Source: Granulosicoccus antarcticus IMCC3135 (GTDB lineage Bacteria; Pseudomonadota; Gammaproteobacteria; Granulosicoccales; Granulosicoccaceae). Taken from it: 64,000 bases of DNA. This document shows, in pieces, positions 1 through 64,000 of the stretch (its first letter is position 1; each line of letters opens with the position of its first letter). Under the pieces are notes generated by a model. The model had not been told where the DNA came from. It worked only from the letters and a program-made list of their open reading frames with translations, and did not search any database. The position numbers and the translations under genes were made by a program. The DNA lies in NCBI RefSeq assembly GCF_002215215.1, contig NZ_CP018632.1, positions 5,204,501 to 5,268,500 of the forward strand. The letters run 5' to 3'.

Positions 1-461
1 TCGTTCCTGGCTAACGCTTCCAGTGCTTTCAAAGTGGCCAGCTGTGCACCCAGCAGATGTGCGGTGGATAAATTCAACCAGGGTTTGGACTGCCGAGCTT
101 CATGCTGCAGGGAAGTTTCAAAAGCCTGTATGGCATGACTGTACTGTCCCTGCCGGGTCAGCGTATTCCCTAATCTGAACCAGGCATAGGCATCATTGGG
201 CACTTGCTCGAGAACAACCCGATAGTGTGCCGATGCGCGCCCCCAGCGGCCAGCGGCATAAGCGGCATCGGCTTCATTCAACTCATTAACAAGCTGCTGA
301 GACTGTGCATGGGTATTTGATTTGTTGTGCGCCGGAGTCAATACATCATCACTACCGAATGAAATAGCACAGGACTGCAGAGCCAAGATTGCCATCAGAG
401 TGATCAAGCAGACAAACTGGCGATGCCAATAGAGGGCCTCAATACGGCTTATCCGGCTCAC
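1..461 (-). CDS. TPR lipoprotein, TadD-like (3' end cut by window edge)
   Basis: Partial gene running off the left edge. I read a GTG start at 461 whose GTGA overlaps the stop of the DUF192 gene by 4 bases, a sign of translational coupling. The protein begins with a hydrophobic stretch ending in a lipobox-like LQSC, so it is probably a lipoprotein. Further on, AYAAGRWGRASAHYRVVLEQ and AWFRLGNTLTRQGQYSHAIQ are typical tetratricopeptide repeats. In Tad loci the TPR lipoprotein TadD helps outer-membrane pilus assembly, and position after tadC fits that. The C-terminus is not visible, so the repeat number and exact family remain open. Confidence 0.75.
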   Translation of the reverse strand, partial: MSRISRIEALYWHRQFVCLITLMAILALQSCAISFGSDDVLTPAHNKSNTHAQSQQLVNELNEADAAYAAGRWGRASAHYRVVLEQVPNDAYAWFRLGNTLTRQGQYSHAIQAFETSLQHEARQSKPWLNLSTAHLLGAQLATLKALEALARN

Positions 462-853
462 ACCCACAGACCCTTGCTCGGAACAAATTTCTGCCCCACC
501 TCCAGTCCGATTCGCACGGCAGTCCCGGCGGCCATCTCTACGGCAACCACGCCTTTCAAACATGACAGGCCACTGCGTGGACTGACGGTTGCCAGCTTGA
601 GGATGATGCCGCTACTATCCATGAAAATCACATCAATGGGCTTGTTCAAGCCGAACGTATGAATGGCCTTGCAGGGACGAATAATCAAGGCATCAGTCGG
701 ACCCAGTGGCGGTACGCCATGCAGGCCCCGCAGGCGTCTGACAAAGGTATTGGCATCATAGGCATACAGCAAAGGGGCGCTGAGTCGTCGCAGTATGACT
801 TTGTTTTCAAGAAACTGATTCTCCCATTTCGTCAGGTATCTACCTATCATCAT
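458..853 (-). CDS. DUF192 family protein
   Basis: 131-residue protein with a C-terminal DUF192 domain: the run from about residue 60 (ALIIRPCKAIHTFGLNKPID, then VIFMD and, later, a CLKGVVAVEMAAG segment) matches the conserved pattern in which a His-Thr-Phe-Gly motif precedes a PID strand. DUF192 proteins are small and usually secreted or periplasmic, with no settled function. This copy has no clear signal peptide. ATG at 853 overlaps the upstream lipoprotein stop by 4 bases (ATGA), and its own stop overlaps the TPR gene start, so it belongs to the Tad operon. Confidence 0.75.
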   Translation of the reverse strand: MMIGRYLTKWENQFLENKVILRRLSAPLLYAYDANTFVRRLRGLHGVPPLGPTDALIIRPCKAIHTFGLNKPIDVIFMDSSGIILKLATVSPRSGLSCLKGVVAVEMAAGTAVRIGLEVGQKFVPSKGLWV

Positions 854-1476
854 GTTTTCTCATCCGTTGGTTCATCGATTGTCACTTCGGGCTGAATAAT
901 GTCATCGGCCACCACTTCAATACTTGAACGGGCACTGACGCCGCCGGTGAACGCAAAGACTTCACCTTGAAACGAGCACGACAGATTGACGCGCATCAAT
1001 AACATGCGCGATCCGGTCCATTGATCTGTTTTCACTCGGGCAATATCCGCATCAAAACCACTGATATATTCGGACTCCTCATCGACGACACCATTGCTAT
1101 TCAGGTCGTCATAAAGCTCAAGCGTTGACAGGCCCGTATAGGTATTTTCAGCAAAGTCGACATAGATGCTTAGTTCAGCATCACCGATGGGGGAACCATT
1201 ACTGGTGCTCAATTGCAGGAGGATGGGAATATCCAGGTGATACTCTGAGTCGAACAGACACTGTCCTTCGGCATTACGCCGTTCGGTAATCTGGGTGGAA
1301 TGTGTTTCCGGTGTCAGAGTGAGGTTGGCATCCACGGGAACCGTATCGTTGCTGCAACTGCTCAGCAATAAGGTTCCGCTCAGAAGCAAGGTAGTGCTCA
1401 GCCCCCGGAAACCCGACGCTCTCCAACCGCGCTTTGACGCTGTATTCTCTGACTTTTCACGGGGTTCGGTCTGCAT
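850..1476 (-). CDS. putative lipoprotein of the Tad locus
   Basis: 208-residue protein, not recognised. It has an N-terminal basic region, a hydrophobic stretch and a lipobox LLSSC (Cys near residue 41), so it is probably a lipoprotein. The body is beta-rich, with two further Cys (near 74 and 167) that could pair in the periplasm. The segment DLNSNGVVDEESE resembles a calcium-binding loop of dockerin/EF-hand type. An AGGA-type ribosome site precedes the ATG. Position between tadC and the DUF192 gene, with overlap downstream, suggests an accessory role in pilus assembly, but this is inferred from context only. Confidence 0.6.
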   Translation of the reverse strand: MQTEPREKSENTASKRGWRASGFRGLSTTLLLSGTLLLSSCSNDTVPVDANLTLTPETHSTQITERRNAEGQCLFDSEYHLDIPILLQLSTSNGSPIGDAELSIYVDFAENTYTGLSTLELYDDLNSNGVVDEESEYISGFDADIARVKTDQWTGSRMLLMRVNLSCSFQGEVFAFTGGVSARSSIEVVADDIIQPEVTIDEPTDEKT

Positions 1477-1550
1477 GATTCCTGTCCTTGGAGTTGCGTC
1501 GGGTTTGAGGCTTGCGGTGCGGCCTGCTCAAATAGTGATGAATTGAAAAT

Positions 1551-2462
1551 TCAATTAGGCCAAGAATAGGCCCATACCAGTGGTGCCCAGGTCACAATGC
1601 CTTCCTGCAAAGCCTTGCTGAGCAGGATGAAACCGATGACAAACCCGGTTGTCGGAAAGATGAACATGACCAAGGGCGCAAGCAACTTGACCGGGGCTTC
1701 CATGGCTTTCTTTTCAGCCAACTGAAAACGCTGGCTGCGTAGCTGCTGGGCTTGCGCTCTTAAAATGGGACCCAGACTGGAGCCGGTTTTCTCCGCCTGA
1801 ATCAAGCCTGTCACTACATTGCCCACGGCAGAGTGCCCGGTTCGCTCCGCCAGATCACGCAAGGCATCCGCCCGTGTCTTGCCTGAGCGAATATCACGCA
1901 GCACTCGACTGAACTCGCGGCGCAGCGGTGTGTCGCTGGTTTTCTGTACAGCCTGAGTCAAGCCACCCGTCAGGTTGGTACCCGCCTCCACCGCCAGTGT
2001 GATGACATCCAGGTAGAACGGCAGGGTGCGCAAGATGGCGGTGGTCCGAGTGCGCGTCAATTCGCGTAGCCAGAGCTCGGGATAGAAGAACCCACCGATG
2101 CCCGCCATAAATCCCACGATATAGCTGGCGCCACCAATGTGCAGACCAGCAAAGGCGACCGTCAAACCAAAAAACAAGGCGGCCAGCAGTTTGGAGGCAA
2201 AGAACTGCTGTGCCGACAAGCTGTATTCCACGCCACCGCGCTTGAGTCTCGCCATGGTCAACTGGACTTGCGTCTCACTCATCCAATGTCCGGTGTAATG
2301 CACCAGTGCTTGAATCAATGGCCACATCAGCCGGAAACCCAATGCGGGTCGATCCAGAAAGTGACGATCTTCATCAGGTACATGATGAAAGAAGGAATAG
2401 GCCTGCCAAACAATGATGGCAACAAACCCGCCGAACAGCAGACTGATCAGAAGAACACTCAT
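1551..2462 (-). CDS. tadC: Tad secretion inner-membrane platform protein TadC
   Basis: 303-residue type II/IV secretion F-domain (GspF-like) protein. The GspF-type region FYLDVITLAVEAGTNLTGGL followed by VLRDIRSGKTRADALRDLAE and GPILRAQAQQLRSQR is characteristic, with hydrophobic segments at the N-terminus, around residues 90-120 and near the C-terminus. TadC pairs with TadB to form the inner-membrane platform on which the TadA ATPase acts. I chose the ATG at 2462 rather than an upstream in-frame ATG because it overlaps the tadB stop as ATGA and places the hydrophobic N-terminus (MSVLLISLLFGGF) at the start. Confidence 0.9.
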   Translation of the reverse strand: MSVLLISLLFGGFVAIIVWQAYSFFHHVPDEDRHFLDRPALGFRLMWPLIQALVHYTGHWMSETQVQLTMARLKRGGVEYSLSAQQFFASKLLAALFFGLTVAFAGLHIGGASYIVGFMAGIGGFFYPELWLRELTRTRTTAILRTLPFYLDVITLAVEAGTNLTGGLTQAVQKTSDTPLRREFSRVLRDIRSGKTRADALRDLAERTGHSAVGNVVTGLIQAEKTGSSLGPILRAQAQQLRSQRFQLAEKKAMEAPVKLLAPLVMFIFPTTGFVIGFILLSKALQEGIVTWAPLVWAYSWPN

Positions 2463-3307
2463 ATATCTATATTCACGATTTTGCGAATGATCAAGCCACC
2501 AATACCCACCATGACAACGATGACCACCAGAAAGACCCACCCCAGTAGAGTGTTGAATATGGGTAGCGTGGCCTTGGGTTCGAAGTAGATCAGCGGCATG
2601 AGGATGGCGAATGGCAGTGCTGAGACCACCACGCCCTGCAGGCGACCTTGTGCGGTCAAGGCACCTACCTTGCCTTCCATTTCCAGTTTACGGCGGATCG
2701 TCTCCGATAAGCTCAACAGAATCTCAGCCAGATTGCCGCCAATATCATTGGCAATCAGAGCGGCGGATACCACCAGATCCATCTCTTCACTTTGTACGCG
2801 CTCTGCCAGGCTATCCAGGGCATCTTCCAGGCGGGCACCGACCCGTTGTTCTCGCAGCAGCAACGACAGCTCCTGCCCCAGAGGCCCTTTCTGCTCATCT
2901 ACATAGGACTGCATTGCCATCGTGAAGGTAGAACCAGCACGCATGGCACCGGAGATCTGTGTCAGGGCATCCGGTAGTCCCTGGTTGATCTTGACTCGTC
3001 GCCGTTTGGCCAGTTGCGCAAACATCACTCGGGGCGCCATGAACAGGACAAGCATGGCAAGCGATGACAGAAACAGACCAAAACCTGCTACGAATAGAAA
3101 CACCGGTATCAGAATAATGGCAGCGATATAGATAATCATCAGCTTGCGCGTATCAGTGAACAGGAACAGCTTGCGCATGTTCGATTCTGCCGAAACCGAG
3201 AGCCTTTCCGAATACTGATCAACCGCTTCGGTGGTGGTGCTCATGCAGAAGTAGGCCACGAACGAGATGCTGATGAACAATATCAACATGACCCCATAGA
3301 GCATCAT
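2459..3307 (-). CDS. tadB: Tad secretion inner-membrane platform protein TadB
   Basis: 282-residue GspF-domain protein: N-terminal membrane segment, two further membrane segments around residues 58-95, the conserved ALTQISGAMRAGSTFTMAMQ region, then EEMDLVVSAALIANDIGGNL and RLQGVVVSALPFAILMPLIY. This is the usual TadB architecture; with TadC it forms the inner-membrane platform of the Flp pilus machine. The ATG at 3307 overlaps the stop of the TadA gene by 4 bases and its own stop overlaps the tadC start, so the three genes are translationally coupled. Confidence 0.92.
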   Translation of the reverse strand: MMLYGVMLILFISISFVAYFCMSTTTEAVDQYSERLSVSAESNMRKLFLFTDTRKLMIIYIAAIILIPVFLFVAGFGLFLSSLAMLVLFMAPRVMFAQLAKRRRVKINQGLPDALTQISGAMRAGSTFTMAMQSYVDEQKGPLGQELSLLLREQRVGARLEDALDSLAERVQSEEMDLVVSAALIANDIGGNLAEILLSLSETIRRKLEMEGKVGALTAQGRLQGVVVSALPFAILMPLIYFEPKATLPIFNTLLGWVFLVVIVVMVGIGGLIIRKIVNIDI

Positions 3308-5172
3308 CCCAAACCTCCTTCAGCACGTGACCTGAAGGCCGACAAATCCACTTCCATGCCTATACTGCGCAGCTCTTCGTAGAAAGTCGGGATAGCGCCG
3401 GTGGCCGAGAAATAACCACGTACCCGTCTTTGCTCATTGACGCCCTGTTGTTCAAAACGAAAGATGTCCTGAAGTTGTACGGTGCCGCTTTCCACCCCGA
3501 CAACTTCGGTAATACGGGTAATTTTGCGCGAACCGCAGGGAAAACGTGTCTGCTGAATAATGAGATCGACCGCCGAGGCCACCTGCTCACGAATCGCTGT
3601 GACTGGCAGGTCCATACCCGCCATCAGAATCAGGACTTCCAGTCGCGACAACACATCACGAGGCGTATTTGCATGAATAGTGGTCAGAGACCCATCGTGT
3701 CCGGTGTTCATGGCCTGCAACATGTCAATGGCCTCGCCACCGCGGCACTCGCCCACCACAATTCGATCCGGGCGCATGCGCAGGGAATTTTTCACCAGAT
3801 CGCGAATAGGCACAGCCCCCTTGCCCTCCAGATTGGAAGGTCTGGATTCTAGCGATACCAGGTTTGGCTGCACCAGCTTCAACTCCGCTGCATCCTCAAT
3901 GGTGACGATACGATCCGTATCGGGAATGAAATTGGACAGCACGTTCAGCAAGGTGGTCTTGCCTGAACCGGTCCCGCCCGAAACAATGATGTTCTTGCGC
4001 ATCTCCACACACACACGCAGAAAATCAACCATGGCCTGACTCACCGAATCGCAAGCCACCAGATCCGAGAATTGCAGGCGGTGCTTGGGAAATTTGCGAA
4101 TAGTCAGACTCGGCCCCTTCAGAGCCAACGGTGGAATAATCGCATTGACTCGCGAGCCATCCTTGAGCCGTGCATCGACAATGGGACTGCTTTCATCGAT
4201 ACGCCTGCCCAGTGGGGTGATGATGCGTTCGATGACGGCAAACACGGTGGCATCGCTACTGAAGTGCGCGCTGGATCGCTCAAGTCGGCCTGCGCGTTCT
4301 ACAAAAATCTCACGATAATTATTCACCATGATCTCAGTGACCGACTCATCACTCAAAAATTGCTCCAGTGGCCCAAGACCCACTGACTCATTCAGCACAT
4401 TCTCACTCAGCTGCACCCGATCCAGCGAGTCGGGCAGTTGTGAGGACAGGCTGCGAATGATTTCACTGATTAATTGACTGGACTCGGTACGCAGCTGCTC
4501 ATCGGACATGCGATTGACATCCTTGCGTCGCAGATCCATCTGGAACAGCAACTGCTCATGAATGATCCGGCCCCAATAGGCCAGGGCCTGATCAAATTTC
4601 TTGTCGTCTGCATCCTCAAGATTGGCTTGCGAAACTTCCTCGTTTTGTGCGCCGTTATCACTTGTAATACCAGCCCCTGCCTCTTCAAAGTCACCTACTG
4701 TCTGGCCTGCTGTTGAACTCTGCCCTGCAGAGGCGGGACTCATCTCCTGTCTGTCAAACCTTCTGGCAGCATTCGCTGAGGGTCCAGCGCTCTTGTCCTG
4801 AGAGGCATCGGCATCCTGGTGGGCATTGCCACCCTGAGAGGCATTCATTGAATTCAACTCGGCCTCATTACTACTCATCATTCGCACGCTGCGAAACGAG
4901 ACACTGATATCACCCACTTCGATCTCATCCAGATCGGACAGCGGGCCATAGTCAACGATGCGCTCCCGGTTAATCCAGGTGCCACTCAGGCTGCCCAGAT
5001 CGCGCAGATATACGCCATCCTGCTCAAGCCGCAGCTCGGCATGGCGTTTACTCATCAGGCGACTATCGATAATCAAATCATTGTTGCGGGCACTACCGAC
5101 TGAGCAGTGGCTGCCCTTCGCCTGGAAGAGCTTGCGGCGGCTATTGCCCTGCTGATAATAGAAATCAAACAT
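3304..5172 (-). CDS. tadA: FHA domain-TadA/CpaF fusion, pilus secretion ATPase
   Basis: 622-residue protein, longer than a usual TadA (about 420-480). Residues about 20-95 form a forkhead-associated domain: VGSARNNDLIID, SKRHAELRLE and DLGSLSGTWINRERI match the Gly-Ser-x-x-x-Asn, Ser-x-x-His and Ser-x-Gly-Thr positions that bind phosphothreonine. A Ser/Ala/Asp-rich linker follows (about 97-190), then the CpaF-type ATPase with Walker A SGGTGSGKTT (about 398-407), Asp boxes and the His box GHDGSLTTIHANTPRD. It powers Flp pilus assembly in the cytoplasm at the inner membrane. The FHA fusion suggests that assembly or localisation responds to a phosphoprotein, perhaps replacing TadZ, which is absent here. 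Confidence 0.93.
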   Translation of the reverse strand: MFDFYYQQGNSRRKLFQAKGSHCSVGSARNNDLIIDSRLMSKRHAELRLEQDGVYLRDLGSLSGTWINRERIVDYGPLSDLDEIEVGDISVSFRSVRMMSSNEAELNSMNASQGGNAHQDADASQDKSAGPSANAARRFDRQEMSPASAGQSSTAGQTVGDFEEAGAGITSDNGAQNEEVSQANLEDADDKKFDQALAYWGRIIHEQLLFQMDLRRKDVNRMSDEQLRTESSQLISEIIRSLSSQLPDSLDRVQLSENVLNESVGLGPLEQFLSDESVTEIMVNNYREIFVERAGRLERSSAHFSSDATVFAVIERIITPLGRRIDESSPIVDARLKDGSRVNAIIPPLALKGPSLTIRKFPKHRLQFSDLVACDSVSQAMVDFLRVCVEMRKNIIVSGGTGSGKTTLLNVLSNFIPDTDRIVTIEDAAELKLVQPNLVSLESRPSNLEGKGAVPIRDLVKNSLRMRPDRIVVGECRGGEAIDMLQAMNTGHDGSLTTIHANTPRDVLSRLEVLILMAGMDLPVTAIREQVASAVDLIIQQTRFPCGSRKITRITEVVGVESGTVQLQDIFRFEQQGVNEQRRVRGYFSATGAIPTFYEELRSIGMEVDLSAFRSRAEGGLG

Positions 5173-5223
5173 GGAGTGATCCTGTGCAAAATTAGGGGGC
5201 GTGAATTAATCAGGTATCCAATT

Positions 5224-6666
5224 TCAATCGAGAAGGGGTATCTGTTGACGTGCAAGCTCCACCCGCTCGTCAGAGGCATTCAGAATCTTTCGCTCACGAG
5301 GATTCATGAGCGTGCTGCTGGGTTCGACAATTTCTGGCGTGACGAATATCACCAGCTCACTGACGGCGTTCCTGGCATTCTGTGATCGAAACAGACCGCC
5401 AATAATGGGCAGATTGCCGATGCCCGGCAGCTTGTCGATATCCTTACTGCTCTCAGCGCTCATTAGTCCGGATATGACAATGGTCTCACCGGAGCGCACA
5501 TTGACCTGTGTCTGAGCTTTGCGTGTCAGCAAGCCCGGAGCTCCCTGCACGCTGACGGCCGGGTCCAGCTGGCTGATTTCCGTTTCCACCAGGGTGCGAA
5601 CATTGCCCTGTGCATCGATGCTGGGCGAGACGTTCAGCTTGATGCCGTATTCCTTGAACTGCACGACGGTCTGACCATTGGCCCCGACACTGGGGTAAGG
5701 CACTTCACCCCCAGCCAGAAACGAGGCCGTCCCACCACTGGTCGTGCTGAGCACCGGCTCTGCCAGGGTTGTGGCATCCCCTGTGGAAGCCATGAAATTG
5801 ATACGCGATGTCAGGCTTGAGGCAATTCCGAAATAGGTGGAAAACGGTTGGACCGTGTTCGGTAAATCAGCGGCAAACCCTTCACTGGGCAAGCGGTACA
5901 GATTGTTGCCAATAGCATCTCCTGCAATGGCAAAGCCGGGCCCTGCCGTACTGTCGCTCCAGTCGATACCCAGCTTCCCCAGAGCACTCTTGCGAAACTC
6001 GATCATGCGCACATGCATCCGCACCATGGTCTCCATGCGAATACGGGTTTCCGGATCCGAGGTACTAACGCGAATGTTGAAATCGGATTGCGTCTGGTCG
6101 CTATGCCACAAACGTAGTGAAGTACTGCCTTCGCTTTGCGCAATGACAAGCAACTCGCCCGTTTTCAACACCTCGGCCCGGACGATATCGCCATTGCCCA
6201 CAGCCACCCGAGTCACTTCAACCTGCCCCAGTACCTTGACTTCACCCGCGAACATATCAACGTTGATGGTGCTGACACTGGATGCGGCCAGTTGATTGCG
6301 ACGTTGTTGCCGCGCCGCAGCCAACTGCGCCTCGGTTACTGGCAACACGCTCTCTTCACTATCATCCAGAGTGCGTGTTGGCGTTTCCATCAACACAGGC
6401 TCTGGTTTAAACGCCACTTTCTCCCTGATGGGCCGCTCTGTACGCACAAGCGGTAGTGTGAGTGGAGCGATTGCAGTGACCGCCTGCCAGGAGGAGTCCA
6501 TTGGTTCCACTGGCAAGGAGTCGAGTGGTTCGACTGGTTGCGCCTTTGATCCACTGGTCACTTCAAACCAGCCATCGTTATCATCGGCATGCACGATCGG
6601 TCCGCTACTCAGCGCTAACACGGTTCCCATAAAAAACGACACCCACTGTCTGGCTGTTGTCCTCAT
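5224..6666 (-). CDS. cpaC: Tad pilus outer-membrane secretin RcpA/CpaC
   Basis: 480-residue secretin with a signal peptide (hydrophobic residues about 9-27, ending HA). The N-terminal pilus secretin domain (about 135-205, INVDMFAGEVKVLGQVEVTR) is followed by the secretin core with VPYPSVGANGQTVVQFKEYG and the C-terminal signature KLPGIGNLPIIGGLFRS. It forms the outer-membrane channel of the Flp pilus machine. Residues about 35-115 form a Pro/Glu/Thr-rich spacer. Its ATG shares one base with the stop of cpaB (TGATG), so the two are translated together. It lies 51 bases upstream of the TadA start. Confidence 0.93.
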   Translation of the reverse strand: MRTTARQWVSFFMGTVLALSSGPIVHADDNDGWFEVTSGSKAQPVEPLDSLPVEPMDSSWQAVTAIAPLTLPLVRTERPIREKVAFKPEPVLMETPTRTLDDSEESVLPVTEAQLAAARQQRRNQLAASSVSTINVDMFAGEVKVLGQVEVTRVAVGNGDIVRAEVLKTGELLVIAQSEGSTSLRLWHSDQTQSDFNIRVSTSDPETRIRMETMVRMHVRMIEFRKSALGKLGIDWSDSTAGPGFAIAGDAIGNNLYRLPSEGFAADLPNTVQPFSTYFGIASSLTSRINFMASTGDATTLAEPVLSTTSGGTASFLAGGEVPYPSVGANGQTVVQFKEYGIKLNVSPSIDAQGNVRTLVETEISQLDPAVSVQGAPGLLTRKAQTQVNVRSGETIVISGLMSAESSKDIDKLPGIGNLPIIGGLFRSQNARNAVSELVIFVTPEIVEPSSTLMNPRERKILNASDERVELARQQIPLLD

Positions 6667-7520
6667 CAGCTGCCTCCAATAATGTATTCAATACCGACTA
6701 CTTTTTTGGCAACCTTTCGCTGCGGCTTGGAGCTGGGTTTGGCTGCCACCGGTTCTGGCCTGATGTTCAACAGTTCGGCAACCGTCATGGCAGCCTCACT
6801 CATCGGTGCTTCATCGTCGGGATTTCTCAACATGGCCGTCAGCTTCCCCACTTGTTGGGCCAGCGTGATTTTCTGACCATCCTTGGGCGTCACATGCACC
6901 GTAATGGTGGAGAAGCTGCGAGTGCTGCCTCCGGAGGATTTATCTACCATCGTCTGGATGCCGGTGGCGATCACATTCAAACGCTGAATCAGCGGGAATA
7001 TCTGCTGATTAGCGCCAGAGCCAAAGCTGAGCAACAGATCGACCTTGTCCTGGGGTTGCAAAAAACCGGAGATGGAGTTGATTTCATCAACCTGCACGGT
7101 CATGGCTCGCAGCCCATCCTCAACCTTGCCACTGAAGGTCGGCGACAGGCCACCTTCCAGATGCGCCCAAAGCAGGGGGCGTCCTTCATCAATATCAAAA
7201 TCGATCCGCTGACCAATGGCCACATCGTAGGTACTGCCATTAACGGCATTGGAGTCAGCGTACTTCTCTGGAATTTCACGCATGGAAAGATCATTAGCCA
7301 GCAATACCTCTCCGCGTACCATTTTGCGAACCGGCACAACCACTTGCACCATCGGTTCTGTCTTGTCCAGCTGCCCCTTGTAGTAGGACACCTGCTCTTC
7401 AATATATTGTTTGGAGTAGAAGACACCCCCACCGCCCAGTGCCAGCGCAAAACCGAACATCAGCAGCTGTTTTTTCGGACGTTTTCGCTCGCGCCCACCA
7501 CGGGCTGGAATATCAATCAT
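6666..7520 (-). CDS. cpaB: Flp pilus assembly protein CpaB/RcpC
   Basis: 284-residue protein with a basic N-terminus, one membrane segment (about residues 19-36) and the CpaB arrangement: a SAF-like domain (VVVPVRKMVRGEVLLANDLS, then IGQRIDFDIDEGRPLLWAHL) followed by an RcpC/CpaB beta domain (about 130-215, AMTVQVDEINSISGFLQPQD and KVDLLLSFG). RcpC is a periplasmic or outer-membrane-associated partner of the secretin and is thought to contact peptidoglycan or modify the channel. The C-terminal tail is basic (RKVAKKVVG). The gene is directly upstream of and overlapping cpaC. Confidence 0.92.
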   Translation of the reverse strand: MIDIPARGGRERKRPKKQLLMFGFALALGGGGVFYSKQYIEEQVSYYKGQLDKTEPMVQVVVPVRKMVRGEVLLANDLSMREIPEKYADSNAVNGSTYDVAIGQRIDFDIDEGRPLLWAHLEGGLSPTFSGKVEDGLRAMTVQVDEINSISGFLQPQDKVDLLLSFGSGANQQIFPLIQRLNVIATGIQTMVDKSSGGSTRSFSTITVHVTPKDGQKITLAQQVGKLTAMLRNPDDEAPMSEAAMTVAELLNIRPEPVAAKPSSKPQRKVAKKVVGIEYIIGGS

Positions 7521-7553
7521 TGACTTTGTCTCGGCTAGGCCATTGTTTGAAGC

Positions 7554-7745
7554 TCATGGCAGGGAATACAGATAAGTGGTGTTCGCCTGGAACTGTCGAA
7601 GTGCACTCATCAGTGTCTCGACCAATGAACTACCCAGACCGGGCAATGGCAGAAACAACACGGTAACGACAACAAACGTCAGCACGGCATACTCAACACT
7701 GGTGGAACCGTTTTGCCGGTTGAAGGGCTGATGCAGCTCAGCCAT
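7554..7745 (-). CDS. small Flp-like prepilin or pseudopilin
   Basis: 63 residues if started at the ATG at 7745; in-frame ATGs at 7751 and 7760 are alternatives. After a short hydrophilic leader comes NGSTSVEYAVLTFVVVTVLF: a Gly followed by four residues and Glu-Tyr, then a long hydrophobic stretch, which is the G|xxxxEY processing motif of Flp prepilins. It is therefore a likely substrate of a TadV/CpaA-type peptidase. It differs from the main Flp pilin at 11622-11909 in having a Leu/Gln/Tyr-containing tail. Its start overlaps the end of the preceding gene by 8 bases. A minor pilin or a pseudopilin are equally possible. Confidence 0.65.
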   Translation of the reverse strand: MAELHQPFNRQNGSTSVEYAVLTFVVVTVLFLPLPGLGSSLVETLMSALRQFQANTTYLYSLP

Positions 7746-8496
7746 GATCATCCACTTCATTCAAGACAACGAGGGTGCCGTCGCTGGCAGCATTACTGAT
7801 GACGATTTCCATCTGTGCAGAATCCCGGTTCAGTAACAGGATTCTGCTGCCCTTATAGGTTTCACTGGACACCAGTGTCCAACCCTTCGCCTGCCAGTGT
7901 TTCTCAAACTGACGGGCCAGCGACTGCGCAGATTGCCGCGATGAATACACAGAAAGAACAGAGCTGCGTTTGCCATCTTGCGACTGTGTTGTCGACAGGC
8001 GTTCCAGGCCGGGCAAAGGTGTCTGTGATGACGGTGCCGAAGAGTCGGATTTGATTTGCATGGCGGACAGAAAACCACTGCTTTTGCCAGGATCTGAGAG
8101 CCTTAACTGCAAAACGATTTGAATATCACCCTGCAGGTGTCCGAGCATCAGCCATTCAGCCGTCCGATTCGCAAGCAGGCCGGGTCGCGGTCGATCGGGC
8201 CTCGTCAGGCCGGGCCTCGTCAGGCCTGGCGGCGACTTATCAGCTTCTGCCGGCCACAATTGATCGTAATAGGCAATAGTATCCTCGATGGATAATGAGG
8301 ATTCATAAGTGGCCAGAGCCATCGCCTGCTGATTATGGACAACATCATCGCCGACGGATTGCACTTGCGCGCCAAAGGGTATGGAGACAGCTGCCAGTGT
8401 CTCGCCCACCGTACTTGCCAGTAGCGTCGATGAAAGACTCATCCATGCGACAAAGAATGACAGTGGCAGAATAATCTGGCTTGTTGCAGTTTTCAT
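7738..8496 (-). CDS. secreted protein of unknown function in the Tad locus
   Basis: 252 residues, not recognised. The N-terminus has a signal peptide (hydrophobic residues about 8-27, LLAS). The middle holds a short in-frame duplication, GLTRPGLTRPDRPRPG (about residues 95-110), made by a near-perfect 15-base tandem repeat near 8195-8225. The C-terminal half looks like an alternating helix/strand domain (SARQFEKHW-like helix, then WTLVSSETYKGSRILLLNRD). ATG at 8496 overlaps the TadE-like stop as ATGA and its stop overlaps the small pilin gene, so it is part of the pilus operon. A periplasmic assembly role is inference from position. Confidence 0.6.
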   Translation of the reverse strand: MKTATSQIILPLSFFVAWMSLSSTLLASTVGETLAAVSIPFGAQVQSVGDDVVHNQQAMALATYESSLSIEDTIAYYDQLWPAEADKSPPGLTRPGLTRPDRPRPGLLANRTAEWLMLGHLQGDIQIVLQLRLSDPGKSSGFLSAMQIKSDSSAPSSQTPLPGLERLSTTQSQDGKRSSVLSVYSSRQSAQSLARQFEKHWQAKGWTLVSSETYKGSRILLLNRDSAQMEIVISNAASDGTLVVLNEVDDHG

Positions 8497-9305
8497 TGCG
8501 CATACTCCGGTAGAACGCTCATGTCGACATGCCCGAATGCTCCATCCAGTTGTTTGAGTTCCTTGAACATGGGCAACATGCCGACTTTGGAGACCATATC
8601 GCCTAGTGGCTGCAGCGCCGATGCCGGCACCAGGCTGCGCACACGTCGTCTGGCCTTGTCATCATTGGCTGCACTCCAGCCATCCACCAGAATCACAGAT
8701 TTGCTGTGCAGACAGGCAAAGTTCCCTTCGTTGCCGCAGGCCTGATCGCTGGCCGCAAGCCAGTCATTTGCCTTGACCTGCACTCCGACACCGGCACGCA
8801 GCAGACCATTGGTACTCAAGCCCCAACTGTTGCCACTCAACCCATCCAGCAACTTCCCGGTATCGCCAACCGTCTGCCCGACTCGCATGGCGATGGAGGG
8901 GCTGCCCACACCTTTTTCGTCGGGCAGACCGCCTGCCGAACTCTCATCGATCACGATGTCGGTCTGGCCTTCCCAGCTTCGATCCGCTATTGACTCTGCA
9001 TCGCCTGACTCTGCATCGCCCCAGAGACGGTTTGACGCAGGATCACTGGCAGCCGTCATGATGGGAGTATCGGCAGCACTGAAAAATCGCTCTTTGACAG
9101 CCCCGGTTCTGATCGCATTCTGACCTGACTGGGGATAGACCGTCGCCTCCCAGGCTGTATACCGCCCAGCCTGTTCACTGGTTTGTTTCAGATCAATCAG
9201 TTTGCCGATCATGACGATACCGAAGACAACCGGCAGCATGACCGTCATCAGAACCGCAGTCTCGATCAGAGCACTGCCTGCCTGCTTTGTGGCTAGCCTA
9301 TTCAT
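8493..9305 (-). CDS. TadE-like pseudopilin
   Basis: About 270 residues. The N-terminus reads QAGSALIETAVLMTVMLPVV: a Gly processing site followed by Ser-Ala-Leu-Ile-Glu and a hydrophobic stem, the hallmark of TadE/TadF-type pseudopilins. The rest is a periplasmic domain with a Cys pair (CGNEGNFAC). An in-frame duplication GDAESGDAES near residue 75 comes from a 15-base tandem repeat at about 8992-9021. ATGs at 9314 and 9311 are also in frame, but a GAGG ribosome site sits better (9 bases) for the ATG at 9305. The gene overlaps the TadG-like gene in front of it. Confidence 0.72.
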   Translation of the reverse strand: MNRLATKQAGSALIETAVLMTVMLPVVFGIVMIGKLIDLKQTSEQAGRYTAWEATVYPQSGQNAIRTGAVKERFFSAADTPIMTAASDPASNRLWGDAESGDAESIADRSWEGQTDIVIDESSAGGLPDEKGVGSPSIAMRVGQTVGDTGKLLDGLSGNSWGLSTNGLLRAGVGVQVKANDWLAASDQACGNEGNFACLHSKSVILVDGWSAANDDKARRRVRSLVPASALQPLGDMVSKVGMLPMFKELKQLDGAFGHVDMSVLPEYAQ

Positions 9306-11529
9306 CGACATCATCCTCTTCTACCTCTTCCAGCCAGGGCACCGAGATTTCATCCTCATCAAGGCGCAGAAACTCCTCGACAAGGTAGTCCGCCTCCTTG
9401 CGCCTCATGACATAGATATCGCTGGATGAATTGACGATGTCCATGAGTTCGATGGCCAGTTGCTCTTTGAATTGAGCCCTGGCTTCGCGCTGTAGATCTC
9501 TTAGCGTCTGTTTTCGCCTGACATAGGTCTCATAGGTATCGCTAGCAGGATTCACGCTGGCCATCAGCAGTCCTGTCTCCCGAATCAGCTCTTCCAGTCG
9601 CTCCTCTTCGACACGCAGCTCTTCACCCAGCCGCTCGTAGATAATCTGGAACTCATCGATGATCGTCTGTCGAATGGCACGAAACTCTTCGGCTAATCTC
9701 TCGGCCATTTGTGTAGCCGTGGTGACCGCATCGATATAGGGCTGTGCAGCCTCTGTAGAGGCCAACTCCCCCAACTCATTTTCAGCCATCTGCGTCAGGT
9801 CATCTTCCAGCTCATCAACCGATTGAGCATGACCGCCCATCGAACTGGATATGGCCCCAGCCAGCATGTTCGCGACCTGATCGCGCAATGCCTCAATCAA
9901 CTGTGCTTCGATCTCCTCTCTGAATTGATCCAGCCGGCTTGAGTCCAGAGCAGCTGCAATCGTCTCGAAATCAGACATGGCACCGGGATTGGAGATCAAT
10001 GCCGTTGTCGCATCATCCAGCTCCCCGGTGCTCATGGGTAAATCCAACTCTGAGTAATCGACCAGCGTGCCGCTGTTATCAGGCAAACCATTACTGCTGC
10101 TGGTGGCATTGGGTGCACTGGCCGCACCGCCTCCGGGTCGTGCAGCCAGGGCCAGCAAACGATCAGCATTGGATATAGGGCTTAATCGGCTACCCCAATA
10201 CGGGTTATAACCATTGGCTGGCTCCAGAGCTTGACCTGTCTTGCCAGCCAGGTCGGCATCTGCTCGCTTGTAGAAGACTTCAGCCACGCTGATGGAGCTG
10301 ATGCGATCACCGGGCGTCTCGACGGGGGTAGTAAACTGGCGACGAAATCCGAGTGCATCCGAGTTCTGAACCTTGGCCGCCGGCAATGAGACCTCTACTT
10401 TGAGGTTCAATTGAGGCGTATCCTCAGCGATAGTATCCAGACTCAACGAGCGATACGCCTGCACGCCGGTGTAGTGACTCATGGCGGTACGAGACTCAGT
10501 GCCTTGTAGCGTGAGCTGACCAATATCTGCCAGATACTCGCCAGTACGATTGATCCCCAGGAATCTGGCGCAATCGCCCCGGTTCATTTCTCTTAATGTG
10601 TCACACGCACCTGGTTCCAGCGTGTCATCCGAATCTTCTGAATTGGCAAAAGCTTCCGCCCAGGCGATAGGCACCTCATAACGTTTAGTGCCCTTCCAGG
10701 TCCAGAAGCGGTTCTGCAGAGACATGGTGTCTTTAGCCTTCCATTCCCACTCTATGCCATCGGCGGTGTCCACGCGTATCAGCTTTGTCGCGCCTTCACG
10801 GCGCACCTGATGCCGCAACAAGGGTGAGGAATAGAACCAGAAATTGAAGAATTTCCAATTGCGTTCCCGGCTGAAATCATCACGGGACTCGTTGATCATC
10901 TGAGTGCGTTCATCCATGGCAGCCACATCGTCTTTTTCGAACCCGTCTGTGAATCCCTGCCACTGATTGAGATTGTTTGCCAGGCCCAGGCCACTGAAGG
11001 CGGTATTGATCGTAAAACGCGCATCCGTCTCTTTGACCACTGAACGGATAACATCTGGCGTTGCAACAAACGTACTGACAAACATGGCTTCCTGAGCCAG
11101 TGACAGTCCTCGATTGACGATATCAACGACACCCACCATGGCCTCGACAATGGGTGTCATGACAGCTTCAACCACTTCCAGGCCGCGCTGCAAACCTTCT
11201 GCGATGCCACTGGCAACCGGAACCGGTTTTAGAACGGTTGCAATATTTTCACTGGCGACAACCCCATAGGTAACCCAGGATTTGAGGCTGACCGCTTGCG
11301 CGATAGATACCTGATTGGCAACCATGGCACGGTTGGAATAGGACTGAAAATTGAGAGCTCGAGCTTGCCAGAGAGTCCCGCTGTAGGCTGCTGCATCAGC
11401 TGTATTGGCAAGCTTCATCTTGTCAGTCGCTACTTGCCCGGTATTGAACAAGACAAAAGCGCCCAACATCCCCACTGCCAGCATTGCCAATCCCAATGGC
11501 AGCACCTGTCCTTCCTGACGTTTGTACAT
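9298..11529 (-). CDS. TadG-like Flp pilus-assembly protein
   Basis: 743 residues. The N-terminus QEGQVLPLGLAMLAVGMLG plus FNTGQVATDKMKLANTADAA matches the TadG N-terminal domain: a pseudopilin-like hydrophobic helix followed by the NTADAAA segment. The central part is a large periplasmic domain; the C-terminal third (about 560-720) is strongly helical and charged, with likely coiled coil (EEERLEELIRETG), and the tail is very acidic. GGAGG lies 5 bases before the ATG at 11529, which I prefer to the adjacent ATG at 11532. TadG is needed for Flp pilus production in other species, with an unclear exact role. Confidence 0.8.
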   Translation of the reverse strand: MYKRQEGQVLPLGLAMLAVGMLGAFVLFNTGQVATDKMKLANTADAAAYSGTLWQARALNFQSYSNRAMVANQVSIAQAVSLKSWVTYGVVASENIATVLKPVPVASGIAEGLQRGLEVVEAVMTPIVEAMVGVVDIVNRGLSLAQEAMFVSTFVATPDVIRSVVKETDARFTINTAFSGLGLANNLNQWQGFTDGFEKDDVAAMDERTQMINESRDDFSRERNWKFFNFWFYSSPLLRHQVRREGATKLIRVDTADGIEWEWKAKDTMSLQNRFWTWKGTKRYEVPIAWAEAFANSEDSDDTLEPGACDTLREMNRGDCARFLGINRTGEYLADIGQLTLQGTESRTAMSHYTGVQAYRSLSLDTIAEDTPQLNLKVEVSLPAAKVQNSDALGFRRQFTTPVETPGDRISSISVAEVFYKRADADLAGKTGQALEPANGYNPYWGSRLSPISNADRLLALAARPGGGAASAPNATSSSNGLPDNSGTLVDYSELDLPMSTGELDDATTALISNPGAMSDFETIAAALDSSRLDQFREEIEAQLIEALRDQVANMLAGAISSSMGGHAQSVDELEDDLTQMAENELGELASTEAAQPYIDAVTTATQMAERLAEEFRAIRQTIIDEFQIIYERLGEELRVEEERLEELIRETGLLMASVNPASDTYETYVRRKQTLRDLQREARAQFKEQLAIELMDIVNSSSDIYVMRRKEADYLVEEFLRLDEDEISVPWLEEVEEDDVDE

Positions 11530-11621
11530 CATTGCCTCCGATGCAATGAGATGAGAGTGGCTGAGGTGATTGACCCGCAACCGGGCCAATCACTTTCAGA
11601 CAACGGGTACTAGCCGTAGAC

Positions 11622-11909
11622 TCAGTTGTTGTAGTCTTTGAGCGTTACCTGCGCCTTGGCTTTCGTTTCAGCCGCCTTGAGGTTTGTATTGACAATCGCC
11701 TCTCTGTCAATTGCGGCTCCACCGACCAAGTCAGTGCCCAGGGACAGGAAACTCGCTTTGACGCTTGAACCGAATGCGCTCACAGCGACAATGGATGCCA
11801 CGGCGATCAAGGCCACGATGATTATATATTCGGTCAGTCCTTGTCCCTTTATACGTCGTGCCGAAAATGACTGCGAAAGCGGGTTTGATGTATTTTTACT
11901 GGTTTTCAT
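11622..11909 (-). CDS. flp: Flp-type pilin precursor
   Basis: 95-residue prepilin. The leader (about 22 residues, ending ARRIKG) is followed by QGLTEYIIIVALIAVASIVA: cleavage after Gly, Glu at +5, Tyr at +6, then the hydrophobic pilus-forming helix, all diagnostic of Flp pilins. The C-terminal part is Ala/Lys/Thr-rich. An AAAGGA site 7 bases upstream supports the ATG at 11909 rather than the longer frame starting at 11996. It is the probable major pilin and lies near the front of the tad operon. The prepilin peptidase needed to process it is not in this window. Confidence 0.93.
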   Translation of the reverse strand: MKTSKNTSNPLSQSFSARRIKGQGLTEYIIIVALIAVASIVAVSAFGSSVKASFLSLGTDLVGGAAIDREAIVNTNLKAAETKAKAQVTLKDYNN

Positions 11910-12031
11910 AAGTTTTCCTTTTGCATATGCAATATAAAAATTGTTGTGATGTTGTTTCCTACAGGTAGGTATCGGGTGTGTTTTTTCGTATCGCATGCTC
12001 CTTCATGTGGATATGATTCACGTCCAGGTGC

Positions 12032-12793
12032 TTATTCGATATAAACACCAATGGGAATTGCAGGATTCATCAGCTCTTCGATGCTGACACTGCGATAGTC
12101 TGAGGGTGGCTGGAAGTTGTGCGGACGGGTTTCACGTTCGCGCACGTCAGTCAATTCGCTCACATAGCCATCAAGGGTACTTGAGCGCACAACAACACCC
12201 AGAGTTGGTGAGAACCACTGTTCTTCGACGGCTTCGCCCTGGTAACTACATGTCCAGCGCTGAACGATGCGCCCTTGCCAAAGATCCCTTTCACCTTGCT
12301 TCCCTTCCATGCCATTACACGGTGAAAACTGCAGAAAACCAGCTGAATTTCCCATAACCGGCTGCGAGGATGAGGATTCAAATTCATCCTTGGAAATAGT
12401 GACAGGCAAGGTGTGAAGCAGTTGGCGATGCTGATCGACAAACCAGAACTTGTCCTCAGCAAAGTTTGCAATGAATATATTGCCTGAACCACCCTTGTCT
12501 TGTTCAACTCTCACACCATGGCCGCTATACAGCACCTGAGCCTCGCTCAGCAACGTCTGTGAGGGCTGGTGGTGATGACGATAGAGTGCCGAGAACGATG
12601 GATGTGTCGGTGACAGATTGATTTTCTCATTAGAAGATGATGATAAATCTGGCTTGATCAGCTCCGCAGACCGAAGATCGGTCAATGCAGACTTTGATGC
12701 ATTATCGGTCACGCTTGATCCAGAAGCCTGACCTGCATGAGCCAGAAAAATGAAACTGGCGGATACAACAGCACTTATGTATTTCTTCACCAT
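12032..12793 (-). CDS. secreted protein of unknown function upstream of flp
   Basis: 253 residues, not recognised. A signal peptide is clear (Lys-Lys, hydrophobic residues about 6-20, AHAGQASG). The rest is beta-rich with two Cys (about 160 and 185, FSPCNGMEGK and RWTCSYQG) that may pair in the periplasm, and ends with hydrophobic IPIGVYIE. It is the first minus-strand gene ahead of flp, 122 bases upstream, and could be either the leader gene of the tad operon or a separate unit. No membrane anchor after the signal was seen. Confidence 0.6.
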   Translation of the reverse strand: MVKKYISAVVSASFIFLAHAGQASGSSVTDNASKSALTDLRSAELIKPDLSSSSNEKINLSPTHPSFSALYRHHHQPSQTLLSEAQVLYSGHGVRVEQDKGGSGNIFIANFAEDKFWFVDQHRQLLHTLPVTISKDEFESSSSQPVMGNSAGFLQFSPCNGMEGKQGERDLWQGRIVQRWTCSYQGEAVEEQWFSPTLGVVVRSSTLDGYVSELTDVRERETRPHNFQPPSDYRSVSIEELMNPAIPIGVYIE

Positions 12794-12956
12794 GACGATC
12801 CATGTCAGTGACAGTTCACAAAACGTTAACCGAGCGTCCTAGGTCAAGTCAACACTAATTTCAGTAGCTCTCATCACGCACTGTATGCCTGAACGGGTGT
12901 GATTAACAAAACGCTTGCTGAAATCTGACTATCAACCTAATCTTGCCTTGAATAAA

Positions 12957-12977
12957 CAAAAGGCATGATGCCTTTTG
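12957..12977. promoter_or_regulatory. near-perfect palindrome in the divergent intergenic region
   Basis: A 21-base dyad, CAAAAGGCAT then GATGCCTTTTG, in the 235-base space between the divergent secreted protein gene (start 12793) and the RHS-type gene (start 13029). It could be an operator for either gene or a small hairpin in the leader of the RHS-type gene. There is no T-tract on either side, which argues against a terminator. No promoter boxes could be assigned with confidence in this space. Confidence 0.4.
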
Positions 12978-13028
12978 CGATAGCCCTACTCGCTGCATCA
13001 CATTCAGCATCACACATTCAAGGATCGA

Positions 13029-14369
13029 ATGATGAGTCAAAGCCTGACAGGTATTAACGATAGTCGCACCCGACACGCGAACCCATTTACACAACAAGGG
13101 CCAGGTCGCTCTCGAATATCACACCGATATTTACTGCCTATTTTGTCCTCCGCCGTCTTGACAACATCCCTGTCGGCAACAAGTCACTCAGGGCAGGACG
13201 ATAACGCAGAACCTCGCCTGTATTCTGCTATTCGTGCATCACCGGTGTTGCTCTATTCCAGTGCCACTCCTGCCACTTGTTCACCCGGCTGCATCACCGT
13301 CACCGATTACCAGAGCGAGAGCACGCCTCTGACGTTCTCCCGTTCGTATAATCCTTCTGTGTTGACACCAGAAAACAGCCCTCCACGCTGGCGACATCGC
13401 TATGAGATTCGTCTGACTCAAGCGGGCAATGACCGTATCGTCTTTGATCACCACGGCAATCGTCATCGCTTCACCCCAAACCCGGATGGAAGCTATAAAC
13501 CAACCCGTAAAACTGACGGTGAACTACAGCTGAAAGACGGTCAATACCGTTGGACGGACGAACATGAAATACAACACCGGTTCTACGGATCATTACCAAC
13601 TTCACTACATTTTCCTGACCAACAGACACTTACCTTGCACTACCAGCAAGGCCAGCTGGCCTTTGTCAGCGATGATAAAAACAGACACATGGAAATCGTC
13701 CATGACCGTGACGATGTCTCCTTCATCGTACCCTCCGGCGAACAGCTGTTCAGCAAGATCAGTGATCCTTGCCCCCCTCTCCCGCCACCCACTGACCCCA
13801 CTGACCCCATCGAACGATGCGACACCGAAGCGAACCCCGTTCCCGGTTTTCTGGATATCCAGAGCGGAGCCGGCGTATCAACACTCGACGCCCGACCCGC
13901 CTCCTGTCAAAGCTACTTCGTCGAATTCTATGGCACCTTGCGGGGTGAGGAAATTGAATCAGGGCTAGAGGAGCATCCGCCTTATGCGGCCATGGTGCCG
14001 ACCAACCGCTCCTTCCCCATCATTGATTTCATCAATGGTGATGAGCTGATTGTGGTTCGCAGTCGAGATCTTGGCAGTCCCAGCTACAACAATCCTGACT
14101 CACCCGATGCCTTGTACGATCGTCTGCTACGGGATGCTCAGCAGATCCAGACGCAATTTCTTGACCCGCTGGAAGCCGATGGTTCTGTGTCGGGCACGGA
14201 GAATGGTCGAACCACCCATATAAGCTACGGTGAGCAACAGCAAGTGACACTGCACCTGCTGGTTCGCCAGGATATGGCCAGTCCAGCTCACTGGCAACAG
14301 ATAGAAAGTGCCCGCCTCGCTCTGGCTGAACGTTACGGGATCAGCCTGCAAGTAGTCATCATTCCTTGA
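13029..14369 (+). CDS. secreted protein with RHS-type N-terminal (DUF6531-like) domain
   Basis: 446 residues. A hydrophobic stretch at about residues 38-53 could act as signal or anchor. Residues about 75-120 (ATPATCSPGCITVTDYQSES, TPLTFSRSYNPSV) match the start of RHS/YD-repeat proteins, and residues about 165-225 (YRWTDEHEIQHRFY, then LTLHYQQGQLAFVSDD) look like one or two RHS strands. There is no long YD-repeat shell: after a Pro-rich hinge (PPLPPPTDPTDP, about 250) the C-terminal about 190 residues are of unknown fold with several Cys. An AAGGA site precedes the ATG pair. It may be a degenerate or miniature RHS-type polymorphic protein; no immunity gene follows. Confidence 0.6.
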   Translation: MMSQSLTGINDSRTRHANPFTQQGPGRSRISHRYLLPILSSAVLTTSLSATSHSGQDDNAEPRLYSAIRASPVLLYSSATPATCSPGCITVTDYQSESTPLTFSRSYNPSVLTPENSPPRWRHRYEIRLTQAGNDRIVFDHHGNRHRFTPNPDGSYKPTRKTDGELQLKDGQYRWTDEHEIQHRFYGSLPTSLHFPDQQTLTLHYQQGQLAFVSDDKNRHMEIVHDRDDVSFIVPSGEQLFSKISDPCPPLPPPTDPTDPIERCDTEANPVPGFLDIQSGAGVSTLDARPASCQSYFVEFYGTLRGEEIESGLEEHPPYAAMVPTNRSFPIIDFINGDELIVVRSRDLGSPSYNNPDSPDALYDRLLRDAQQIQTQFLDPLEADGSVSGTENGRTTHISYGEQQQVTLHLLVRQDMASPAHWQQIESARLALAERYGISLQVVIIP

Positions 14370-14386
14370 GACGCGGCGCCCCTTCC

Positions 14387-14409
14387 TGGGCTTTCAATGA
14401 AAAAGCCCA
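14387..14409 (+). terminator. hairpin after the RHS-type gene
   Basis: TGGGCTTT pairs perfectly with AAAGCCCA across a 7-base loop, 18 bases after the stop codon. There is no T-run behind it, so Rho-independent action is uncertain, but its position fits the end of the upstream transcript before the riboflavin promoter. Confidence 0.5.
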
Positions 14410-14420
14410 TTGCAAAGCGC

Positions 14421-14449
14421 TTGACAATAGAGTAATTTCCTCGCTGTAC
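14421..14449 (+). promoter_or_regulatory. candidate promoter of the riboflavin operon
   Basis: A perfect -35 box TTGACA at 14421-14426 lies about 18 bases before a weak -10 candidate (TGTACC at 14445-14450), immediately in front of the riboswitch. The -35 is convincing; the -10 is poor, so the call rests on position as well as sequence. Confidence 0.45.
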
Positions 14450-14453
14450 CAAA

Positions 14454-14615
14454 CTTCGGGGCGGGGTGTAATTCCCCACCGACGGTAGGGCAACTTCATT
14501 TGTTTGAACGTTGTCAAGCCCGTGACCCGCGAGGCGGCCAGCAGTATCAAGGTTGTCAGACGGTGGATCTGGTCAGATTCCAGAGCCGACGGTTAGAGTC
14601 CGGATGAGAGAAGTT
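14454..14615 (+). ncRNA. FMN riboswitch (RFN element)
   Basis: The conserved RFN parts appear in order: CTTCGGGGCGGGGTG, AATTCCCCACCGACGGTAG, the variable arm, AAGCCCGTGACCCGCGAG, GGTGGATCTGGTCAGATTCC and AGAGCCGACGGTTAGAGTCC followed by GGATGAGAGAAG. The outer helix is closed by CTTC near 14455 and GAAG near 14610. This aptamer binds flavin mononucleotide and shuts down riboflavin synthesis and transport genes. It sits directly upstream of ribD, so the whole rib operon is probably feedback-controlled by FMN. Confidence 0.97.
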
Positions 14616-14726
14616 GGTCGCTGTTGTTGCGTACTTGTGACCGCGTTATGGCGTCCCGAGTCGTAACCCGTATGTTGTGGCGGTTGGCTTGTTCAGCCAT
14701 GACCTCGATGTACCAGTGCCTGCTGC

Positions 14727-14755
14727 GCCCCTGTTTTCCAGTTTCGCCAAGGGGC
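14727..14755 (+). promoter_or_regulatory. possible Shine-Dalgarno sequestering hairpin of the riboswitch
   Basis: GCCCC at 14727-14731 can pair with GGGGC at 14751-14755, which is the ribosome-binding site immediately in front of the ribD ATG at 14756. This would be a translational expression platform for the FMN riboswitch about 110 bases upstream. No terminator stem with a T-run was seen between aptamer and gene, which favours control at translation. The pairing is only five bases, so this is a suggestion. Confidence 0.4.
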
Positions 14756-16006
14756 ATGATCGCAGTGCAGTCTCACGAACACTATATGCAGTATGCGCTG
14801 GAACTGGCTGCCCGAGGATCGGGTTGCACCAGTCCGAACCCGCTGGTGGGCAGCGTCATCGTGCGCGATGGCATCATTGTGGGGCAAGGCTGGCATGCTC
14901 GTTACGGGCACCAGCACGCCGAGGTCAACGCGCTGCTCAATGCCGCCCAGAACAACTCTCATCCTGATTGGAAAGCCGACAACCGGCATGCCCTGACCAC
15001 CGGTGCCACCCTGTATGTGACGCTGGAGCCCTGTAATCATCACGGCCTGACACCGCCTTGCAGCCAGGCCATTCTGGATGCGGGTATTCGCCATGTCGTC
15101 TACGCACTGGCGGATCCGAACCCCAAGGCGGCAGGCGGTGCCCAGTGGCTGCAAAGCCAAGGCGTTCAGGTCACCCACGGCGTTCTCGAACAGGAAGCCA
15201 TGCATCAGAACCGATTTTTTCTGACGTTTCTGCGTACGCGCCGACCGCATGTCATCGCCAAGTCTGCCACCAGTCTTGATGGCAGAATTGCTACCCGCAC
15301 GGGTGACAGCCAATGGATTACCGGGCCAGAGGCGCGCGCCCGAGGCCATGAACTTCGACAGGCTGTGGATGCCATCATGGTGGGAGCCGACACCGTCATT
15401 GCCGATGACCCGGCGCTTACGGTCCGGCTGCCCGAGTCGGTGGTCGCAGCAGAAGCTGTGCGCCATCCGCGCCCTGTCATTCTGGATCGCACGGGTCGTG
15501 TGCCACTGAGCGCAGCCCTGCTGGACGAAAAACGCTCACCTCGGACACTGATCATTACCACCGATCAGATGGACAAGGATCATCGCCAGACACTCAAGGC
15601 TCGAGGCTTCGATGTCTTCAGTGTGCCGCCCCATACCGACGGTTGCGGCACCTCACCGCGTGCCGTGCTGGAAATACTGGCACAACAGGGCATTCAGAGT
15701 GTTCTCATCGAAGGCGGTGCGACGGTACAAGGGGTCTTCAGAGATGCCGGTCTGATCGACGAGATCTGGTGCTTTATCGCCCCGACACTGATCGGTGGGC
15801 GCAACGCCCCTGCCTCATTTGGCGATCTGGGCAGCGATTCTCTCGGCGATGCAACCACATTGTCCGATGTGCAACTGGAAGTGACCGGCAAAGACATTCT
15901 GGTGCGAGCCAAGGTGGTTCATCGCCAACACGAACAGCCCCCCAAAGCAGGCCTTGAGCAGGCAGCTGTGCCTGCTCCCCCTGTATTCATCAACACAAGA
16001 AACTGA
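14756..16006 (+). CDS. ribD: RibD, diaminohydroxyphosphoribosylaminopyrimidine deaminase/reductase
   Basis: 416 residues from the ATG at 14756, which has an AAGGGG site in front and puts the conserved HEHYMQYALELAARG near the start; upstream in-frame ATGs would extend into the riboswitch leader. The N-terminal deaminase domain shows the zinc ligands HAEVNAL and LEPCNHHGLTPPCSQAI; the C-terminal reductase domain shows KSATSLDGRIATRTGDSQWI and VLIEGGATVQGVF. It carries out two successive steps of riboflavin synthesis from the GTP-derived pyrimidine, in the cytoplasm. A tail of about 35 residues after the reductase is Pro/Ala/Gln-rich and unusual. First gene of the rib operon. Confidence 0.96.
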   Translation: MIAVQSHEHYMQYALELAARGSGCTSPNPLVGSVIVRDGIIVGQGWHARYGHQHAEVNALLNAAQNNSHPDWKADNRHALTTGATLYVTLEPCNHHGLTPPCSQAILDAGIRHVVYALADPNPKAAGGAQWLQSQGVQVTHGVLEQEAMHQNRFFLTFLRTRRPHVIAKSATSLDGRIATRTGDSQWITGPEARARGHELRQAVDAIMVGADTVIADDPALTVRLPESVVAAEAVRHPRPVILDRTGRVPLSAALLDEKRSPRTLIITTDQMDKDHRQTLKARGFDVFSVPPHTDGCGTSPRAVLEILAQQGIQSVLIEGGATVQGVFRDAGLIDEIWCFIAPTLIGGRNAPASFGDLGSDSLGDATTLSDVQLEVTGKDILVRAKVVHRQHEQPPKAGLEQAAVPAPPVFINTRN

Positions 16007-16011
16007 CTGAC

Positions 16012-16674
16012 ATGTTTACCGGCATAGTGGAAGAACTGGGCAAGGTACGAGATTGTCGCCGTGATGGCGATGGTTTCGCCCTGTCCATCGATTGCAGCAC
16101 GGTCCTCGAAGGTACCATTCTGGGCGATAGCATCGCGGTGAATGGTGTCTGCCTGACCGTGACGCAACTGGACAGCCAGGGCTTTGTGACAGGCCTTGCA
16201 CCTGAGACCCGCAAACGCACCAACCTTGATTCGCTGGTCAAAGGCTCGAAGGTCAACCTTGAGCGCTCTGTCACCCCCTCCACTCGTATGGGCGGACACT
16301 TCGTGCAGGGCCATGTCGATGCCACCGGCACCATCCGCACCTTTCGCCACGATGAAGACGCGCTGTGGGTCACGATCAGTGCGCCTGCTGAACTGATGCG
16401 CTATATCGTCACCAAAGGCTACATCACGCTTGACGGCACCAGCCTGACGGTCGTTGATGTGGGCCCTGACTGGTTCAGCGTCACCCTGGTGGCCTACACC
16501 CAGGCGCATATCGTCATGCCCGGCAAGAGCGTTGGCGAACAGATCAATATCGAGGTGGATGTGCTGGGCAAGTATGTAGAACGCCTGCTACAGCACGGCA
16601 TTGCCGGTGTCGGCACCGCTGCTGCCGCCTCCCCTATTACCCCAGATTTTCTGAAAGAGAACGGCTATGACTGA
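16012..16674 (+). CDS. ribE: riboflavin synthase alpha chain
   Basis: 220 residues starting with the family hallmark [12 protein letters not shown]. It has two lumazine-binding repeats, each with a gating pattern: [12 protein letters not shown] in the first half and [16 protein letters not shown] linking to [12 protein letters not shown] in the second. It converts two 6,7-dimethyl-8-ribityllumazine molecules to riboflavin and 5-amino-6-ribitylaminouracil. The gene follows ribD by five bases and its end overlaps the ribBA start by 8 bases, so it is translated within the same operon. Confidence 0.97.
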
Positions 16675-17938
16675 CTCCATCCTTTCATCGGTTGACGATG
16701 CACTGAGCGCCTATCGACAGGGCAAGATGGTCATTGTCGTTGACGATGAAGATCGTGAGAACGAAGGTGATCTGGTACTGGCGGCTGATTTTGCCACGCC
16801 AGAGGCCATCAATTTCATGGTGACCCATGCCAGAGGACTGGTTTGTCTGGCCATGCGCGGCGCCCTGCTCGATCGACTGCAGATCCCCATGATGGTGCCA
16901 CAGGCCCAGAATCGCAGTGGTTTCGGAACCGGTTTTACGCTGTCTGTGGAAGCCATGCAGGGTGTCTCCACCGGCATCTCCGCAGAAGATCGCTCGCATA
17001 CCATCAAGACCTTGATCGGCCCTGATACCAAGCCTGTGGACATTGCCATGCCGGGCCATATCTTTCCATTGCGTGCCCGCGATGGCGGCGTGCTGGAGCG
17101 ACGTGGTCAGACAGAAGCAGCTGTTGATCTGTCCATGCTGACGGAGCTGACACCCGCCGGTGTTATTTGCGAGGTCATGCGTGAGGATGGCACCATGATG
17201 CGCCTGGACGAACTCAAGGCCTTTGCCACGACTCACGATATGCATGTCATATCAGTTGAACAGATTGCCCAGTACCGACGCTCTGCTGAAGGCCTGGATC
17301 AGGCATCGGCAACGGTTGAACCAACGGTTTCCGAAGACGAATCACAAGCACTGATCACCCTGATCGGCCGTAGCAAGCTACCCACGGCTCACGGTCTGTT
17401 TGAGATCGTGGTCTACCGTGACCAGCAAGGCCTGGAGCACAGTGCCCTGATCAAAGGCGAAATCAGCTCAACGACCCCACTGACACGTCTGCATTCAGAA
17501 TGCCTGACGGGTGACACCTTCGGTTCTCTGCGTTGTGATTGTGGCTCGCAACTCCATGCTGCCATGCAGCGTATCGAAGAGGCCGGCGAAGGTGTGATTC
17601 TTTACTTGCGCCAGGAAGGTCGTGGTATCGGTCTTGGCAACAAGATCAGAGCCTACGAACTGCAGGACCAGGGACTGGACACCGTCGATGCCAATCATCA
17701 ACTGGGCTTTCCGACCGATGCTCGCACCTATGATGTCGCCGCAGCCATGCTGCTTGAGCTTGGCGTGGATCAGGTTCGCCTGCTAACCAATAATCCGGAA
17801 AAGCACAGAGCGCTGGAATCACTGGGCATCAAGGTCACCGAACGCGTCGCTCTGGAAGTCGGCGCCCACGCCCATAATGAAGGCTATCTGAAAACCAAAG
17901 CCGACAGAATGGGACACCAGTTCACTCAGGGATCCTGA
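16667..17938 (+). CDS. ribBA: RibBA, DHBP synthase and GTP cyclohydrolase II fusion
   Basis: 423 residues. The N-terminal half is 3,4-dihydroxy-2-butanone-4-phosphate synthase ([18 protein letters not shown], then [20 protein letters not shown]), giving the four-carbon unit from ribulose 5-phosphate. The C-terminal half is GTP cyclohydrolase II: the zinc cysteines appear as [20 protein letters not shown] and the catalytic region as [20 protein letters not shown], ending with the [15 protein letters not shown] segment. Both halves look intact, so this one protein could feed both branches of riboflavin synthesis. The ATG overlaps the end of ribE. Confidence 0.96.
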
Positions 17939-18005
17939 AAAAGGATATTTAATTGTTTCACGCTCCCTCAGCATTCAACTAGACAACATCAAGAGCAGTC
18001 ATGAC

Positions 18006-18470
18006 ATGGCAAATGTAATCGAAGGAAAACTCATTGGTACCGGTCTGCGCATCGGTATCGTCTGTACCCGCTGGAACGACTTCATGGGCCATCGCATGCT
18101 CGAAGGCGCCAAGGATGCCTTGTTGCGTCACGATGTGGCAGACGATGACATCACCGTTGCTATCGTACCCGGCTGTTTCGAGATTCCTCTGGCGGCCAAG
18201 AAGATGGCTGAAAGCGGCAAGTACGATGCACTGGTCTGCCTGGGTGTACTGATTCGGGGCGGCACTATTCACTTTGACCTGATCGCCGGTGAAGCCACTA
18301 AAGGCGTGAGTAATACCGCCTGGCAGACAGGCATTCCAACCGCTTTTGGTGTCATCACCACAGAGACCATCGAGCAGGCGATTGAACGCTCTGGCTGCAA
18401 GGCTGGCAACAAGGGTGAAGAGGCCGCTCTGGCTGCGATTGAAATGGCTAATTTGTTGAAGAATCTTTAA
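18006..18470 (+). CDS. ribH: 6,7-dimethyl-8-ribityllumazine synthase
   Basis: 154 residues, normal length. Conserved parts include [37 protein letters not shown] and [20 protein letters not shown] with the catalytic His, then [20 protein letters not shown]. It condenses the RibD product with dihydroxybutanone phosphate. It lies 67 bases after ribBA. In many proteobacteria nusB follows ribH; here the operon ends in a hairpin and a vapBC-bearing segment follows. The last about 104 bases are repeated at 19308-19411 with two differences. Confidence 0.96.
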
Positions 18471-18484
18471 ATAATTCTGCATGA

Positions 18485-18509
18485 CTGCGCGGCTGTCAAT
18501 GCCGCGCAG
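18485..18509 (+). terminator. terminator of the riboflavin operon
   Basis: CTGCGCGGC pairs perfectly with GCCGCGCAG over a 7-base loop, 14 bases after the ribH stop, followed by AATCTGATTTT. The stem is very GC-rich and well placed; the T-tract is short and interrupted. A near copy of the same hairpin occurs at 19431-19453 after the duplicated ribH tail. Confidence 0.75.
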
Positions 18510-18560
18510 AATCTGATTTTGAATAGAATCAGGCCAAAGACAGGTACTTGGGGAAACAGC

Positions 18561-18965
18561 CTATCTGCGCCAATTGACTACCGATAAACCGGTTGCTCGC
18601 TTGAACTCACGAACATTATCCGTAACCAATGTGAGACCTAGCGACAATGCGTGGGCTGCGATTAGCAGATCATTAGGCCCGATTGGTGTGCCCTTTGCCG
18701 CAAGCAGAGCTCGCAGCTTCCCATACTCACTGTCTGCGGGGATATCGAAAGGAAGTATTTCAATCGCAGACAACGCCGCATCCACTCTCACGGCCAGTTC
18801 TCTGGAGCCGCTTTTTGCAACACCATATCTAAGTTCTGACGCAACAATGATACTGCTACATACACTTGATTCACCTTCGAATTCAAGTTGTCTGGCCACC
18901 TTACCTGCCGGATCTCGAATCACATCAGAAATGACGTTGGTGTCGAGCATGAATCTGAAAGACAT
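18561..18965 (-). CDS. vapC: VapC-type PIN-domain toxin
   Basis: 134 residues with a PIN ribonuclease fold: the N-terminal FMLDTNVISDVIRDP carries the first acidic residue, SSIIVASELRYGVAKS the second (Glu), and GPNDLLIAAHALSLGLTLVT plus DNVREF the C-terminal acidic cluster. All key acidic residues look present, so it is probably active. VapC toxins cut tRNA or rRNA and are neutralised by VapB. The start is three bases after the end of the vapB gene. The pair sits between two copies of the ribH 3' end. Confidence 0.93.
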   Translation of the reverse strand: MSFRFMLDTNVISDVIRDPAGKVARQLEFEGESSVCSSIIVASELRYGVAKSGSRELAVRVDAALSAIEILPFDIPADSEYGKLRALLAAKGTPIGPNDLLIAAHALSLGLTLVTDNVREFKRATGLSVVNWRR

Positions 18966-18968
18966 GAT

Positions 18969-19208
18969 TTAAAGATCCGGCTCATCCAATGGCGGCATTG
19001 GATCGTCGATATCTGGAAACGGCTCAGTCATCGGACCAAGGGCTCTGAGAACAGATAGAAGTTTCCCGGTCCTGATAGGTTCCAGAATCAGTCGATCACC
19101 TTCCTTACGCAGAATTGCCTCATCTCCCTCAAACTCGAACTCTCGGGGAATTCTTACCGCTTGATTTCGCCCATTGCGAAATAACTTGACGTGCCGCCCC
19201 TCAGTCAT
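18969..19208 (-). CDS. vapB: VapB-type antitoxin, AbrB-like
   Basis: 79 residues. The N-terminal swapped-hairpin DNA-binding domain is seen in VKLFRNGRNQAVRIPREFEF and GDEAILRKEGDRLILEPI; the C-terminal tail (LLSVLRALGPMTEPFPDIDD, then a Pro/acidic end) is the part that would embrace VapC. It represses its own promoter with VapC and blocks the toxin. AGGAGC lies 7 bases before the ATG. A promoter and inverted-repeat operator are visible just upstream. Confidence 0.93.
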   Translation of the reverse strand: MTEGRHVKLFRNGRNQAVRIPREFEFEGDEAILRKEGDRLILEPIRTGKLLSVLRALGPMTEPFPDIDDPMPPLDEPDL

Positions 19209-19230
19209 CTGAAGCTCCTATCCAGCGCAT

Positions 19231-19270
19231 GCATATGTCAAAGCATATGCCATGCCACACTATTGGTCAA
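19231..19270 (-). promoter_or_regulatory. vapBC promoter with inverted-repeat operator
   Basis: On the minus strand a -35 box TTGACC (19270-19265) is separated by exactly 17 bases from a -10 box TATGCT (19247-19242). A perfect inverted repeat, GCATATG at 19231-19237 and CATATGC at 19244-19250 with a 6-base spacer, overlaps the -10. This is the arrangement expected for autorepression by a VapBC complex. The transcript would start about 30 bases before the vapB ATG. Confidence 0.65.
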
Positions 19271-19307
19271 TGATCGGTATTCAGCTCGAAAGCTGGCATC
19301 ACCAAAT

Positions 19308-19411
19308 CCATCGAGCAGGCGATTGAACGCTCTGGCTGCAAGGCTGGCAACAAGGGTGAAGAGGCTGCCCTGGCTGCGATTGAAATGGCTAATTTGTTGA
19401 AGAATCTTTAA
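19308..19411 (+). pseudogene. duplicated 3' end of ribH
   Basis: 104 bases match ribH positions 18367-18470 with two mismatches, including the stop codon; weaker similarity (CATCACCA) begins about ten bases earlier. It encodes only the last about 33 residues in the ribH frame and has no start, so it is a fragment. The 31-base block carrying the terminator is also repeated (19423-19453 against 18478-18508, two mismatches, all within the loop). The segment between the two copies carries vapBC, which suggests the copies mark the edges of an acquired piece of DNA or a past recombination. Confidence 0.9.
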
Positions 19412-19430
19412 AGACGGATTTGTGCATGAC

Positions 19431-19453
19431 TGCGCGGCCGTCGATGCCGCGCA
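19431..19453 (+). terminator. second copy of the rib operon terminator hairpin
   Basis: TGCGCGGC pairs with GCCGCGCA across CGTCGAT. It differs from the hairpin after ribH only in the loop and at the outermost pair. Since nothing but the ribH fragment lies ahead on this strand it is probably a relic. Confidence 0.6.
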
Positions 19454-19617
19454 ATCATGTGCCGTTGATATGCATCAATTGGTGAGCTGCCATTTGCAAT
19501 AGTATCGTGAGTGCACCGTTTTGAATATTCCGCAGGAAAGGCAAAGCATCTCATGGTTACTGATATTGCAAGGGTCTCCGGGCTAAGCTGGGCGAGGCGT
19601 ATGCCGAGTTCGTCCGT

Positions 19618-20661
19618 ATGAGAAATTCGACTATTCCATTGTATCTGCTCTGTACATTTGCGATTCTGGCAGTGATGTCAGGTTGTGACTCCACGGATGA
19701 CAGTGTCGAGTCGCCGTCTCCAACTCCCGACCTGTCGATGATCACCCGTGAAAACTACGAAAGCCTTGTGACACAAGCTTTCGAAATTTTCGCGGGTAAT
19801 AGCTTCAATGAACCACTACTCGCTCTGGCAACTGATGATCTGCTCGATGCAGAACTTGTTGAGCAATGGTTCACCTACGACTATCTGCCAGTTGAGCATA
19901 ATCGTTACAGCTGTGACGAAGGCAGTGCTGAGGTCGTTCGAGAATATGGCGAAGGCAATGAGGTGGATAGTCTTGTCAATTTAACCTATCGCTTCGATGC
20001 TTGCCTTGATCAGGGTATTCAGCGCAACGGCGAAGCTGTTGTCTACAACGGTCGCTATGGTCAGACTATCAAGTCGGATGCGCTTGATCTCTACACAGTT
20101 CCAGAGCTTGCAACAAGCTTTTCGGGCTACGTCAGCAAGCAAACAGAAAGCCCGCACAGTGGACCACTTTTAGTCTGGGAAACGCGAGACGTTGAGTTCG
20201 TCACGCACACTGTCGATGGCCAGCTCAAACTTGAAGGAATGACAAGCCGCTTCGTTGCCTCAGACTTGACCGATTGGGCGATCGTCAGCGCCTCACTCGA
20301 AGGCAGCTTCACACTGCGCTCAGATGCTACCGATGGGCGTGCGATCACCGTCACCGTCACACTTCCCTTCAGTTATAGCTGGGATCAAGCCGAGACACCG
20401 GAGAGCTCTGAAGGACAGCTTGCGCGAGAAGATCCGGATGCACCATGGTCAATGGAGACCGACTGGACGTCTGAACGAGCAGACAGCTGGTACTTTTCGA
20501 GCGGGCAGCTGGAGCTTCGCGCAGAGGACGGCAGCGTGCTGCTACTCGATGCCAATACCGGCGTGCCCGACACGGTGTTTGTCGCTCTTGATAACGATTT
20601 CGAAAGCGAGCACTTCGAAACCTCTTGGGCGCCGTGGCAGCTGCTGCTGCGTCTGCCTTGA
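19618..20661 (+). CDS. putative lipoprotein, unknown function
   Basis: 347 residues, not recognised. The N-terminus is a lipoprotein signal (hydrophobic residues 6-20, lipobox VMSGC, Cys at about 23) followed by a Ser/Asp/Pro spacer. The mature part is beta-rich with one Cys pair (about 99 and 129) and no membrane segment, so it is probably an outer-membrane or periplasmic surface lipoprotein. Codon use resembles the neighbours. No partner gene on the same strand is close. The 45 bases before the ATG can be read as an open frame, but without any start codon. Confidence 0.65.
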   Translation: MRNSTIPLYLLCTFAILAVMSGCDSTDDSVESPSPTPDLSMITRENYESLVTQAFEIFAGNSFNEPLLALATDDLLDAELVEQWFTYDYLPVEHNRYSCDEGSAEVVREYGEGNEVDSLVNLTYRFDACLDQGIQRNGEAVVYNGRYGQTIKSDALDLYTVPELATSFSGYVSKQTESPHSGPLLVWETRDVEFVTHTVDGQLKLEGMTSRFVASDLTDWAIVSASLEGSFTLRSDATDGRAITVTVTLPFSYSWDQAETPESSEGQLAREDPDAPWSMETDWTSERADSWYFSSGQLELRAEDGSVLLLDANTGVPDTVFVALDNDFESEHFETSWAPWQLLLRLP

Positions 20662-20700
20662 GCAAACCAGTTACTCGCTGCCCCGCCCTGACAATAGCCC

Positions 20701-20772
20701 GAGACAGTCTCGCCACAATATACACGTGTAGAGTCAGAGACAGTCTCACCACAATATACACGTGTAGAGTCA
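20701..20772. repeat. two tandem copies of a 36-base palindrome-containing repeat
   Basis: Two direct copies (20701-20736 and 20737-20772) differ at one base. Each copy contains two perfect dyads, GAGACAGTCTC and TACACGTGTA, and ends in GAGTCA. The next bases hold another dyad, TCGAGCCTCGA. The repeat lies at the 3' end of the MntA-like remnant, whose stop codon falls in the last three bases. With no spacer between the copies it is not a CRISPR array; protein binding, a transposon end or RNA structure are open possibilities. Confidence 0.8.
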
Positions 20773-21074
20773 TCGAGCCTCGATATAGAGTGTGCGACAA
20801 ACTGCTTGTAACAAACGTTGTGCTCGCAGAAACTCTTTGGACGCTGTGCGGGAAAAGTATAATGCGACACAATCGAATTGCGTAGCTCAAAATACTGCTG
20901 CAGTGTGCGCACTGCAGTATTTTGCTCAAATTCAACTAGAAAATCGATGTCGCTGCTCTCTGGATTAAAGTCCTTTTGACGCGCAGCAGAACCAAACAAA
21001 ACGAGCTGACGCACACCAAACCCTCGGCAGAGGACCGCTATTTCTGGTGACTTTTGTTCCAGTAACACAAGCAT
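20770..21074 (-). pseudogene. frameshifted MntA-like nucleotidyltransferase antitoxin
   Basis: The first about 63 codons read as a minimal nucleotidyltransferase: RQLVLFGSAARQ followed by SSDIDFLVEFE, the GS-x10+-DxD signature of MntA-type antitoxins of the HEPN/MNT system, which AMPylate the HepT toxin. After about residue 68 the open frame runs into the 36-base repeats. Shifting one frame gives a typical ending (KEFLRAQRLLQAV, then RTLYIEAR) and a stop at 20770, for about 100 residues, the usual MntA length. The interval is 305 bases, consistent with a one-base deletion. No HEPN toxin gene is adjacent, so this is probably a decayed orphan. Confidence 0.65.
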
Positions 21075-21192
21075 ACTGGTACTCGTAGTTGGCTAAGCTA
21101 CCTTGCACAGACACTATAATAGTCCTACCGTGTTAATAAATATTGAAATCCATTTCCGCATTGATGGGAACTTCTCGATCCGAAGCGGACAG

Positions 21193-22104
21193 CTACGAAA
21201 CCACAGCCTTCGCTTGCTCAGCGATGTTTTTCATGTGCCGCATATCCGTTCCACAGCATCCGCCCAGGATAGAAACGTGTGGAAACATCCGCCGTAATGC
21301 TGCTAGTTGTGCGCCAAGCTCAACAGGATCACCGTCATCAAGGAATCCGGCTTCGTCAAGTTCGGCATGGCTACAACGTGAAGCATTGGCAACAAGGCCT
21401 TTGACCCTTTGGAACCAGGGTTCGTCGGCCAACACGCGTGTGAAGTGATCGGGATGGGCACAGTTAATCATGAAGTAGATGGCGTCGGAGTCTGTCGCCT
21501 CATCTACCGCTATGATCGCATCCTTTAACGACATCCCCGTTGGCAAACAGCCATCCCTCTCAACCGTAAAAGAAATAGCGACGGGTTTTCCAAATGTCTT
21601 CCCGCTACGGACAATACCAATGGCCTCTTCCGGATAGCATAACGTCGTCCCGCAGATAAAGTCAGCGTCTGTCCTGGACAGCGTTTCAATCTGTTCGTTG
21701 TGGTAGTTCTCCGCCGCATCCGCTGTCATTAAATCCTCAGGGGCGTATCCGTCGCCGCGCGGGCCGACCTGGGCACACAGGACAATAGAAACATTGTCGT
21801 ACTCTTTGCGTATCTGATCAATTAATTCTATTGCCTCTACGTTTAGTCGTTCCAACGATTGTCGGCTTTGACCAATTTGTGCGCCTCGATCACGATTGGC
21901 AATCCACGTTGCGCTGTCAATGATTACGCCCACATTGAACTGTTGAGCTAACTCGATAAGGCTTGAATAGTACCCCCGCAGGATTTCCCTTCCATTTTCG
22001 GATTCAAGTAAGGGGTAAGACGCAAAACCTGGCAGATCAACCCCGTGATTAAATATCAGGTCGGTTTCCGCCCCCATATAACTAATGTACAGGTCGCGGC
22101 CCAT
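21193..22104 (-). pseudogene. homocysteine S-methyltransferase gene, 5' end displaced by an IS
   Basis: 303 residues remain from the ATG at 22104. The family pattern is clear: GAETDLIFNHGVDLPGFASY near the start, the zinc-binding region MINCAHPDHF and the terminal cysteine pair ILGGCCGTD. These enzymes move a methyl group to homocysteine to make methionine. The IS4-family element at 22108-23593 is inserted just upstream; the original first codons (MAHNHAMP) and their AGGAGG site are at 23602-23637 on the far side. The remaining frame still begins with ATG but has lost its ribosome site and promoter, so it is probably silent or poorly expressed unless the IS provides a transcript. Only nine N-terminal residues are lost. 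Confidence 0.88.
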
Positions 22105-22107
22105 ATG

Positions 22108-23593
22108 CCAATGGCACTCGGATAAGCAATCACTGCTCGTACATATGACAGCAAGTTCGCGCGGCTGATCGCGGAATATCCAACAATTTGCGCGATTTGG
22201 GCCTTCGTTTAATGGCTCTTGGTTCTCGTCGTCCTGGGCGATTTGCGACCCGAGGTCCTGCAACCGCTCGTAGTAAATAAGTCCAACCTTGAGCATCAAG
22301 TTGCTGGCCACACTGGGACCAGGCGCTCCACAGTTGCACGGTATGTCGGAAGCTGATTGAGCGCGGCTCCCGATGTGTCAGAGTCGCGGCTTCACTCATC
22401 AATAACCGTGTCAAATTGTAAGCAAGCAGGTGCACCCAGAGTTCCTTCCTGATCATCTCGGCACTGAGACAACTCAGTATCCCTGCGTCCAGAGCGCATT
22501 TGAGCGAGCGAAAATCTGTCTCCACATTCCATCGACGTAGGTACAGTGCAACAATACCTTTAGCGCTGACCTCACGTTGGTCAGTGAATGAGGTAATGTA
22601 AAAGGTATCCTGATATCCACGACGACGGCTGATCACCTGACGAACTCTGATTTTCCTGGGGCACGATTCGTAAGTCTCGGCATCCATCCATTCAGGCCTG
22701 ACCGGACGATTCAGCGTCAGGTAGGCGCGTCTTTTTTCGGGGCGAGAGCGACTGCCGTTGATTTCGAAAACCCCATCGCAGCCGATATTCTGCAGCATCA
22801 CAAATGTCCAGTAGGTCTCGTAGATCGCGTCGCCGACCAGAACGTCCCCTTGCGTCAAACTGCGAGCCAGAGTCCTCATTTGCGACAGCTCCCCCGTGGT
22901 TTTACCCTTGGCTGGTGCTATCAACGCATCAATGATCGCACCCGTGGCCGCGCACGACAATGCAACCATGCGAGCTTCGGGAAAACCAACCCCTTTTTTC
23001 TGACTGGAGGGCTGCGGAAACTCTCGCTGGTTGTCGGGCGTGTCCGGCATCGAGAGCCCAGTGCCATCGATGAAATAGACAGAACGCCCACGCCAGAGCC
23101 ACTCGGGCGAGGCGTTATCACTGACTTGTTGGCCAACTGCTTTGAAGAGCGTTTCGACCAGCACTACGGGCAAGCGGGCGCGCGCCTCACAATAAGCTGC
23201 TGTCGATGTTCCCGGCGGACGCAGTCCGTGGTTCAGACAACGGATGATGCGATCGTTGACCGCCCGTTGGCAGGAGCTATCGTCGTTTAGCACCTGTGCG
23301 ACGAACATCGCCAGAGTCTCAGTCGGGGGATAGGTGCGCTCTCGATGCGCAGGAAGCTGAGCCTCGATGGTGGCCAGGAAGCGATCATCGGTAATCAAAT
23401 TGAAGACACCGACAGAGTCGAGTCTGGCACGAAGGTGTTGCTCTGAGGGCAACTCACAGGTAGGCTGCATGGTGGCTGGTTCCGGTTACGTTGATTGTTT
23501 CGCAACCTGAAACGTACTCGCCGGAACCGGCCACTGCAACCTTCAAAAATCGCTTTTAGATTAGAGCTTTGGATCTAAACCGAGTGCCATTGG
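22108..23593 (-). mobile_element. intact IS4-family insertion sequence
   Basis: A 1486-base element. The ends are inverted repeats: CCAATGGCACTCGG at 22108-22121 and its complement at 23580-23593, 14 of 14 matched with partial similarity continuing to about 19 bases. An 8-base direct repeat CCCATATG flanks it at 22100-22107 and 23594-23601, the target-site duplication. It carries one full-length transposase gene on the minus strand ending 22 bases from the left end. Perfect termini and duplication indicate a recent insertion. Its target is the start of a homocysteine S-methyltransferase gene. Confidence 0.95.
22130..23470 (-). CDS. IS4-family transposase
   Basis: 446 residues, complete. The DDE catalytic residues are recognisable: first Asp in VYFIDGTGLSMPD (about residue 135), second Asp in GDVLVGDAIYETYW (about 214), and the IS4 Y-(2)-R-(3)-E-(6)-K signature in YLRRWNVETDFRSLK (Tyr310, Arg313, Glu317, Lys324). 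The C-terminus is basic (RREPRAIKRRPKSRK). It would catalyse cut-and-paste movement of the surrounding element. Its 3' end overlaps a spurious upstream extension of the methyltransferase frame. Confidence 0.96.
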   Translation of the reverse strand: MQPTCELPSEQHLRARLDSVGVFNLITDDRFLATIEAQLPAHRERTYPPTETLAMFVAQVLNDDSSCQRAVNDRIIRCLNHGLRPPGTSTAAYCEARARLPVVLVETLFKAVGQQVSDNASPEWLWRGRSVYFIDGTGLSMPDTPDNQREFPQPSSQKKGVGFPEARMVALSCAATGAIIDALIAPAKGKTTGELSQMRTLARSLTQGDVLVGDAIYETYWTFVMLQNIGCDGVFEINGSRSRPEKRRAYLTLNRPVRPEWMDAETYESCPRKIRVRQVISRRRGYQDTFYITSFTDQREVSAKGIVALYLRRWNVETDFRSLKCALDAGILSCLSAEMIRKELWVHLLAYNLTRLLMSEAATLTHREPRSISFRHTVQLWSAWSQCGQQLDAQGWTYLLRAVAGPRVANRPGRREPRAIKRRPKSRKLLDIPRSAARTCCHMYEQ

Positions 23594-23601
23594 CCCATAT
23601 G

Positions 23602-23637
23602 CGGCATTGCATGATTGTGTGCCATCCTCATCCTCCT
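23602..23637 (-). pseudogene. displaced start of the homocysteine S-methyltransferase gene
   Basis: Reading the minus strand across the insertion and removing the IS plus one target duplication gives AGGAGG (23637-23632), a 6-base spacer, an ATG at 23625 and the codons for MAHNHAMP, then in frame with the remaining gene. This reconstructs a 312-residue enzyme with a good ribosome site and shows the true original start. Confidence 0.8.
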
Positions 23638-23705
23638 GCGCTATACACCGTAATCTTACACTTTCGGGATGATGTCGCTTTCCAGACCGTGGGGTCGTGA
23701 AATGG

Positions 23706-24317
23706 CTACTTCACCAATCTTGGCTTGGGCTTATCGGGGGTCGATGGCGGATTGCGTCCCAATTGGTAGAACTCATCGTTGGGCAGCATATCGGTCAAAC
23801 CCGCCATACGGTTGGATAGAGCAAAAAATGCAGCTATGGCCCCGATATCCCAGATATCTTCAGTGCTGAAACCATGCTCGCGCAGCTCATCCAGATCGTC
23901 ATCGGAGACCTCGGCGGCCTGGTCTGAGACCAGACAGGCAAAGTCGAGCATGGCCATTTGCCGAAGCGTGATATCGGCGCGGGTATAATCGGTTGCCAGC
24001 TGATCGGCCAGGCGCAGATTCTTCTCGCGAATACGCACAATGGCGCCATGGGCCACCACGCAATACAGGCAGCTGTTCATGGCCGATGTGACCACCACAA
24101 TCATCTCCCGCTCGCCTTTGCTCAAGCCGCTGGGCTTTTCCATCAGCGCATCGTGATAGGCAAAGAAGGCCCGGAACTCATCAGGCCGATGCGCCAGCAC
24201 CAGAAAGACGTTGGGTATGAAACCGGATTTCTCCTGGACCGCCTCGATACGCTGCCGGATATCCTCAGGCAACTCAGCCAGCTTGGGAACCGGGAATCGG
24301 GATTTGGGAATGCTCAT
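23706..24317 (-). CDS. peroxidase-related CxxC protein of the AhpD/carboxymuconolactone decarboxylase family
   Basis: 203 residues. The core KGEREMIVVVTSAMNSCLYC followed by VVAHG carries the CxxC-x-x-x-His motif of the AhpD superfamily; the N-terminal part (EAVQEKSGFIPNVFLVLAHR, FRAFFAYHDALM) matches the peroxidase-related subgroup. Members reduce alkyl hydroperoxides through the cysteine pair, but the substrate of this subgroup is not settled. Cytoplasmic, no signal peptide. It points away from lexA; the 151 bases between them hold the lexA promoter. The gene stands alone. Confidence 0.85.
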   Translation of the reverse strand: MSIPKSRFPVPKLAELPEDIRQRIEAVQEKSGFIPNVFLVLAHRPDEFRAFFAYHDALMEKPSGLSKGEREMIVVVTSAMNSCLYCVVAHGAIVRIREKNLRLADQLATDYTRADITLRQMAMLDFACLVSDQAAEVSDDDLDELREHGFSTEDIWDIGAIAAFFALSNRMAGLTDMLPNDEFYQLGRNPPSTPDKPKPRLVK

Positions 24318-24403
24318 GGAAGGCTGCCAGCATCTGATGTATGTCTCACTATTGTGCCGCTCTTCAGGCTCGCTGTCAGCCTACTGTTTTTCCTAATAGA
24401 TGG

Positions 24404-24435
24404 TTGCATTGCCTGACAACTGTAAATATACTCAG
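24404..24435 (+). promoter_or_regulatory. lexA promoter with SOS box
   Basis: A -35 box TTGCAT (24404-24409), 17-base spacer and -10 box TATACT (24427-24432) are followed by lexA. The LexA box CTGTAAATATACTCAG (24420-24435) fits CTGT-N8-ACAG with one mismatch and covers the -10. This predicts autorepression by LexA and DNA-damage induction of the lexA-imuA-imuB operon. Confidence 0.85.
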
Positions 24436-24468
24436 GTATCGACCATACTAAGCAAGGAATGATTGACC

Positions 24469-25074
24469 ATGCAGGAGCTCACCAAGCGGCAGCAGGAAAT
24501 TCTGCGAATGATCCAGTCGCATATCGATCGAACCGGCTTCCCACCAACGCGTACCGACATCTGTGAGCACTTCGGCTTCCGCTCGCCTACCGCTGCTGAT
24601 GATCATCTGCGAGCACTGGAGCGCAAGGGCGCCATCGAACTGATCCCGGGAACCTCCCGTGGCATTCGTGTCCTCAGCGAACTGGAAGAGGACGGCATTC
24701 CCCTGGTTGGCCGTGTTGCTGCTGGCGAACCCATCATGTCCGAAGGCAATGTCGAAGAATACCTGCCGGTCGATCCAGACCTGTTCTACCCTCATGCGGA
24801 TTACCTGCTGCGGGTCAGTGGTACCAGCATGCAGAATATCGGCATCCTCAATGGTGACCTGCTGGCGGTACATGCCACCGAGCACGTACAGAACAACCAG
24901 ATTGTCGTGGCTCGCGTCAACAATGAAGTCACTGTGAAACGTTTCCGCAGACGCGGCAACATTGTGACCTTATTGCCGGAAAACGACGATTTTGACCCCA
25001 TTCGCATCGATCTGCGCGAAGAAGAGTTCCAGATAGAAGGGGTTTATGTCGGCGTACTGCGTCGCGATTCCTGA
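24469..25074 (+). CDS. lexA: LexA, SOS repressor
   Basis: 201 residues from the ATG at 24469 (AAGGA ten bases upstream); a TTG two codons earlier is in frame but less likely. Winged-helix DNA-binding region: LTKRQQEILRMIQSHIDRTG, FPPTRTDICEHFGFRSPTAA. Self-cleavage residues are in place: Ala85-Gly86 in GRVAAGEP, Ser120 in SGTSM and Lys157 in EVTVKRF. The residues after the Ser are QNIGI rather than the usual K/R-D-IGI. It represses SOS genes until RecA filaments trigger self-cleavage. First gene of an operon with imuA and imuB. Confidence 0.96.
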   Translation: MQELTKRQQEILRMIQSHIDRTGFPPTRTDICEHFGFRSPTAADDHLRALERKGAIELIPGTSRGIRVLSELEEDGIPLVGRVAAGEPIMSEGNVEEYLPVDPDLFYPHADYLLRVSGTSMQNIGILNGDLLAVHATEHVQNNQIVVARVNNEVTVKRFRRRGNIVTLLPENDDFDPIRIDLREEEFQIEGVYVGVLRRDS

Positions 25075-25083
25075 TATTTCCTG

Positions 25084-25767
25084 ATGGATGCAGTTCCGAT
25101 CCCAGACTCGCCCACCGCACTCGACGCCCTGTTGAAATCCCAGCCTGGCCTCTGGCGAGGCCGGGATCGGTACCATGACGACAAGGCGATGCCAACAGGC
25201 TTCGCCTCTCTGGACAAAGCCTTGCCAGCACGCGGCTGGTGCATGGCAGGGGTCACCGAAATGCTCAGCCATCATCAGGGCATCGGTGAAGTCAGCCTGT
25301 TGCTGCCAGCCTTGAGCCAAATCACCTCCGATGGCCAATGGGCGGCCTTTATCAATCCACCTTATATCCCCTACGCACCTGCCCTTGGCAATGCGGGTAT
25401 TCACCTCGAACGTCTGCTGATCATCAACAGTGGTAACGATACCGACACGCTCTGGAGCGCCGAACAGCTATTGCGCTCGGGCCTGTTCGCCAGCGTGGTT
25501 GTCTGGGTCACACGCAGTAATGCACAAAAACAGCGCCGCCTGCAGATCGCCGCAGAATCTGGCAAGACGTGGGCCACCATCTACCGGCCCTGGCAGGCGC
25601 AGGATGAACACTCACCGGTGTCTGCCCGCATGCGCCTATCCATCGTGAACAAGCAGCTGCGGCTGGAGCTGTTCAAGGTGCGCGGTGGCAGCCCGCAGAG
25701 TGTCATCATCGAACCAAGCGAATTTGATGCCTCACAAGGGGTCGAATGGCCTATTCCTGCCGCCTGA
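25084..25767 (+). CDS. imuA: ImuA, translesion synthesis accessory protein
   Basis: 227 residues of the ImuA/SulA-like, RecA-related family: MPTGFASLDKALPARGWCMA and GVTEMLSHHQGIGEVSLLLP occupy the place of the RecA core, and LRLELFKVRGGSPQSVIIEP is a typical ending. ImuA works with ImuB and the DnaE2 (ImuC) polymerase in damage-induced mutagenic repair, binding or remodelling RecA filaments. The Walker A motif is degenerate (no intact GKS/T), as usual in this group. It lies 9 bases after lexA and 3 bases before imuB, so it should be SOS-controlled. Confidence 0.88.
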   Translation: MDAVPIPDSPTALDALLKSQPGLWRGRDRYHDDKAMPTGFASLDKALPARGWCMAGVTEMLSHHQGIGEVSLLLPALSQITSDGQWAAFINPPYIPYAPALGNAGIHLERLLIINSGNDTDTLWSAEQLLRSGLFASVVVWVTRSNAQKQRRLQIAAESGKTWATIYRPWQAQDEHSPVSARMRLSIVNKQLRLELFKVRGGSPQSVIIEPSEFDASQGVEWPIPAA

Positions 25768-25770
25768 ATC

Positions 25771-27189
25771 ATGCTTTGGCTGGCACTGCATTTCCCCCAA
25801 CTACCGCTTGATCGACAGGACCCTGATGCGGCTGATGATCCACGTGCCGTGGTGCTGCAGGAGGGTGCCCGGCGGCGCATTCTGGCCTGTAATGCCAGCG
25901 CCACAGCCAATGGCATACGGCCAGGTCTGGCGCTGAAGAACGCCTATGCCCTGACGCCCAACCTGCTGACCAGTGACTATGATGAGCACCAGCAACTGGC
26001 TCACCTGGAACAGCTCACGCTGTGGGCCTTGCAATACTCATCCCTGGTCTCACCCGAACCGCCAGACACCATTCTGCTCGAAATTGCCGCCAGCCTGACC
26101 CTGTTCGGTGGCCTTGCCGCTTTATGCGAAAGCATCACCAGGGACATTGGACAACAGCACCTGAGCCTGTCCAGCGCCATCGCCCCAACACCTGCCGCCG
26201 CCCTGCTGTTTGCCCGCGCCGGCGTCCATCACCAGATCCTGGACAAGCCCACACTGGTTTCAACCCTGGCCGGTGCCCCGGTCGACTGGCTACCACTGAA
26301 CGACTTCACGCTCAAGGGCCTGCGCCAATCCGGTATCCGCTCAGTGGGTGAGCTCACAGCCCTGCCGCCTGCCTCATTGACGCGTCGCTTTGGCAGCACC
26401 TGCACCCAGTTGCTCTACAAACTTGATGGTCGCCTGCCCGATCCCAGAACGGCCTATAAAGCGGCTGAAACGTTCTCCCAGTCGCTGGACCTGCCTCTGG
26501 AGGCGCCGGACACCAACGCTCTGGCTTTCCCGCTCAATCGCCTGATGAATGCCCTGGGTGGCTACCTCAAGGCGCGCGACCTGGGGGTGCGCCATGTGGA
26601 GCTGATTCTGTCGCATCACCGCAAACCGGCCACCCATCTGTCCCTGAAATTTCTGGATGCCACCGCCAACACCGATCACCTGTTTCGTGTGGCAACCGAG
26701 CGGCTGGGTAATCTACAGCTGGCAGCGCCCATCACCCGCCTGGGCCTGGAGTCCAGCGAACTGGCCTGCCTGCAGCGCGAAAGTGTCGACCTGTTCCAGC
26801 AAAGCAAGGCCCAGAGCACCACTCAAGGCAGCACGATCGAGCAGGTACTTGACAGACTCTCGGCTCGCCTGGGCAAGGATGCGTTCTATACCGCGGTCTC
26901 CGGTGATGATCACCGTCCGGAGAAAGCCTGGCTCTCAGCCCTGCTGGATAATCAGCCATTACCCGGGCTCTGGCCCGCCCGCCCTGTCTGGTTATTGGCC
27001 GAACCCAGCCCCTTGAATGAACCGGTCACACTGCACACCTTGCCAGAACGCATCGAAAACGGCTGGTGGGATGATACGGACGTGCGTCGCGACTATTTCA
27101 TTGCCAGCACCCGTGATGGGGCTTACTACTGGGTCTACCGCCAGCGACACTCGCCCGACCAGCTCTGGCTGCATGGGCTTTTTGCGTGA
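25771..27189 (+). CDS. imuB: ImuB, inactive Y-family polymerase-like protein
   Basis: 472 residues. The Y-family fold is evident (RRRILACNASATANGIRPGL, the helix-hairpin-helix region LKGLRQSGIRSVGELTALPP and the little-finger domain), but the N-terminus reads LALHFPQLPLDRQ, lacking the first catalytic Asp of active DinB. That is the known condition of ImuB, which acts as a hub linking ImuA, the beta clamp and DnaE2. The C-terminal about 100 residues resemble the ImuB tail. No dnaE2 follows here; the polymerase partner must be elsewhere, if present. Confidence 0.92.
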   Translation: MLWLALHFPQLPLDRQDPDAADDPRAVVLQEGARRRILACNASATANGIRPGLALKNAYALTPNLLTSDYDEHQQLAHLEQLTLWALQYSSLVSPEPPDTILLEIAASLTLFGGLAALCESITRDIGQQHLSLSSAIAPTPAAALLFARAGVHHQILDKPTLVSTLAGAPVDWLPLNDFTLKGLRQSGIRSVGELTALPPASLTRRFGSTCTQLLYKLDGRLPDPRTAYKAAETFSQSLDLPLEAPDTNALAFPLNRLMNALGGYLKARDLGVRHVELILSHHRKPATHLSLKFLDATANTDHLFRVATERLGNLQLAAPITRLGLESSELACLQRESVDLFQQSKAQSTTQGSTIEQVLDRLSARLGKDAFYTAVSGDDHRPEKAWLSALLDNQPLPGLWPARPVWLLAEPSPLNEPVTLHTLPERIENGWWDDTDVRRDYFIASTRDGAYYWVYRQRHSPDQLWLHGLFA

Positions 27190-27386
27190 ACTGGTTGTGT
27201 GAAACAGTGATCAACTGCAGCGCAAAAGTGCCGATACCCTTTTGACAATGTCATAAACACTGCTTTCCCGGTTCCCAGCGACCGCCAGGATTACCTCTTA
27301 ATCGCCATGCGAATGCACGTTCCTATGCACCAGACACAGAACGCGCGGCTCAAAACCAGCGCTGTTCACGGAAGAACCTTTCACTG

Positions 27387-29432
27387 ATGATAATTCAACA
27401 TGCAAACCGGGACCATACCAGGCTACTGATCGGTGCCGGCGTACTCCTTGTGTTCTCACTGATGATCTTTGCAACGTGGCAGTCCATGACCACTTTGCAG
27501 GCCGTCAATGAAGGCATGTCGAACCTGATCACCGATACGGAAGAGAAAACCAGCCGCGCTTATCATATGCGTAACGTGATACGCATGCGCTCAGGTGCCG
27601 TACGCTCGCTGGTACAAACCGAAGACACGGTCGAGCGGCAGCGCATATTCGACAAGATGATCGAATACAGCAGCGCCTACCAGAAGACCCGCGACGAACT
27701 GATAGAGCTTACGGCCAATGCACGTGAGCGAACCATTCTGGAAGAAATCAGCAAAGCCGATGATCGGGTTTCCAAAGCCTATGAACGCGCCAACTCCGAG
27801 ATCTATTCTGCGGAAGATAATCTGGATGCCCAGAAAAGTGTGCTGCATGAAGTGCAATTGCACGAGCTGGTCCTGCTCAATCATCTGAATGAACTGGTGC
27901 AGCTGGAAAAAGTGCTGGCAGAAGAGGCGCTCAACGACAATCAGGTCTCCTACAAACAGACACAGCGGATCATGATCTATACCGTCATCGCCGCTTTTGC
28001 ACTATCGATGATCATATCCCTGACCGTCATCGCCCGAGTCGCGCGTGCCAACAAGCGTATCGCCCATCTGGCCAATCATGATGATCTGACCGGTCTGCAT
28101 AATCGTCGATCCTTCGAACAGCATCTGCAATACACCATCGATATTGCTGATCGCAGCGAAAATACCTACGGTCTGCTGTATCTGGATCTGGATCGCTTCA
28201 AGATCGTCAACGATACCTGCGGTCATCATGCCGGCGATCAGCTGCTGATTCAGCTGACACAAAGCATGCACGCAAGACTGCGCCGCGGCGATCTGTTCGC
28301 CCGGGTTGGTGGCGATGAATTTGCCATCATTGCCCAGGGCAAAAGCTTTGAGGACATTCAGAGCCTGGCCGAAGATTTACGCGTCATCGTCTGCGAATTC
28401 ATCTTCCGCTACGAGGAACAAAGCTTCAAGGTCAGTCTGAGCATTGGTGTAACACCCATCGATGGGCAAATACAGAGCATGGAGAGGGTTCTGGCAGATG
28501 TCGACTCTGCTTGTTATGTCGCCAAGCAAACGGGTCGTAACCGGGTGCACGTCACTCAGGATGACGATGCCGAGGTGGTCAAGTATCGCAGCAATCTGGC
28601 CGGTATCCAGGCGATTCGCAAAGCCCTGACGGATGATCGTCTGGCGCTGTTCTACCAACCCATCTTCCAGATCGAAGAGCGATCCATGAAGATGACACAC
28701 TGTGAGATTCTGCTGAGAATCCGCAATGAAAATGGTGAAATGTATTCACCGGCGCGCTTCATACCGATTGCCGAAAAATACAACATCATGACCGAAATCG
28801 ACCAATGGGTATTTTCCCAGGTGATCGACTGGTTGGCAGCGCATCAGGACAAGCATGTCATTCCGCGATTGCTGGTCAATCTGTCCGGCCTCTCGTTTAC
28901 CGACGAGGACTTCAGCAATTTTGTGGTGGAAAGACTCAGCCGCGGCGATGTCAATCCGGCACATATCGCCTTCGAGATATCAGAAGGTGCCACCTTCAGA
29001 AACTTCGACAAAGTCAGCCTGTTCATCGAGCGCATTCGTGGTATGGGTTGCGAGCTGGCACTGGACGATTTTGGCTCCGGACTGTCAAGCTTTTCCTATC
29101 TCAAGAAACTCTCTTTCGATTATCTGAAAATCGATGGCTCACTGGTACGCAACATTGCCAATAATCAGATCGACCATGACATGGTGAAAGCCATCAATCA
29201 GATTGGTCATACCGTCAACGCCAAAACCATTGCTGAATTTGTCGAAGATGATGCCGCCTTGAGCTGCCTGCGTGACATGAAGGTGGATTATGCCCAAGGC
29301 TATGGTCTGCGCATGCCAACACCGCTGACACAACTGGCCGACGAACTACCGCTGCTTGAAGAGGGCCAAACGAATATGATTGACGACCCGGATCAGGATA
29401 TCCCCAGCATTCCGTTTCGCAAGGCTTCTTGA
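27387..29432 (+). CDS. membrane GGDEF-EAL cyclic-di-GMP protein
   Basis: 681 residues. Membrane segments at about 13-32 and 196-217 enclose a helical periplasmic sensor region with coiled-coil character. A GGDEF domain follows with DLTGLHNRRSFE and an intact GGDEF motif (308-312), so cyclic-di-GMP synthesis is possible. The EAL domain (about 405-655) has CEILLR where EALLR is usual, keeps VNLSG, FEISEG, ALDDFGSGLSSFSYLKK and YLKIDGSLV, so phosphodiesterase activity is plausible. It probably switches attachment or motility. A 197-base space without clear features precedes it; it ends in a strong hairpin shared with the convergent slyD-like gene. Confidence 0.93.
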   Translation: MIIQHANRDHTRLLIGAGVLLVFSLMIFATWQSMTTLQAVNEGMSNLITDTEEKTSRAYHMRNVIRMRSGAVRSLVQTEDTVERQRIFDKMIEYSSAYQKTRDELIELTANARERTILEEISKADDRVSKAYERANSEIYSAEDNLDAQKSVLHEVQLHELVLLNHLNELVQLEKVLAEEALNDNQVSYKQTQRIMIYTVIAAFALSMIISLTVIARVARANKRIAHLANHDDLTGLHNRRSFEQHLQYTIDIADRSENTYGLLYLDLDRFKIVNDTCGHHAGDQLLIQLTQSMHARLRRGDLFARVGGDEFAIIAQGKSFEDIQSLAEDLRVIVCEFIFRYEEQSFKVSLSIGVTPIDGQIQSMERVLADVDSACYVAKQTGRNRVHVTQDDDAEVVKYRSNLAGIQAIRKALTDDRLALFYQPIFQIEERSMKMTHCEILLRIRNENGEMYSPARFIPIAEKYNIMTEIDQWVFSQVIDWLAAHQDKHVIPRLLVNLSGLSFTDEDFSNFVVERLSRGDVNPAHIAFEISEGATFRNFDKVSLFIERIRGMGCELALDDFGSGLSSFSYLKKLSFDYLKIDGSLVRNIANNQIDHDMVKAINQIGHTVNAKTIAEFVEDDAALSCLRDMKVDYAQGYGLRMPTPLTQLADELPLLEEGQTNMIDDPDQDIPSIPFRKAS

Positions 29433-29438
29433 AGAACG

Positions 29439-29468
29439 TCCTGGCTGCCCTCTTCTGGGCAGCCAGGA
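29439..29468. terminator. hairpin between convergent genes
   Basis: TCCTGGCTGCCC pairs with GGGCAGCCAGGA without mismatch over a 6-base loop, in the 42 bases between the stops of the GGDEF-EAL gene and the slyD-like gene. Both transcripts would form the stem. A T-run is lacking, but the 12-pair GC-rich stem and position favour a two-way terminator. Confidence 0.7.
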
Positions 29469-29474
29469 ACGGGA

Positions 29475-29996
29475 TCAGGCCTGACTGCCGGTAGATCCCA
29501 GTCCGGCCGGGTTAGTGCTCACAGCATAACCTTGCTCCAGCTCTTCAGCGGAGGGCTCTCGCACATCAACGATGGCAATCGTAAAGCTCAGCACCTGACC
29601 TGCCAAAGGATGGTTGGCATCGAGCACGACTGTGTCTTCACGAATCTCCACAACAGTCACCAGCTGCGACTCACCATCCTTGCCCATTGCCTTGAAGCGC
29701 ATGCCGACCACCAACTCCTGAGCCTTCTCGATCGGCTCTTTCGGCCACTCCGCAATCAGGGTCTCATCCGGATAGCCATAGGCGTCTTCCGGATAAATGG
29801 TGATTGCAACCGGCTCGCCAGCAAGCCTGCCGGTCAGCTCCCTTTCCAGCGCCGGCAACAAGGCGTTGGTGTTGTGCATATAGACCAGTGGCAAGTCGCC
29901 TTGCGAGCTGTCAATAAGCTCACCAAAACCATTGGTCAGCTGGTAATGCATGGAGACGACGCGATTCTCGTCAATGATCAGATCAGTATCAGACAT
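29475..29996 (-). CDS. SlyD-like FKBP-type peptidyl-prolyl isomerase
   Basis: 173 residues. The split FKBP domain with an IF (insert-in-flap) domain is recognisable: LPLVYMHNTNALLPALEREL, then EDAYGYPDETLIAEWPKEPI in the flap insert and VLDANHPLAGQVLSFTIAIV at the end, followed by EEL-x-QGY. It would speed proline isomerisation and act as a chaperone in the cytoplasm. The His/Cys-rich metal-binding tail of E. coli SlyD is absent, so a nickel role is unlikely. It lies 17 bases after the TRAP permease gene on the same strand and may be cotranscribed. Confidence 0.9.
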   Translation of the reverse strand: MSDTDLIIDENRVVSMHYQLTNGFGELIDSSQGDLPLVYMHNTNALLPALERELTGRLAGEPVAITIYPEDAYGYPDETLIAEWPKEPIEKAQELVVGMRFKAMGKDGESQLVTVVEIREDTVVLDANHPLAGQVLSFTIAIVDVREPSAEELEQGYAVSTNPAGLGSTGSQA

Positions 29997-30013
29997 GTCT
30001 ATAAATAGTGAGA

Positions 30014-32671
30014 TTAGAAGTTGCCGAAAAAGGCAGGTTTTGTCTGACGTCGACGTTGCAGCCAGACAACAAAAGCCAGTAACAACAAGGCCGGTATGTA
30101 GAACACTTCCTTGGCGATTCGCTCAGCCGGTATCTGCACCTTGTCGATACGTACCAGAGGATCTCCATAGAAATCGAACATCTGCAGTGTCTGGAAGAAT
30201 GCGGTGCCCGGGAACGGCTCTTCAAGGGATGCACCCTCTTCATCCATGATCACAGCCAACCCTGCCTGTTCCAGTCGGGTCTCCCCATCACCGGCTTCAC
30301 CCAGATCCGCCAGAATAGTCAGACTAGCCAGCTTGTCAGGATAATCAAAATCGGGGCCCACTATTCTCAGACGCAAAGGTTCACCCACCGGATAGTCGGC
30401 TGCCGCCTGCACCAGCTCGGTACCGGCCAGCTCATTATAAGGTGGTTGGACTCTGTCGAGCCAGAACCCGGGGCGGAACAAGGTGAAGGCTACCAGCAGC
30501 AGCAGGCCTGATTCCCAGATGCGGCTGCGTGCAATGAAATAGCCTTGAGTTGCCGCAGCAAACAGCATCATGGCAATCACACCCACCACAAAAACGAATA
30601 TTGCTTTGCCCAGCGTGACATCGATCAGCAACAGCTCGGTGTTGAAGATAAACAGGAATGGCAGCAAGGCTGTACGAATATCGTAGGCAAAACCCTGCAG
30701 GCCGGTCTTGATCGGATCGCCTCCGGAAATAGCACTGGCGGCAAAGGCTGCCAGCCCCACCGGTGGGGTGTCATCGGCCAGAATACCGAAGTAGAAAACG
30801 AACATATGCACAGCCACCAGCGGTACCACCAGGCCCTGCTGGGCGCCCACTGAGACGATGACGGGAGCCATCAGGGATGAGACAACAATATAGTTAGCGG
30901 TCGTGGGCAGACCCATGCCCAACAGCAGGCTCATGACAGCCACCAGTAACAGCATGATGATCAGACTGCCACCGGACAGAAACTCGACAAACTCGCCCAC
31001 GATCTGATGGGCACCGGTCAGTGACACAGTACCGATGATGATACCGGCCACGCCTGTGGCAACCCCGATGGGCACCATGCTGCGAGCGCCGCTGACCATG
31101 CCAGCGCCAAAATCGCTAAAGCCGCGTGCCACTGACGGTACAAAAGCTGTGTGTTCTGCATGGCTGCTGCCACGAATCAGGGATTTGATGGGGTGCTGGG
31201 TCAATACAATGAACACCATCGCCATGGAAGCCCAGAATGCCGACAAGGCCGGTGACAGGCGTTCGATGAGAATGCACCAGAGCAATACAATGATAGGCAG
31301 AAGGTAGTACAGACCGGTCAGTGCCACCTCACCCGTACGCGGCAAGGTAATCAGCGGCGCATCGGGATCATCCATGTGCAGATCATTGCGACGAGCACTG
31401 ATGGTAATCAGCACCAGATAGCACACCAGGAATATGCCGGCCGCGCCATAGATCGTCATGCCAGGAAAGGCTGTACTGATCCAGCCCAGACCAAAATAGA
31501 CCAGACCACCCAGAGCCACAAAGGCCAGGAAGCCGAACAGAAAACCGATCATTTTCTGCATCACTGTCAGGTGTGTGGGTGGTTTTTCCAGCCCCACCAG
31601 ATCCAGTTTCAGAGCTTCAAGATGCACGATATAAACCAGTGCGATATAGGAAATCAAGGCTGGCAGCAAGGCGTGCTTGATGACTTCGGGATAGGAGATA
31701 CCAGTAAATTCTGCAATCAAAAATGCTGCCGCGCCCATGACAGGCGGAGTCAGCTGACCGTTGGTGGACGAGGCCACCTCGATAGCACCCGCCTTCTCTG
31801 CCGAGAAGCCGGTGCGTTTCATCAAAGGAATGGTAAACGTACCCGTTGTCACCACGTTGGCAATCGATGAGCCCGAATAGATACCGCTCAATGCCGAGGC
31901 AACAACCGCGGCCTTCGCAGGCCCACCACGAAAGTGTCCCAGCGCGCCAAAGGCCAGCTGGATGAAGTAGTTACCGGCTCCAGCCTGTTCCAGCAAGGAA
32001 CCAAACAGCACGAACAAGAAGATCATGGATGAGGCCACACCCAGTGCCACACCAAAAACACCCTCGCCCTGCATCCAGTAATGCCACATCGCCTTGCCGA
32101 AGGAGGCACCTTTCCAGCGCACTACGTCAGGCAGAAATTGTGCATCACCAAAAAACACGTACAGGACGAAAACCCCTGCCACGATCAGCATGGGCAAACC
32201 CAAGGACCGATAGACCGCCGTGGCCAGCAGCATCAGTCCAAAAGCGGACACGATCAGATCACTGGAGGTGGGCAGACCGGCACGCATGCCGATGGCATCC
32301 TTGTTTACAACCAGGTAGAGGCAGCAGACAACACTGCCAATCGCCAGCAACCAGTCGTAGAGCGGCACGCGCTTGAGCGAGCTGGACTTGAATAAGGGAT
32401 AGGAGAGGCAGGCCAGCGCCATGGCGAAAGCCAGGTGAATGACTCGCACTTCACTACCGTTGAAAATCAGATTGATGCCCCACTCATCGGCCAGCCAGAA
32501 AGGCACAGCGGATGAGACGTACAGCTGGAACGCACTCCAGGTAAATGCCAGAGTGGCGATAAAGATACCGACTCCACCCATCGGCTTGCGCCCGCCTGAA
32601 TCAATGGCGGTGAAGGAGTCGAGGTCCTGTGTGGTACTGGAAGAGTCCGCTGGGGAGTCTGTCGCATTCAT
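30014..32671 (-). CDS. TAXI-type TRAP transporter, fused small and large permease
   Basis: 885 residues with some 16-18 membrane segments. The N-terminal portion is a DctQ-like four-helix part, the middle is the DctM-type large permease (SGIYSGSSIANVVTTGTFTI, PVMGAAAFLIAEFTGISYPE, ADDTPPVGLAAFAASAISGG), and the C-terminal about 170 residues form a DUF3394-like soluble extension between two last membrane segments, common in fused TAXI permeases. It would use a sodium or proton gradient to take up an organic acid delivered by the binding protein encoded just upstream. The substrate is unknown. Confidence 0.92.
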   Translation of the reverse strand: MNATDSPADSSSTTQDLDSFTAIDSGGRKPMGGVGIFIATLAFTWSAFQLYVSSAVPFWLADEWGINLIFNGSEVRVIHLAFAMALACLSYPLFKSSSLKRVPLYDWLLAIGSVVCCLYLVVNKDAIGMRAGLPTSSDLIVSAFGLMLLATAVYRSLGLPMLIVAGVFVLYVFFGDAQFLPDVVRWKGASFGKAMWHYWMQGEGVFGVALGVASSMIFLFVLFGSLLEQAGAGNYFIQLAFGALGHFRGGPAKAAVVASALSGIYSGSSIANVVTTGTFTIPLMKRTGFSAEKAGAIEVASSTNGQLTPPVMGAAAFLIAEFTGISYPEVIKHALLPALISYIALVYIVHLEALKLDLVGLEKPPTHLTVMQKMIGFLFGFLAFVALGGLVYFGLGWISTAFPGMTIYGAAGIFLVCYLVLITISARRNDLHMDDPDAPLITLPRTGEVALTGLYYLLPIIVLLWCILIERLSPALSAFWASMAMVFIVLTQHPIKSLIRGSSHAEHTAFVPSVARGFSDFGAGMVSGARSMVPIGVATGVAGIIIGTVSLTGAHQIVGEFVEFLSGGSLIIMLLLVAVMSLLLGMGLPTTANYIVVSSLMAPVIVSVGAQQGLVVPLVAVHMFVFYFGILADDTPPVGLAAFAASAISGGDPIKTGLQGFAYDIRTALLPFLFIFNTELLLIDVTLGKAIFVFVVGVIAMMLFAAATQGYFIARSRIWESGLLLLVAFTLFRPGFWLDRVQPPYNELAGTELVQAAADYPVGEPLRLRIVGPDFDYPDKLASLTILADLGEAGDGETRLEQAGLAVIMDEEGASLEEPFPGTAFFQTLQMFDFYGDPLVRIDKVQIPAERIAKEVFYIPALLLLAFVVWLQRRRQTKPAFFGNF

Positions 32672-32770
32672 CGGCGTAGGCGTAACTCTTGTATAGAGAG
32701 AAGATCAAGGAGCGGGAAACGCTTGTTTGTTTGCCGACCTTCAGACTGATCTGGCATCAGCCAGAAACAA

Positions 32771-32805
32771 TCCGGCAAACCGACGCTGCTGCTCGGTTTG
32801 CCGGA
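32771..32805 (-). terminator. intercistronic hairpin between TAXI binding protein and permease genes
   Basis: TCCGGCAAACCGA pairs perfectly (13 of 13) with TCGGTTTGCCGGA over a 9-base loop. On the minus strand the stem is followed by TTGTTTCTGG. It lies in the 175-base gap after the binding-protein gene and would act as an attenuator or mRNA stabiliser, giving more binding protein than permease. Confidence 0.75.
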
Positions 32806-32846
32806 CAGAGACTACGATCTACCTTGTGACAAGGTAGAGGCAGATA

Positions 32847-33812
32847 TTACAGCCAGCCTCGTTCTTTGTAGTACTTCACGGCACCATCATGCAAAGGTGC
32901 AGACAGGCCATCCTTGATCATTTCTGATTCTTTCAGGTTGGCAAAAGCAGGATGCAGTTTCTTGAAGTCTTCAAAGTTATCAAAAACCGCTTTCACGACG
33001 ACATAAACCACCTCATCAGAGACGTCGGCAGAAGTGATGAAGGTTGCACCCACACCAAAAGTCTTGTTGTCCTCTTCCAGGCCTTTGTACATGCCAGCAG
33101 GAACAGACGCTGTTCGGTAGTAAGGGTTCTCTTCAACCAGCTTGTCGATAACCGGACCTGTTACATCAACAAAATCAACATCACAGGTATTGGTTACTTC
33201 AGTAATCGCTGCCGCAGGGTGACCAACGGTGTAGATCATCACATCGATCTTGTCGTCACACAGCGCCTGAGCCATTTCAGAACCTTTCAGTTCAGAAGCG
33301 ACAGAGAAGTCATCCATGGTCATGCCGTAAGCTTCCATGACCACTTCAGCAGTAGCACGCAGTCCTGATCCGGCATTACCGACATTGACCCGCTTGCCTT
33401 TCAGATCTTCGAAAGAGGTGATGCCTTTGTCGCTACGTGCCAGAACTGAAAAGGGCTCGGGATGAACAGAGAAAACAGCACGTTCTTTTTCAAACTTGCC
33501 CTGATCTTCAAACTGCGAAGTTCCGTTATAAGCATGGAACTGCCAGTCAGACTGAGCAACACCAAATTCCAGCTCACCCGCACGAACCGTGTTGATGTTG
33601 TAGATGGATCCGCCGGTAGATTCAGCAGAACAACGAATTCCGTGATCCTTGCGGCCTTTGTTTACCAGACGGCAAATAGCGCCACCTGTGGGGTAATAGA
33701 CGCCGGTGACGCCACCGGTACCAATCGAGATGAACTGCTGTTGCGCCTGGGCGGCACCGCCAAACAATCCGGTTGCCAACAGGCAAGCCGTCAGTGCTAA
33801 ACGTTTTTTCAT
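32847..33812 (-). CDS. TAXI-family TRAP solute-binding protein
   Basis: 321 residues with a signal peptide (KKR, hydrophobic stretch, AQAQQ at about 24). The TAXI family pattern is clear: [40 protein letters not shown], then [16 protein letters not shown] and [20 protein letters not shown]. It binds a substrate in the periplasm and hands it to the fused permease encoded downstream. An AGGAA site 6 bases ahead supports the ATG. The substrate cannot be read from sequence; some relatives handle glutamate or other dicarboxylates. Confidence 0.93.
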
Positions 33813-33943
33813 GGATGCTTCCTATTCTTTGTAGATAACGTCACAAATCGCTAACGAACGGCGACACAAGATGAGACGGTGAGAACAAACACTGATGCCA
33901 GATTCGAATGACACCCCTTGCCCCAATGTAACAAACGGTAGAG

Positions 33944-34480
33944 CTACTGTCCCCGTTGAGCGACAAGTCCGTTCAAAAACCAACGAACCGCCTGATCTCC
34001 ACAACGTCGATAGTTACGTGCGTCCGGGCTTCTAAAGAAGGCACCCACTTCGGTTTTGCCAACTTTGCCACCACCCGCCACCATCAATGTATAGATGTCA
34101 TCGGAGCGTAGTGCCAGGGCAATACGTAACTGTTTGAGCACCAGGTTGTTGCTGACTGCAGGCTCTTTGTCTGCCTTGTCAGTCACCTTGGCCGCAGCTT
34201 TGTCGCCAGCCGCCGGTGCCTTCTCGGCAGCAGCAGGCCCGCCTGTTGTGGTGTTTCGCTCAGGCGGTGGTCCGCGCCGATCGAGAATCAGGCCATCCAG
34301 CAAAGCCAGCAAGGCCTCATCCGGGCAGGCTACGTACTCCGGCTCCTCTTCCTTGCAGCGAAAACCGGCAACGTGCTCCGGGCTCACCCACTGGCCTCCC
34401 AGTTCGATCAGACGTACCGCATCGGCATCGTCGAGACGCAAGGCGTAACGGATGCGCCGGTTGAATTCATTGTTGTCCAA
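33944..34480 (-). CDS. DUF1456 family protein with low-complexity linker
   Basis: 178 residues with two related helical halves, as in YehS: NEFNRRIRYALRLDDADAVR and the second LVLKQLRIALALRSDDIYTL, each followed by a Gly/Lys and a charged Cys-or-Arg region (PEYVACPDEALLALLDGLIL; NYRRCGDQAVRWFLNGLVAQ). Between them is an Ala/Lys/Pro-rich insert of about 40 residues (around 73-112, GGPAAAEKAPAAGDKAAAK) absent from short members. The function of the family is unknown; it is cytoplasmic and sits alone. Confidence 0.85.
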   Translation of the reverse strand: MDNNEFNRRIRYALRLDDADAVRLIELGGQWVSPEHVAGFRCKEEEPEYVACPDEALLALLDGLILDRRGPPPERNTTTGGPAAAEKAPAAGDKAAAKVTDKADKEPAVSNNLVLKQLRIALALRSDDIYTLMVAGGGKVGKTEVGAFFRSPDARNYRRCGDQAVRWFLNGLVAQRGQ

Positions 34481-34741
34481 TTTATCTCCCGAGCTGATTG
34501 CTCGCCATAAGTGAACCGAGTCGCGAACAAACGCCCCGGAATTGATACTAAAGTGTAAATCTGATTATCTAAGTCACTGTTTTCAATAGAACTGAAAGCG
34601 TGAACCGATCCTTGAGCTGCTCAACGCCCAGCGCAAAAAAGTGATAGACATCATGTTTTTCTACTGTATTTCGCACCTGACAACACAGGTTTTTGTATGA
34701 TGTAACCTTACTCTTGCGGACCAGGGACGTTACTTCAGACA

Positions 34742-35368
34742 ATGTCGATGAGTACTACTATGGAGTGGACAAGCCTGCTTCCCTACCTCTATTTTGCTGT
34801 ACTTGGCATCTTTTGCCTGATATTCGGTTATGTATTGGGCGCCCGACGTTCAAGAGTGGTAAAGCTTCGAGTGCTTCGAGATCTGAATACGCAATCTCTG
34901 GAACTGCTCGATACCAAGTCCTCATTGAGTTCCCTGGAGCATTATGCCTCGCAGCAGGAACGAAAGGACAGGTTACTGAAACTGACATTGCAAAAGCTTC
35001 AGCAAGCCGAAGCACGTTGCCGCCAGATGAGCGATATTCAGGATCGGCAGCATCGCAAGAATTACGTGGAAATGTCACGCCTGCGACTCGATGCGGTGCA
35101 AGCTCATGAAGCGGCTGCCAAAGCGAAAGATATTGCGCAAAGAGCGACTGCCCATCTGCAGCGATTAGAACAAGCTTCCCCGAAAACACAGACAATCATC
35201 GCCCCGGAGCCTAAATCCTACGGTACCGGTGAACCGGTTACAGTGAGTGTGGTTGATCAGATCCACCCGAAAAGTGCGCGAGACAATATCGTGCCCGTCT
35301 CCAACCGGGACTCGGCACGCCTGACCAGGCTTAGCAGCAGCAACGAGGCCAGCGCACCATTTTCCTGA
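34742..35368 (+). CDS. membrane-anchored coiled-coil protein, unknown
   Basis: 208 residues. A single membrane segment (about 12-31, LLPYLYFAVLGIFCLIFGYV) followed by Arg-rich GARRSRVVKLR predicts a cytoplasmic body. Residues about 45-150 are helical and charged with heptad character (LLKLTLQKLQQAEARCRQMS); the tail is Ser/Pro-rich. No enzyme motif was seen. It is the first of three same-strand genes for membrane-anchored proteins (next an OmpA-like protein and a helix-hairpin-helix protein). A 261-base space before it holds no recognised feature. Confidence 0.6.
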   Translation: MSMSTTMEWTSLLPYLYFAVLGIFCLIFGYVLGARRSRVVKLRVLRDLNTQSLELLDTKSSLSSLEHYASQQERKDRLLKLTLQKLQQAEARCRQMSDIQDRQHRKNYVEMSRLRLDAVQAHEAAAKAKDIAQRATAHLQRLEQASPKTQTIIAPEPKSYGTGEPVTVSVVDQIHPKSARDNIVPVSNRDSARLTRLSSSNEASAPFS

Positions 35369-35532
35369 AGCCTGTCACTTTTTTAAAAACAGACTGATTG
35401 CAAAGCTCTACCCAGACTGACACTCAGCCAGCTCCCGGGCCAGACCATGCCTGTACTTTAAAGCGCGCTGACGATGCGATGAACGTGTTCAACACATTCA
35501 GTTAGCAGGCGCATAATGCTATTATCCGGATC

Positions 35533-36240
35533 ATGTCGGCGCCCACATTACACTTCAACCTCCCAGACGCCGAGCGTCCCAGCATCTGGCCGTGGCTCAT
35601 TGCCCTGCTTTGTGGCGTCTGCCTGCTTTTTCTCGTGGCTCAAAAGCTGCAATCCATACCAGCCTCCCTGCAGCAACAGGCTGAGCAACAGCTTGCAAGC
35701 TCGCAATTGGACAATCTGACCGTCGATGTGGATGGACGCGATCTGATCCTGCAAGGCACCATCGACAAGCAGCTTTCAATGGCCCCGTTGATCAAGCAGT
35801 TGTCAAACATCGACGGCGTACGCATTGTCAAAGACGATCTGAGGCGGTTCGACGCTGTCGAGGCAGAGATTCAGCAAACTCAACAGTTCTTGCAGGTCTT
35901 GTCCAGAATCAACCTGTCCGCCGTCTCCTTTCAAGCTGGCAGCAATTCCATTGCAGCTGGTAGTGAGACAGCTCTTGACCAGGTCGTGCAATTGCTGAGG
36001 AACAACCCGGATAAGCGCATCAGAATCGAAGGTCATACTGATGACACCGGGCCTGCCTCTGTGAATCTGAGGTTGAGCCAGGAACGTGCACAGGCAGTAG
36101 CGCGCTACCTGGAATCAGGCAATGTGTCTGCCAGCCAGATGATTGCCAAGGGCTATGGTTCCACGCAACCAATCGCTGACAACACAACCGATTCAGGCCG
36201 GGCAAAAAATCGGCGTATTGAAATCAGTTATGTGCATTAA
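35533..36240 (+). CDS. inner-membrane-anchored OmpA-like protein
   Basis: 235 residues. One membrane segment (about 20-38) anchors the protein with its C-terminus in the periplasm. Residues about 60-105 (LTVDVDGRDLILQGTIDKQL) resemble a BON-like domain. The OmpA C-terminal domain follows, with peptidoglycan-binding signature RIRIEGHTDDTGPASVNLRL, SQERAQAVARYLESG and AKNRRIEI. It would tie the inner membrane to peptidoglycan, like a MotB- or stator-type anchor, but no MotA-like partner is nearby. The gap to the next gene is 42 bases, so the two are probably cotranscribed. Confidence 0.85.
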   Translation: MSAPTLHFNLPDAERPSIWPWLIALLCGVCLLFLVAQKLQSIPASLQQQAEQQLASSQLDNLTVDVDGRDLILQGTIDKQLSMAPLIKQLSNIDGVRIVKDDLRRFDAVEAEIQQTQQFLQVLSRINLSAVSFQAGSNSIAAGSETALDQVVQLLRNNPDKRIRIEGHTDDTGPASVNLRLSQERAQAVARYLESGNVSASQMIAKGYGSTQPIADNTTDSGRAKNRRIEISYVH

Positions 36241-36282
36241 GGGCTCGGTTTGTTGTAACACTCAACGAAAGCGGAAAACATC

Positions 36283-37761
36283 GTGATCTATCTACTGTCT
36301 CAAATGGTGTTTGCCCTGGTTCTGGCCGTGTTGCTGGGCGCCGCATTGGGCTGGATTCTGCACCGCAATACCAAGGACAAGGACACCAGCAAGTTCAAGA
36401 ACGTCATCAATCGACAACGGCAGCAGTACAGTCAACTGCAATCGGAAATTGCCATGCTGACGGACGACTATGACGAACTGCAACGCCAGTCTCATGACGA
36501 ATTGATCGAGCTTCGAGAAGCCAACCAGCAAATCCCCTCTCTCAGCACGAACCTGGAAAAATCCCAACTCCTGGTCAGTCAGATGCTGAAAAAGCATGAC
36601 TCGCAGTTGCGCGAACTCAACACGCAAAACCAGTCATTGGCAACGCGGCTCAAAAACGCTGAAAGCCACGAGCAAGCCTATTACAAGCAGCAAGCGGATC
36701 TGGATAGCGAGCGTCGAAATCAGGACAGCTCATCCATCGAGATCATTGTCGCCACAGCCGCCATGCTGGTCGAAGATGACGACAATCTGGATGACACCGT
36801 ACTATGGGAACAACCTGCCAGCGCCCCGACCGCCTCCGCATCGACTGCCCCCACACCAGACACCCGCACTCAGCCAGTTATCAGTAGTGCCCGCAACACG
36901 GGTAGCTGGGCGTCTGCACCTGTCACAATAAATGCTGACCGCGAAGATGAGCAGGAAGCAGCGGACGCAAACTCCTCAGCTTCTGACGACTCCCTGGATG
37001 CTTCTGAAGCCGTTGCCGTGCTTGATGAAACATCTTCGATTGATGAAGAAGACCTGGATGCCGTGCATGTCGTCATCGACGAGGACATCTGGGGCATTGA
37101 CGACGACGAATCAGTGAGTGAAGATCTGGATCTGACGGCTGCTGTAGGTTATTTCTCGGATGACGAGTCGGATGAAGAATCCGGTGATCATGACAATAGT
37201 CTGGCCTTCACTCAAGTCATCGACAATTCACCGGTCATTTTCCTGAATGCAGATACGCCAGAATCTGACTCGAAGAGCGATTCTCGGAATGCTGCGGCTG
37301 CGTCGAATGGTGTAGCAGCCGCAGCACCCGCTGGCGAGACTCACAGAAGCACTTCAGCAGCGGACGCTTCTGAGACGGTCTCAACGGAACAGCAGCTTGA
37401 ACTGCCTGAATTACCTGAACTGCCCGCTGATGTTTTTGACGTTGATCCCTTCGATCAGGTCATCGAGATCGGCGACGATCTGCAACTCGGGCTGGATGAT
37501 ACTTCTGATGAAGAGGAGTCGAACTCGTTCGATCCGGTCGAGCACCGTGATGATCTGCAACAGATATTCGGCATCGATCATTTGACCGAGATAGCTTTGA
37601 ACGATCTGGGTATAACCAGCTTTGCGCAACTGGCAAAGCTGAAGCACCATGAGATCGAGACAATAGCCAATGCGCTGAAGATTGTGCCTGAGCGCATCGA
37701 ACGCGATGACTGGGTAGGTAATGCCCGCAGTCAACTGGAAGACGTGCTCGAAGATCTGTAG
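36283..37761 (+). CDS. membrane protein with coiled coil, acidic linker and C-terminal helix-hairpin-helix domain
   Basis: 492 residues from a GTG start. One membrane segment (about 6-26) followed by HRNTKDKDTSKFK predicts a cytoplasmic body. Residues about 35-145 are coiled coil (QRQQYSQLQSEIAMLTDDYD). Residues about 160-420 are low-complexity and very acidic. The last about 70 residues (DLQQIFGIDHLTEIALNDLG, ITSFAQLAKLKHHEIETIAN) form a helix-hairpin-helix domain of the kind found in predicted 5' nuclease-like and DNA-binding proteins, ending ERDDWVGNARSQL. It may tether DNA or a nucleic-acid complex to the membrane; no catalytic residues were seen. Confidence 0.7.
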   Translation: MIYLLSQMVFALVLAVLLGAALGWILHRNTKDKDTSKFKNVINRQRQQYSQLQSEIAMLTDDYDELQRQSHDELIELREANQQIPSLSTNLEKSQLLVSQMLKKHDSQLRELNTQNQSLATRLKNAESHEQAYYKQQADLDSERRNQDSSSIEIIVATAAMLVEDDDNLDDTVLWEQPASAPTASASTAPTPDTRTQPVISSARNTGSWASAPVTINADREDEQEAADANSSASDDSLDASEAVAVLDETSSIDEEDLDAVHVVIDEDIWGIDDDESVSEDLDLTAAVGYFSDDESDEESGDHDNSLAFTQVIDNSPVIFLNADTPESDSKSDSRNAAAASNGVAAAAPAGETHRSTSAADASETVSTEQQLELPELPELPADVFDVDPFDQVIEIGDDLQLGLDDTSDEEESNSFDPVEHRDDLQQIFGIDHLTEIALNDLGITSFAQLAKLKHHEIETIANALKIVPERIERDDWVGNARSQLEDVLEDL

Positions 37762-37818
37762 CTGGCTCGTCCCTTGCACTTGTTTGATAGTCGCTCTGTA
37801 CCCGCGTTCGCCTGAACC

Positions 37819-39423
37819 ATGGTGTCTGGTGGTTGGCAGAGCATTCCCCTCGTTTCACAATCAAACAGCCTCTTGAACCGGATCAAAGATTACCTTCGAC
37901 GCGACACCCCAGGCGTTGCGGCCAACTTGCGTACGGTGCCTCGATGCAAATCACTGGCGCACCTCGCCTTTTGTGTCTGCCTGCTGCTTCCTCTGCAGGC
38001 AATGGCTGCTGGCGAAAAAAGCCTCGACCCGAGCCTTGGTTTCAGTGATTGCTCGATCGGTACGGGGGCTGGCAAACTGCTTGCCCAGTGCACCACACTG
38101 ATGGTGCCTCTGGATCCGGAAGCTGCCGACTCAGGCTCACTTGAACTTGCCATTGCCCGCATACCGGCACGTCGTCAATCTGCCAGCACAGAAGCCTTCA
38201 CCCTATTGGCAGGTGGCCCCGGGCAATCAGCACTGGAGTCCTTCCCGGCTGTCTCATTTGCCTTTCGCCACATCATGAGAGATTACGATGTGATTCTGGT
38301 CGATCAGCGTGGCACCGGGGACTCTGCCCGCCTGAGCTGCCCTGACGCCCCGGATTCACTGGGCACGGAATTCGAACTGGATACAGAGCATCTCAGCGAG
38401 CTGGCACAAGAATGCCTCGACAGCCTGGAACACGACCCACGCCTGTTCACCACCAGCGTTGCGGTCAAGGATCTTGAGCAGGTTCGCCTGGCACTGGGTA
38501 TCAGTCAATGGAATCTGTATGGCATTTCCTACGGCACACGAGTCGCCCAGCATTATCTGCGCCGCTACCCTGACAGGGTTCGAACCATGGTTCTGGATGC
38601 CGTGGTGCCACCGGAGGTTACATTAGGTCCGGATATCGCCCCATTGGCGCAGCGAACGCTGGACCTGATCTTTCAGCGCTGTGTTGATGACAGCGGCTGC
38701 TTTGAAGCCTTTGGTGACTTGAAAGAGCTCACCCGGACATTGCTCGAATCACTGGAAAAACAACCACGCACTCTGACTTTTGAGGACGTTGCCACCGGCA
38801 AGCTCACCACCTTGGAATTTACCCGTGAGCATCTGGCGATCACCTTGAGGCTGATGTCCTACAGTTCGCAAACGGCAGCCATTTTACCTTCGATGCTGCA
38901 CGAAGCTCTGATCAACGATAACTTTGCACCTCTTGCCCGTCAGGCCAATCTGCAGAGCCAGTCACTCGGCGACTCCTTGTCCACCGGTATGCATCATTCA
39001 GTCATCTGTACCGAGGATGCCCCGTTCATGACGGCCGTCCCTGTGGATGAAGATCCAGAGTTCAGTTATATGGGCGATGCGGTGGTCGACTCCCTGCTCG
39101 CCAGTTGTAAACCCTGGCCAGTGGGGCGTATTGATGAGGACTTCAAAGAGCCACTGATCTCCGATAAACCGGTACTGATACTCTCCGGTGAGGCTGACCC
39201 TGTGACCCCGCCCCGCTATGGCGAACAAGTTGCCAAAACTCTGGTCAACTCTCGCCACCTGATCAATCCGCAACAAGGTCATATGCAGGCACCTTTTGGC
39301 TGCATGCCGGTGCTACTTGCCCAGTTCGTGGAAACCGCAGATGCCCTGTCACTGGATACTGATTGTCTGGAGAGGATGCGCGTCTTACCCTTTTTTATCG
39401 ATGCTAACGGGCCGCTGCCATGA
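37819..39423 (+). CDS. secreted alpha/beta hydrolase, tripeptidyl/prolyl aminopeptidase-like
   Basis: 534 residues. A basic N-terminal segment precedes a signal-like hydrophobic stretch (about 50-62, ending AMAAG), so a later start is possible. The alpha/beta hydrolase core has the oxyanion region TLLAGGPGQSALE, VILVDQRGTGDS and the nucleophile elbow NLYGISYGTRVAQ; the C-terminal TAP-like domain contains PVLILSGEADPVTPPRYGEQ and the catalytic His region NPQQGHMQAPFGC. It probably cleaves short peptides from N-termini in the periplasm. Its stop overlaps the next ATG by 4 bases, coupling it to an ABC exporter. Confidence 0.85.
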   Translation: MVSGGWQSIPLVSQSNSLLNRIKDYLRRDTPGVAANLRTVPRCKSLAHLAFCVCLLLPLQAMAAGEKSLDPSLGFSDCSIGTGAGKLLAQCTTLMVPLDPEAADSGSLELAIARIPARRQSASTEAFTLLAGGPGQSALESFPAVSFAFRHIMRDYDVILVDQRGTGDSARLSCPDAPDSLGTEFELDTEHLSELAQECLDSLEHDPRLFTTSVAVKDLEQVRLALGISQWNLYGISYGTRVAQHYLRRYPDRVRTMVLDAVVPPEVTLGPDIAPLAQRTLDLIFQRCVDDSGCFEAFGDLKELTRTLLESLEKQPRTLTFEDVATGKLTTLEFTREHLAITLRLMSYSSQTAAILPSMLHEALINDNFAPLARQANLQSQSLGDSLSTGMHHSVICTEDAPFMTAVPVDEDPEFSYMGDAVVDSLLASCKPWPVGRIDEDFKEPLISDKPVLILSGEADPVTPPRYGEQVAKTLVNSRHLINPQQGHMQAPFGCMPVLLAQFVETADALSLDTDCLERMRVLPFFIDANGPLP

Positions 39424-40238
39424 TAATCGCAGAGCAGCTGCACAAGAGCTTCAAGCGTACCGGTTCAGGTTCCGGCCTGCTGTCGCTGGGCAAGCGCTTC
39501 GGATCAAGGAAAAAACCGACTACGCTGAATGCCAATCGAGTGGTCGCTGTCGAGTCGGTGAGCTTTGCCGCTGAAGATGGCAGAATCACCGGTTTGCTGG
39601 GGCCTAATGGCGCGGGCAAGTCAACGACTTTGCGTATGCTGGCCACCTTGATCAAACCGGATCACGGCAGTGCCCGTGTCGATGGTTTTGATGTGAGCAC
39701 GGATGTTCTGAAGGTGCGGCAACATCTGGGCTTCATGCCGCACAACGCGGGCATTTATCCTAGGCTGAGTGCTCGTGAAAACATTATCTACTATGCACGC
39801 CTGTGTGGTTTGAACAAGGTACAGGCAGAGGCTCGTGTCGGCCAACTCATCGAGCAGCTGGATATGCACAGCTTTGCCGATCGTCGGGCAAACGGCTTTT
39901 CGCAAGGCCAGAAAACCAAAGTGGCACTGGCCAGAGCTCTGGCTCATCGTCCTCAGACTCTGATGCTGGATGAACCCACCAATGGACTGGATGTCATGGC
40001 AACCCGTGGGCTGCGGGAGATCATTCGCCAGCTGGCAGCTGATGGACACTGTGTGGTCTTCTCCAGTCACATCATGCAGGAAGTGGCTGCACTGTGTGAT
40101 CACATCGCAATCATCTCCGATGGCAGCATTGCCATGCAGGACACGCTATCGGGCATTCTTGAACGTACCGGCGAACAGGATCTGGAAGATGCCTTCATCG
40201 CCGCGACCCGGATACTGGGCGACAGGAGCCCGACATGA
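39420..40238 (+). CDS. ABC transporter ATP-binding protein, NatA-like
   Basis: 272 residues. Walker A GLLGPNGAGKSTTLRML, signature FSQGQKTKVALARALAH with SQGQ in place of SGGQ, Walker B TLMLDEPTNGLDVM and switch His in VVFSSHIMQEVAALC are all present. The closest pattern is the NatA sodium/drug exporter ATPase. An N-terminal insert of about 20 residues (SGLLSLGKRFGSRKKPT) lies before the D-loop strand. It overlaps the hydrolase gene in front and the permease gene behind by 4 bases each, forming a coupled three-gene operon. Confidence 0.92.
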   Translation: MIIAEQLHKSFKRTGSGSGLLSLGKRFGSRKKPTTLNANRVVAVESVSFAAEDGRITGLLGPNGAGKSTTLRMLATLIKPDHGSARVDGFDVSTDVLKVRQHLGFMPHNAGIYPRLSARENIIYYARLCGLNKVQAEARVGQLIEQLDMHSFADRRANGFSQGQKTKVALARALAHRPQTLMLDEPTNGLDVMATRGLREIIRQLAADGHCVVFSSHIMQEVAALCDHIAIISDGSIAMQDTLSGILERTGEQDLEDAFIAATRILGDRSPT

Positions 40239-41401
40239 ATCTGTTCATCATCATGTTCAAGGAGATTCTGGACAATCTGCGTGATCGCCAGACGGTGTTC
40301 TATGCACTGCTATTCGGGCCCGTTCTGCTGCCTGTATTGCTTGGCGGCTCTCTGGTAGCCAGCTTCAAGCAGCTATCCATCAATTTTGATCAGGTGACCT
40401 CATTGAGCGTGGTCAATGCCGAGCAGGCGCCACAATTGATGGAGTTTCTGTACAGCAACAACATCGATATCACCGCCGCACCAGAGAACGTTCAGGAAAG
40501 CGTGCGGTACGGAGACAACCTTGTAGTACTGGAAATACCCGATGATTTTGGCGCACAACTACGCCAGGGCCAACCTGCCCCGCTGACTCTGCATGTGAAC
40601 AGTGCGGACAAGGAATCCAGCAAGGCTGAGCGTCGTGTTACCGCAATTCTCAACGTCTACGAACGAACACTCAACAGCCTGCGGCTGCAGCACCGCGGCA
40701 TAGATCCGTCCACCTTTGACAGTCTGGATATCATCCAGAACGATGTCTCCAGCGATGGTGCCAGTGGACAGCTACTGGCATCCATTCTGCCGTTTCTATT
40801 CATCATGTCGATGGTGATGGGAGGCTTTTATCTTGCCATTGATACCACTGCTGGCGAACGTGAACGGCATTCACTGGAGCCCTTGCTCAGTCTGCCACTG
40901 GAACGCAGTGCCGTGGTTTTTGGCAAATACGGTGCAACGCTCTGCTTTGTCACCCTGTCCAGCATTCTGACGGCATTGAGCATCTATACGCTGTTCCGAC
41001 TGTTTCCGGTAGAGCTGATGGGCGGGCAGATTCGCTTTGATGGCCTGACAGTGACCCGTGCCTTTTTGCTGGCAAGCCCACTACTACCTTTTATCTCGGC
41101 CATGCTCATAACGGTCTCGGCCATCACCCGCAGTACCAAGGAGGCGCAAACCTACCTGGGACTGCTGATGCTGGTGCCCATGGCGCCGTTTTTTCTGCTC
41201 CAGTTCCTGACTTTGCGCTCAACCACGGCCTCCATGTCCATTCCCATGCTCAGCCAGTACCAGCTACTGGAAAGCGCGGTATTGGGAGATACCATACCGT
41301 GGCTGCACATCGGCCTGTCCGCAGCCGGGACTCTGGCCGCCACCGCACTGCTGCTCTACTGTGCTGGCCGGCTGTATCAGCGGGAACGACTGCTGGATTG
41401 A
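40235..41401 (+). CDS. ABC transporter permease, NatB-like
   Basis: 388 residues of the ABC-2 type. One N-terminal membrane segment (about 22-40) is followed by a large periplasmic domain (about 45-180) and five to six membrane segments towards the C-terminus; the conserved TTAGERERHSLEPLLSLPLE segment is typical of NatB. With NatA it would export sodium, a lipid or a peptide. The coupled upstream secreted peptidase suggests that the substrate may be a peptide, though this is inference. Confidence 0.88.
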   Translation: MNLFIIMFKEILDNLRDRQTVFYALLFGPVLLPVLLGGSLVASFKQLSINFDQVTSLSVVNAEQAPQLMEFLYSNNIDITAAPENVQESVRYGDNLVVLEIPDDFGAQLRQGQPAPLTLHVNSADKESSKAERRVTAILNVYERTLNSLRLQHRGIDPSTFDSLDIIQNDVSSDGASGQLLASILPFLFIMSMVMGGFYLAIDTTAGERERHSLEPLLSLPLERSAVVFGKYGATLCFVTLSSILTALSIYTLFRLFPVELMGGQIRFDGLTVTRAFLLASPLLPFISAMLITVSAITRSTKEAQTYLGLLMLVPMAPFFLLQFLTLRSTTASMSIPMLSQYQLLESAVLGDTIPWLHIGLSAAGTLAATALLLYCAGRLYQRERLLD

Positions 41402-41481
41402 TCACCACGCGGCGGCAACGCGGAAAGAAGAGATGCAGGGCATCTAAAAACGCAAAAAACTTGTGTCCCTGGCCCCTGGTG

Positions 41482-43077
41482 TCATGTCAGTAATTCCAGC
41501 AATTTCTTGCGCTGAATCTTGCCGGATGGCCCTTTGGGTAACTCAGCCATGAAATGGATTCTGTCGGGACATTTGAATGCCCCGACACGCTCGACACACA
41601 GTTCCAGCAACTGTGCTTCGGTGACTGTGGAGTTATCCTTGACACTGACAGCGGCCTCCACGCGTTGACCGAAATTATCGCAAGGCCTGGCAAACGCTGC
41701 CGCCTCGACAACATCGGCATGCTGATATAGAACATCGTCGATTTCACGCGGTGCGATATTCTCCCCGCCCTTGATGATCAGTTCTTTTAGCCGACCCGTG
41801 ATGAAAAGATAGCCCTCATCATCCATGCATCCCAGATCGCCGGTCCTGAACCAATCGCCTGCCACCATGGCCTCACGCGTGGCAGTTTCATTCCTGAAAT
41901 AGCGGGACATGACATTAGCACCCTTGATCAGCAACTCACCTTCCTGGCCTTGCGGCATGTCGTTCAGCTGGCTATCCACGATTCTGACCTCATCGCCTAC
42001 TGGCAAACCGGGAGAACCTAGCTTGCGCACTGCGGGCGGCATGGGATTACTCAATATCTGCGCAGCCGTCTCCGTCAGCCCCATGGTTTCAATCATGGGA
42101 ATACCAAAGCGCTTTTCGAAATTGGCATGCATGGCTGGCGACAAGGGGGCCGAGGCCGAACGCCCGAATCTCAGAAAAGTGCGTTCGACATTTTGCTCGG
42201 CATCTCGCAGCAGATACGAGATTTGTGTCGGCACCACACTGAACCAGCTGCATTGGTAGCGATCCACCCATTCCCAGAAACCAGAGGTGGAGAATTTGCC
42301 CGGCACCACCACGGAACCTGCACTGACCAGCGGGCCCATGATGGTCACACACAGCCCATTGATGTGATAAAGCGGTAATACGCACAAGGCTCGATCCTTA
42401 TCACTGAGCTCATGCCCCTCGGCGATATTGATACCGCCGGCAATCAGGTTGCCATGGCTCAACACCACCCCTTTTGGCCGCCCGGTGGTACCACTGGTGT
42501 ACATGAGCAAAGCATCAGAATCATTGCCTGTTTGCATTGACTCCGGCGATGTCCCCTCACGCTTTGACTCAGCCGCACCCTCGCTACTGCCTGCTGAAGA
42601 CTTGGCAAGTAACGAGTCAATCCACACATCATCAACACTGAGCACCGAGGGTCTGATTCGCTCTGTTTCCTCTGCCAAGGGTTCACAGGCGCTCTCGAAT
42701 GCCTCACTGTTCACAGCGTCCCTGATCAGGCTTTCATGCTCTGACTGAGTCAGAATGAGTATGGACTCGGAATGTGAAAGAACGTAGGCAATGACGTCCC
42801 GGCCTGCCACCAGGTTGATGGCAACGGCACGATAACCGCCATAAAGCAGCCCCAACACGGTTACGGCACAACAGCGCCCGTTATGCATGGCATACGCAAC
42901 ACTCTGTCCGCGCTTGATGCCCTGACTTGACACATAGTCTGCCACCGCTCGTACTTCTGTCAGTAAAGCGGCGTAATCGAGACTCTGCCCCGTATCAGCA
43001 TCGATCAGAAACGGCCTGACAGCGTTATCTGAAGCACGGGCTTCGATCAAGTCTTGTAGTGTTCCACGATTATCCAT
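41482..43077 (-). CDS. AMP-forming acyl-CoA ligase (possible sulfoacetate-CoA ligase)
   Basis: 531 residues. ANL-superfamily motifs: LLMYTSGTTGRPKGVVLSHG for ATP, PMIETMGLTETAAQI, WFRTGDLGCMDDEGYLFITG with GRLKELIIKGGENIAPREID, and the catalytic Lys region PKGPSGKIQRKKL. It activates a carboxylate as acyl-AMP and transfers it to CoA. It is the last gene of an operon with a CoA-acylating aldehyde dehydrogenase and a tripartite carrier, the same enzyme pair as SauT and SauS of sulfoacetate use; a residue-level substrate assignment is not possible. About 15 residues in the middle (SSAGSSEGAAESK) are low-complexity. Confidence 0.85.
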   Translation of the reverse strand: MDNRGTLQDLIEARASDNAVRPFLIDADTGQSLDYAALLTEVRAVADYVSSQGIKRGQSVAYAMHNGRCCAVTVLGLLYGGYRAVAINLVAGRDVIAYVLSHSESILILTQSEHESLIRDAVNSEAFESACEPLAEETERIRPSVLSVDDVWIDSLLAKSSAGSSEGAAESKREGTSPESMQTGNDSDALLMYTSGTTGRPKGVVLSHGNLIAGGINIAEGHELSDKDRALCVLPLYHINGLCVTIMGPLVSAGSVVVPGKFSTSGFWEWVDRYQCSWFSVVPTQISYLLRDAEQNVERTFLRFGRSASAPLSPAMHANFEKRFGIPMIETMGLTETAAQILSNPMPPAVRKLGSPGLPVGDEVRIVDSQLNDMPQGQEGELLIKGANVMSRYFRNETATREAMVAGDWFRTGDLGCMDDEGYLFITGRLKELIIKGGENIAPREIDDVLYQHADVVEAAAFARPCDNFGQRVEAAVSVKDNSTVTEAQLLELCVERVGAFKCPDRIHFMAELPKGPSGKIQRKKLLELLT

Positions 43078-43134
43078 GAGTAACAGAACCGGGGTTGTGA
43101 GTGGCGAGGGAAGTCATTTGATGGTCCGACAGGT

Positions 43135-44571
43135 TCAGCGACCCGCGGCGGCCCAGTAGTCCTTGAACACCTCGTCAACCGATGGCTCATTGGCCGGAAT
43201 AGGCCGAACGATGCGCGTGATGTTCATGAAATGACGATAGTGAAGGTTGTCATCGATCGAATTGCCTCCCCAGCTGCCGCAGCCCATCGACAGAGAAAAC
43301 GGTAATCCGTTCTCGAACGATCCGCCAGTGGCAAAACAGTGAGCCTGGTTGACGATCACCCGACAAGTGGGCATGGAAAGTCCCAGGCGAACTGCACGCG
43401 AGTCATCACGGCTATGCAAGCCTACCGAATGACCGGCCCCCTGAAAGGCCAGCACTTGCTGTGTCTTCTGCATGGCAGCCTCAAAATCATCGACCACATA
43501 CAGCGTTAACGCCAGTGACAGCTTCTCCCCCGATTCGGGAGCATCTGCACCGACAGCATCGCCGGGCAAGATCACGAACTTTGCCGTGCTCTGATCAGCC
43601 ACCTGAACACCTGCCACTTCCAGAAATACATCGATATCCTTGGCTATCATGTAGCGATTCAGATGCCCCTGATCGAACAAGGAGGACTTCACTGCCTGTG
43701 CAGCAGATTCATCCAGCCATCGTCCACCGTGTGCATGCAGGGCTTGCAGAAAATCATCCAGAACACTTCGCACCACAATCACACCGTTCTCCGAGCTACA
43801 GGATGTGGCATTGTCAAAGGTCTTTGAGGCGGTAATCTTCTTCGCAGCTTCGTCAAGATCTGCTGTCTCATCCACGATCACCGTTGCATTACCCGCACCG
43901 ACACCCAAGGCGGGTGTGCCGGATTCATACGCTCGCCGGACATTATCCTGACTGCCCGTCACGATGATCAGGTCGACAGCTTCCATCAGACGTTGTGTCT
44001 TTATCTTGGATGAGGGCGACGGCACCATCTGTACCAGATCATGATCCAGCCCCAGCTTGTCGAACTCGGCGTGTATGTGTTTGAGCAGTACGGCACAGAC
44101 ATCAACGCCTTTGGGTGAGGGTGAAAGGATGATCGCATTGCCACATTTCAAGGCATTGATCACGTTGTTGGCTGGCGTGGCAGCAGGATTGGTAGAGGGG
44201 ACCACCGCCCCTACTACACCAATAGGGCGAGCAATTTCGGTCAGGCCTTTGTCAGGCTCTTCCTTGATCACACCCACCGTTCTGACATCTTGTATATCGC
44301 GCAACAAACCCAGCGTTTTGCGATGATTCTTGATGGTCTTGTCGGCAACATTTCCCAGACCGGTCTGCTCCACCGCTTGAGTCGATAACGCTGCATTTCG
44401 AGCAGGTTCCATGATCGCCCAGGCTGCTGCCAGTGCCGCCATATCAAACCGGGACTGGTCTGCATCTCTGGCAAAGCTCTGCTGTGCCTTGCGCGCACGG
44501 GCGACCAGATCATCGACCAGTGCGGCCTCAGCAGCTGCGTTCTGCGCTGAGCTCAGTGATTGTTCTGCCAT
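43135..44571 (-). CDS. CoA-acylating aldehyde dehydrogenase (SauS-like)
   Basis: 478 residues of the acylating aldehyde dehydrogenase group: RPIGVVGAVVPSTNPAATPA for NAD binding, LGVGAGNATVIVDETAD and the catalytic Cys in FDNATSCSSENGVIV. The length and C-terminal PFSLSMGCGSWGGNSIDDNL resemble acetaldehyde/sulfoacetaldehyde dehydrogenases. Together with the next gene it could turn a carboxylate, via its CoA ester, into an aldehyde; for sulfoacetate the product would be sulfoacetaldehyde, a substrate of Xsc (not in this window). GGGGAT lies about 6 bases before the ATG; 14 bases separate it from tctC. Confidence 0.85.
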   Translation of the reverse strand: MAEQSLSSAQNAAAEAALVDDLVARARKAQQSFARDADQSRFDMAALAAAWAIMEPARNAALSTQAVEQTGLGNVADKTIKNHRKTLGLLRDIQDVRTVGVIKEEPDKGLTEIARPIGVVGAVVPSTNPAATPANNVINALKCGNAIILSPSPKGVDVCAVLLKHIHAEFDKLGLDHDLVQMVPSPSSKIKTQRLMEAVDLIIVTGSQDNVRRAYESGTPALGVGAGNATVIVDETADLDEAAKKITASKTFDNATSCSSENGVIVVRSVLDDFLQALHAHGGRWLDESAAQAVKSSLFDQGHLNRYMIAKDIDVFLEVAGVQVADQSTAKFVILPGDAVGADAPESGEKLSLALTLYVVDDFEAAMQKTQQVLAFQGAGHSVGLHSRDDSRAVRLGLSMPTCRVIVNQAHCFATGGSFENGLPFSLSMGCGSWGGNSIDDNLHYRHFMNITRIVRPIPANEPSVDEVFKDYWAAAGR

Positions 44572-44585
44572 GTTGATATCCCCTT

Positions 44586-45560
44586 CTATTTCAAATCAGC
44601 CAGGAGACCAGTCAGAGTCTCCTTGCGTGCTGTCCACATCGCTTTGACTTCATCGCGACTCATGACCTTCACGGGTGAGCCGCCTGATGCCATCTGTGTA
44701 CCAATGCGTTCATCGGCAAACATGGCTGCAAATTTTTCAGCCAGCAGCTCGATGATCTCGTCGGGTGTGCCAACCGGCACCATCACCCCACGAAAATTAA
44801 CCGATGCATCATCCACCTCATAACCTGCCTCAGCCAGGGTCGGCACTTCGGGAAGCAGCTCCTCGGAGCGCGACAGATCGGCGATCGCCAGTATTTTCAC
44901 GTTACCCGCTTCACGAGCACGATAGGCATCTGACAGATTATTGATACCCGCAACGACATCGCCGGCAATGACCGCTTTCATGGCAGCAGCCCCACCACCC
45001 GAGGTGGGGATATAGGCCAGCTTGCTGTCGATGGCTTTTTCAATTTGCAGAGCGGCTATATGATGGCCTACGTACAGGCCCGCACCCGATACCGTCACTT
45101 TGCCAGGGTTCGCTTTGGCAAAGTCCAGCAGCTCCTTGATTGTATTGTAGGGACTGTCGGCAGGCACCACGATGACAGCCGGATCAGCCCCCCAATTGGC
45201 AATGGGTTCAAACGAGTCAGCGTCATACCTAACGCCCCCCTCGATAGACTGTGCGATGAAATGCGGAATGTTGTAGACAGCCATTGAATAACCGTCATTA
45301 TCGGCATCTGTCGCAAACCAGTTCCAACCGACACGACCACCGGCACCCGGCTTGTTGATGATGACAAGGGGCTGCCTCAGGTATTCATCGTTGCTAGCCA
45401 GCATGGTCACGGTACGCGCCTGAAAATCTGTCGCTCCACCCGCACCATACGACACCATCATGGATATCGGACGTTCAGGAAAAGTGTCTGCCAGGCTGAC
45501 TGTCGAAGCCATGAACGAGGTCGCGGCCATCAGAGCCGTTGCCAGAATGCGTGTCTTCAT
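44586..45560 (-). CDS. tctC: tripartite tricarboxylate-type binding protein TctC
   Basis: 324 residues from the ATG at 45560, where a GGAG site fits; the longer upstream frame adds 40 Cys-rich residues unlike a signal peptide. The signal peptide is hydrophobic up to SLADTFPERPI. Family pattern: MMVSYGAGGATDFQARTVTM, VINKPGAGGRVGWN and VSGAGLYVGHHIAALQIEKA. It is the periplasmic receptor of the TctABC carrier for a small organic acid. Gene order tctA-tctB-tctC with the dehydrogenase and ligase behind indicates one catabolic operon. Confidence 0.92.
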   Translation of the reverse strand: MKTRILATALMAATSFMASTVSLADTFPERPISMMVSYGAGGATDFQARTVTMLASNDEYLRQPLVIINKPGAGGRVGWNWFATDADNDGYSMAVYNIPHFIAQSIEGGVRYDADSFEPIANWGADPAVIVVPADSPYNTIKELLDFAKANPGKVTVSGAGLYVGHHIAALQIEKAIDSKLAYIPTSGGGAAAMKAVIAGDVVAGINNLSDAYRAREAGNVKILAIADLSRSEELLPEVPTLAEAGYEVDDASVNFRGVMVPVGTPDEIIELLAEKFAAMFADERIGTQMASGGSPVKVMSRDEVKAMWTARKETLTGLLADLK

Positions 45561-45624
45561 GATGTTCTCCACAAGGTTAGGATCGAATCGAATTGAACTA
45601 ATGCAAGCGCATTGATTATCGAAA

Positions 45625-46137
45625 TCAGAAAAACAGACCACGAGGGGTCTGGACCTGCAACAGCATCGTGAACAGGGCATAGATAACGCTCATGAACCCT
45701 GCAGCCACCAGGCAACGCCTGAGCCAGGCCTTCGGCGAGCCATGCGAGGCGGGATCGTACAAACTGTAGATGGATACAAACGCTATATAAGAAGCTGCGT
45801 AGAACCCCAGGAATTTTGCCGCGAAGTAGACGAAAACGATCATCACGACGAGCCCTGGCGCAATGCGAGTGATGGTCAAACCTGATACCCCTTCCCCCAC
45901 TTTGGCCAGCCCCGATGCCGCCCTGATGAAGTTCCACACCGCCAGAAGCAACATGATGCTGCCAATCATGCGTGGAAAAAGAAAGGCACTGGCTGGCTCA
46001 CGAGTAAAACTGAGCCAGGCCACGGTCAGGGCAAGAACCAGAATGGCGGTACCCGGAATCATGTGCTGCAATCGTGAAGCAGTTGCCATGGTTTCCGCGT
46101 TTTCTGAAATTACCGCACTTGCATTATCACCGCTCAT
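45625..46137 (-). CDS. tctB: tripartite tricarboxylate carrier small membrane protein TctB
   Basis: 170 residues with four hydrophobic segments (about 27-45, 53-72, 91-115, 140-160), the expected TctB architecture (FPRMIGSIMLLLAVWNFIRA). The ATG at 46137 overlaps the tctA stop by 4 bases. It works with the large TctA channel in the inner membrane. The family is poorly conserved, so the call rests largely on topology and on its place between tctA and tctC. Confidence 0.88.
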   Translation of the reverse strand: MSGDNASAVISENAETMATASRLQHMIPGTAILVLALTVAWLSFTREPASAFLFPRMIGSIMLLLAVWNFIRAASGLAKVGEGVSGLTITRIAPGLVVMIVFVYFAAKFLGFYAASYIAFVSIYSLYDPASHGSPKAWLRRCLVAAGFMSVIYALFTMLLQVQTPRGLFF

Positions 46138-47681
46138 GATTTTACTCCGGTATCTGCATCAGGAACTGCTCCAGGAACTGCTCCGGGACTTGCTTGCGCC
46201 GAGGGCTCCCGCTTCGAGCTTAGGAAACTCCATGCTATTGAAGCCAGCACCAGGATCACCAGAAACAGATTCAGGGGGCCGGTCAAGAAATAGACGATAG
46301 GTCCATCCATGGCATTGGCGATCATGCTTCCCTGAATGAAGTTCGCCTCTGCTATCGGCCCCAGAATCAGTCCCAGTACCAGCGGTGCTGCAGAAAACCC
46401 CACTTTTTCCAACAGATACATACTCAGTCCCAGCGTCAGCATGATGTACACATCACCCATGGATTGTTGCACCGAGTAGCTGCCGAACAGAGCCAGCACC
46501 ATGACGGATGCCGCCATGACAGGAGGAGGAATATGAGCCACGCGGGCCGCGTAGCTGGCCACCCAGATACCAAAGACAACCATCAGAATCTGACCAACGA
46601 GCATGGAGTTGATGAAGGTCCATGCCACTTCCGGATGATTATCAAACAGGTCCGAACCGGGAAAGATACCGTGAATCAACAAACCACCCAGCAGTACGGC
46701 CGCCGTGGGACTTCCCGGAATGGACAGCGTCAACAACGGGACCAACGAGGGTCCAACCATGGCGTTATTGGCCGATTCTGCAGCAATGACACCAGCAGGG
46801 TTACCCTGCCCGAACGAATCGGGATCCTTTGAGAACTTGCGTGTCTGATCGTAGGCAAGCAGCCCTGCAATCTGCCCACCGACGCCGGGAATCAGCCCGA
46901 TGATCGAGCCTACAACCGTACCAATCGACAGGGCCTTGGTATTCTTGCCCAGTAATCTGAGGGAAGACATGAAGGATTGTTTGTGCACGCTGACGGTTGT
47001 TACGCAATGTTCCACCCGGCCCCTGGCCAGCATTTCGATTACCTGCGGAATGGCGAAGATGCCGATCAATGCGGTAATGATATTCACGCCACCTGTCAAA
47101 GAATCATGGAAGATGAAGCGTTGCGCACCCTGGATATCGTCATAGCCGATCATTGACAACCATAAGCCCAGACAACCCGACAACAGGCCCTTTACAAAGG
47201 AGCGCGAATCCAGCGAACCGATGACGGTAACCCCCAATATAGCCATCCAGAAAAGATGTGAAGGGCCGAAGGCCAAGGCCCATTTGGACAACACCGGGGT
47301 CAGGAATATCAGCAGCAAAACGCCGATGACGCCGCCGACCCCAGAGGCCAGAAAAGAGACGTGCAGGGCTTCCGTACCACGGCCCTTTTGCGCCATCGCA
47401 TGCCCATCCAGCGCCGTGGCTATGTTGGCGGGTGCTCCGGGGATCTTCAGCAAGATGGCGCTCACCGCCCCACCTGCCACCGTTGCCGTATAGGCCGCAC
47501 CCAGCAGTATCAGTCCTTGGGTGGCCTGCAGCTGAAACGTGAACGGTATGAGTAGCGCGACGGCCATGGTCGGCGACAGACCCGGCGTGGCCCCCAGAAT
47601 CAGGCCCCCTATCGTACCGCCCAAAAGCAGCATGAACGACAGCGGTTCAAAGACCCCACCGAAATATTGCAAGAACTCCAT
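46134..47681 (-). CDS. tctA: tripartite tricarboxylate carrier large membrane protein TctA
   Basis: 515 residues from the ATG at 47681 (AGGAAA upstream). Some 10-12 membrane segments and the family signatures GGLILGATPGLSPTMAVALL, LKIPGAPANIATALDGHAMA and SIIGLIPGVGGQIAGLLAYD plus ESANNAMVGPSLVPLLTLSI are present. It forms the sodium- or proton-driven channel. The C-terminal tail has a short tandem duplication (PGAVPGAVPDA) from a 12-base repeat near 46161-46184. It is the first gene of the operon and diverges from a LacI-type regulator across 124 bases. Confidence 0.94.
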   Translation of the reverse strand: MEFLQYFGGVFEPLSFMLLLGGTIGGLILGATPGLSPTMAVALLIPFTFQLQATQGLILLGAAYTATVAGGAVSAILLKIPGAPANIATALDGHAMAQKGRGTEALHVSFLASGVGGVIGVLLLIFLTPVLSKWALAFGPSHLFWMAILGVTVIGSLDSRSFVKGLLSGCLGLWLSMIGYDDIQGAQRFIFHDSLTGGVNIITALIGIFAIPQVIEMLARGRVEHCVTTVSVHKQSFMSSLRLLGKNTKALSIGTVVGSIIGLIPGVGGQIAGLLAYDQTRKFSKDPDSFGQGNPAGVIAAESANNAMVGPSLVPLLTLSIPGSPTAAVLLGGLLIHGIFPGSDLFDNHPEVAWTFINSMLVGQILMVVFGIWVASYAARVAHIPPPVMAASVMVLALFGSYSVQQSMGDVYIMLTLGLSMYLLEKVGFSAAPLVLGLILGPIAEANFIQGSMIANAMDGPIVYFLTGPLNLFLVILVLASIAWSFLSSKREPSAQASPGAVPGAVPDADTGVKS

Positions 47682-47732
47682 AACTCTATTTCCTGAATGG
47701 CATGAATCCACTGTAAACAATGAAAATAAAAA

Positions 47733-47777
47733 TGCAAACGTTTACATTCAGATAATCGTGCCGCATTATCAATGCGG
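47733..47777. promoter_or_regulatory. candidate LacI-family operator and second inverted repeat
   Basis: TGCAAACGTTTACA at 47733-47746 has the AAACGTTT core with central CG typical of LacI/PurR-family operators; a half-like GTAAAC lies at 47713. Further on, CCGCATT-ATC-AATGCGG (47761-47777) is a perfect 7-base inverted repeat in front of the regulator's ribosome site. Both lie in the 124-base divergent region between tctA and the regulator gene, as expected for control of both. Confidence 0.65.
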
Positions 47778-47805
47778 GAAATGGTTACTGACATTCGGAG
47801 TACCT

Positions 47806-48867
47806 ATGAATAAGACGCCAGAACACGCTGCCCGCAAACGCTCACGATCGCGCAAGGGGGCGCCCGGAATTCTCGATGTCGCTCTGCGAGCAGGCGTGTC
47901 CGGTGCAACCGTATCGCGCTACTTCAACAATCCTGATGTGGTGCGCCCTGACACCCGGGTGCGTATCGAAAAGGCGGCGCGTGAACTAGGCTATATTCGC
48001 GATCGGATCGCGGGGGCATTGCACGGCAAGATGAGCGGCAGCGTCGGTCTGATCGTCCCCACTATCGATCACGCGATCTTCTCCGAACTGATTGAAGCCT
48101 TCTCCGATCGCTTGCATCAGAATGACAGAACCATGCTGATTGCCAGCCACAACTATGATCTGGAACGCGAGGTCGATATCGTGCGCTCCCTGCTGGAACG
48201 ACGCATTGATGCGGTCGCTCTGGTCGGTCGGGATCATTCAAGCGCGGCGGTGGAGATGCTGAAAGTGCGTGGCATTCCGGTCGTGACACTATGGAATGCC
48301 ATCGGCGTTCAGGGTATTCCCAGTATCGGTACCGATAACCGTCAGGTGGCCATTGATATAACCGAACATCTGATCAGGCTCGGGCATCGGCAAATTGCCC
48401 TGTTGTTTCCCGATACACAATTCAATGACCGAGCGCGCGATCGCAAGACGGGAGCCCTGCAAGCGCTGAAAAGCGCAGGAATCAGCGTACCGGATCACTG
48501 GAATCTTCCCTGCCCCTACGACATGGCTACTGCCAAATCGGTGGCTATCCAACTACTGGAGAACAACCCGCCCACAGCCTTTGTCTGCGGCAATGACATT
48601 ATTGCTCATGGTGTTATTCATGCAGCGACACGGCTCGGAATCAAGGTACCCGCACAAGTATCGGTTGTCGGCATTGGTGACTTTCGAGGCTCCTCTGCCA
48701 TTGAGCCACCCTTGACGACGGTGCGCCTACCGGCATGCAGGATCGGACAACTAGCCGCAGAGGCGCTGATAGACAAACTCAGTTTTCGGGATGGTGCGAT
48801 ACGGCCCGATCATGTTCTGCCGACACAGCTGATGTTGCGAGAATCCACCGCCCGCGCCTGTCGCTGA
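47806..48867 (+). CDS. LacI-family transcriptional regulator
   Basis: 353 residues from the ATG at 47806 with CGGAG five bases upstream; a longer upstream frame would cross the operator. The helix-turn-helix reads ILDVALRAGVSGATVSRYFN followed by the hinge region VRIEKAARELGYIRDRIAGA. The periplasmic-binding-like sensor domain follows (GSVGLIVPTIDHAIFSELIE, TAFVCGNDIIAHGVIHAATR). A basic extension (about 23 residues, RKRSRSRKG) precedes the helix-turn-helix and may add DNA contact. Divergent placement indicates that it controls the tctABC-dehydrogenase-ligase operon in response to the substrate or an intermediate. Confidence 0.93.
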   Translation: MNKTPEHAARKRSRSRKGAPGILDVALRAGVSGATVSRYFNNPDVVRPDTRVRIEKAARELGYIRDRIAGALHGKMSGSVGLIVPTIDHAIFSELIEAFSDRLHQNDRTMLIASHNYDLEREVDIVRSLLERRIDAVALVGRDHSSAAVEMLKVRGIPVVTLWNAIGVQGIPSIGTDNRQVAIDITEHLIRLGHRQIALLFPDTQFNDRARDRKTGALQALKSAGISVPDHWNLPCPYDMATAKSVAIQLLENNPPTAFVCGNDIIAHGVIHAATRLGIKVPAQVSVVGIGDFRGSSAIEPPLTTVRLPACRIGQLAAEALIDKLSFRDGAIRPDHVLPTQLMLRESTARACR

Positions 48868-48965
48868 GCAGTAATGGACTCGACTTTGCCAACCGTTACT
48901 GCTCTTTCAGCGCTTGAGTCAGCGGCACCCTCAGGAAAACACTCAGGAAAACAATTGATGGCCTG

Positions 48966-49682
48966 CTACTTACCAGACTTGGACTTGCCCGCTGCGGGTG
49001 AGCGGCGCTTCTTGGTTGTGCCAGAAGGGACACCCGAATTGCGCTTGCTGACGGCCAGCGACTTGTCACTGGGTTCCTCTCCCATCTCGATGACACTGGC
49101 ATCGTTCACCACCTTGGAGCCTGGCAGAGTTCCTGACATCCGATCCAGTGCCAGGCGCGACTGACGCCAGCGCAGTAAATAGCCACCCAGTGCACCACCG
49201 GCGGTGGAGATGGTGAGTATGCCCAGTGTCAACATATTGGTGACCAGCATCAGCACACCCAGGCTGCTGACAGCCATGAAAGCCAAACCGACCTTGAGGT
49301 TGGCACTGCGGCTGATGCTGCGTTCACGTTGCAGCAATTGCTTGTGAGTCTGCTTGACCAGGCGCTCGCGCTCGACGTGTGCGCGCTCTTGTAACTGTGC
49401 CTTGTCGGCACTGGCCTGCTGCATCACCTCGGAGCGGGTCCGCTCGATCTCGCGGTTCAGCCGTTCCCGTTCAGTGGCATGCTCATCACGCAGCTGGGTA
49501 GTGCCTCGTTCGGCATCCATCCGTGCCAGAGTTGATAGCCACAAAGCCGTCACGCACGCAATGATGGCGGCCGGCAAACCGGCACGCAGCAGCAGATCCT
49601 CAGTGGTTGCGCCCAGATTGACCCAGAACAGAGCCAGCGTGACCACCTGGACCAGCACAATTCCTGGCAGATATCGAAACAT
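48966..49682 (-). CDS. membrane protein with central coiled coil, unknown
   Basis: About 238 residues from the ATG at 49682 (in-frame starts at 49721 and 49745 overlap the polB leader). Two hydrophobic segments (about 5-22, 32-48), a charged coiled coil (about 55-130, RDEHATERERLNREIERTRS), two more hydrophobic segments (about 133-175), and a Lys/Ser-rich tail (KKRRSPAAGKSKSGK). No enzyme or known-family motif was seen. The topology puts the coiled coil and tail on the cytoplasmic side. It diverges from polB with about 50 bases between, so the promoters must overlap. Confidence 0.55.
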   Translation of the reverse strand: MFRYLPGIVLVQVVTLALFWVNLGATTEDLLLRAGLPAAIIACVTALWLSTLARMDAERGTTQLRDEHATERERLNREIERTRSEVMQQASADKAQLQERAHVERERLVKQTHKQLLQRERSISRSANLKVGLAFMAVSSLGVLMLVTNMLTLGILTISTAGGALGGYLLRWRQSRLALDRMSGTLPGSKVVNDASVIEMGEEPSDKSLAVSKRNSGVPSGTTKKRRSPAAGKSKSGK

Positions 49683-49735
49683 GAGTAGTCTGACGACTCC
49701 ATTGATGCGTGTTTCCTGCATGGTACACGAGCAAC

Positions 49736-52084
49736 ATGAGTACACTATCGCTCATGAGTCTGGATGCCTATCTCCTCACCCGCCATTGGCGTGATACTCC
49801 GCAAGGATTGGAACTTTCCCTGTGGGCCTGTTCCGATCAGGGACCGGTTCATCTGATCATTCGAGGCCAGCAAGCGGTCTGTTTCATCGAACGATCAGTG
49901 CCAGTTTCACTGCCCTCTGGCACCTTGCGAAAACCGCTGGAGCTGACGTTACTGCACGGTGAGGCGGTGGATGGACTGTATTTTCGTCAGCAGCGTGACT
50001 TGCAGCAGTTGCGCCAGAGTGATTTACCGCTTTGTGAGTCCGACATCAAACCGGTGGACCGCTATCTGATGGAACGCTTTATCCGGGCGCCAATCCGCAT
50101 CGAAGGCACCGTGGAGGCAGTTGGAAACCATTACCGGGTCCGTCAGCCCAGGTTATTGCCCGGCAACTACCAGCCGCAGCTGCGAACGGTTGCCATCGAC
50201 ATCGAGACCCGGGGCCGTAGCCGCACACTGTACTCGGTTGCCGCAGCCATCATGCCCTCACAGGACATATCGAAAGACGCATCGCAGGATGTATCAGAAG
50301 ACGCCCCTGCCGATGTGGTGTTCATGATCGGTCAGGCGCAGGATGAGATGCGAGATGGCTACAAGCTCATCTACAAGTCTGATGAAAAGACGTTACTGAA
50401 CGCATTTTTCGACTGGATCATCGATATCGACCCCGATGCTCTGACCGGCTGGGCGGTGGTCAATTTCGACCTGAACTTCATGGATCAGAAATGTCAGGCA
50501 CTGGGCATCCCTTTCCGACTCGGCCGCGGTGGTGAAACCGCTGCGGTGCTGCAACCGGGCAACCCCGGATCACCGCGCATTGCGCGAGTGCCGGGGCGAG
50601 CTGTTTTTGATGGCATCGACTTGCTCAAGGCAGGATTCTGGTCCTTCGACAGCTTTTCACTCGACAATGTGTCCCATGAACTGCTGGGCACCGGCAAGCT
50701 GATTACCGCAGAACAAGACAAGGTAGCCGAGATCAATCGTCTGTTTCGTGATGACAAGCCGCAACTGGCTGACTACAACATCCGCGACTGCACCCTGGTC
50801 AATGAGATCTTCATCAAGGCGGATCTGCTGGCCTTCGCCATTCAGCGTGCCAATCTGACCGGCCTGGCGCTGGATCGGCTCGGTGGTTCGGTGGCAGCCT
50901 TCGACAATCTGTACTTGCCACGGCTGCATCGGGCAGGTTTTGTAGCACCCGATGTCAATAATCGCAGCAACACTGCGGGCAGCCCCGGGGGCTATGTCAT
51001 GGACTCGGTACCAGGCTTGTATAAAAACATTCTGGTGCTGGACTTCAAGAGTCTGTATCCCAGCATCATTCGTACTTTCTTTATTGACCCCATGGGGCTG
51101 GCGGTGCCCGGAGAGAATCCGGTGCCAGGTTTTGTCGAAGCCACCTTCTCCAGAGAACAGCATATCCTGCCAGGCCTGATTGAAGAGCTCTGGGCAGCCC
51201 GTGATGAGGCCAAGCAACATCGCAATGCGCCTTTATCACAGGCCATCAAGATCATCATGAATTCGTTTTATGGTGTTCTGGGTACCACGGGTTGCCGCTT
51301 CTACAGCCAGCAACTGGTCTCCAGCATTACCCGGCGCGGCCACGAGATCATCACCCGTTCACGCGACTGGATCGAGGAACAGGGCTACCCTGTCATCTAT
51401 GGCGATACCGATTCATTGTTCGTACTGGTCGGCGAAGGCCGGGATGCGCAAGCCTGTGCAGAGGTGGGCAACAGTCTGATGCAGGCATTGAATCTGTGGT
51501 GGACTGAAGAACTGTCTCAGCGTTTCGGGATAGCCTCTCATCTGGAAGTGGAATATGAGACCCACTACTCGCGCTTCTTCATGCCCACGGTACGTGGCAT
51601 GCCCACCGGTAGCAAGAAGCGCTATGCGGGACTGATAGAACCAGACTCGGTGCTGATCGTCAAAGGCCTGGAGGCGGCTCGCACAGACTGGACACCGCTG
51701 GCGCGAAATTTTCAGCGCGAGCTGTTTCGGCGGGTATTCCTGGACCTGCCATTTGACGAATTCGTGCGCACCACCGCCGAGCAGCTAAGGGCCGGTGAAC
51801 TGGATGAGCAGCTTGTTTATCGTAAACGGATTCGGCGGGCACTGGATGATTACCAGCGCAATGTACCTCCGCATATTCAGGCGGCACGCAAACTACCGCA
51901 CAGCGGCAGAACCATTAGTTATCTCATCACTCGTAATGGCCCGGAGCCGCTTGAGAAACAGGAATCGGCTCCAGACTACCAACATTATCTGGACAAGCAG
52001 CTGGCACCGGCTGCCGATGGCATTCTGCAGTTTCTGGACACCAGCTTTTCAGCAATTACCGATGCACAGTTGCAAATGTTCTGA
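49736..52084 (+). CDS. polB: DNA polymerase II
   Basis: About 782 residues, similar to E. coli PolB almost end to end. N-terminus LLTRHWRDTPQGLELSLWAC, exonuclease motif VAIDIETRG, and NFDLNFM; polymerase motifs LDFKSLYPSIIRTFFIDPMG, KIIMNSFYGVLGTTGCRF and VIYGDTDSLFVL. It is a proofreading family B polymerase used in restart and damage tolerance. An acidic repeat-like insert (SQDISKDASQDVSEDAP) lies in the exonuclease domain near residue 180 and is absent from the E. coli enzyme. The ATG at 49754 would match the E. coli start best; 49736 is also possible. No clear SOS box was seen upstream. Confidence 0.95.
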   Translation: MSTLSLMSLDAYLLTRHWRDTPQGLELSLWACSDQGPVHLIIRGQQAVCFIERSVPVSLPSGTLRKPLELTLLHGEAVDGLYFRQQRDLQQLRQSDLPLCESDIKPVDRYLMERFIRAPIRIEGTVEAVGNHYRVRQPRLLPGNYQPQLRTVAIDIETRGRSRTLYSVAAAIMPSQDISKDASQDVSEDAPADVVFMIGQAQDEMRDGYKLIYKSDEKTLLNAFFDWIIDIDPDALTGWAVVNFDLNFMDQKCQALGIPFRLGRGGETAAVLQPGNPGSPRIARVPGRAVFDGIDLLKAGFWSFDSFSLDNVSHELLGTGKLITAEQDKVAEINRLFRDDKPQLADYNIRDCTLVNEIFIKADLLAFAIQRANLTGLALDRLGGSVAAFDNLYLPRLHRAGFVAPDVNNRSNTAGSPGGYVMDSVPGLYKNILVLDFKSLYPSIIRTFFIDPMGLAVPGENPVPGFVEATFSREQHILPGLIEELWAARDEAKQHRNAPLSQAIKIIMNSFYGVLGTTGCRFYSQQLVSSITRRGHEIITRSRDWIEEQGYPVIYGDTDSLFVLVGEGRDAQACAEVGNSLMQALNLWWTEELSQRFGIASHLEVEYETHYSRFFMPTVRGMPTGSKKRYAGLIEPDSVLIVKGLEAARTDWTPLARNFQRELFRRVFLDLPFDEFVRTTAEQLRAGELDEQLVYRKRIRRALDDYQRNVPPHIQAARKLPHSGRTISYLITRNGPEPLEKQESAPDYQHYLDKQLAPAADGILQFLDTSFSAITDAQLQMF

Positions 52085-52124
52085 GTATTCGGCTGCGCCA
52101 GCTTCTACTGCCCCGCCTGTCTTT

Positions 52125-52643
52125 TTATTCCTGAGTTTTCAGAAAATCGCCATGCGTGAAAACGAAGTCAGTCTTGGCAGCAATCGAATGACAGCCTGAA
52201 CAGAAGGCGCTCTCTCCAGCATCCCCTTTGTAGCTATCTGCCCAGATCCAGTTGTCTTTGGAGAGCTCGTCAGTTTTAGCCACTTTGACACTGATGGTGT
52301 GGGCCGCCTTGCGGTTGGCTTCCCAGTCGGCCTGATCAGCGAATTGTTCTTTTACGATGACAGAACCTTCTGGCAGATTGTAAGGAGCGCTGCCCAACAA
52401 AGCCTCCTTGGCTATGTCGTTGACGTAGACATCACGATAGCCTTCATCACCCATGTGAACGCCACCCAGAAATCGGGTCGGGTTACCGGTGCTGGGCTCA
52501 AGCTCTGTGACCTTGGTCCACGACTTGTAGTCCGCCCATCGAGGATCAGCATCCCTGAACGGTGCAGACAAAGTACTGCAACCAGCCAGTAAAGCGCTGA
52601 TAGCAACGACTGCATTGAGCTTCATGTATGCGGCTTTTCTCAC
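52125..52643 (-). CDS. cytochrome P460-family lipoprotein
   Basis: 172 residues from a GTG with GGGG 8 bases ahead; the ATG at 52625 is an alternative. The signal ends in a lipobox LLAGC, so it is a lipoprotein. The mature part has TRFLGGVHMGDEGYRDVYVN, the P460 pattern, and one haem c site CSGCH near residue 147. P460 proteins oxidise hydroxylamine or act as c-type cytochromes of unclear role; the substrate here is unknown. Convergent with polB, 40 bases apart. Confidence 0.8.
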   Translation of the reverse strand: MRKAAYMKLNAVVAISALLAGCSTLSAPFRDADPRWADYKSWTKVTELEPSTGNPTRFLGGVHMGDEGYRDVYVNDIAKEALLGSAPYNLPEGSVIVKEQFADQADWEANRKAAHTISVKVAKTDELSKDNWIWADSYKGDAGESAFCSGCHSIAAKTDFVFTHGDFLKTQE

Positions 52644-52778
52644 GTTAATCCCCTCTTTCTATGTTCGGAATGATCGGACCACCTGCAAAATTCTGGCCCT
52701 TAACTATGGACTCCGGCTAACGTCAAAAATTCCGCACAAGGTGCAAAAACCGCAAATGAATAAACCAGAAAACAGTAC

Positions 52779-52808
52779 CGCCTGACTGTCAATACCTACA
52801 GTCAAGCG
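52779..52808 (-). terminator. terminator of the malate synthase gene
   Basis: CGCCTGACTGT pairs with ACAGTCAAGCG (10 of 11, the odd pair being G-T on one strand) over an 8-base loop, 26 bases downstream of the glcB stop. On the minus strand it is followed by the T-rich ACTGTTTTCTGG, which fits Rho-independent termination. Confidence 0.7.
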
Positions 52809-52833
52809 GCGCTGTTAAATAATGTAAAACCTG

Positions 52834-55011
52834 TTAGATCGCGGCGGCAGCTTTGACCTGTCGACGACGCTCTGTCAGAACAAACTCGGTATAGCCATTC
52901 GCTTGTTCCCGCCCCAGCAGTACCAGATCCAGCGCAGCCTGAAAGGCGATGCTGTCCTGAAAGTTCGGAGCCATGGCCGTGTAGCCAGCATCATTGGCAT
53001 TCTGTCCATCAACAACCAGCGCCATGCGTTCCATGGCATTACGAACCTGCTCGATGGTGATGATCTCGTGCTGTAACCAGTTAGCCAGAAACTGGCTGGA
53101 TATACGCAATGTGGCACGATCTTCCATCAGGCCCACATCATTGATATCTGGCACCTTGGAACAGCCCACACCCTGATTTACCCAGCGAACCACATAACCC
53201 AGAATACTTTGTGAGTTGTTGTCCAGCTCATGCTGAATTTCTTCAGTTGAGAAGTTGCGTCCCTGCTCACTCAAAGGAATGGTGAGGATGGCATCAACGC
53301 TGGCCTTCTGGCGGCTCTTCAGAGTTTCCTGAACCGCATGCACATCTACCTTGTGATAATGCATTGCATGCAAGGTGGCGGCAGTTGGCGAAGGTACCCA
53401 GGCGGTATTGGCACCCGCTTCCGGATGAGCCTGCTTGGCTGCCAACATGGCTGCCATCTGATCCGGTATTGCCCACATGCCTTTACCGATCTGACCATTA
53501 CCCTGCAGACCAGAAGCCAGGCCAACATCCACGTTGTTGTCTTCATAGGCAGCCAACCAGGTCGAGTTCTTCATCTCGCCCTTGGGCACCATGACACCGG
53601 CGTACATGCTGGTATGCATCTCATCACCGGTACGATCAAGGAAACCGGTATTGATGAAAATGACACGCTCGCGAGCCGCTGAAATACAGTTTTTCAGATT
53701 GACAGAGGTGCGGCGCTCTTCATCCATGATGCCCATCTTCACCGTGTTTGCCGCCAGACCCAGAGCTTCTTCAACCATGGAAAAGAGCTTGACTGACAGG
53801 GCTACTTCATCGGAACCATGCTGTTTTGGCTTGACGATATAGACACTTCCTGCGCGAGAATTACGCGCATCTGTCTCGCCCTTCTTGAGATCGTGCATGG
53901 CGATAAGACTGGTGAACATCGCATCCAGGTAGGATTCTGGAACCTGCTTGCCATCAGCATCGAGTACTGAATCTGTGAGCATATGGGTACCCACATTACG
54001 CACCAGCAGTACGCTACGACCTGGTAATGTCATGCCATTGCCCTGCATATCGATATAGCCTCGATCCGGGTTCAGCTTGCGAACCAGCTGCTTGCCGTTC
54101 TTCTCGACTTGCTCAGCCAGGTCACCTTTCATCAGGCCCAGCCAGTTGCGATAAACCAGTACCTTGTCATCCGCATCCACGGCTGTCACCGAGTCTTCAC
54201 AATCCTGGATGGTCGTCAGAGCCGATTCCATGATGACATCGGAGACTCCTGCCGCGCTGGCACGGCCAACCGGGCTGGTTTTATCAAAGACGATTTCCAT
54301 GTGCAGGCCGTTGTTCTGCAGCAGAACCGAGGCAGGCATGGCCGCATCACCCGTATAGCCAACACATTGCTGTGGGTTTTTCAAACCGACTTCACTGCCC
54401 GATGCCAGCGTCAGTTTCAACGCACCATCGACAATGGCATAGCTGGTTACATCGGCATATCCGTTCTGGACCAATGGAGCAGAGTCATTCAGCAGCTGGT
54501 TGGCCAGTGCCACGACCCGTTGACCGCGAATCGGGTTGTATTCCTTTTTACGTTCGGCACCATCAGCTTCGCTGATAGCATCAGTACCGTACAGAGCGTC
54601 ATACAGACTGCCCCAACGTGCATTGGCGGCATTCAGTGCATACCGTGCGTTATTGACGGGTACAACCAGCTGCGGACCCGCAATGGTGGCGATCTCAGCA
54701 TCCACTTTGGAAACCTGCACACTGAAATCTTCGACGATCGGCTCCAGATAGCCAATTTCGACCAGAAAAGCCTTGTAGGCAACCGCATCAACAGCACCAG
54801 GATGCGCTTTGTGCCACTCATCCAACTGTGCCTGAATCTGATCACGGCGCGCCAATGCCGCCTCATTACGAGGCCCCAGCTCAGCCAGAATGCCTGCCAG
54901 AGAGGTGAAAAGTGCATCGGCTTCGATGCCCGTGCCCGGCAGTGCTTCATTAACAATGAAATCGTGCAGGGATGAAGCGACTGTCAAACCGCCAGCAGTC
55001 TTAACGCTCAT
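52834..55011 (-). CDS. glcB: malate synthase G
   Basis: 725 residues, the normal length for form G. The sequence follows the family throughout: [79 protein letters not shown] and [20 protein letters not shown] with substrate and magnesium residues, and the C-terminal [20 protein letters not shown]. It joins glyoxylate and acetyl-CoA to malate in the cytoplasm, allowing growth on acetate, glycolate or other two-carbon sources. It stands alone; isocitrate lyase is not nearby. Confidence 0.97.
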
Positions 55012-55209
55012 AATTTTTCCAGTAGGTTGAAGGCTAGATTGTCGGTAGCAAGTTGCCGCGACCTAACCCGTAATTCTACCAGAGCAGGACCCTATGAGCG
55101 ATCTGTGTAGCACGTCACGGTCAATTTACGACGTAGTTCCGCAACACCTGCCAAAGAGCTGTTTATCCTTTGCACATCTTTTCAGAACCCGACAACGGCT
55201 GAATCTCGA

Positions 55210-56832
55210 ATGAATCCACTGCTACGTCATAGTATCCTCTCCCTGGCCATTGCAAGCCTTGCGGCCTGCTCCTCTAGCGACAACACTTCAAGAATACTCA
55301 CAGCCGAGGATGGCACCAGCACCGACGTCATCGATACCGATACGCCGATCGACAACAGTGACACTGATTCAGTCGATTCTGATCAGCCGGTTGACACAGT
55401 CCCTGACTTTGGCGATTTGCCAGATCCCACCATTCCGACAGTGGATCTGTTGGCAGCCCCCATTCCTGGCCCTTCACTAAGCGACCCGTTCGGCTCTTTG
55501 CTGGAAGTGGACAATGAGGCAGCCACCGCGGGCGGCCCACCCACCCAACCCAAGAACCTGCGCATCGATCTGGTTTCCAATGACTGGGCAGAATTCAGCT
55601 GGGCACCATCCAACGATGACAGCGCTGTTGTGGCTTACCGTATTCTTCGCAGCGACGGACATGTCTATACCATCCGTCAGGATCAGACTGATGCTGATGG
55701 CAATGCCCAGAGGGAAATCGACAAGTACTGGAATACGACCTCTTTCATGGACTGCAATTACACGCGCTTTGCAACACGACTGCACGAATGCGCCATCAAT
55801 GGCCCCAAAGCGGGCGACATCTTCAGCTATGAAGTGATCGCTGTCGACGATGAGGGCCAGGAATCAGCACCTTCCGACCCTATCACTATCACTTATCACG
55901 CCACCAGCGGTGCTGCCGTGCCCTTGTACGCCGACCCCTTTCTGGACGAGAGTCGCTTTGCGCAAAACCACGATCTGAGCAATACGGCCTATTTCATGGA
56001 CAAGTTCTCGGTCGTATTCGAAGATGAGTTCAATACCGATGTCATCGACAGCGCCCGCTGGAATACACAGCTGGTCTTTGGCGATGAGACCATCATCAAC
56101 GGTGAGCAGCAATACTTCGTAAACTCTCAGGATGAGCCGGACTTTGGTTACAACCCGTTCAAGATTGCTGATTCAATCCTGACGATTGAAGCCATCCCCA
56201 CACCTGAGGAACTGAAAAGCTCTCTGCCGGATGTGTGTAACGATGCCAACAGCTCTGGCAAGGACCAATGTCTGTTTCTCTCAGGCGCTTTATCCACTCA
56301 TGACAAATTCAACATGACCTACGGGTATGTGGAATCACGCATGAAGACCAGCGATACCTTCGGTGCCTTGTCCAGCTTTTATCTGTACCACCGTTACCCC
56401 GGTGAAGGCGTCAACCTGCACGCACCGGAAATTGACATTGTCGAATACCTGGGTGAAAACCCCTTTGGTGACGAAGATGCTTTCCAGACATATCACTATG
56501 CGGATGTGAATACAGGAGAGCTTCGTTCTGCGCCGACCATGAATTTCAAGAACCCGGATGGCAGCCTGTATAGCGATGAGTTTCACACCTACGGTGTTCT
56601 GTGGGAACCGCAACTGGTTATCTGGTATATCGATGGCAAGGAGATCAAACGAATGAGCGGCCCTCAGGTGGCGCGTCAGGGCATGAACATCGTGACCTAT
56701 CTGGTAACCGGCAGTGGCTGGGCACCGACGCCGGATATCGAGGCTGGCAACTTCCCGATCAGTCTTGAAATCGATTATATCCGTGCCTGGCAGCGTGATG
56801 CTTACAGCACCAATGGATTATATCCGCAGTAG
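55210..56832 (+). CDS. GH16-family glycoside hydrolase lipoprotein
   Basis: 540 residues. Lipoprotein signal with lipobox SLAAC (Cys20), a long Asp/Thr/Ser-rich linker (about 22-105), a fibronectin type III-like domain (about 112-230, QPKNLRIDLVSNDWAEFSWA), then a GH16 catalytic domain. The active-site ExDxxE reads EIDIVEYLG (Glu407, Asp409, Glu412), and FEDEFNTDVIDSARWNTQL, YGYVESRMKTSD, FHTYGVLWEPQLVIWYIDGK match laminarinase-like enzymes. It probably cuts a beta-1,3 or related glucan or galactan at the cell surface. No transport or regulator genes are next to it. A terminator follows. Confidence 0.92.
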   Translation: MNPLLRHSILSLAIASLAACSSSDNTSRILTAEDGTSTDVIDTDTPIDNSDTDSVDSDQPVDTVPDFGDLPDPTIPTVDLLAAPIPGPSLSDPFGSLLEVDNEAATAGGPPTQPKNLRIDLVSNDWAEFSWAPSNDDSAVVAYRILRSDGHVYTIRQDQTDADGNAQREIDKYWNTTSFMDCNYTRFATRLHECAINGPKAGDIFSYEVIAVDDEGQESAPSDPITITYHATSGAAVPLYADPFLDESRFAQNHDLSNTAYFMDKFSVVFEDEFNTDVIDSARWNTQLVFGDETIINGEQQYFVNSQDEPDFGYNPFKIADSILTIEAIPTPEELKSSLPDVCNDANSSGKDQCLFLSGALSTHDKFNMTYGYVESRMKTSDTFGALSSFYLYHRYPGEGVNLHAPEIDIVEYLGENPFGDEDAFQTYHYADVNTGELRSAPTMNFKNPDGSLYSDEFHTYGVLWEPQLVIWYIDGKEIKRMSGPQVARQGMNIVTYLVTGSGWAPTPDIEAGNFPISLEIDYIRAWQRDAYSTNGLYPQ

Positions 56833-56849
56833 CATTCTGCGCTGTTGCC

Positions 56850-56880
56850 AAGCCCGGACTCAAACAACGAGTTCGGGCTT
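56850..56880 (+). terminator. terminator of the GH16 gene
   Basis: AAGCCCGGACTC pairs with GAGTTCGGGCTT (11 of 12 plus one G-T) over a 7-base loop, 18 bases after the stop. Following bases GCATCAGTATATTTAG carry only a short T-run. Confidence 0.75.
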
Positions 56881-56984
56881 GCATCAGTATATTTAGGGAC
56901 TTGAATATCTTTAGCGACTTGCATTATCCTTTCCGACTAGAGCTACTCAGGCCAGCTAGTACTTTTCACGCTCGGGGCAGAATG

Positions 56985-56995
56985 CCCCCCCCCCC
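56985..56995. repeat. eleven-base poly-C tract
   Basis: Eleven C in a row, in the space between the end of the GH16 gene and the end of the VWA gene (stop at 57010), so the tract would be a G-run on the VWA transcript just after its stop. A simple repeat this long can be slippage-prone. It lies in no reading frame. Confidence 0.8.
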
Positions 56996-57009
56996 TCACA
57001 AGCCAAACC

Positions 57010-57798
57010 TCAGGATAATTGCTCCAGCAAGGCGGCAGCCTGATTGGAGCCCTGGCGCTCCAGAGCTTGCAAGGCTGCACGTCCACCAGCAGCATAGGCT
57101 GCCACCGCATTTAGCAGATCCCCCAACTGTCTGGCCGAAGAGGCATCAAAGCGACAATGGGCACCACCGGATAGTTTGGCGACCTGAGCCAGGGCGTAGC
57201 TGGCATTCGGATCATGGCCTTCCTGGAATACGAAGACCGGCATTCCCAGTAAGCGTGCCTGACCGGCCAGGTTGCCCAGCTCATCGATATTCTCTTCAAC
57301 ACAATCGCCGACGAATACCAGTGCCTGGACGGGTTTGGCACGACACTCGGCCAGCGCATGTTTGAGCACTCGCCCAATTTGAGTTCTGCCAGCCTGGCAT
57401 GTGACCTTGCGCATCAGAGCGATGACCTTGTCCGCATTGTCCAGCCACTTCGAGGCACGACATTCATCGTAACCTCGGTAATACACCAACTGCACATCCA
57501 ACGTACCGATACCGCGGGTATGGATGAACATGTCACTTTGCAATGACATCGCCTGGTCCCAGGTACGCTGGCGACTGGCCGTTGCATCCAGTGAGAAAAT
57601 CAGGCGGCCACGGCCTTCTCCGTGGGTGGTTGCCGGGGTCACTTTGACCGCGTCCAGAAACGCATCGACCTCATTACGCGTACTCAGTGCCTCAGAGTTG
57701 CTGACACTGGCCTTCGATGCACCACTCGATGATTGAACAGGCGCATCGGCAGAAGCTGATGATGTTGTGCCTCGCCCTGTTTTTTTATTCCCTATCAT
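57010..57798 (-). CDS. VWA-domain protein
   Basis: 262 residues. After a Ser/Ala-rich N-terminus (about 1-45) comes a von Willebrand A-like domain: the metal-site strand LIFSLDATASR shows D-x-T-x-S in place of the usual D-x-S-x-S, then GRTQIGRVLKHALAECR with the second-position Thr and ALVFVGDCVEENIDEL with the third Asp. VWA proteins bind partners through a metal ion; the partner here is unknown. No signal peptide, so cytoplasmic. No neighbouring MoxR ATPase gene was seen. Confidence 0.82.
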   Translation of the reverse strand: MIGNKKTGRGTTSSASADAPVQSSSGASKASVSNSEALSTRNEVDAFLDAVKVTPATTHGEGRGRLIFSLDATASRQRTWDQAMSLQSDMFIHTRGIGTLDVQLVYYRGYDECRASKWLDNADKVIALMRKVTCQAGRTQIGRVLKHALAECRAKPVQALVFVGDCVEENIDELGNLAGQARLLGMPVFVFQEGHDPNASYALAQVAKLSGGAHCRFDASSARQLGDLLNAVAAYAAGGRAALQALERQGSNQAAALLEQLS

Positions 57799-57893
57799 CC
57801 AACCCTCTCCTGCTCTGAGGGCCTGGCGCCCTACTCTCCTGTTATTGTCAGTTCACAATCACAGTTTTTCAAGCGCACTACCTCGTTACAAGA

Positions 57894-58337
57894 TCAGGCT
57901 GGAGCCTTGCCGCCTGGAATACGAATTTTCTGACCGGGGTAGATCAGGTCCGCATCTTTGATGACTTCGCGATTCGCCTCGAACAGAGCGGGATAAGCCA
58001 TCGCATCGCCGAGATAGGATTTTGCAATCTTTGACAAAGAATCACCGGATTGCACCGTGTAATACACCACATCAGCCGCAGCGGCCGGAGATTCCAGACC
58101 GGAGACATCAACATCGGTGACGCCTTCAACATTGCCTGCTATCAACACGGCTTTTTCCATTGCCTCTGCAGAGGCGGCCTTACCCGTCAGAACAACCTTG
58201 CCACCTTCATAAGAGACATCCAGGCCTTCAATTCCGGGGTTATCACTCTCCAAAGCCTCTTTGATCTTGCCCGACGCATCATCTTCAGAGTCAAACAGCT
58301 TCTTGCCCATGTCTTTGGCAAAATCGAATAGTCCCAT
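57894..58337 (-). CDS. kbp: Kbp-like BON and LysM protein
   Basis: 147 residues, against 149 in E. coli Kbp (YgaU). Starts MGLFDFAKDMGKKLFD as in Kbp; the BON domain covers about 30-85 (EGGKVVLTGKAASAEAMEKA) and the LysM domain about 95-142 (YYTVQSGDSLSKIAKSYLGD, then YPGQKIRIP). Kbp binds potassium and is induced by salt stress. The ATG at 58337 is chosen by similarity; a frame starting at 58382 would add 15 residues. No signal peptide, as in E. coli. Confidence 0.92.
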   Translation of the reverse strand: MGLFDFAKDMGKKLFDSEDDASGKIKEALESDNPGIEGLDVSYEGGKVVLTGKAASAEAMEKAVLIAGNVEGVTDVDVSGLESPAAAADVVYYTVQSGDSLSKIAKSYLGDAMAYPALFEANREVIKDADLIYPGQKIRIPGGKAPA

Positions 58338-58436
58338 CGTGAAATACCCTTGTTTTATTGAAAGAATTTGATCAGCAATCATTGCTGTCGACGGTACGGT
58401 AACACAGTCAAATCACGTTCAAGAGCCTTGGGTAAT

Positions 58437-58988
58437 TCAGGCCGAGGTCGACATATGGCGGTCAAACAATTGCAAGGCCGCCACCGAGGCAAGATCTGCC
58501 ATCCGGCCATCTTTCAGCATTGCATCAAACTGAGCCCGGGTGAATGATTGCGTAATCAAGCCCTCTTCCTCGACCTCCGGACTGGCTTCACCTGGCGTCA
58601 GCTCTGTGGCCAGATACACATTGACGGCCTGATTTGAGTAGCCGTAGGCTTGAAACAATCTGCCCAGATGGACAATGCTGTTGGCCGTCAATCCGGTCTC
58701 TTCTGCCAGCTCTTCAGCGGCGACCTGCTCCGGAGCCGTATCGGGTTCCAGCTCTTTCGAACCTTGCGGAAATTCCCAATACCGACCGCCTACCGGATAG
58801 CGGTATTGCTGAACCAGATGAAATTTTTCACCATCAAACGGCACAATCAGTGAGAAATCGGGCTTTTCCACCACACCATAAAGACCGTCATCGCCATTGG
58901 CGCGCCTGACCCTGTCCTCGCGCACGGTCATCCATCGATTCTTGTAGACCGTTCTGGAATCGATTCGGCGTAATTCTGGTTCAGCCAT
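58437..58988 (-). CDS. Nudix hydrolase, ADP-ribose pyrophosphatase-like
   Basis: 183 residues from the ATG at 58988; a TTG three codons upstream is in frame. The Nudix box is seen around residues 79-105 as GSKELEPDTAPEQVAAEELA followed by EETGL; the catalytic EE-x-x-EE is kept, with Glu in place of the usual Arg at the REUxEE start. The N-terminal SRTVYKNRWMTVREDRVRR and YGVVEKPDFSLIVPF match the ADP-ribose/NDP-sugar type. It would hydrolyse a nucleoside diphosphate derivative in the cytoplasm. The 294 bases between it and the PACE gene hold no recognised feature. Confidence 0.85.
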   Translation of the reverse strand: MAEPELRRIDSRTVYKNRWMTVREDRVRRANGDDGLYGVVEKPDFSLIVPFDGEKFHLVQQYRYPVGGRYWEFPQGSKELEPDTAPEQVAAEELAEETGLTANSIVHLGRLFQAYGYSNQAVNVYLATELTPGEASPEVEEEGLITQSFTRAQFDAMLKDGRMADLASVAALQLFDRHMSTSA

Positions 58989-59282
58989 GGCGAGCAAGCT
59001 CCGAGCAGGAAAGATCGAATGGGCATGTTACCAACATGTCGCAGGCATCATCGACTGCTGTACAAGGCATCGACTATTTATTCAACATTTCTGCAACGCA
59101 GAACTCTGCAATATTTCCCGATCGGCCCACCAGCACTCAGCTGAACAGCACTTCTGAGAAAATGGAATCAGCAAACCGCTTGTATCCTCTATTTCTTGCC
59201 ACTATCATTGACTTGTCAGTGGACGACCTCTGGCTAAATTTTTTATACGGGACGACCCGGTTTCAGCAAACGGGAGCTCCCC

Positions 59283-59711
59283 ATGCGTACAGTTACAGAC
59301 CGCATTCGTCACGCCTTGTGTTTCGAACTGATCGGCTTTCTACTTGTGGTGCCTTTAGGCATTCTGATGTTTGGTCTCACACTTCAGGACGTGGGCGTCA
59401 TCGGAGTGTTCGGTTCAGTGATTGCCACTCTGTGGGTCTACTGCTTCAACTATCTATTCGACCACGCCTTGCTGCGACGCTACGGAACGGTCAAGAAAAC
59501 CTTTCGACAACGCCTGCTCAACTCCTTTATGTTTGAAATCGGGCTATTGATGGTGCTGCTGCCTTTTATCAGCTTTTACCTCAACATCAGCCTGTGGGAA
59601 GCGCTGAAAATGGATATTGCGCTGGCGGCCTTCTATCTGATTTATTCGTTTGCCTACAACTGCGTCTACGATTACCTGTTTCCATTACCGGTGATGGCTG
59701 AAGCTCACTAG
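59283..59711 (+). CDS. PACE-family multidrug efflux protein
   Basis: 142 residues with four membrane segments arranged as two tandem BTP domains: RIRHALCFELIGFLLVVPLG with FGSVIATLWVYCFNYLFDHA, then RLLNSFMFEIGLLMVLLPFI with IYSFAYNCVYDYLFPLP. The Glu in each first helix is the conserved acidic residue (FELIG; FEIGL). The founding member AceI exports chlorhexidine; physiological substrates may be polyamines such as cadaverine. A GGAG site lies about 7 bases ahead of the ATG. No regulator gene of the usual LysR type is next to it. Confidence 0.92.
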   Translation: MRTVTDRIRHALCFELIGFLLVVPLGILMFGLTLQDVGVIGVFGSVIATLWVYCFNYLFDHALLRRYGTVKKTFRQRLLNSFMFEIGLLMVLLPFISFYLNISLWEALKMDIALAAFYLIYSFAYNCVYDYLFPLPVMAEAH

Positions 59712-59838
59712 AACGTCTGTCGCTTTCAAGAAGACGTCGCTCTCAGTACCATGTCCGCATTGACATCTCATTGCCACGTTAGTCCTGCCGGCAACTCAGC
59801 GAAACTTCAGTAGCGGCACGTATAATCATCGTCTGTTA

Positions 59839-59872
59839 ACCGGACAGGGACTGTTATCAGCCCCTGCCCGGT
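59839..59872 (+). terminator. hairpin after the PACE gene
   Basis: ACCGGACAGGG pairs with CCCTGCCCGGT (10 of 11) over a 12-base loop, 127 bases after the PACE stop and 60 bases before the next gene. There is no T-run, so the role (termination or leader structure of the next gene) is unsure. Confidence 0.45.
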
Positions 59873-59931
59873 GTCGCCCCACCCCTACCAGACTCTGATC
59901 GCTTGTTCGCGCAGGCGAATGATTTCAACGC

Positions 59932-60816
59932 ATGATTGCCTTATTTCTGATTCTGCTTGGTATTGCGCTAACCTGGTTGTCGCGCCCGTATTCTGTTGAT
60001 CTCTACAGATTCGTAAAATGGCGAATAGCCAATCGACGCTGGCTGAAACAGGACTGCGTCGAGTCCTCTGATGCGCAGATTACCTATCGGCTCATACGCA
60101 ACCCGGCAGCAGACCCGGACAAGCCACCACTGGTACTGCTGCACGGCGGCTTCGGCTCCTACCTGGATTGGTATGCTCAGATTCCAACCCTTGCCGTGTC
60201 TCGTGTACTGATAATGATCGACACCCGCGGGCATGGACGTTCGACCCTGGGTGACAAGAGCTTGAAATACGATCTATTCGTCAAGGATGCCATCCGGGTG
60301 CTGGACCAGCTAGCTTATATGCAGGTCGATGTAGTGGGTTGGAGTGATGGAGGAATTACCGGCCTGTTGCTTGCCCGAGACCATCCTGAACGAATACGGC
60401 GCCTGGTTGCCATCAGTGTCAATGCGCATGCAGATGGGCTTACCGAACAGGCTCGCAGTGCGTTGACAGGCGATCAGCTTGCAGGCTCGCTGAAGTCCAG
60501 AATCCTGCACTCGTTATTATCGCCCGAACCGGGTCGCTGGGCCGACTTGACGCAAGCTATATCGGATCTGTGGCAGAACGACCCATGGCTGCTTGAGCAT
60601 CAAATGCGTTCCATCGTGACACCGACCCTGATAATCGCAGGTTCCAATGATGATGTTCATCATCGTCATCTGGATAACATGGCCAGAATACTGCCCAATG
60701 CGACACTACAGATTCTGGCTGGCATTGGTCATGCAGTACCTCAATCAGCACCCGCCAAGGTATTGCAATTGATAAGCAAATTTCTGGACACATCTGCCCG
60801 CCAAGGCCCTGTCTGA
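59932..60816 (+). CDS. membrane-anchored alpha/beta hydrolase
   Basis: 294 residues. A hydrophobic N-terminus (about 1-16) may be a signal anchor. The core has PPLVLLHGGFGSYLDWYAQI for the oxyanion hole, VLIMIDTRGHGRSTLGD, the nucleophile elbow VVGWSDGGITGLLLAR (Ser followed by Asp), TLIIAGSNDDVHHRH for the acid and ILAGIGHAVPQSAP for the His. All three triad residues are in place. The substrate is unknown. It stands 96 bases ahead of mprF on the same strand and could be cotranscribed, hinting at a lipid ester. Confidence 0.85.
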   Translation: MIALFLILLGIALTWLSRPYSVDLYRFVKWRIANRRWLKQDCVESSDAQITYRLIRNPAADPDKPPLVLLHGGFGSYLDWYAQIPTLAVSRVLIMIDTRGHGRSTLGDKSLKYDLFVKDAIRVLDQLAYMQVDVVGWSDGGITGLLLARDHPERIRRLVAISVNAHADGLTEQARSALTGDQLAGSLKSRILHSLLSPEPGRWADLTQAISDLWQNDPWLLEHQMRSIVTPTLIIAGSNDDVHHRHLDNMARILPNATLQILAGIGHAVPQSAPAKVLQLISKFLDTSARQGPV

Positions 60817-60912
60817 AAGCAGAATCAAAAATTACACACGGGTAACCGTCGGGTTCATACCGCCCTGACCTGTCCATTTAACGTACAGAAGTTCAAGAAA
60901 AAAAATCATTGC

Positions 60913-63546
60913 ATGAACGCTAACGGACCTATCGACTCGCTACCCGAGACTTCCGCCAAAACCAGGCTGGATCTACATGCGCATGCACCGGTGATAGCGG
61001 CACTGTTGCTGTTCTGTGCTGGAATGTTTGCCATCTATCGCTTGCTGCATGGCATTGATGTCCACGAGATCATTGCCAGCTTTGGCAATATTCCTGAAAC
61101 TACCTTTGTGCTGGCCTTACTGACAACGCTGGGCAGTTATATCGCCTTGATCGGTTACGACCGCTCTGCATTGCAATACATCGGGCACAGCGCGCCTCTG
61201 CCCTTGCTCGTTGCCGGCTCCTTCACAGCCAATGCTCTGGGCAATACCATTGGACTCTCGGCATTGTCCGGAGGGGCCGTTCGCTGGCGAGTCTATCGAG
61301 GCCTGGGGCTTGATACGACAGAAGTGGCGATCGTCTCTGCATTCTGCGCCACCTCACTGGGACTGGGTCTGCTCATGATCGGTCTGGTTGGTCTGTCCAT
61401 TGAACCCTCGGTCGCCACCAGCTGGCTTCCAATGGATGAGACCAGCGTGCGCATGATCGCACTGGCTATTATCCTCAGCATGCTGCTCACTGCTCTGTAT
61501 CTGTCGATGACCGGCGACGGCATCAGGATTGGTCAGCGCATGCTTTCACTGCCCAAGCCCAGAGTGCTGGGCGAACAGATTCTATATTCGGTAGTGGACA
61601 TGCTCCTCGCTTCAGCCACGCTCTATCTGTTACTACCCGATAGCGTGTTGATAGACTTTGCCCCCTTCGTCGCCATATTCGCTGTGGCCTCACTGATTGC
61701 GGTCATCAGCCATGTACCCGGCGGCATTGGAGTCTTTGAAAGTGTCGTGATTGCAGGTGTTGGCATACAACCCGACAATTCTGCAGCACTGGTTGCAGCG
61801 CTGTTTGCCTACCGCGCCATCTACTATCTGATACCGCTGCTACTGGCGCTGACCATCCTTGCGCTATTGGAAGCCATTCCGCGCAAGGGTTTCATCGCAC
61901 GGCATTTGCCAAACCGGGCAGCACTGGGAAAACTGGCTGAAGAGAGTGGCCCTCTATTAGTACTGGCACTGTCGTCTATCGTCTTTCTGGTCGGTAGCGT
62001 ACTGCTGCTCAACGGCCTGGTGCCGATCCCGCAAGAGCTGCTCAATGACATATTGCCGCTGATTCCAACAACTGTTCTGGAAGTCTCGAACGTGATTATC
62101 GGCATCGTCGGGGCTGGCCTTGTTCTGCTGTCCAACGGACTGCGGCAACGTATCCGTGCAGCATTCTGGCTGTGTTTTGCGCTACTGATTGCAGCCATCA
62201 TCTCACTGCTGGTCCAGTCAATCGATTACGACATAGCCGCTGTGGTCATGGTGGTAACCGCTCTACTCTGGGCTGCTCGTAGGGAATTTTATCGAGCCTC
62301 GCGCCTCAGCTCCCGACTATTTTCCAGAGAATGGATTGCCCTGGTAGGCGGGCTGTTACTAGCGCTGATTCTGACTTTCTTCATCGCGCACCGCGAGACG
62401 CCTTACAGCAATGCGCTCTGGTGGCAGATGGCACAGGATGAGAATACGCCTCGTGCCCTGCGCCTGTTTGGCAGTGCCATCGCCGCAGCCCTGATCGCCG
62501 GTCTGTTTTTTGCCCTGCGCCCGGCCATTCGCCAGGAATCGCGTCCAGAATTGCCTAAAGACAAGCTTCTGCATACCATTATTCAATCCCAGTACGACCC
62601 TGATGCCGGTTTTGTGTACATGGGCGACAAGGAGGTGCTGATGAATGCCGCTGGCGATGCTTTCATCATGTATGCCCGCCAGGGCAGAACGCTGGTTGCA
62701 CTGGGAGATCCGATTGGGCCGCGAACCTCTGCAGCCGAACTGATTGACGACTTTGTCTCTCTGGCAGATCGCGAGAATCGTCGCCCCGCTTTCTACCGTA
62801 TCAGTCCTAAATTGCTGACCTACTATATTGATGTCGGCTTTTCGCTCAGCAAACTGGGAGAGGCTGCCGAGGTAAAACTGGCTAATTTTTCACTCGAAGG
62901 CCCACCTCGCTCAAAATTGCGTCAACGCTACAAGCGGGCCGAACGTGACGGACTGACGCTCGAATGGATTGAAACGCCACACGTGCCCGGATTCATCGAA
63001 AGCCTGCGCCCCATTTCGGATAACTGGCTGGCACACAAGAACACCCGAGAAAAGGAATTTTCCCTTGGCCGTTTCGATCCGGCCTATCTGGCACGCTTTC
63101 CTATCGTTGTGGTGCGTCAGGGAGAGGAGATCGTTGCCTTTGCCAATGTCCTGACGGCAGGCAGCAAAGAGGCAAGTATTGATCTGATGCGATTTACCGA
63201 ACACGCGCCCTCTGGAACGATGGAGTTTCTGTTCATCGGCCTGATGCTCGAACTGAAAACACGAGAATATGATGGCTTCTCCCTGGGCACCGCACCGCTG
63301 ATCGGACTCGACCGGGCACGCCACAAGCGATTGTGGGATCACCTGGGGGGCGCGGTTTCCACATTCGGTGGGCGTTTCTACAATTTTGAAGGGCTGCGGG
63401 ACTACAAGAATAAATTCCTGCCCGAATGGGAACCCCGATATATGGCGACCTGGGGCGGTATGGACCCGTTACTGGTGGCCGCCGATGTCAATGCACTGGT
63501 CAGTGGTGGCTTTGCTGGTTCGATTCGCATGACCCGGAAACCGTAA
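60913..63546 (+). CDS. mprF: MprF, aminoacyl-phosphatidylglycerol synthase and flippase
   Basis: 877 residues, full length for MprF. The N-terminal flippase (about 1-530) has some 13-14 membrane segments and the family pieces ALGNTIGLSALSGGAVRWRV and ISHVPGGIGVFESVVIAGVG. The C-terminal synthase domain (about 545-870, DUF2156 type) includes FIMYARQGRTLVALGDPIGP, LRQRYKRAERDGLTLEWIE and GTMEFLFIGLMLELKTREYD. It transfers Lys or Ala from tRNA to phosphatidylglycerol and flips the product, lowering envelope charge and raising resistance to cationic peptides. The amino acid cannot be read from sequence. A poly-G run and a hairpin follow. Confidence 0.95.
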   Translation: MNANGPIDSLPETSAKTRLDLHAHAPVIAALLLFCAGMFAIYRLLHGIDVHEIIASFGNIPETTFVLALLTTLGSYIALIGYDRSALQYIGHSAPLPLLVAGSFTANALGNTIGLSALSGGAVRWRVYRGLGLDTTEVAIVSAFCATSLGLGLLMIGLVGLSIEPSVATSWLPMDETSVRMIALAIILSMLLTALYLSMTGDGIRIGQRMLSLPKPRVLGEQILYSVVDMLLASATLYLLLPDSVLIDFAPFVAIFAVASLIAVISHVPGGIGVFESVVIAGVGIQPDNSAALVAALFAYRAIYYLIPLLLALTILALLEAIPRKGFIARHLPNRAALGKLAEESGPLLVLALSSIVFLVGSVLLLNGLVPIPQELLNDILPLIPTTVLEVSNVIIGIVGAGLVLLSNGLRQRIRAAFWLCFALLIAAIISLLVQSIDYDIAAVVMVVTALLWAARREFYRASRLSSRLFSREWIALVGGLLLALILTFFIAHRETPYSNALWWQMAQDENTPRALRLFGSAIAAALIAGLFFALRPAIRQESRPELPKDKLLHTIIQSQYDPDAGFVYMGDKEVLMNAAGDAFIMYARQGRTLVALGDPIGPRTSAAELIDDFVSLADRENRRPAFYRISPKLLTYYIDVGFSLSKLGEAAEVKLANFSLEGPPRSKLRQRYKRAERDGLTLEWIETPHVPGFIESLRPISDNWLAHKNTREKEFSLGRFDPAYLARFPIVVVRQGEEIVAFANVLTAGSKEASIDLMRFTEHAPSGTMEFLFIGLMLELKTREYDGFSLGTAPLIGLDRARHKRLWDHLGGAVSTFGGRFYNFEGLRDYKNKFLPEWEPRYMATWGGMDPLLVAADVNALVSGGFAGSIRMTRKP

Positions 63547-63557
63547 GGGGGGGGAAA

Positions 63558-63597
63558 TTAGAGACTCGTGAGGCAATTAACCAATTCACGACTCTAA
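63558..63597 (+). terminator. hairpin after mprF
   Basis: TTAGAG then TCGTGA (with AC bulged between) pairs with TCACGACTCTAA over a 14-base loop. Eight G follow the mprF stop at 63547-63554. No T-run is visible, so termination is only probable; it lies between mprF and dbpA. Confidence 0.5.
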
Positions 63598-63684
63598 ACC
63601 CGAGATTGACTGCAGTACGTTACCCGGGCTCTGCGCACATGCAGGTACAATCCCCCCAACTTACTACTGCCAGGAGTTTTTCCC

Positions 63685-64000
63685 TTGACCCAGCCTACCG
63701 GAGAGCTTTTCTCCTCACTGCCTATCCGCGCAGAATTGCTTGAGGCTGTTGCATCACTCGAGTATGCAGAGATGACGCCCATTCAGGCGGCGACTTTGCC
63801 CCAGATCCTCGAGGGACGGGACGTGCTTGCGCAGGCTCGCACAGGCAGTGGCAAAACGGCGGCTTTTGCCATCGGTCTGTTGAACAAGCTGGATATTCAG
63901 ACCTTTCTGACACAATCTCTGGTGCTTTGCCCGACGCGTGAGCTGGCTGACCAGGTCGCCAGTGAAATACGCCGCCTCGCCAGTGCTCTGCCGAACACCA
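63685..64000 (+). CDS. dbpA: DbpA, DEAD-box RNA helicase (5' part only)
   Basis: 105 residues are visible before the window ends. I read a TTG start at 63685 because AGGAG sits 8 bases before it and the product then begins like other DbpA proteins (LTQPTGELFSSLPIRAELLE). The Q motif YAEMTPIQAATLPQI, Walker A AQARTGSGKTAAF and LVLCPTRELADQVASEIRRL agree closely with E. coli DbpA. The helicase acts on 23S rRNA helix 92 in large-subunit assembly. The specificity domain lies beyond the edge. Confidence 0.9.
   Translation, partial: MTQPTGELFSSLPIRAELLEAVASLEYAEMTPIQAATLPQILEGRDVLAQARTGSGKTAAFAIGLLNKLDIQTFLTQSLVLCPTRELADQVASEIRRLASALPNT

Follow-up and report, generated by a model that had tools for sequence, protein, structure and literature searches.

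A conserved gene pair of Granulosicoccus antarcticus encodes a candidate inner-membrane link between the cell wall and the cytoplasm

Introduction

What might three neighbouring genes do in the cell envelope if each encodes a single-pass membrane protein, one with a wall-binding-type domain and another with a long arm that probably reaches into the cytoplasm? To our knowledge, few physical links between peptidoglycan and cytoplasm exist in bacteria outside the motility, secretion, and division machines. The question is raised by a locus of Granulosicoccus antarcticus IMCC3135 that lies in a window of 64,000 nucleotides, the whole stretch of DNA analysed here (contig NZ_CP018632.1, forward-strand positions 5,204,501 to 5,268,500). 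An earlier note had read the three genes, here called P1, P2, and P3, as a unit that could tether the cell wall to the nucleoid. We analysed the proteins, their relatives, and their neighbourhoods. P2 and P3 together probably connect the cell wall with a component of the cell interior, with DNA as an unlikely inner partner.

Results

P1 is an accessory gene of the genus, and the core of the locus consists of P2 and P3

The window's open reading frame list places all three genes on the + strand, as previously described, with P1 at 34742..35368 (208 aa), P2 at 35533..36240 (235 aa), and P3 at 36283..37761 (492 aa). Starts were set mechanically, each start codon being translated as M, and Kyte-Doolittle windows identified each product as a single-pass membrane protein. 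The order P1-P2-P3 recurs in 22 of the 26 genus relatives. Thus, the neighbourhood, whose conservation the earlier note had proposed to check, is not scattered in related genomes. The same-strand run extends beyond P3 up to 41401 with an alpha/beta hydrolase carrying a TAP-like C-terminal domain (37819..39423, +), an ABC ATPase (39420-40238), and an ABC-2 permease (40235-41401; together 39420..41401, +), joined by 4-base overlaps. Where the sequence runs on, 21 of 22 genus relatives have the hydrolase after P3, the exception being G005 (L039); it probably has a function separate from that of P2 and P3. The P1-P2 gap contains promoter-like hexamers (TCAACA-17-CATAAT, 35489..35517, +). Sites of this kind are not enriched between 34400 and 41600 (four, versus a mean of 4.1 in shuffles), and the promoter and terminator scan of the locus gave nothing above chance to decide co-transcription.

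P1 has an N-terminal transmembrane (TM) segment at about aa 11-33, judged by eye, a Pro/Gly-free stretch at aa 36-145, and a tail with the conserved motifs QTI-APEPKSYG-G--VTVSVVDQ and VSNRDSARL--L-SSNE. The cytoplasmic coiled coil formerly ascribed to P1 was not confirmed because 566 of 1000 shuffles reached the heptad signal of the window protein and only 1 of 20 orthologues passed the heptad test. A C-terminal helix-hairpin-helix (HhH) domain is present on 9 of 21 orthologous P1 frames; the window P1 lacks it. Matches to P1 turned up in 21 of the 23 relatives from the same genus; the gene is missing in G018, and within the genus it lies 48-206 bp from P2. Outside the genus, a P1 profile run against a draw of 369 class genomes yielded only two weak, short matches, and a single weak relative (L068, profile E 1.7e-8) was found among the family loci examined, most family genomes being outside this profile search. 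Since P1 is barely found outside the genus, we rejected the idea that the three genes form one conserved unit. P1 is nearly genus-restricted, whereas P2 and P3 form a tight pair that recurs far beyond the family. The core is therefore smaller and older than the three genes, comprising P2 (TM-BON-OmpA) and P3 (TM-coiled coil-HhH). P1, which has a related layout, may serve as an extra arm at the genus level.

P2 carries a wall-binding-type OmpA-like domain

Pfam, alignment, and an AlphaFold2 model (mean pLDDT 86.6) describe P2 as a protein with a TM segment followed by a BON-like part and an OmpA-like domain; the model shows a long N-terminal helix (19-56) with folded parts after it. The OmpA-like domain (aa 133-227, 35929..36213, +) scored well above the Pfam cut-off (E 3.6e-25, 88.6 bits versus 27.2), and Foldseek matched it to the domains of Pal, OmpA, and YfiB (best E 2e-11). 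D170 and R185, which we take to be the residues that hold diaminopimelate in OmpA-like domains, are conserved without exception (21 of 21 aligned rows). The fold and these residues point to a wall-binding-type domain and a putative peptidoglycan binder. The previous assignment thus holds for the OmpA part, whereas the BON-like part (aa 46-104, 35668..35844, +) reached only a sub-threshold Pfam match (E 0.006, 17.3 bits versus a cut-off of 27). Two relatives scored 22.0 and 25.4 bits against the same cut-off, and the model contains three strands (62-67, 70-78, 99-106) and a helix (84-91) in this region.

Periplasmic OmpA-like domains like that of P2 also occur in MotB/PomB, TssL, and other inner-membrane proteins. 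The best 25 of 44 NCBIfam matches all stayed below their own cut-offs, and P2 scored 80.1 bits against TssL (cut-off 139.8) and 68.7 bits against the MotB family (cut-off 259). There is no MotA-like or T6SS gene among the identified neighbours.

P3 combines a conserved membrane helix with a coiled coil and an acidic arm

P3 starts with the TM signature M-x-Y-L-I-x-Q ... A ... G-xxx-G-W (aa 1-27, 36283..36363, +). In 40 sequences from the window, family members, and distant relatives, the A is present in 36, the first G in 36, the second G in 36, the W in 38, and Q/E in 37. The rows were selected by hand among loci that had been accepted as relatives beforehand, so the numbers characterise the family and do not test it. 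A coiled coil follows (aa 33-150, 36379..36732, +). This part of the earlier description proved correct, as 0 of 1000 shuffles matched the heptad signal and 20 of 21 orthologous P3 frames passed the test, for which at most 10 of 200 shuffles were allowed to reach the signal; the one failure was a fragment. For the P3 and P1 orthologue tests, the L030 fragment was left out and a false start in L040 was retained. The "about 260 acidic residues" attributed to P3 turned out to be a 265-residue linker (aa 151-415, 36733..37527, +) with 26% D/E and a net charge of -63. Applied by eye, the positive-inside rule suggests that the long arm of P3 is cytoplasmic.

The terminal domain of P3 has an HhH fold with acidic character

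The C-terminal domain (aa 421-492, 37543..37758, +) is predicted with a pLDDT of 91.3 to adopt the HhH fold. Its structural matches are weak (best Foldseek E 0.23) and include the HhH domains of NusA and RadA/Rad51 as well as Pol theta and Pol iota; a family missing from the matches listed is not thereby excluded. The fold claimed for this domain thus stands, whereas its DNA-binding type is not supported, given the net charge of -8 and the first hairpin GIDHL in place of the GIG found in 19 of 19 aligned relatives. All 20 full-length genus sequences have an HhH net charge between -2 and -9, a count that leaves aside the two P3 fragments of G008. Some distant P3 homologues end in a basic domain (e.g., L203, +8).

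Clear sequence matches of the domain in the PDB, obtained with profile A4, are 9wqv_a (2.4e-18) and 8yy9_O (3.9e-12), and comprise a complex I subunit and RC-LH1 protein-O. On the P3 end, the NCBIfam models for NuoE (E 3.5e-13) and L21 (4e-9) matched below their whole-protein cut-offs; Pfam on this end alone gave only a below-cut-off match, SAM_LFY (E 0.21). The same domain type forms the tail of L21, S2, NuoE, phasins, RC-LH1 protein-O, and an L19-like protein, and its homology to the COG3743-like tails on NuoE, L21, and protein-O is supported. These proteins share the C-terminal domain with P3 and differ in their N-terminal parts, and no P2-like neighbour was found within 1.5-kb flanks of L21, S2, NuoE, and similar loci. 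According to the published account, protein-O also resides in the membrane and has a long flexible loop preceding an HhH domain that is not visible in the map, and its authors call the function of HhH tail domains obscure (PMC12079452).

P2 and P3 are paired in records from several phyla

The pairing scan was keyed solely on P3 peptides, with 80 loci listed. Among these, at least 39 HhH frames with an N-terminal TM segment lie outside records titled Granulosicoccaceae or Granulosicoccus. A frame matching the P2 profile stands directly upstream of 33 of these 39, versus 0 of 17 TM-less HhH frames, a set that contains fragments as well as frames interrupted in Nitrospira records. One of the 33 pairs, L218, is the locus of profile row G149; without it the count is 32 of 38. 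The gaps between P2 and P3 range from -97 to +14 bp. Record titles, the only basis of the taxonomy, include Gammaproteobacteria, Nitrospira, Bryobacterales, Myxococcota, and Rhodothermales; Nitrospira-type records supply 20 of the 33 pairs, many relatives are metagenome-assembled genomes (MAGs), L234 is titled Nitrosospira, and title and isolate name of L211 disagree. TM and BON were checked on part of the P2-like frames, the contig start truncates the frame of L207, and the match in L216 spans the OmpA part only. A1 excludes L040 and L030, and A3 excludes L047 and L031.

An even draw of 274 class genomes gave 18 places that match position 1 or 2 of the profile. A P2-like frame lies upstream in 16 of these 18, and in 11 of 13 without the host family and G149. 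Chance pairing is expected at ~1% per gene (1.4%), assuming at most 27 OmpA matches per genome and 2000 genes, with cases that are not independent. The association of P2 and P3 is far above chance. Opposite-strand genes flank the pair in L217, L236, and L246, and the pair is thus self-contained.

Across these loci the TM signature of P3 is constant and the cytoplasmic end varies, being a COG3743-like HhH domain, DUF4332, or none detected. DUF4332, which is not the domain of the window P3, ends all three P2-paired relatives tested (Pfam E 1.5e-25 to 2.9e-30). The other partner varies too. In five MAG loci (L209, L210, L212, L214, and L215) it is a TM-BON frame of 125-139 aa that lacks OmpA; wall binding is therefore not a property of every pair.

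No partner was found for 6 of the 39 TM-HhH frames, one of which (L233) starts so near a contig end that its upstream side cannot be judged. L143 and L145 have the TM signature and no P2-like frame. In a family that belongs to a different class of the phylum, OmpA adjoins the TM-HhH gene in two of five loci (L159 and L160, not L161, L162, or L163). Conversely, no P3-like frame was found at L257, L258, and L259, which encode BON-OmpA proteins with a signal-peptide-like start as judged by eye, at L260-L263, with mainly OmpA matches and with L261 ending after the gene so that its downstream side is unseen, or adjoining G097, which gave the top P2 match outside the family in one of the searches. 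Two further arrangements were kept out of the pair count: HhH and OmpA frames in reversed order (L086), and an OmpA gene ~240 bp before a TM-HhH gene (L165).

Discussion

Several known proteins resemble parts of the pair. The anchor-BON-OmpA layout of OmpATb/ArfA (Rv0899) of Mycobacterium tuberculosis, as given in PMC6151718, is that of P2, with an N-terminal anchor, a BON region, and an OmpA-like C-terminal domain. The OmpA part of P2 matched the corresponding entry 2l26 by profile (3e-30) and by Foldseek (1.5e-9) with poor whole-chain superposition. We know of no TM-coiled coil-HhH partner of OmpATb/ArfA. The DolP study tabulates a BON+BON+OmpA cluster of 318 proteins with a P2-like domain combination; the window P2 has one BON-like part and the partner P3, whereas the accessible portion of the study gives no partner gene (PMC7806268). 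Searches on BON/OmpA/coiled coil/HhH combinations returned no description of the P2-P3 pair, and those on HhH with L21 and NuoE or on RC-LH1 with HhH nothing matching, in a literature made up mostly of open papers, with most subscription papers outside it. COG3743 and DUF4332 are each mentioned in a single paper of this literature. Within that scope, the statement that no system with this set has been described holds. ZapG/YhcB and RodZ likewise cross the membrane once, and their cytoplasmic arms couple the growth of the envelope, or division, to the cytoplasm. In this they would be like P2-P3; they differ in that we know of no BON-OmpA partner for them.

What, then, does the pair connect? That the HhH domain of P3 binds DNA and tethers the envelope to the nucleoid is unlikely. 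The fold, the resemblance to RadA/Rad51, Pol theta, and Pol iota, the GIGP first hairpin kept in the aligned relatives and in most rows of another alignment, and the basic ends of homologues such as L203 speak for it. Yet in the genus the domain has a net negative charge and sits behind an acidic arm, the canonical GIG hairpin is missing from the window copy, P2 partners without a detected HhH domain exist, and the domain type caps ribosomal, respiratory, and granule proteins (L21, S2, NuoE, phasins, protein-O), where DNA binding is implausible. We therefore demoted the DNA tether from its place as leading reading on account of the charge, the hairpin, and the other homes of the domain. Of the proposed wall-to-nucleoid link, the outer wall-binding-type domain and the long cytoplasmic arm are supported, and DNA as the inner partner is not. 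Docking to a protein seems likelier. It is distinctly unlikely that P2 works in the periplasm in envelope stability or permeability, as OmpATb would, with P3 merely positioning or multimerising it. The shared Rv0899 layout and the 2l26 matches agree with such a role, which leaves the conserved TM signature and the HhH-type tails of the partner unexplained and does not fit the five loci that keep the pair without an OmpA domain.

The downstream genes suggest that P1-P3 might help assemble or anchor a hydrolase-ABC-2 exporter, which we regard as very unlikely. The hydrolase follows P3 throughout most of the genus and lies downstream of P3 in G391 and G393 of other family genera; however, 20 class loci had no hydrolase or ABC matches at E 1e-10, and its absence beside P3 in G005 weakened the tie. 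Mere proximity, that is, conserved gene order and no shared function, accords with promoter and terminator evidence for co-transcription that is not above chance. It is nevertheless highly improbable, as the pairing recurs in records from several phyla with gaps of a few bp or overlaps.

With moderate confidence, we favour the reading that P2 and P3 constitute a two-protein inner-membrane scaffold, which would be held by peptidoglycan outside and display a protein-docking domain inside. P2 would cross the membrane once and grip peptidoglycan via its OmpA-like domain, with the BON-like part as a spacer or oligomerising part. The unusually conserved helix of P3, with its polar Q/E and Gly-xxx-Gly-Trp, most likely packs against P2 or itself. 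From there, P3 would extend its coiled coil and acidic, probably flexible arm into the cytoplasm, where the terminal HhH-like domain would dock onto a protein and not onto DNA. This protein may carry a second copy of the same type of domain. A bolder version appears rather unlikely to us: a two-gene trans-envelope linker spread over several phyla, with interchangeable HhH-type ends that dock like-to-like to cytoplasmic machines bearing the same tail. If it were true, ribosomal proteins, NuoE, and storage-granule proteins would be placed at the cell wall.

The pairing in records from several phyla, the strongly conserved membrane helix, and the wall-binding-type domain make P2-P3 a candidate for a general link between wall and cytoplasm. 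The pair would also offer a handle on the role of the widespread HhH-like tail of ribosomal, respiratory, and granule proteins.

The three-gene locus and its conservation

The window sits in a single contig of 7,783,862 bp. P1 (34742-35368, 208 aa), P2 (35533-36240, 235 aa) and P3 (36283-37761, 492 aa) are encoded on the same strand, with intergenic gaps of 164 bp (P1-P2) and 42 bp (P2-P3). An alpha/beta hydrolase gene follows P3 after 57 bp, and genes for an ABC ATPase and an ABC-2 permease lie beyond it. Promoter-like sites in this run of genes showed no excess over shuffled sequence, and the count of terminator-like sites there was within one standard deviation of the shuffles. Elsewhere in the window, inspection by eye suggested a gene at 3304-5172 that joins an FHA domain to a CpaF-like ATPase and lies in a tad-pilus-like cluster, and a lexA-imuA-imuB-like SOS cluster at 24463-27189.

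The genus sample comprised 26 relatives (23 plus three more). All three genes were present in order in 22 of them, P3 of relative G008 being cut by a contig end. P1 was absent from G018, the contig ended inside the cluster in G017 and G007, and none of the three genes was seen in G023, whose genome is 82% complete. The P2-P3 gap measured 6-54 bp (20 genus loci) and the P1-P2 gap 48-206 bp (19 genus loci). The same locus was found in named records of Granulosicoccus sp. and Granulosicoccaceae MAGs. The P1 profile, run on a draw of 369 genomes of the class, gave four matches: the window itself, a single member of the genus, and two that were weak and short. Within the family, G391 keeps the order P1-like-P2-P3 and has a second gene for a protein with a transmembrane stretch (TM) and a helix-hairpin-helix (HhH) domain. 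G393 and G394 retain P2-P3 and gave no match to P1. In G390, G399 and G402, the gene after the BON-OmpA gene encodes a long, coiled-coil-like TM protein in which HhH was not detected. Three Granulosicoccaceae loci (L248, L250 and L252) contain frames longer than 2,100 residues that carry two HhH copies at the C-terminus; in L250, a TM stretch near the start resembles that of P3.

The earlier note had read the three genes as a possible tether between envelope and DNA. The three-gene observation is sound but needs corrections: the coiled coils proposed for P1 and P3 hold for P3, whose heptad signal is real at residues 33-150, but not for P1, which gave none when tested, and the unit with the best support is P2-P3, two genes conserved together as a module.

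The P2-P3 pair in other lineages

In 274 genomes of the class, searched with a broader P3 profile built from eight genus rows together with G391, G393, G394 and G149, 18 places matched profile position 1 or 2. At 16 of them the frame immediately upstream, in the same orientation, is P2-like; the other two (L143 and L145) have no such frame. When the host family and G149, which was first met through P2, were left out, the proportion was 11/13. More pairs in the class occur at L083, L091, L094, L096 and L155. In one family from a different class of the phylum, an OmpA gene lies 78-172 bp before the gene for a TM-HhH protein of 168-172 aa in two of five loci (L159 and L160, first seen as L124 and L138), and L161, L162 and L163 have no OmpA gene in front.

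Named genomes were scanned with two P3 peptides, coiled coil and HhH, which returned at least 80 loci. Among the loci listed, 39 frames with TM and HhH lie outside records titled Granulosicoccaceae or Granulosicoccus. A P2-profile frame was found directly upstream of 33 of these 39, versus none of the 17 TM-less HhH frames; without L218, the locus of profile row G149, the pairing is 32/38. At an assumed 1.4% per gene, 33/39 would arise by chance with a probability of ~2e-55, a figure that shared ancestry makes too strong; the finding of the pair in several phyla is independent of it. By record title, 20 of the 33 pairs listed are Nitrospira-type. The 13 others comprise eight from gammaproteobacterial or Acidiferrobacterales MAGs (L206, L207, L209, L210, L212, L214, L215 and L218), two from Bryobacterales (L246 and L247), one each from Myxococcota (L216) and Rhodothermales (L217), and L211, whose record title and isolate name disagree. 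In L217, L236 and L246, whose titles place them in three phyla, the pair is flanked on both sides by opposite-strand genes. The partner frame in five loci (L209, L210, L212, L214 and L215) is a TM-BON protein of 125-139 aa that lacks the OmpA domain. No P2-like partner was found for six of the 39 frames (L203, L213, L221, L233, L241 and L256); the L233 gene begins 341 bases into its contig.

Two further arrangements involve neighbours named by eye. At L241:3417-4850, a P3-like gene without OmpA lies downstream of ExbB/ExbD/TonB-like frames, and in L258 and L259, where a P3-like gene is absent, BON-OmpA frames with a signal-peptide-like start adjoin T6SS-looking frames.

Protein features and the membrane helix of P3

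P2 gave a good OmpA match and a BON match below the cut-off. Its C-terminal part matched peptidoglycan-binding domains, and in its predicted model folded parts come after a long N-terminal helix. P3 is acidic at residues 151-415 (26% D/E, net charge -63). Since 9 of 21 P1 orthologous frames carry a C-terminal HhH domain of the P3 kind (HhH profile, E 1e-8 to 1e-12), P1 and P3 have related layouts, the P1 of the window being without the HhH end. Two short motifs in the otherwise variable P1 tail (window about 35180-35350) are very conserved and may be a binding motif.

The N-terminal helix of P3-type proteins carries the signature M-x-Y-L-I-x-Q ... A ... G-xxx-G-W. Of 40 chosen sequences, 36 keep the A, 38 the W and 37 a Q or E, and each of the two G positions is kept in 36. 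The cytoplasmic ends vary, being COG3743-like HhH, DUF4332 (3/3 tested) or none detected. The membrane helix outlasts the cytoplasmic end, which suggests a specific partner within the membrane, and we infer that P2 is the obvious candidate.

The HhH domain and the question of DNA binding

The predicted model of the P3 C-terminal end has the HhH fold, and structure comparison matched it weakly to NusA, RadA/Rad51, Pol theta and Pol iota. The clear PDB sequence matches of the domain were the complex I subunit NuoE and the RC-LH1 protein-O. Family models and frames place it also on L21, S2 and phasin, and it occurs on PhaE-like and alanine-dehydrogenase/PntAA-like proteins, named by eye. A similar tail is fused to an L19-like ribosomal protein, likewise named by eye, at L164:6674-7570. 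In the protein-O study, the C-terminal domain of that protein is described as akin to NuoE-type tails and as not traceable in the map, and the functions of such tails are termed obscure (PMC12079452). The genome of G. antarcticus itself holds two further significant HhH copies, one on an alanine-dehydrogenase-like protein and one on a 373-aa TM protein (L174:7474-8592) without a P2-like neighbour.

DNA had been proposed as the inner partner of P3. The HhH end of P3 in the window, however, has a net charge of -8, and values of -2 to -9 were obtained for all 20 full-length genus sequences; over 97 domains the mean was -1.1 (range -9 to +7). DNA binding is thus possible in some homologues and unlikely for the P3 of the window.

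Probable role of the module

A description of the P2-P3 module was not found in the literature searched, judging by the listings of the papers. The two genes are paired across the lineages described; the binding partners and purpose of their products we infer. Most likely, their job is wall anchoring: P2 and P3 would tie a docking domain in the cytoplasm to the wall through the inner membrane.
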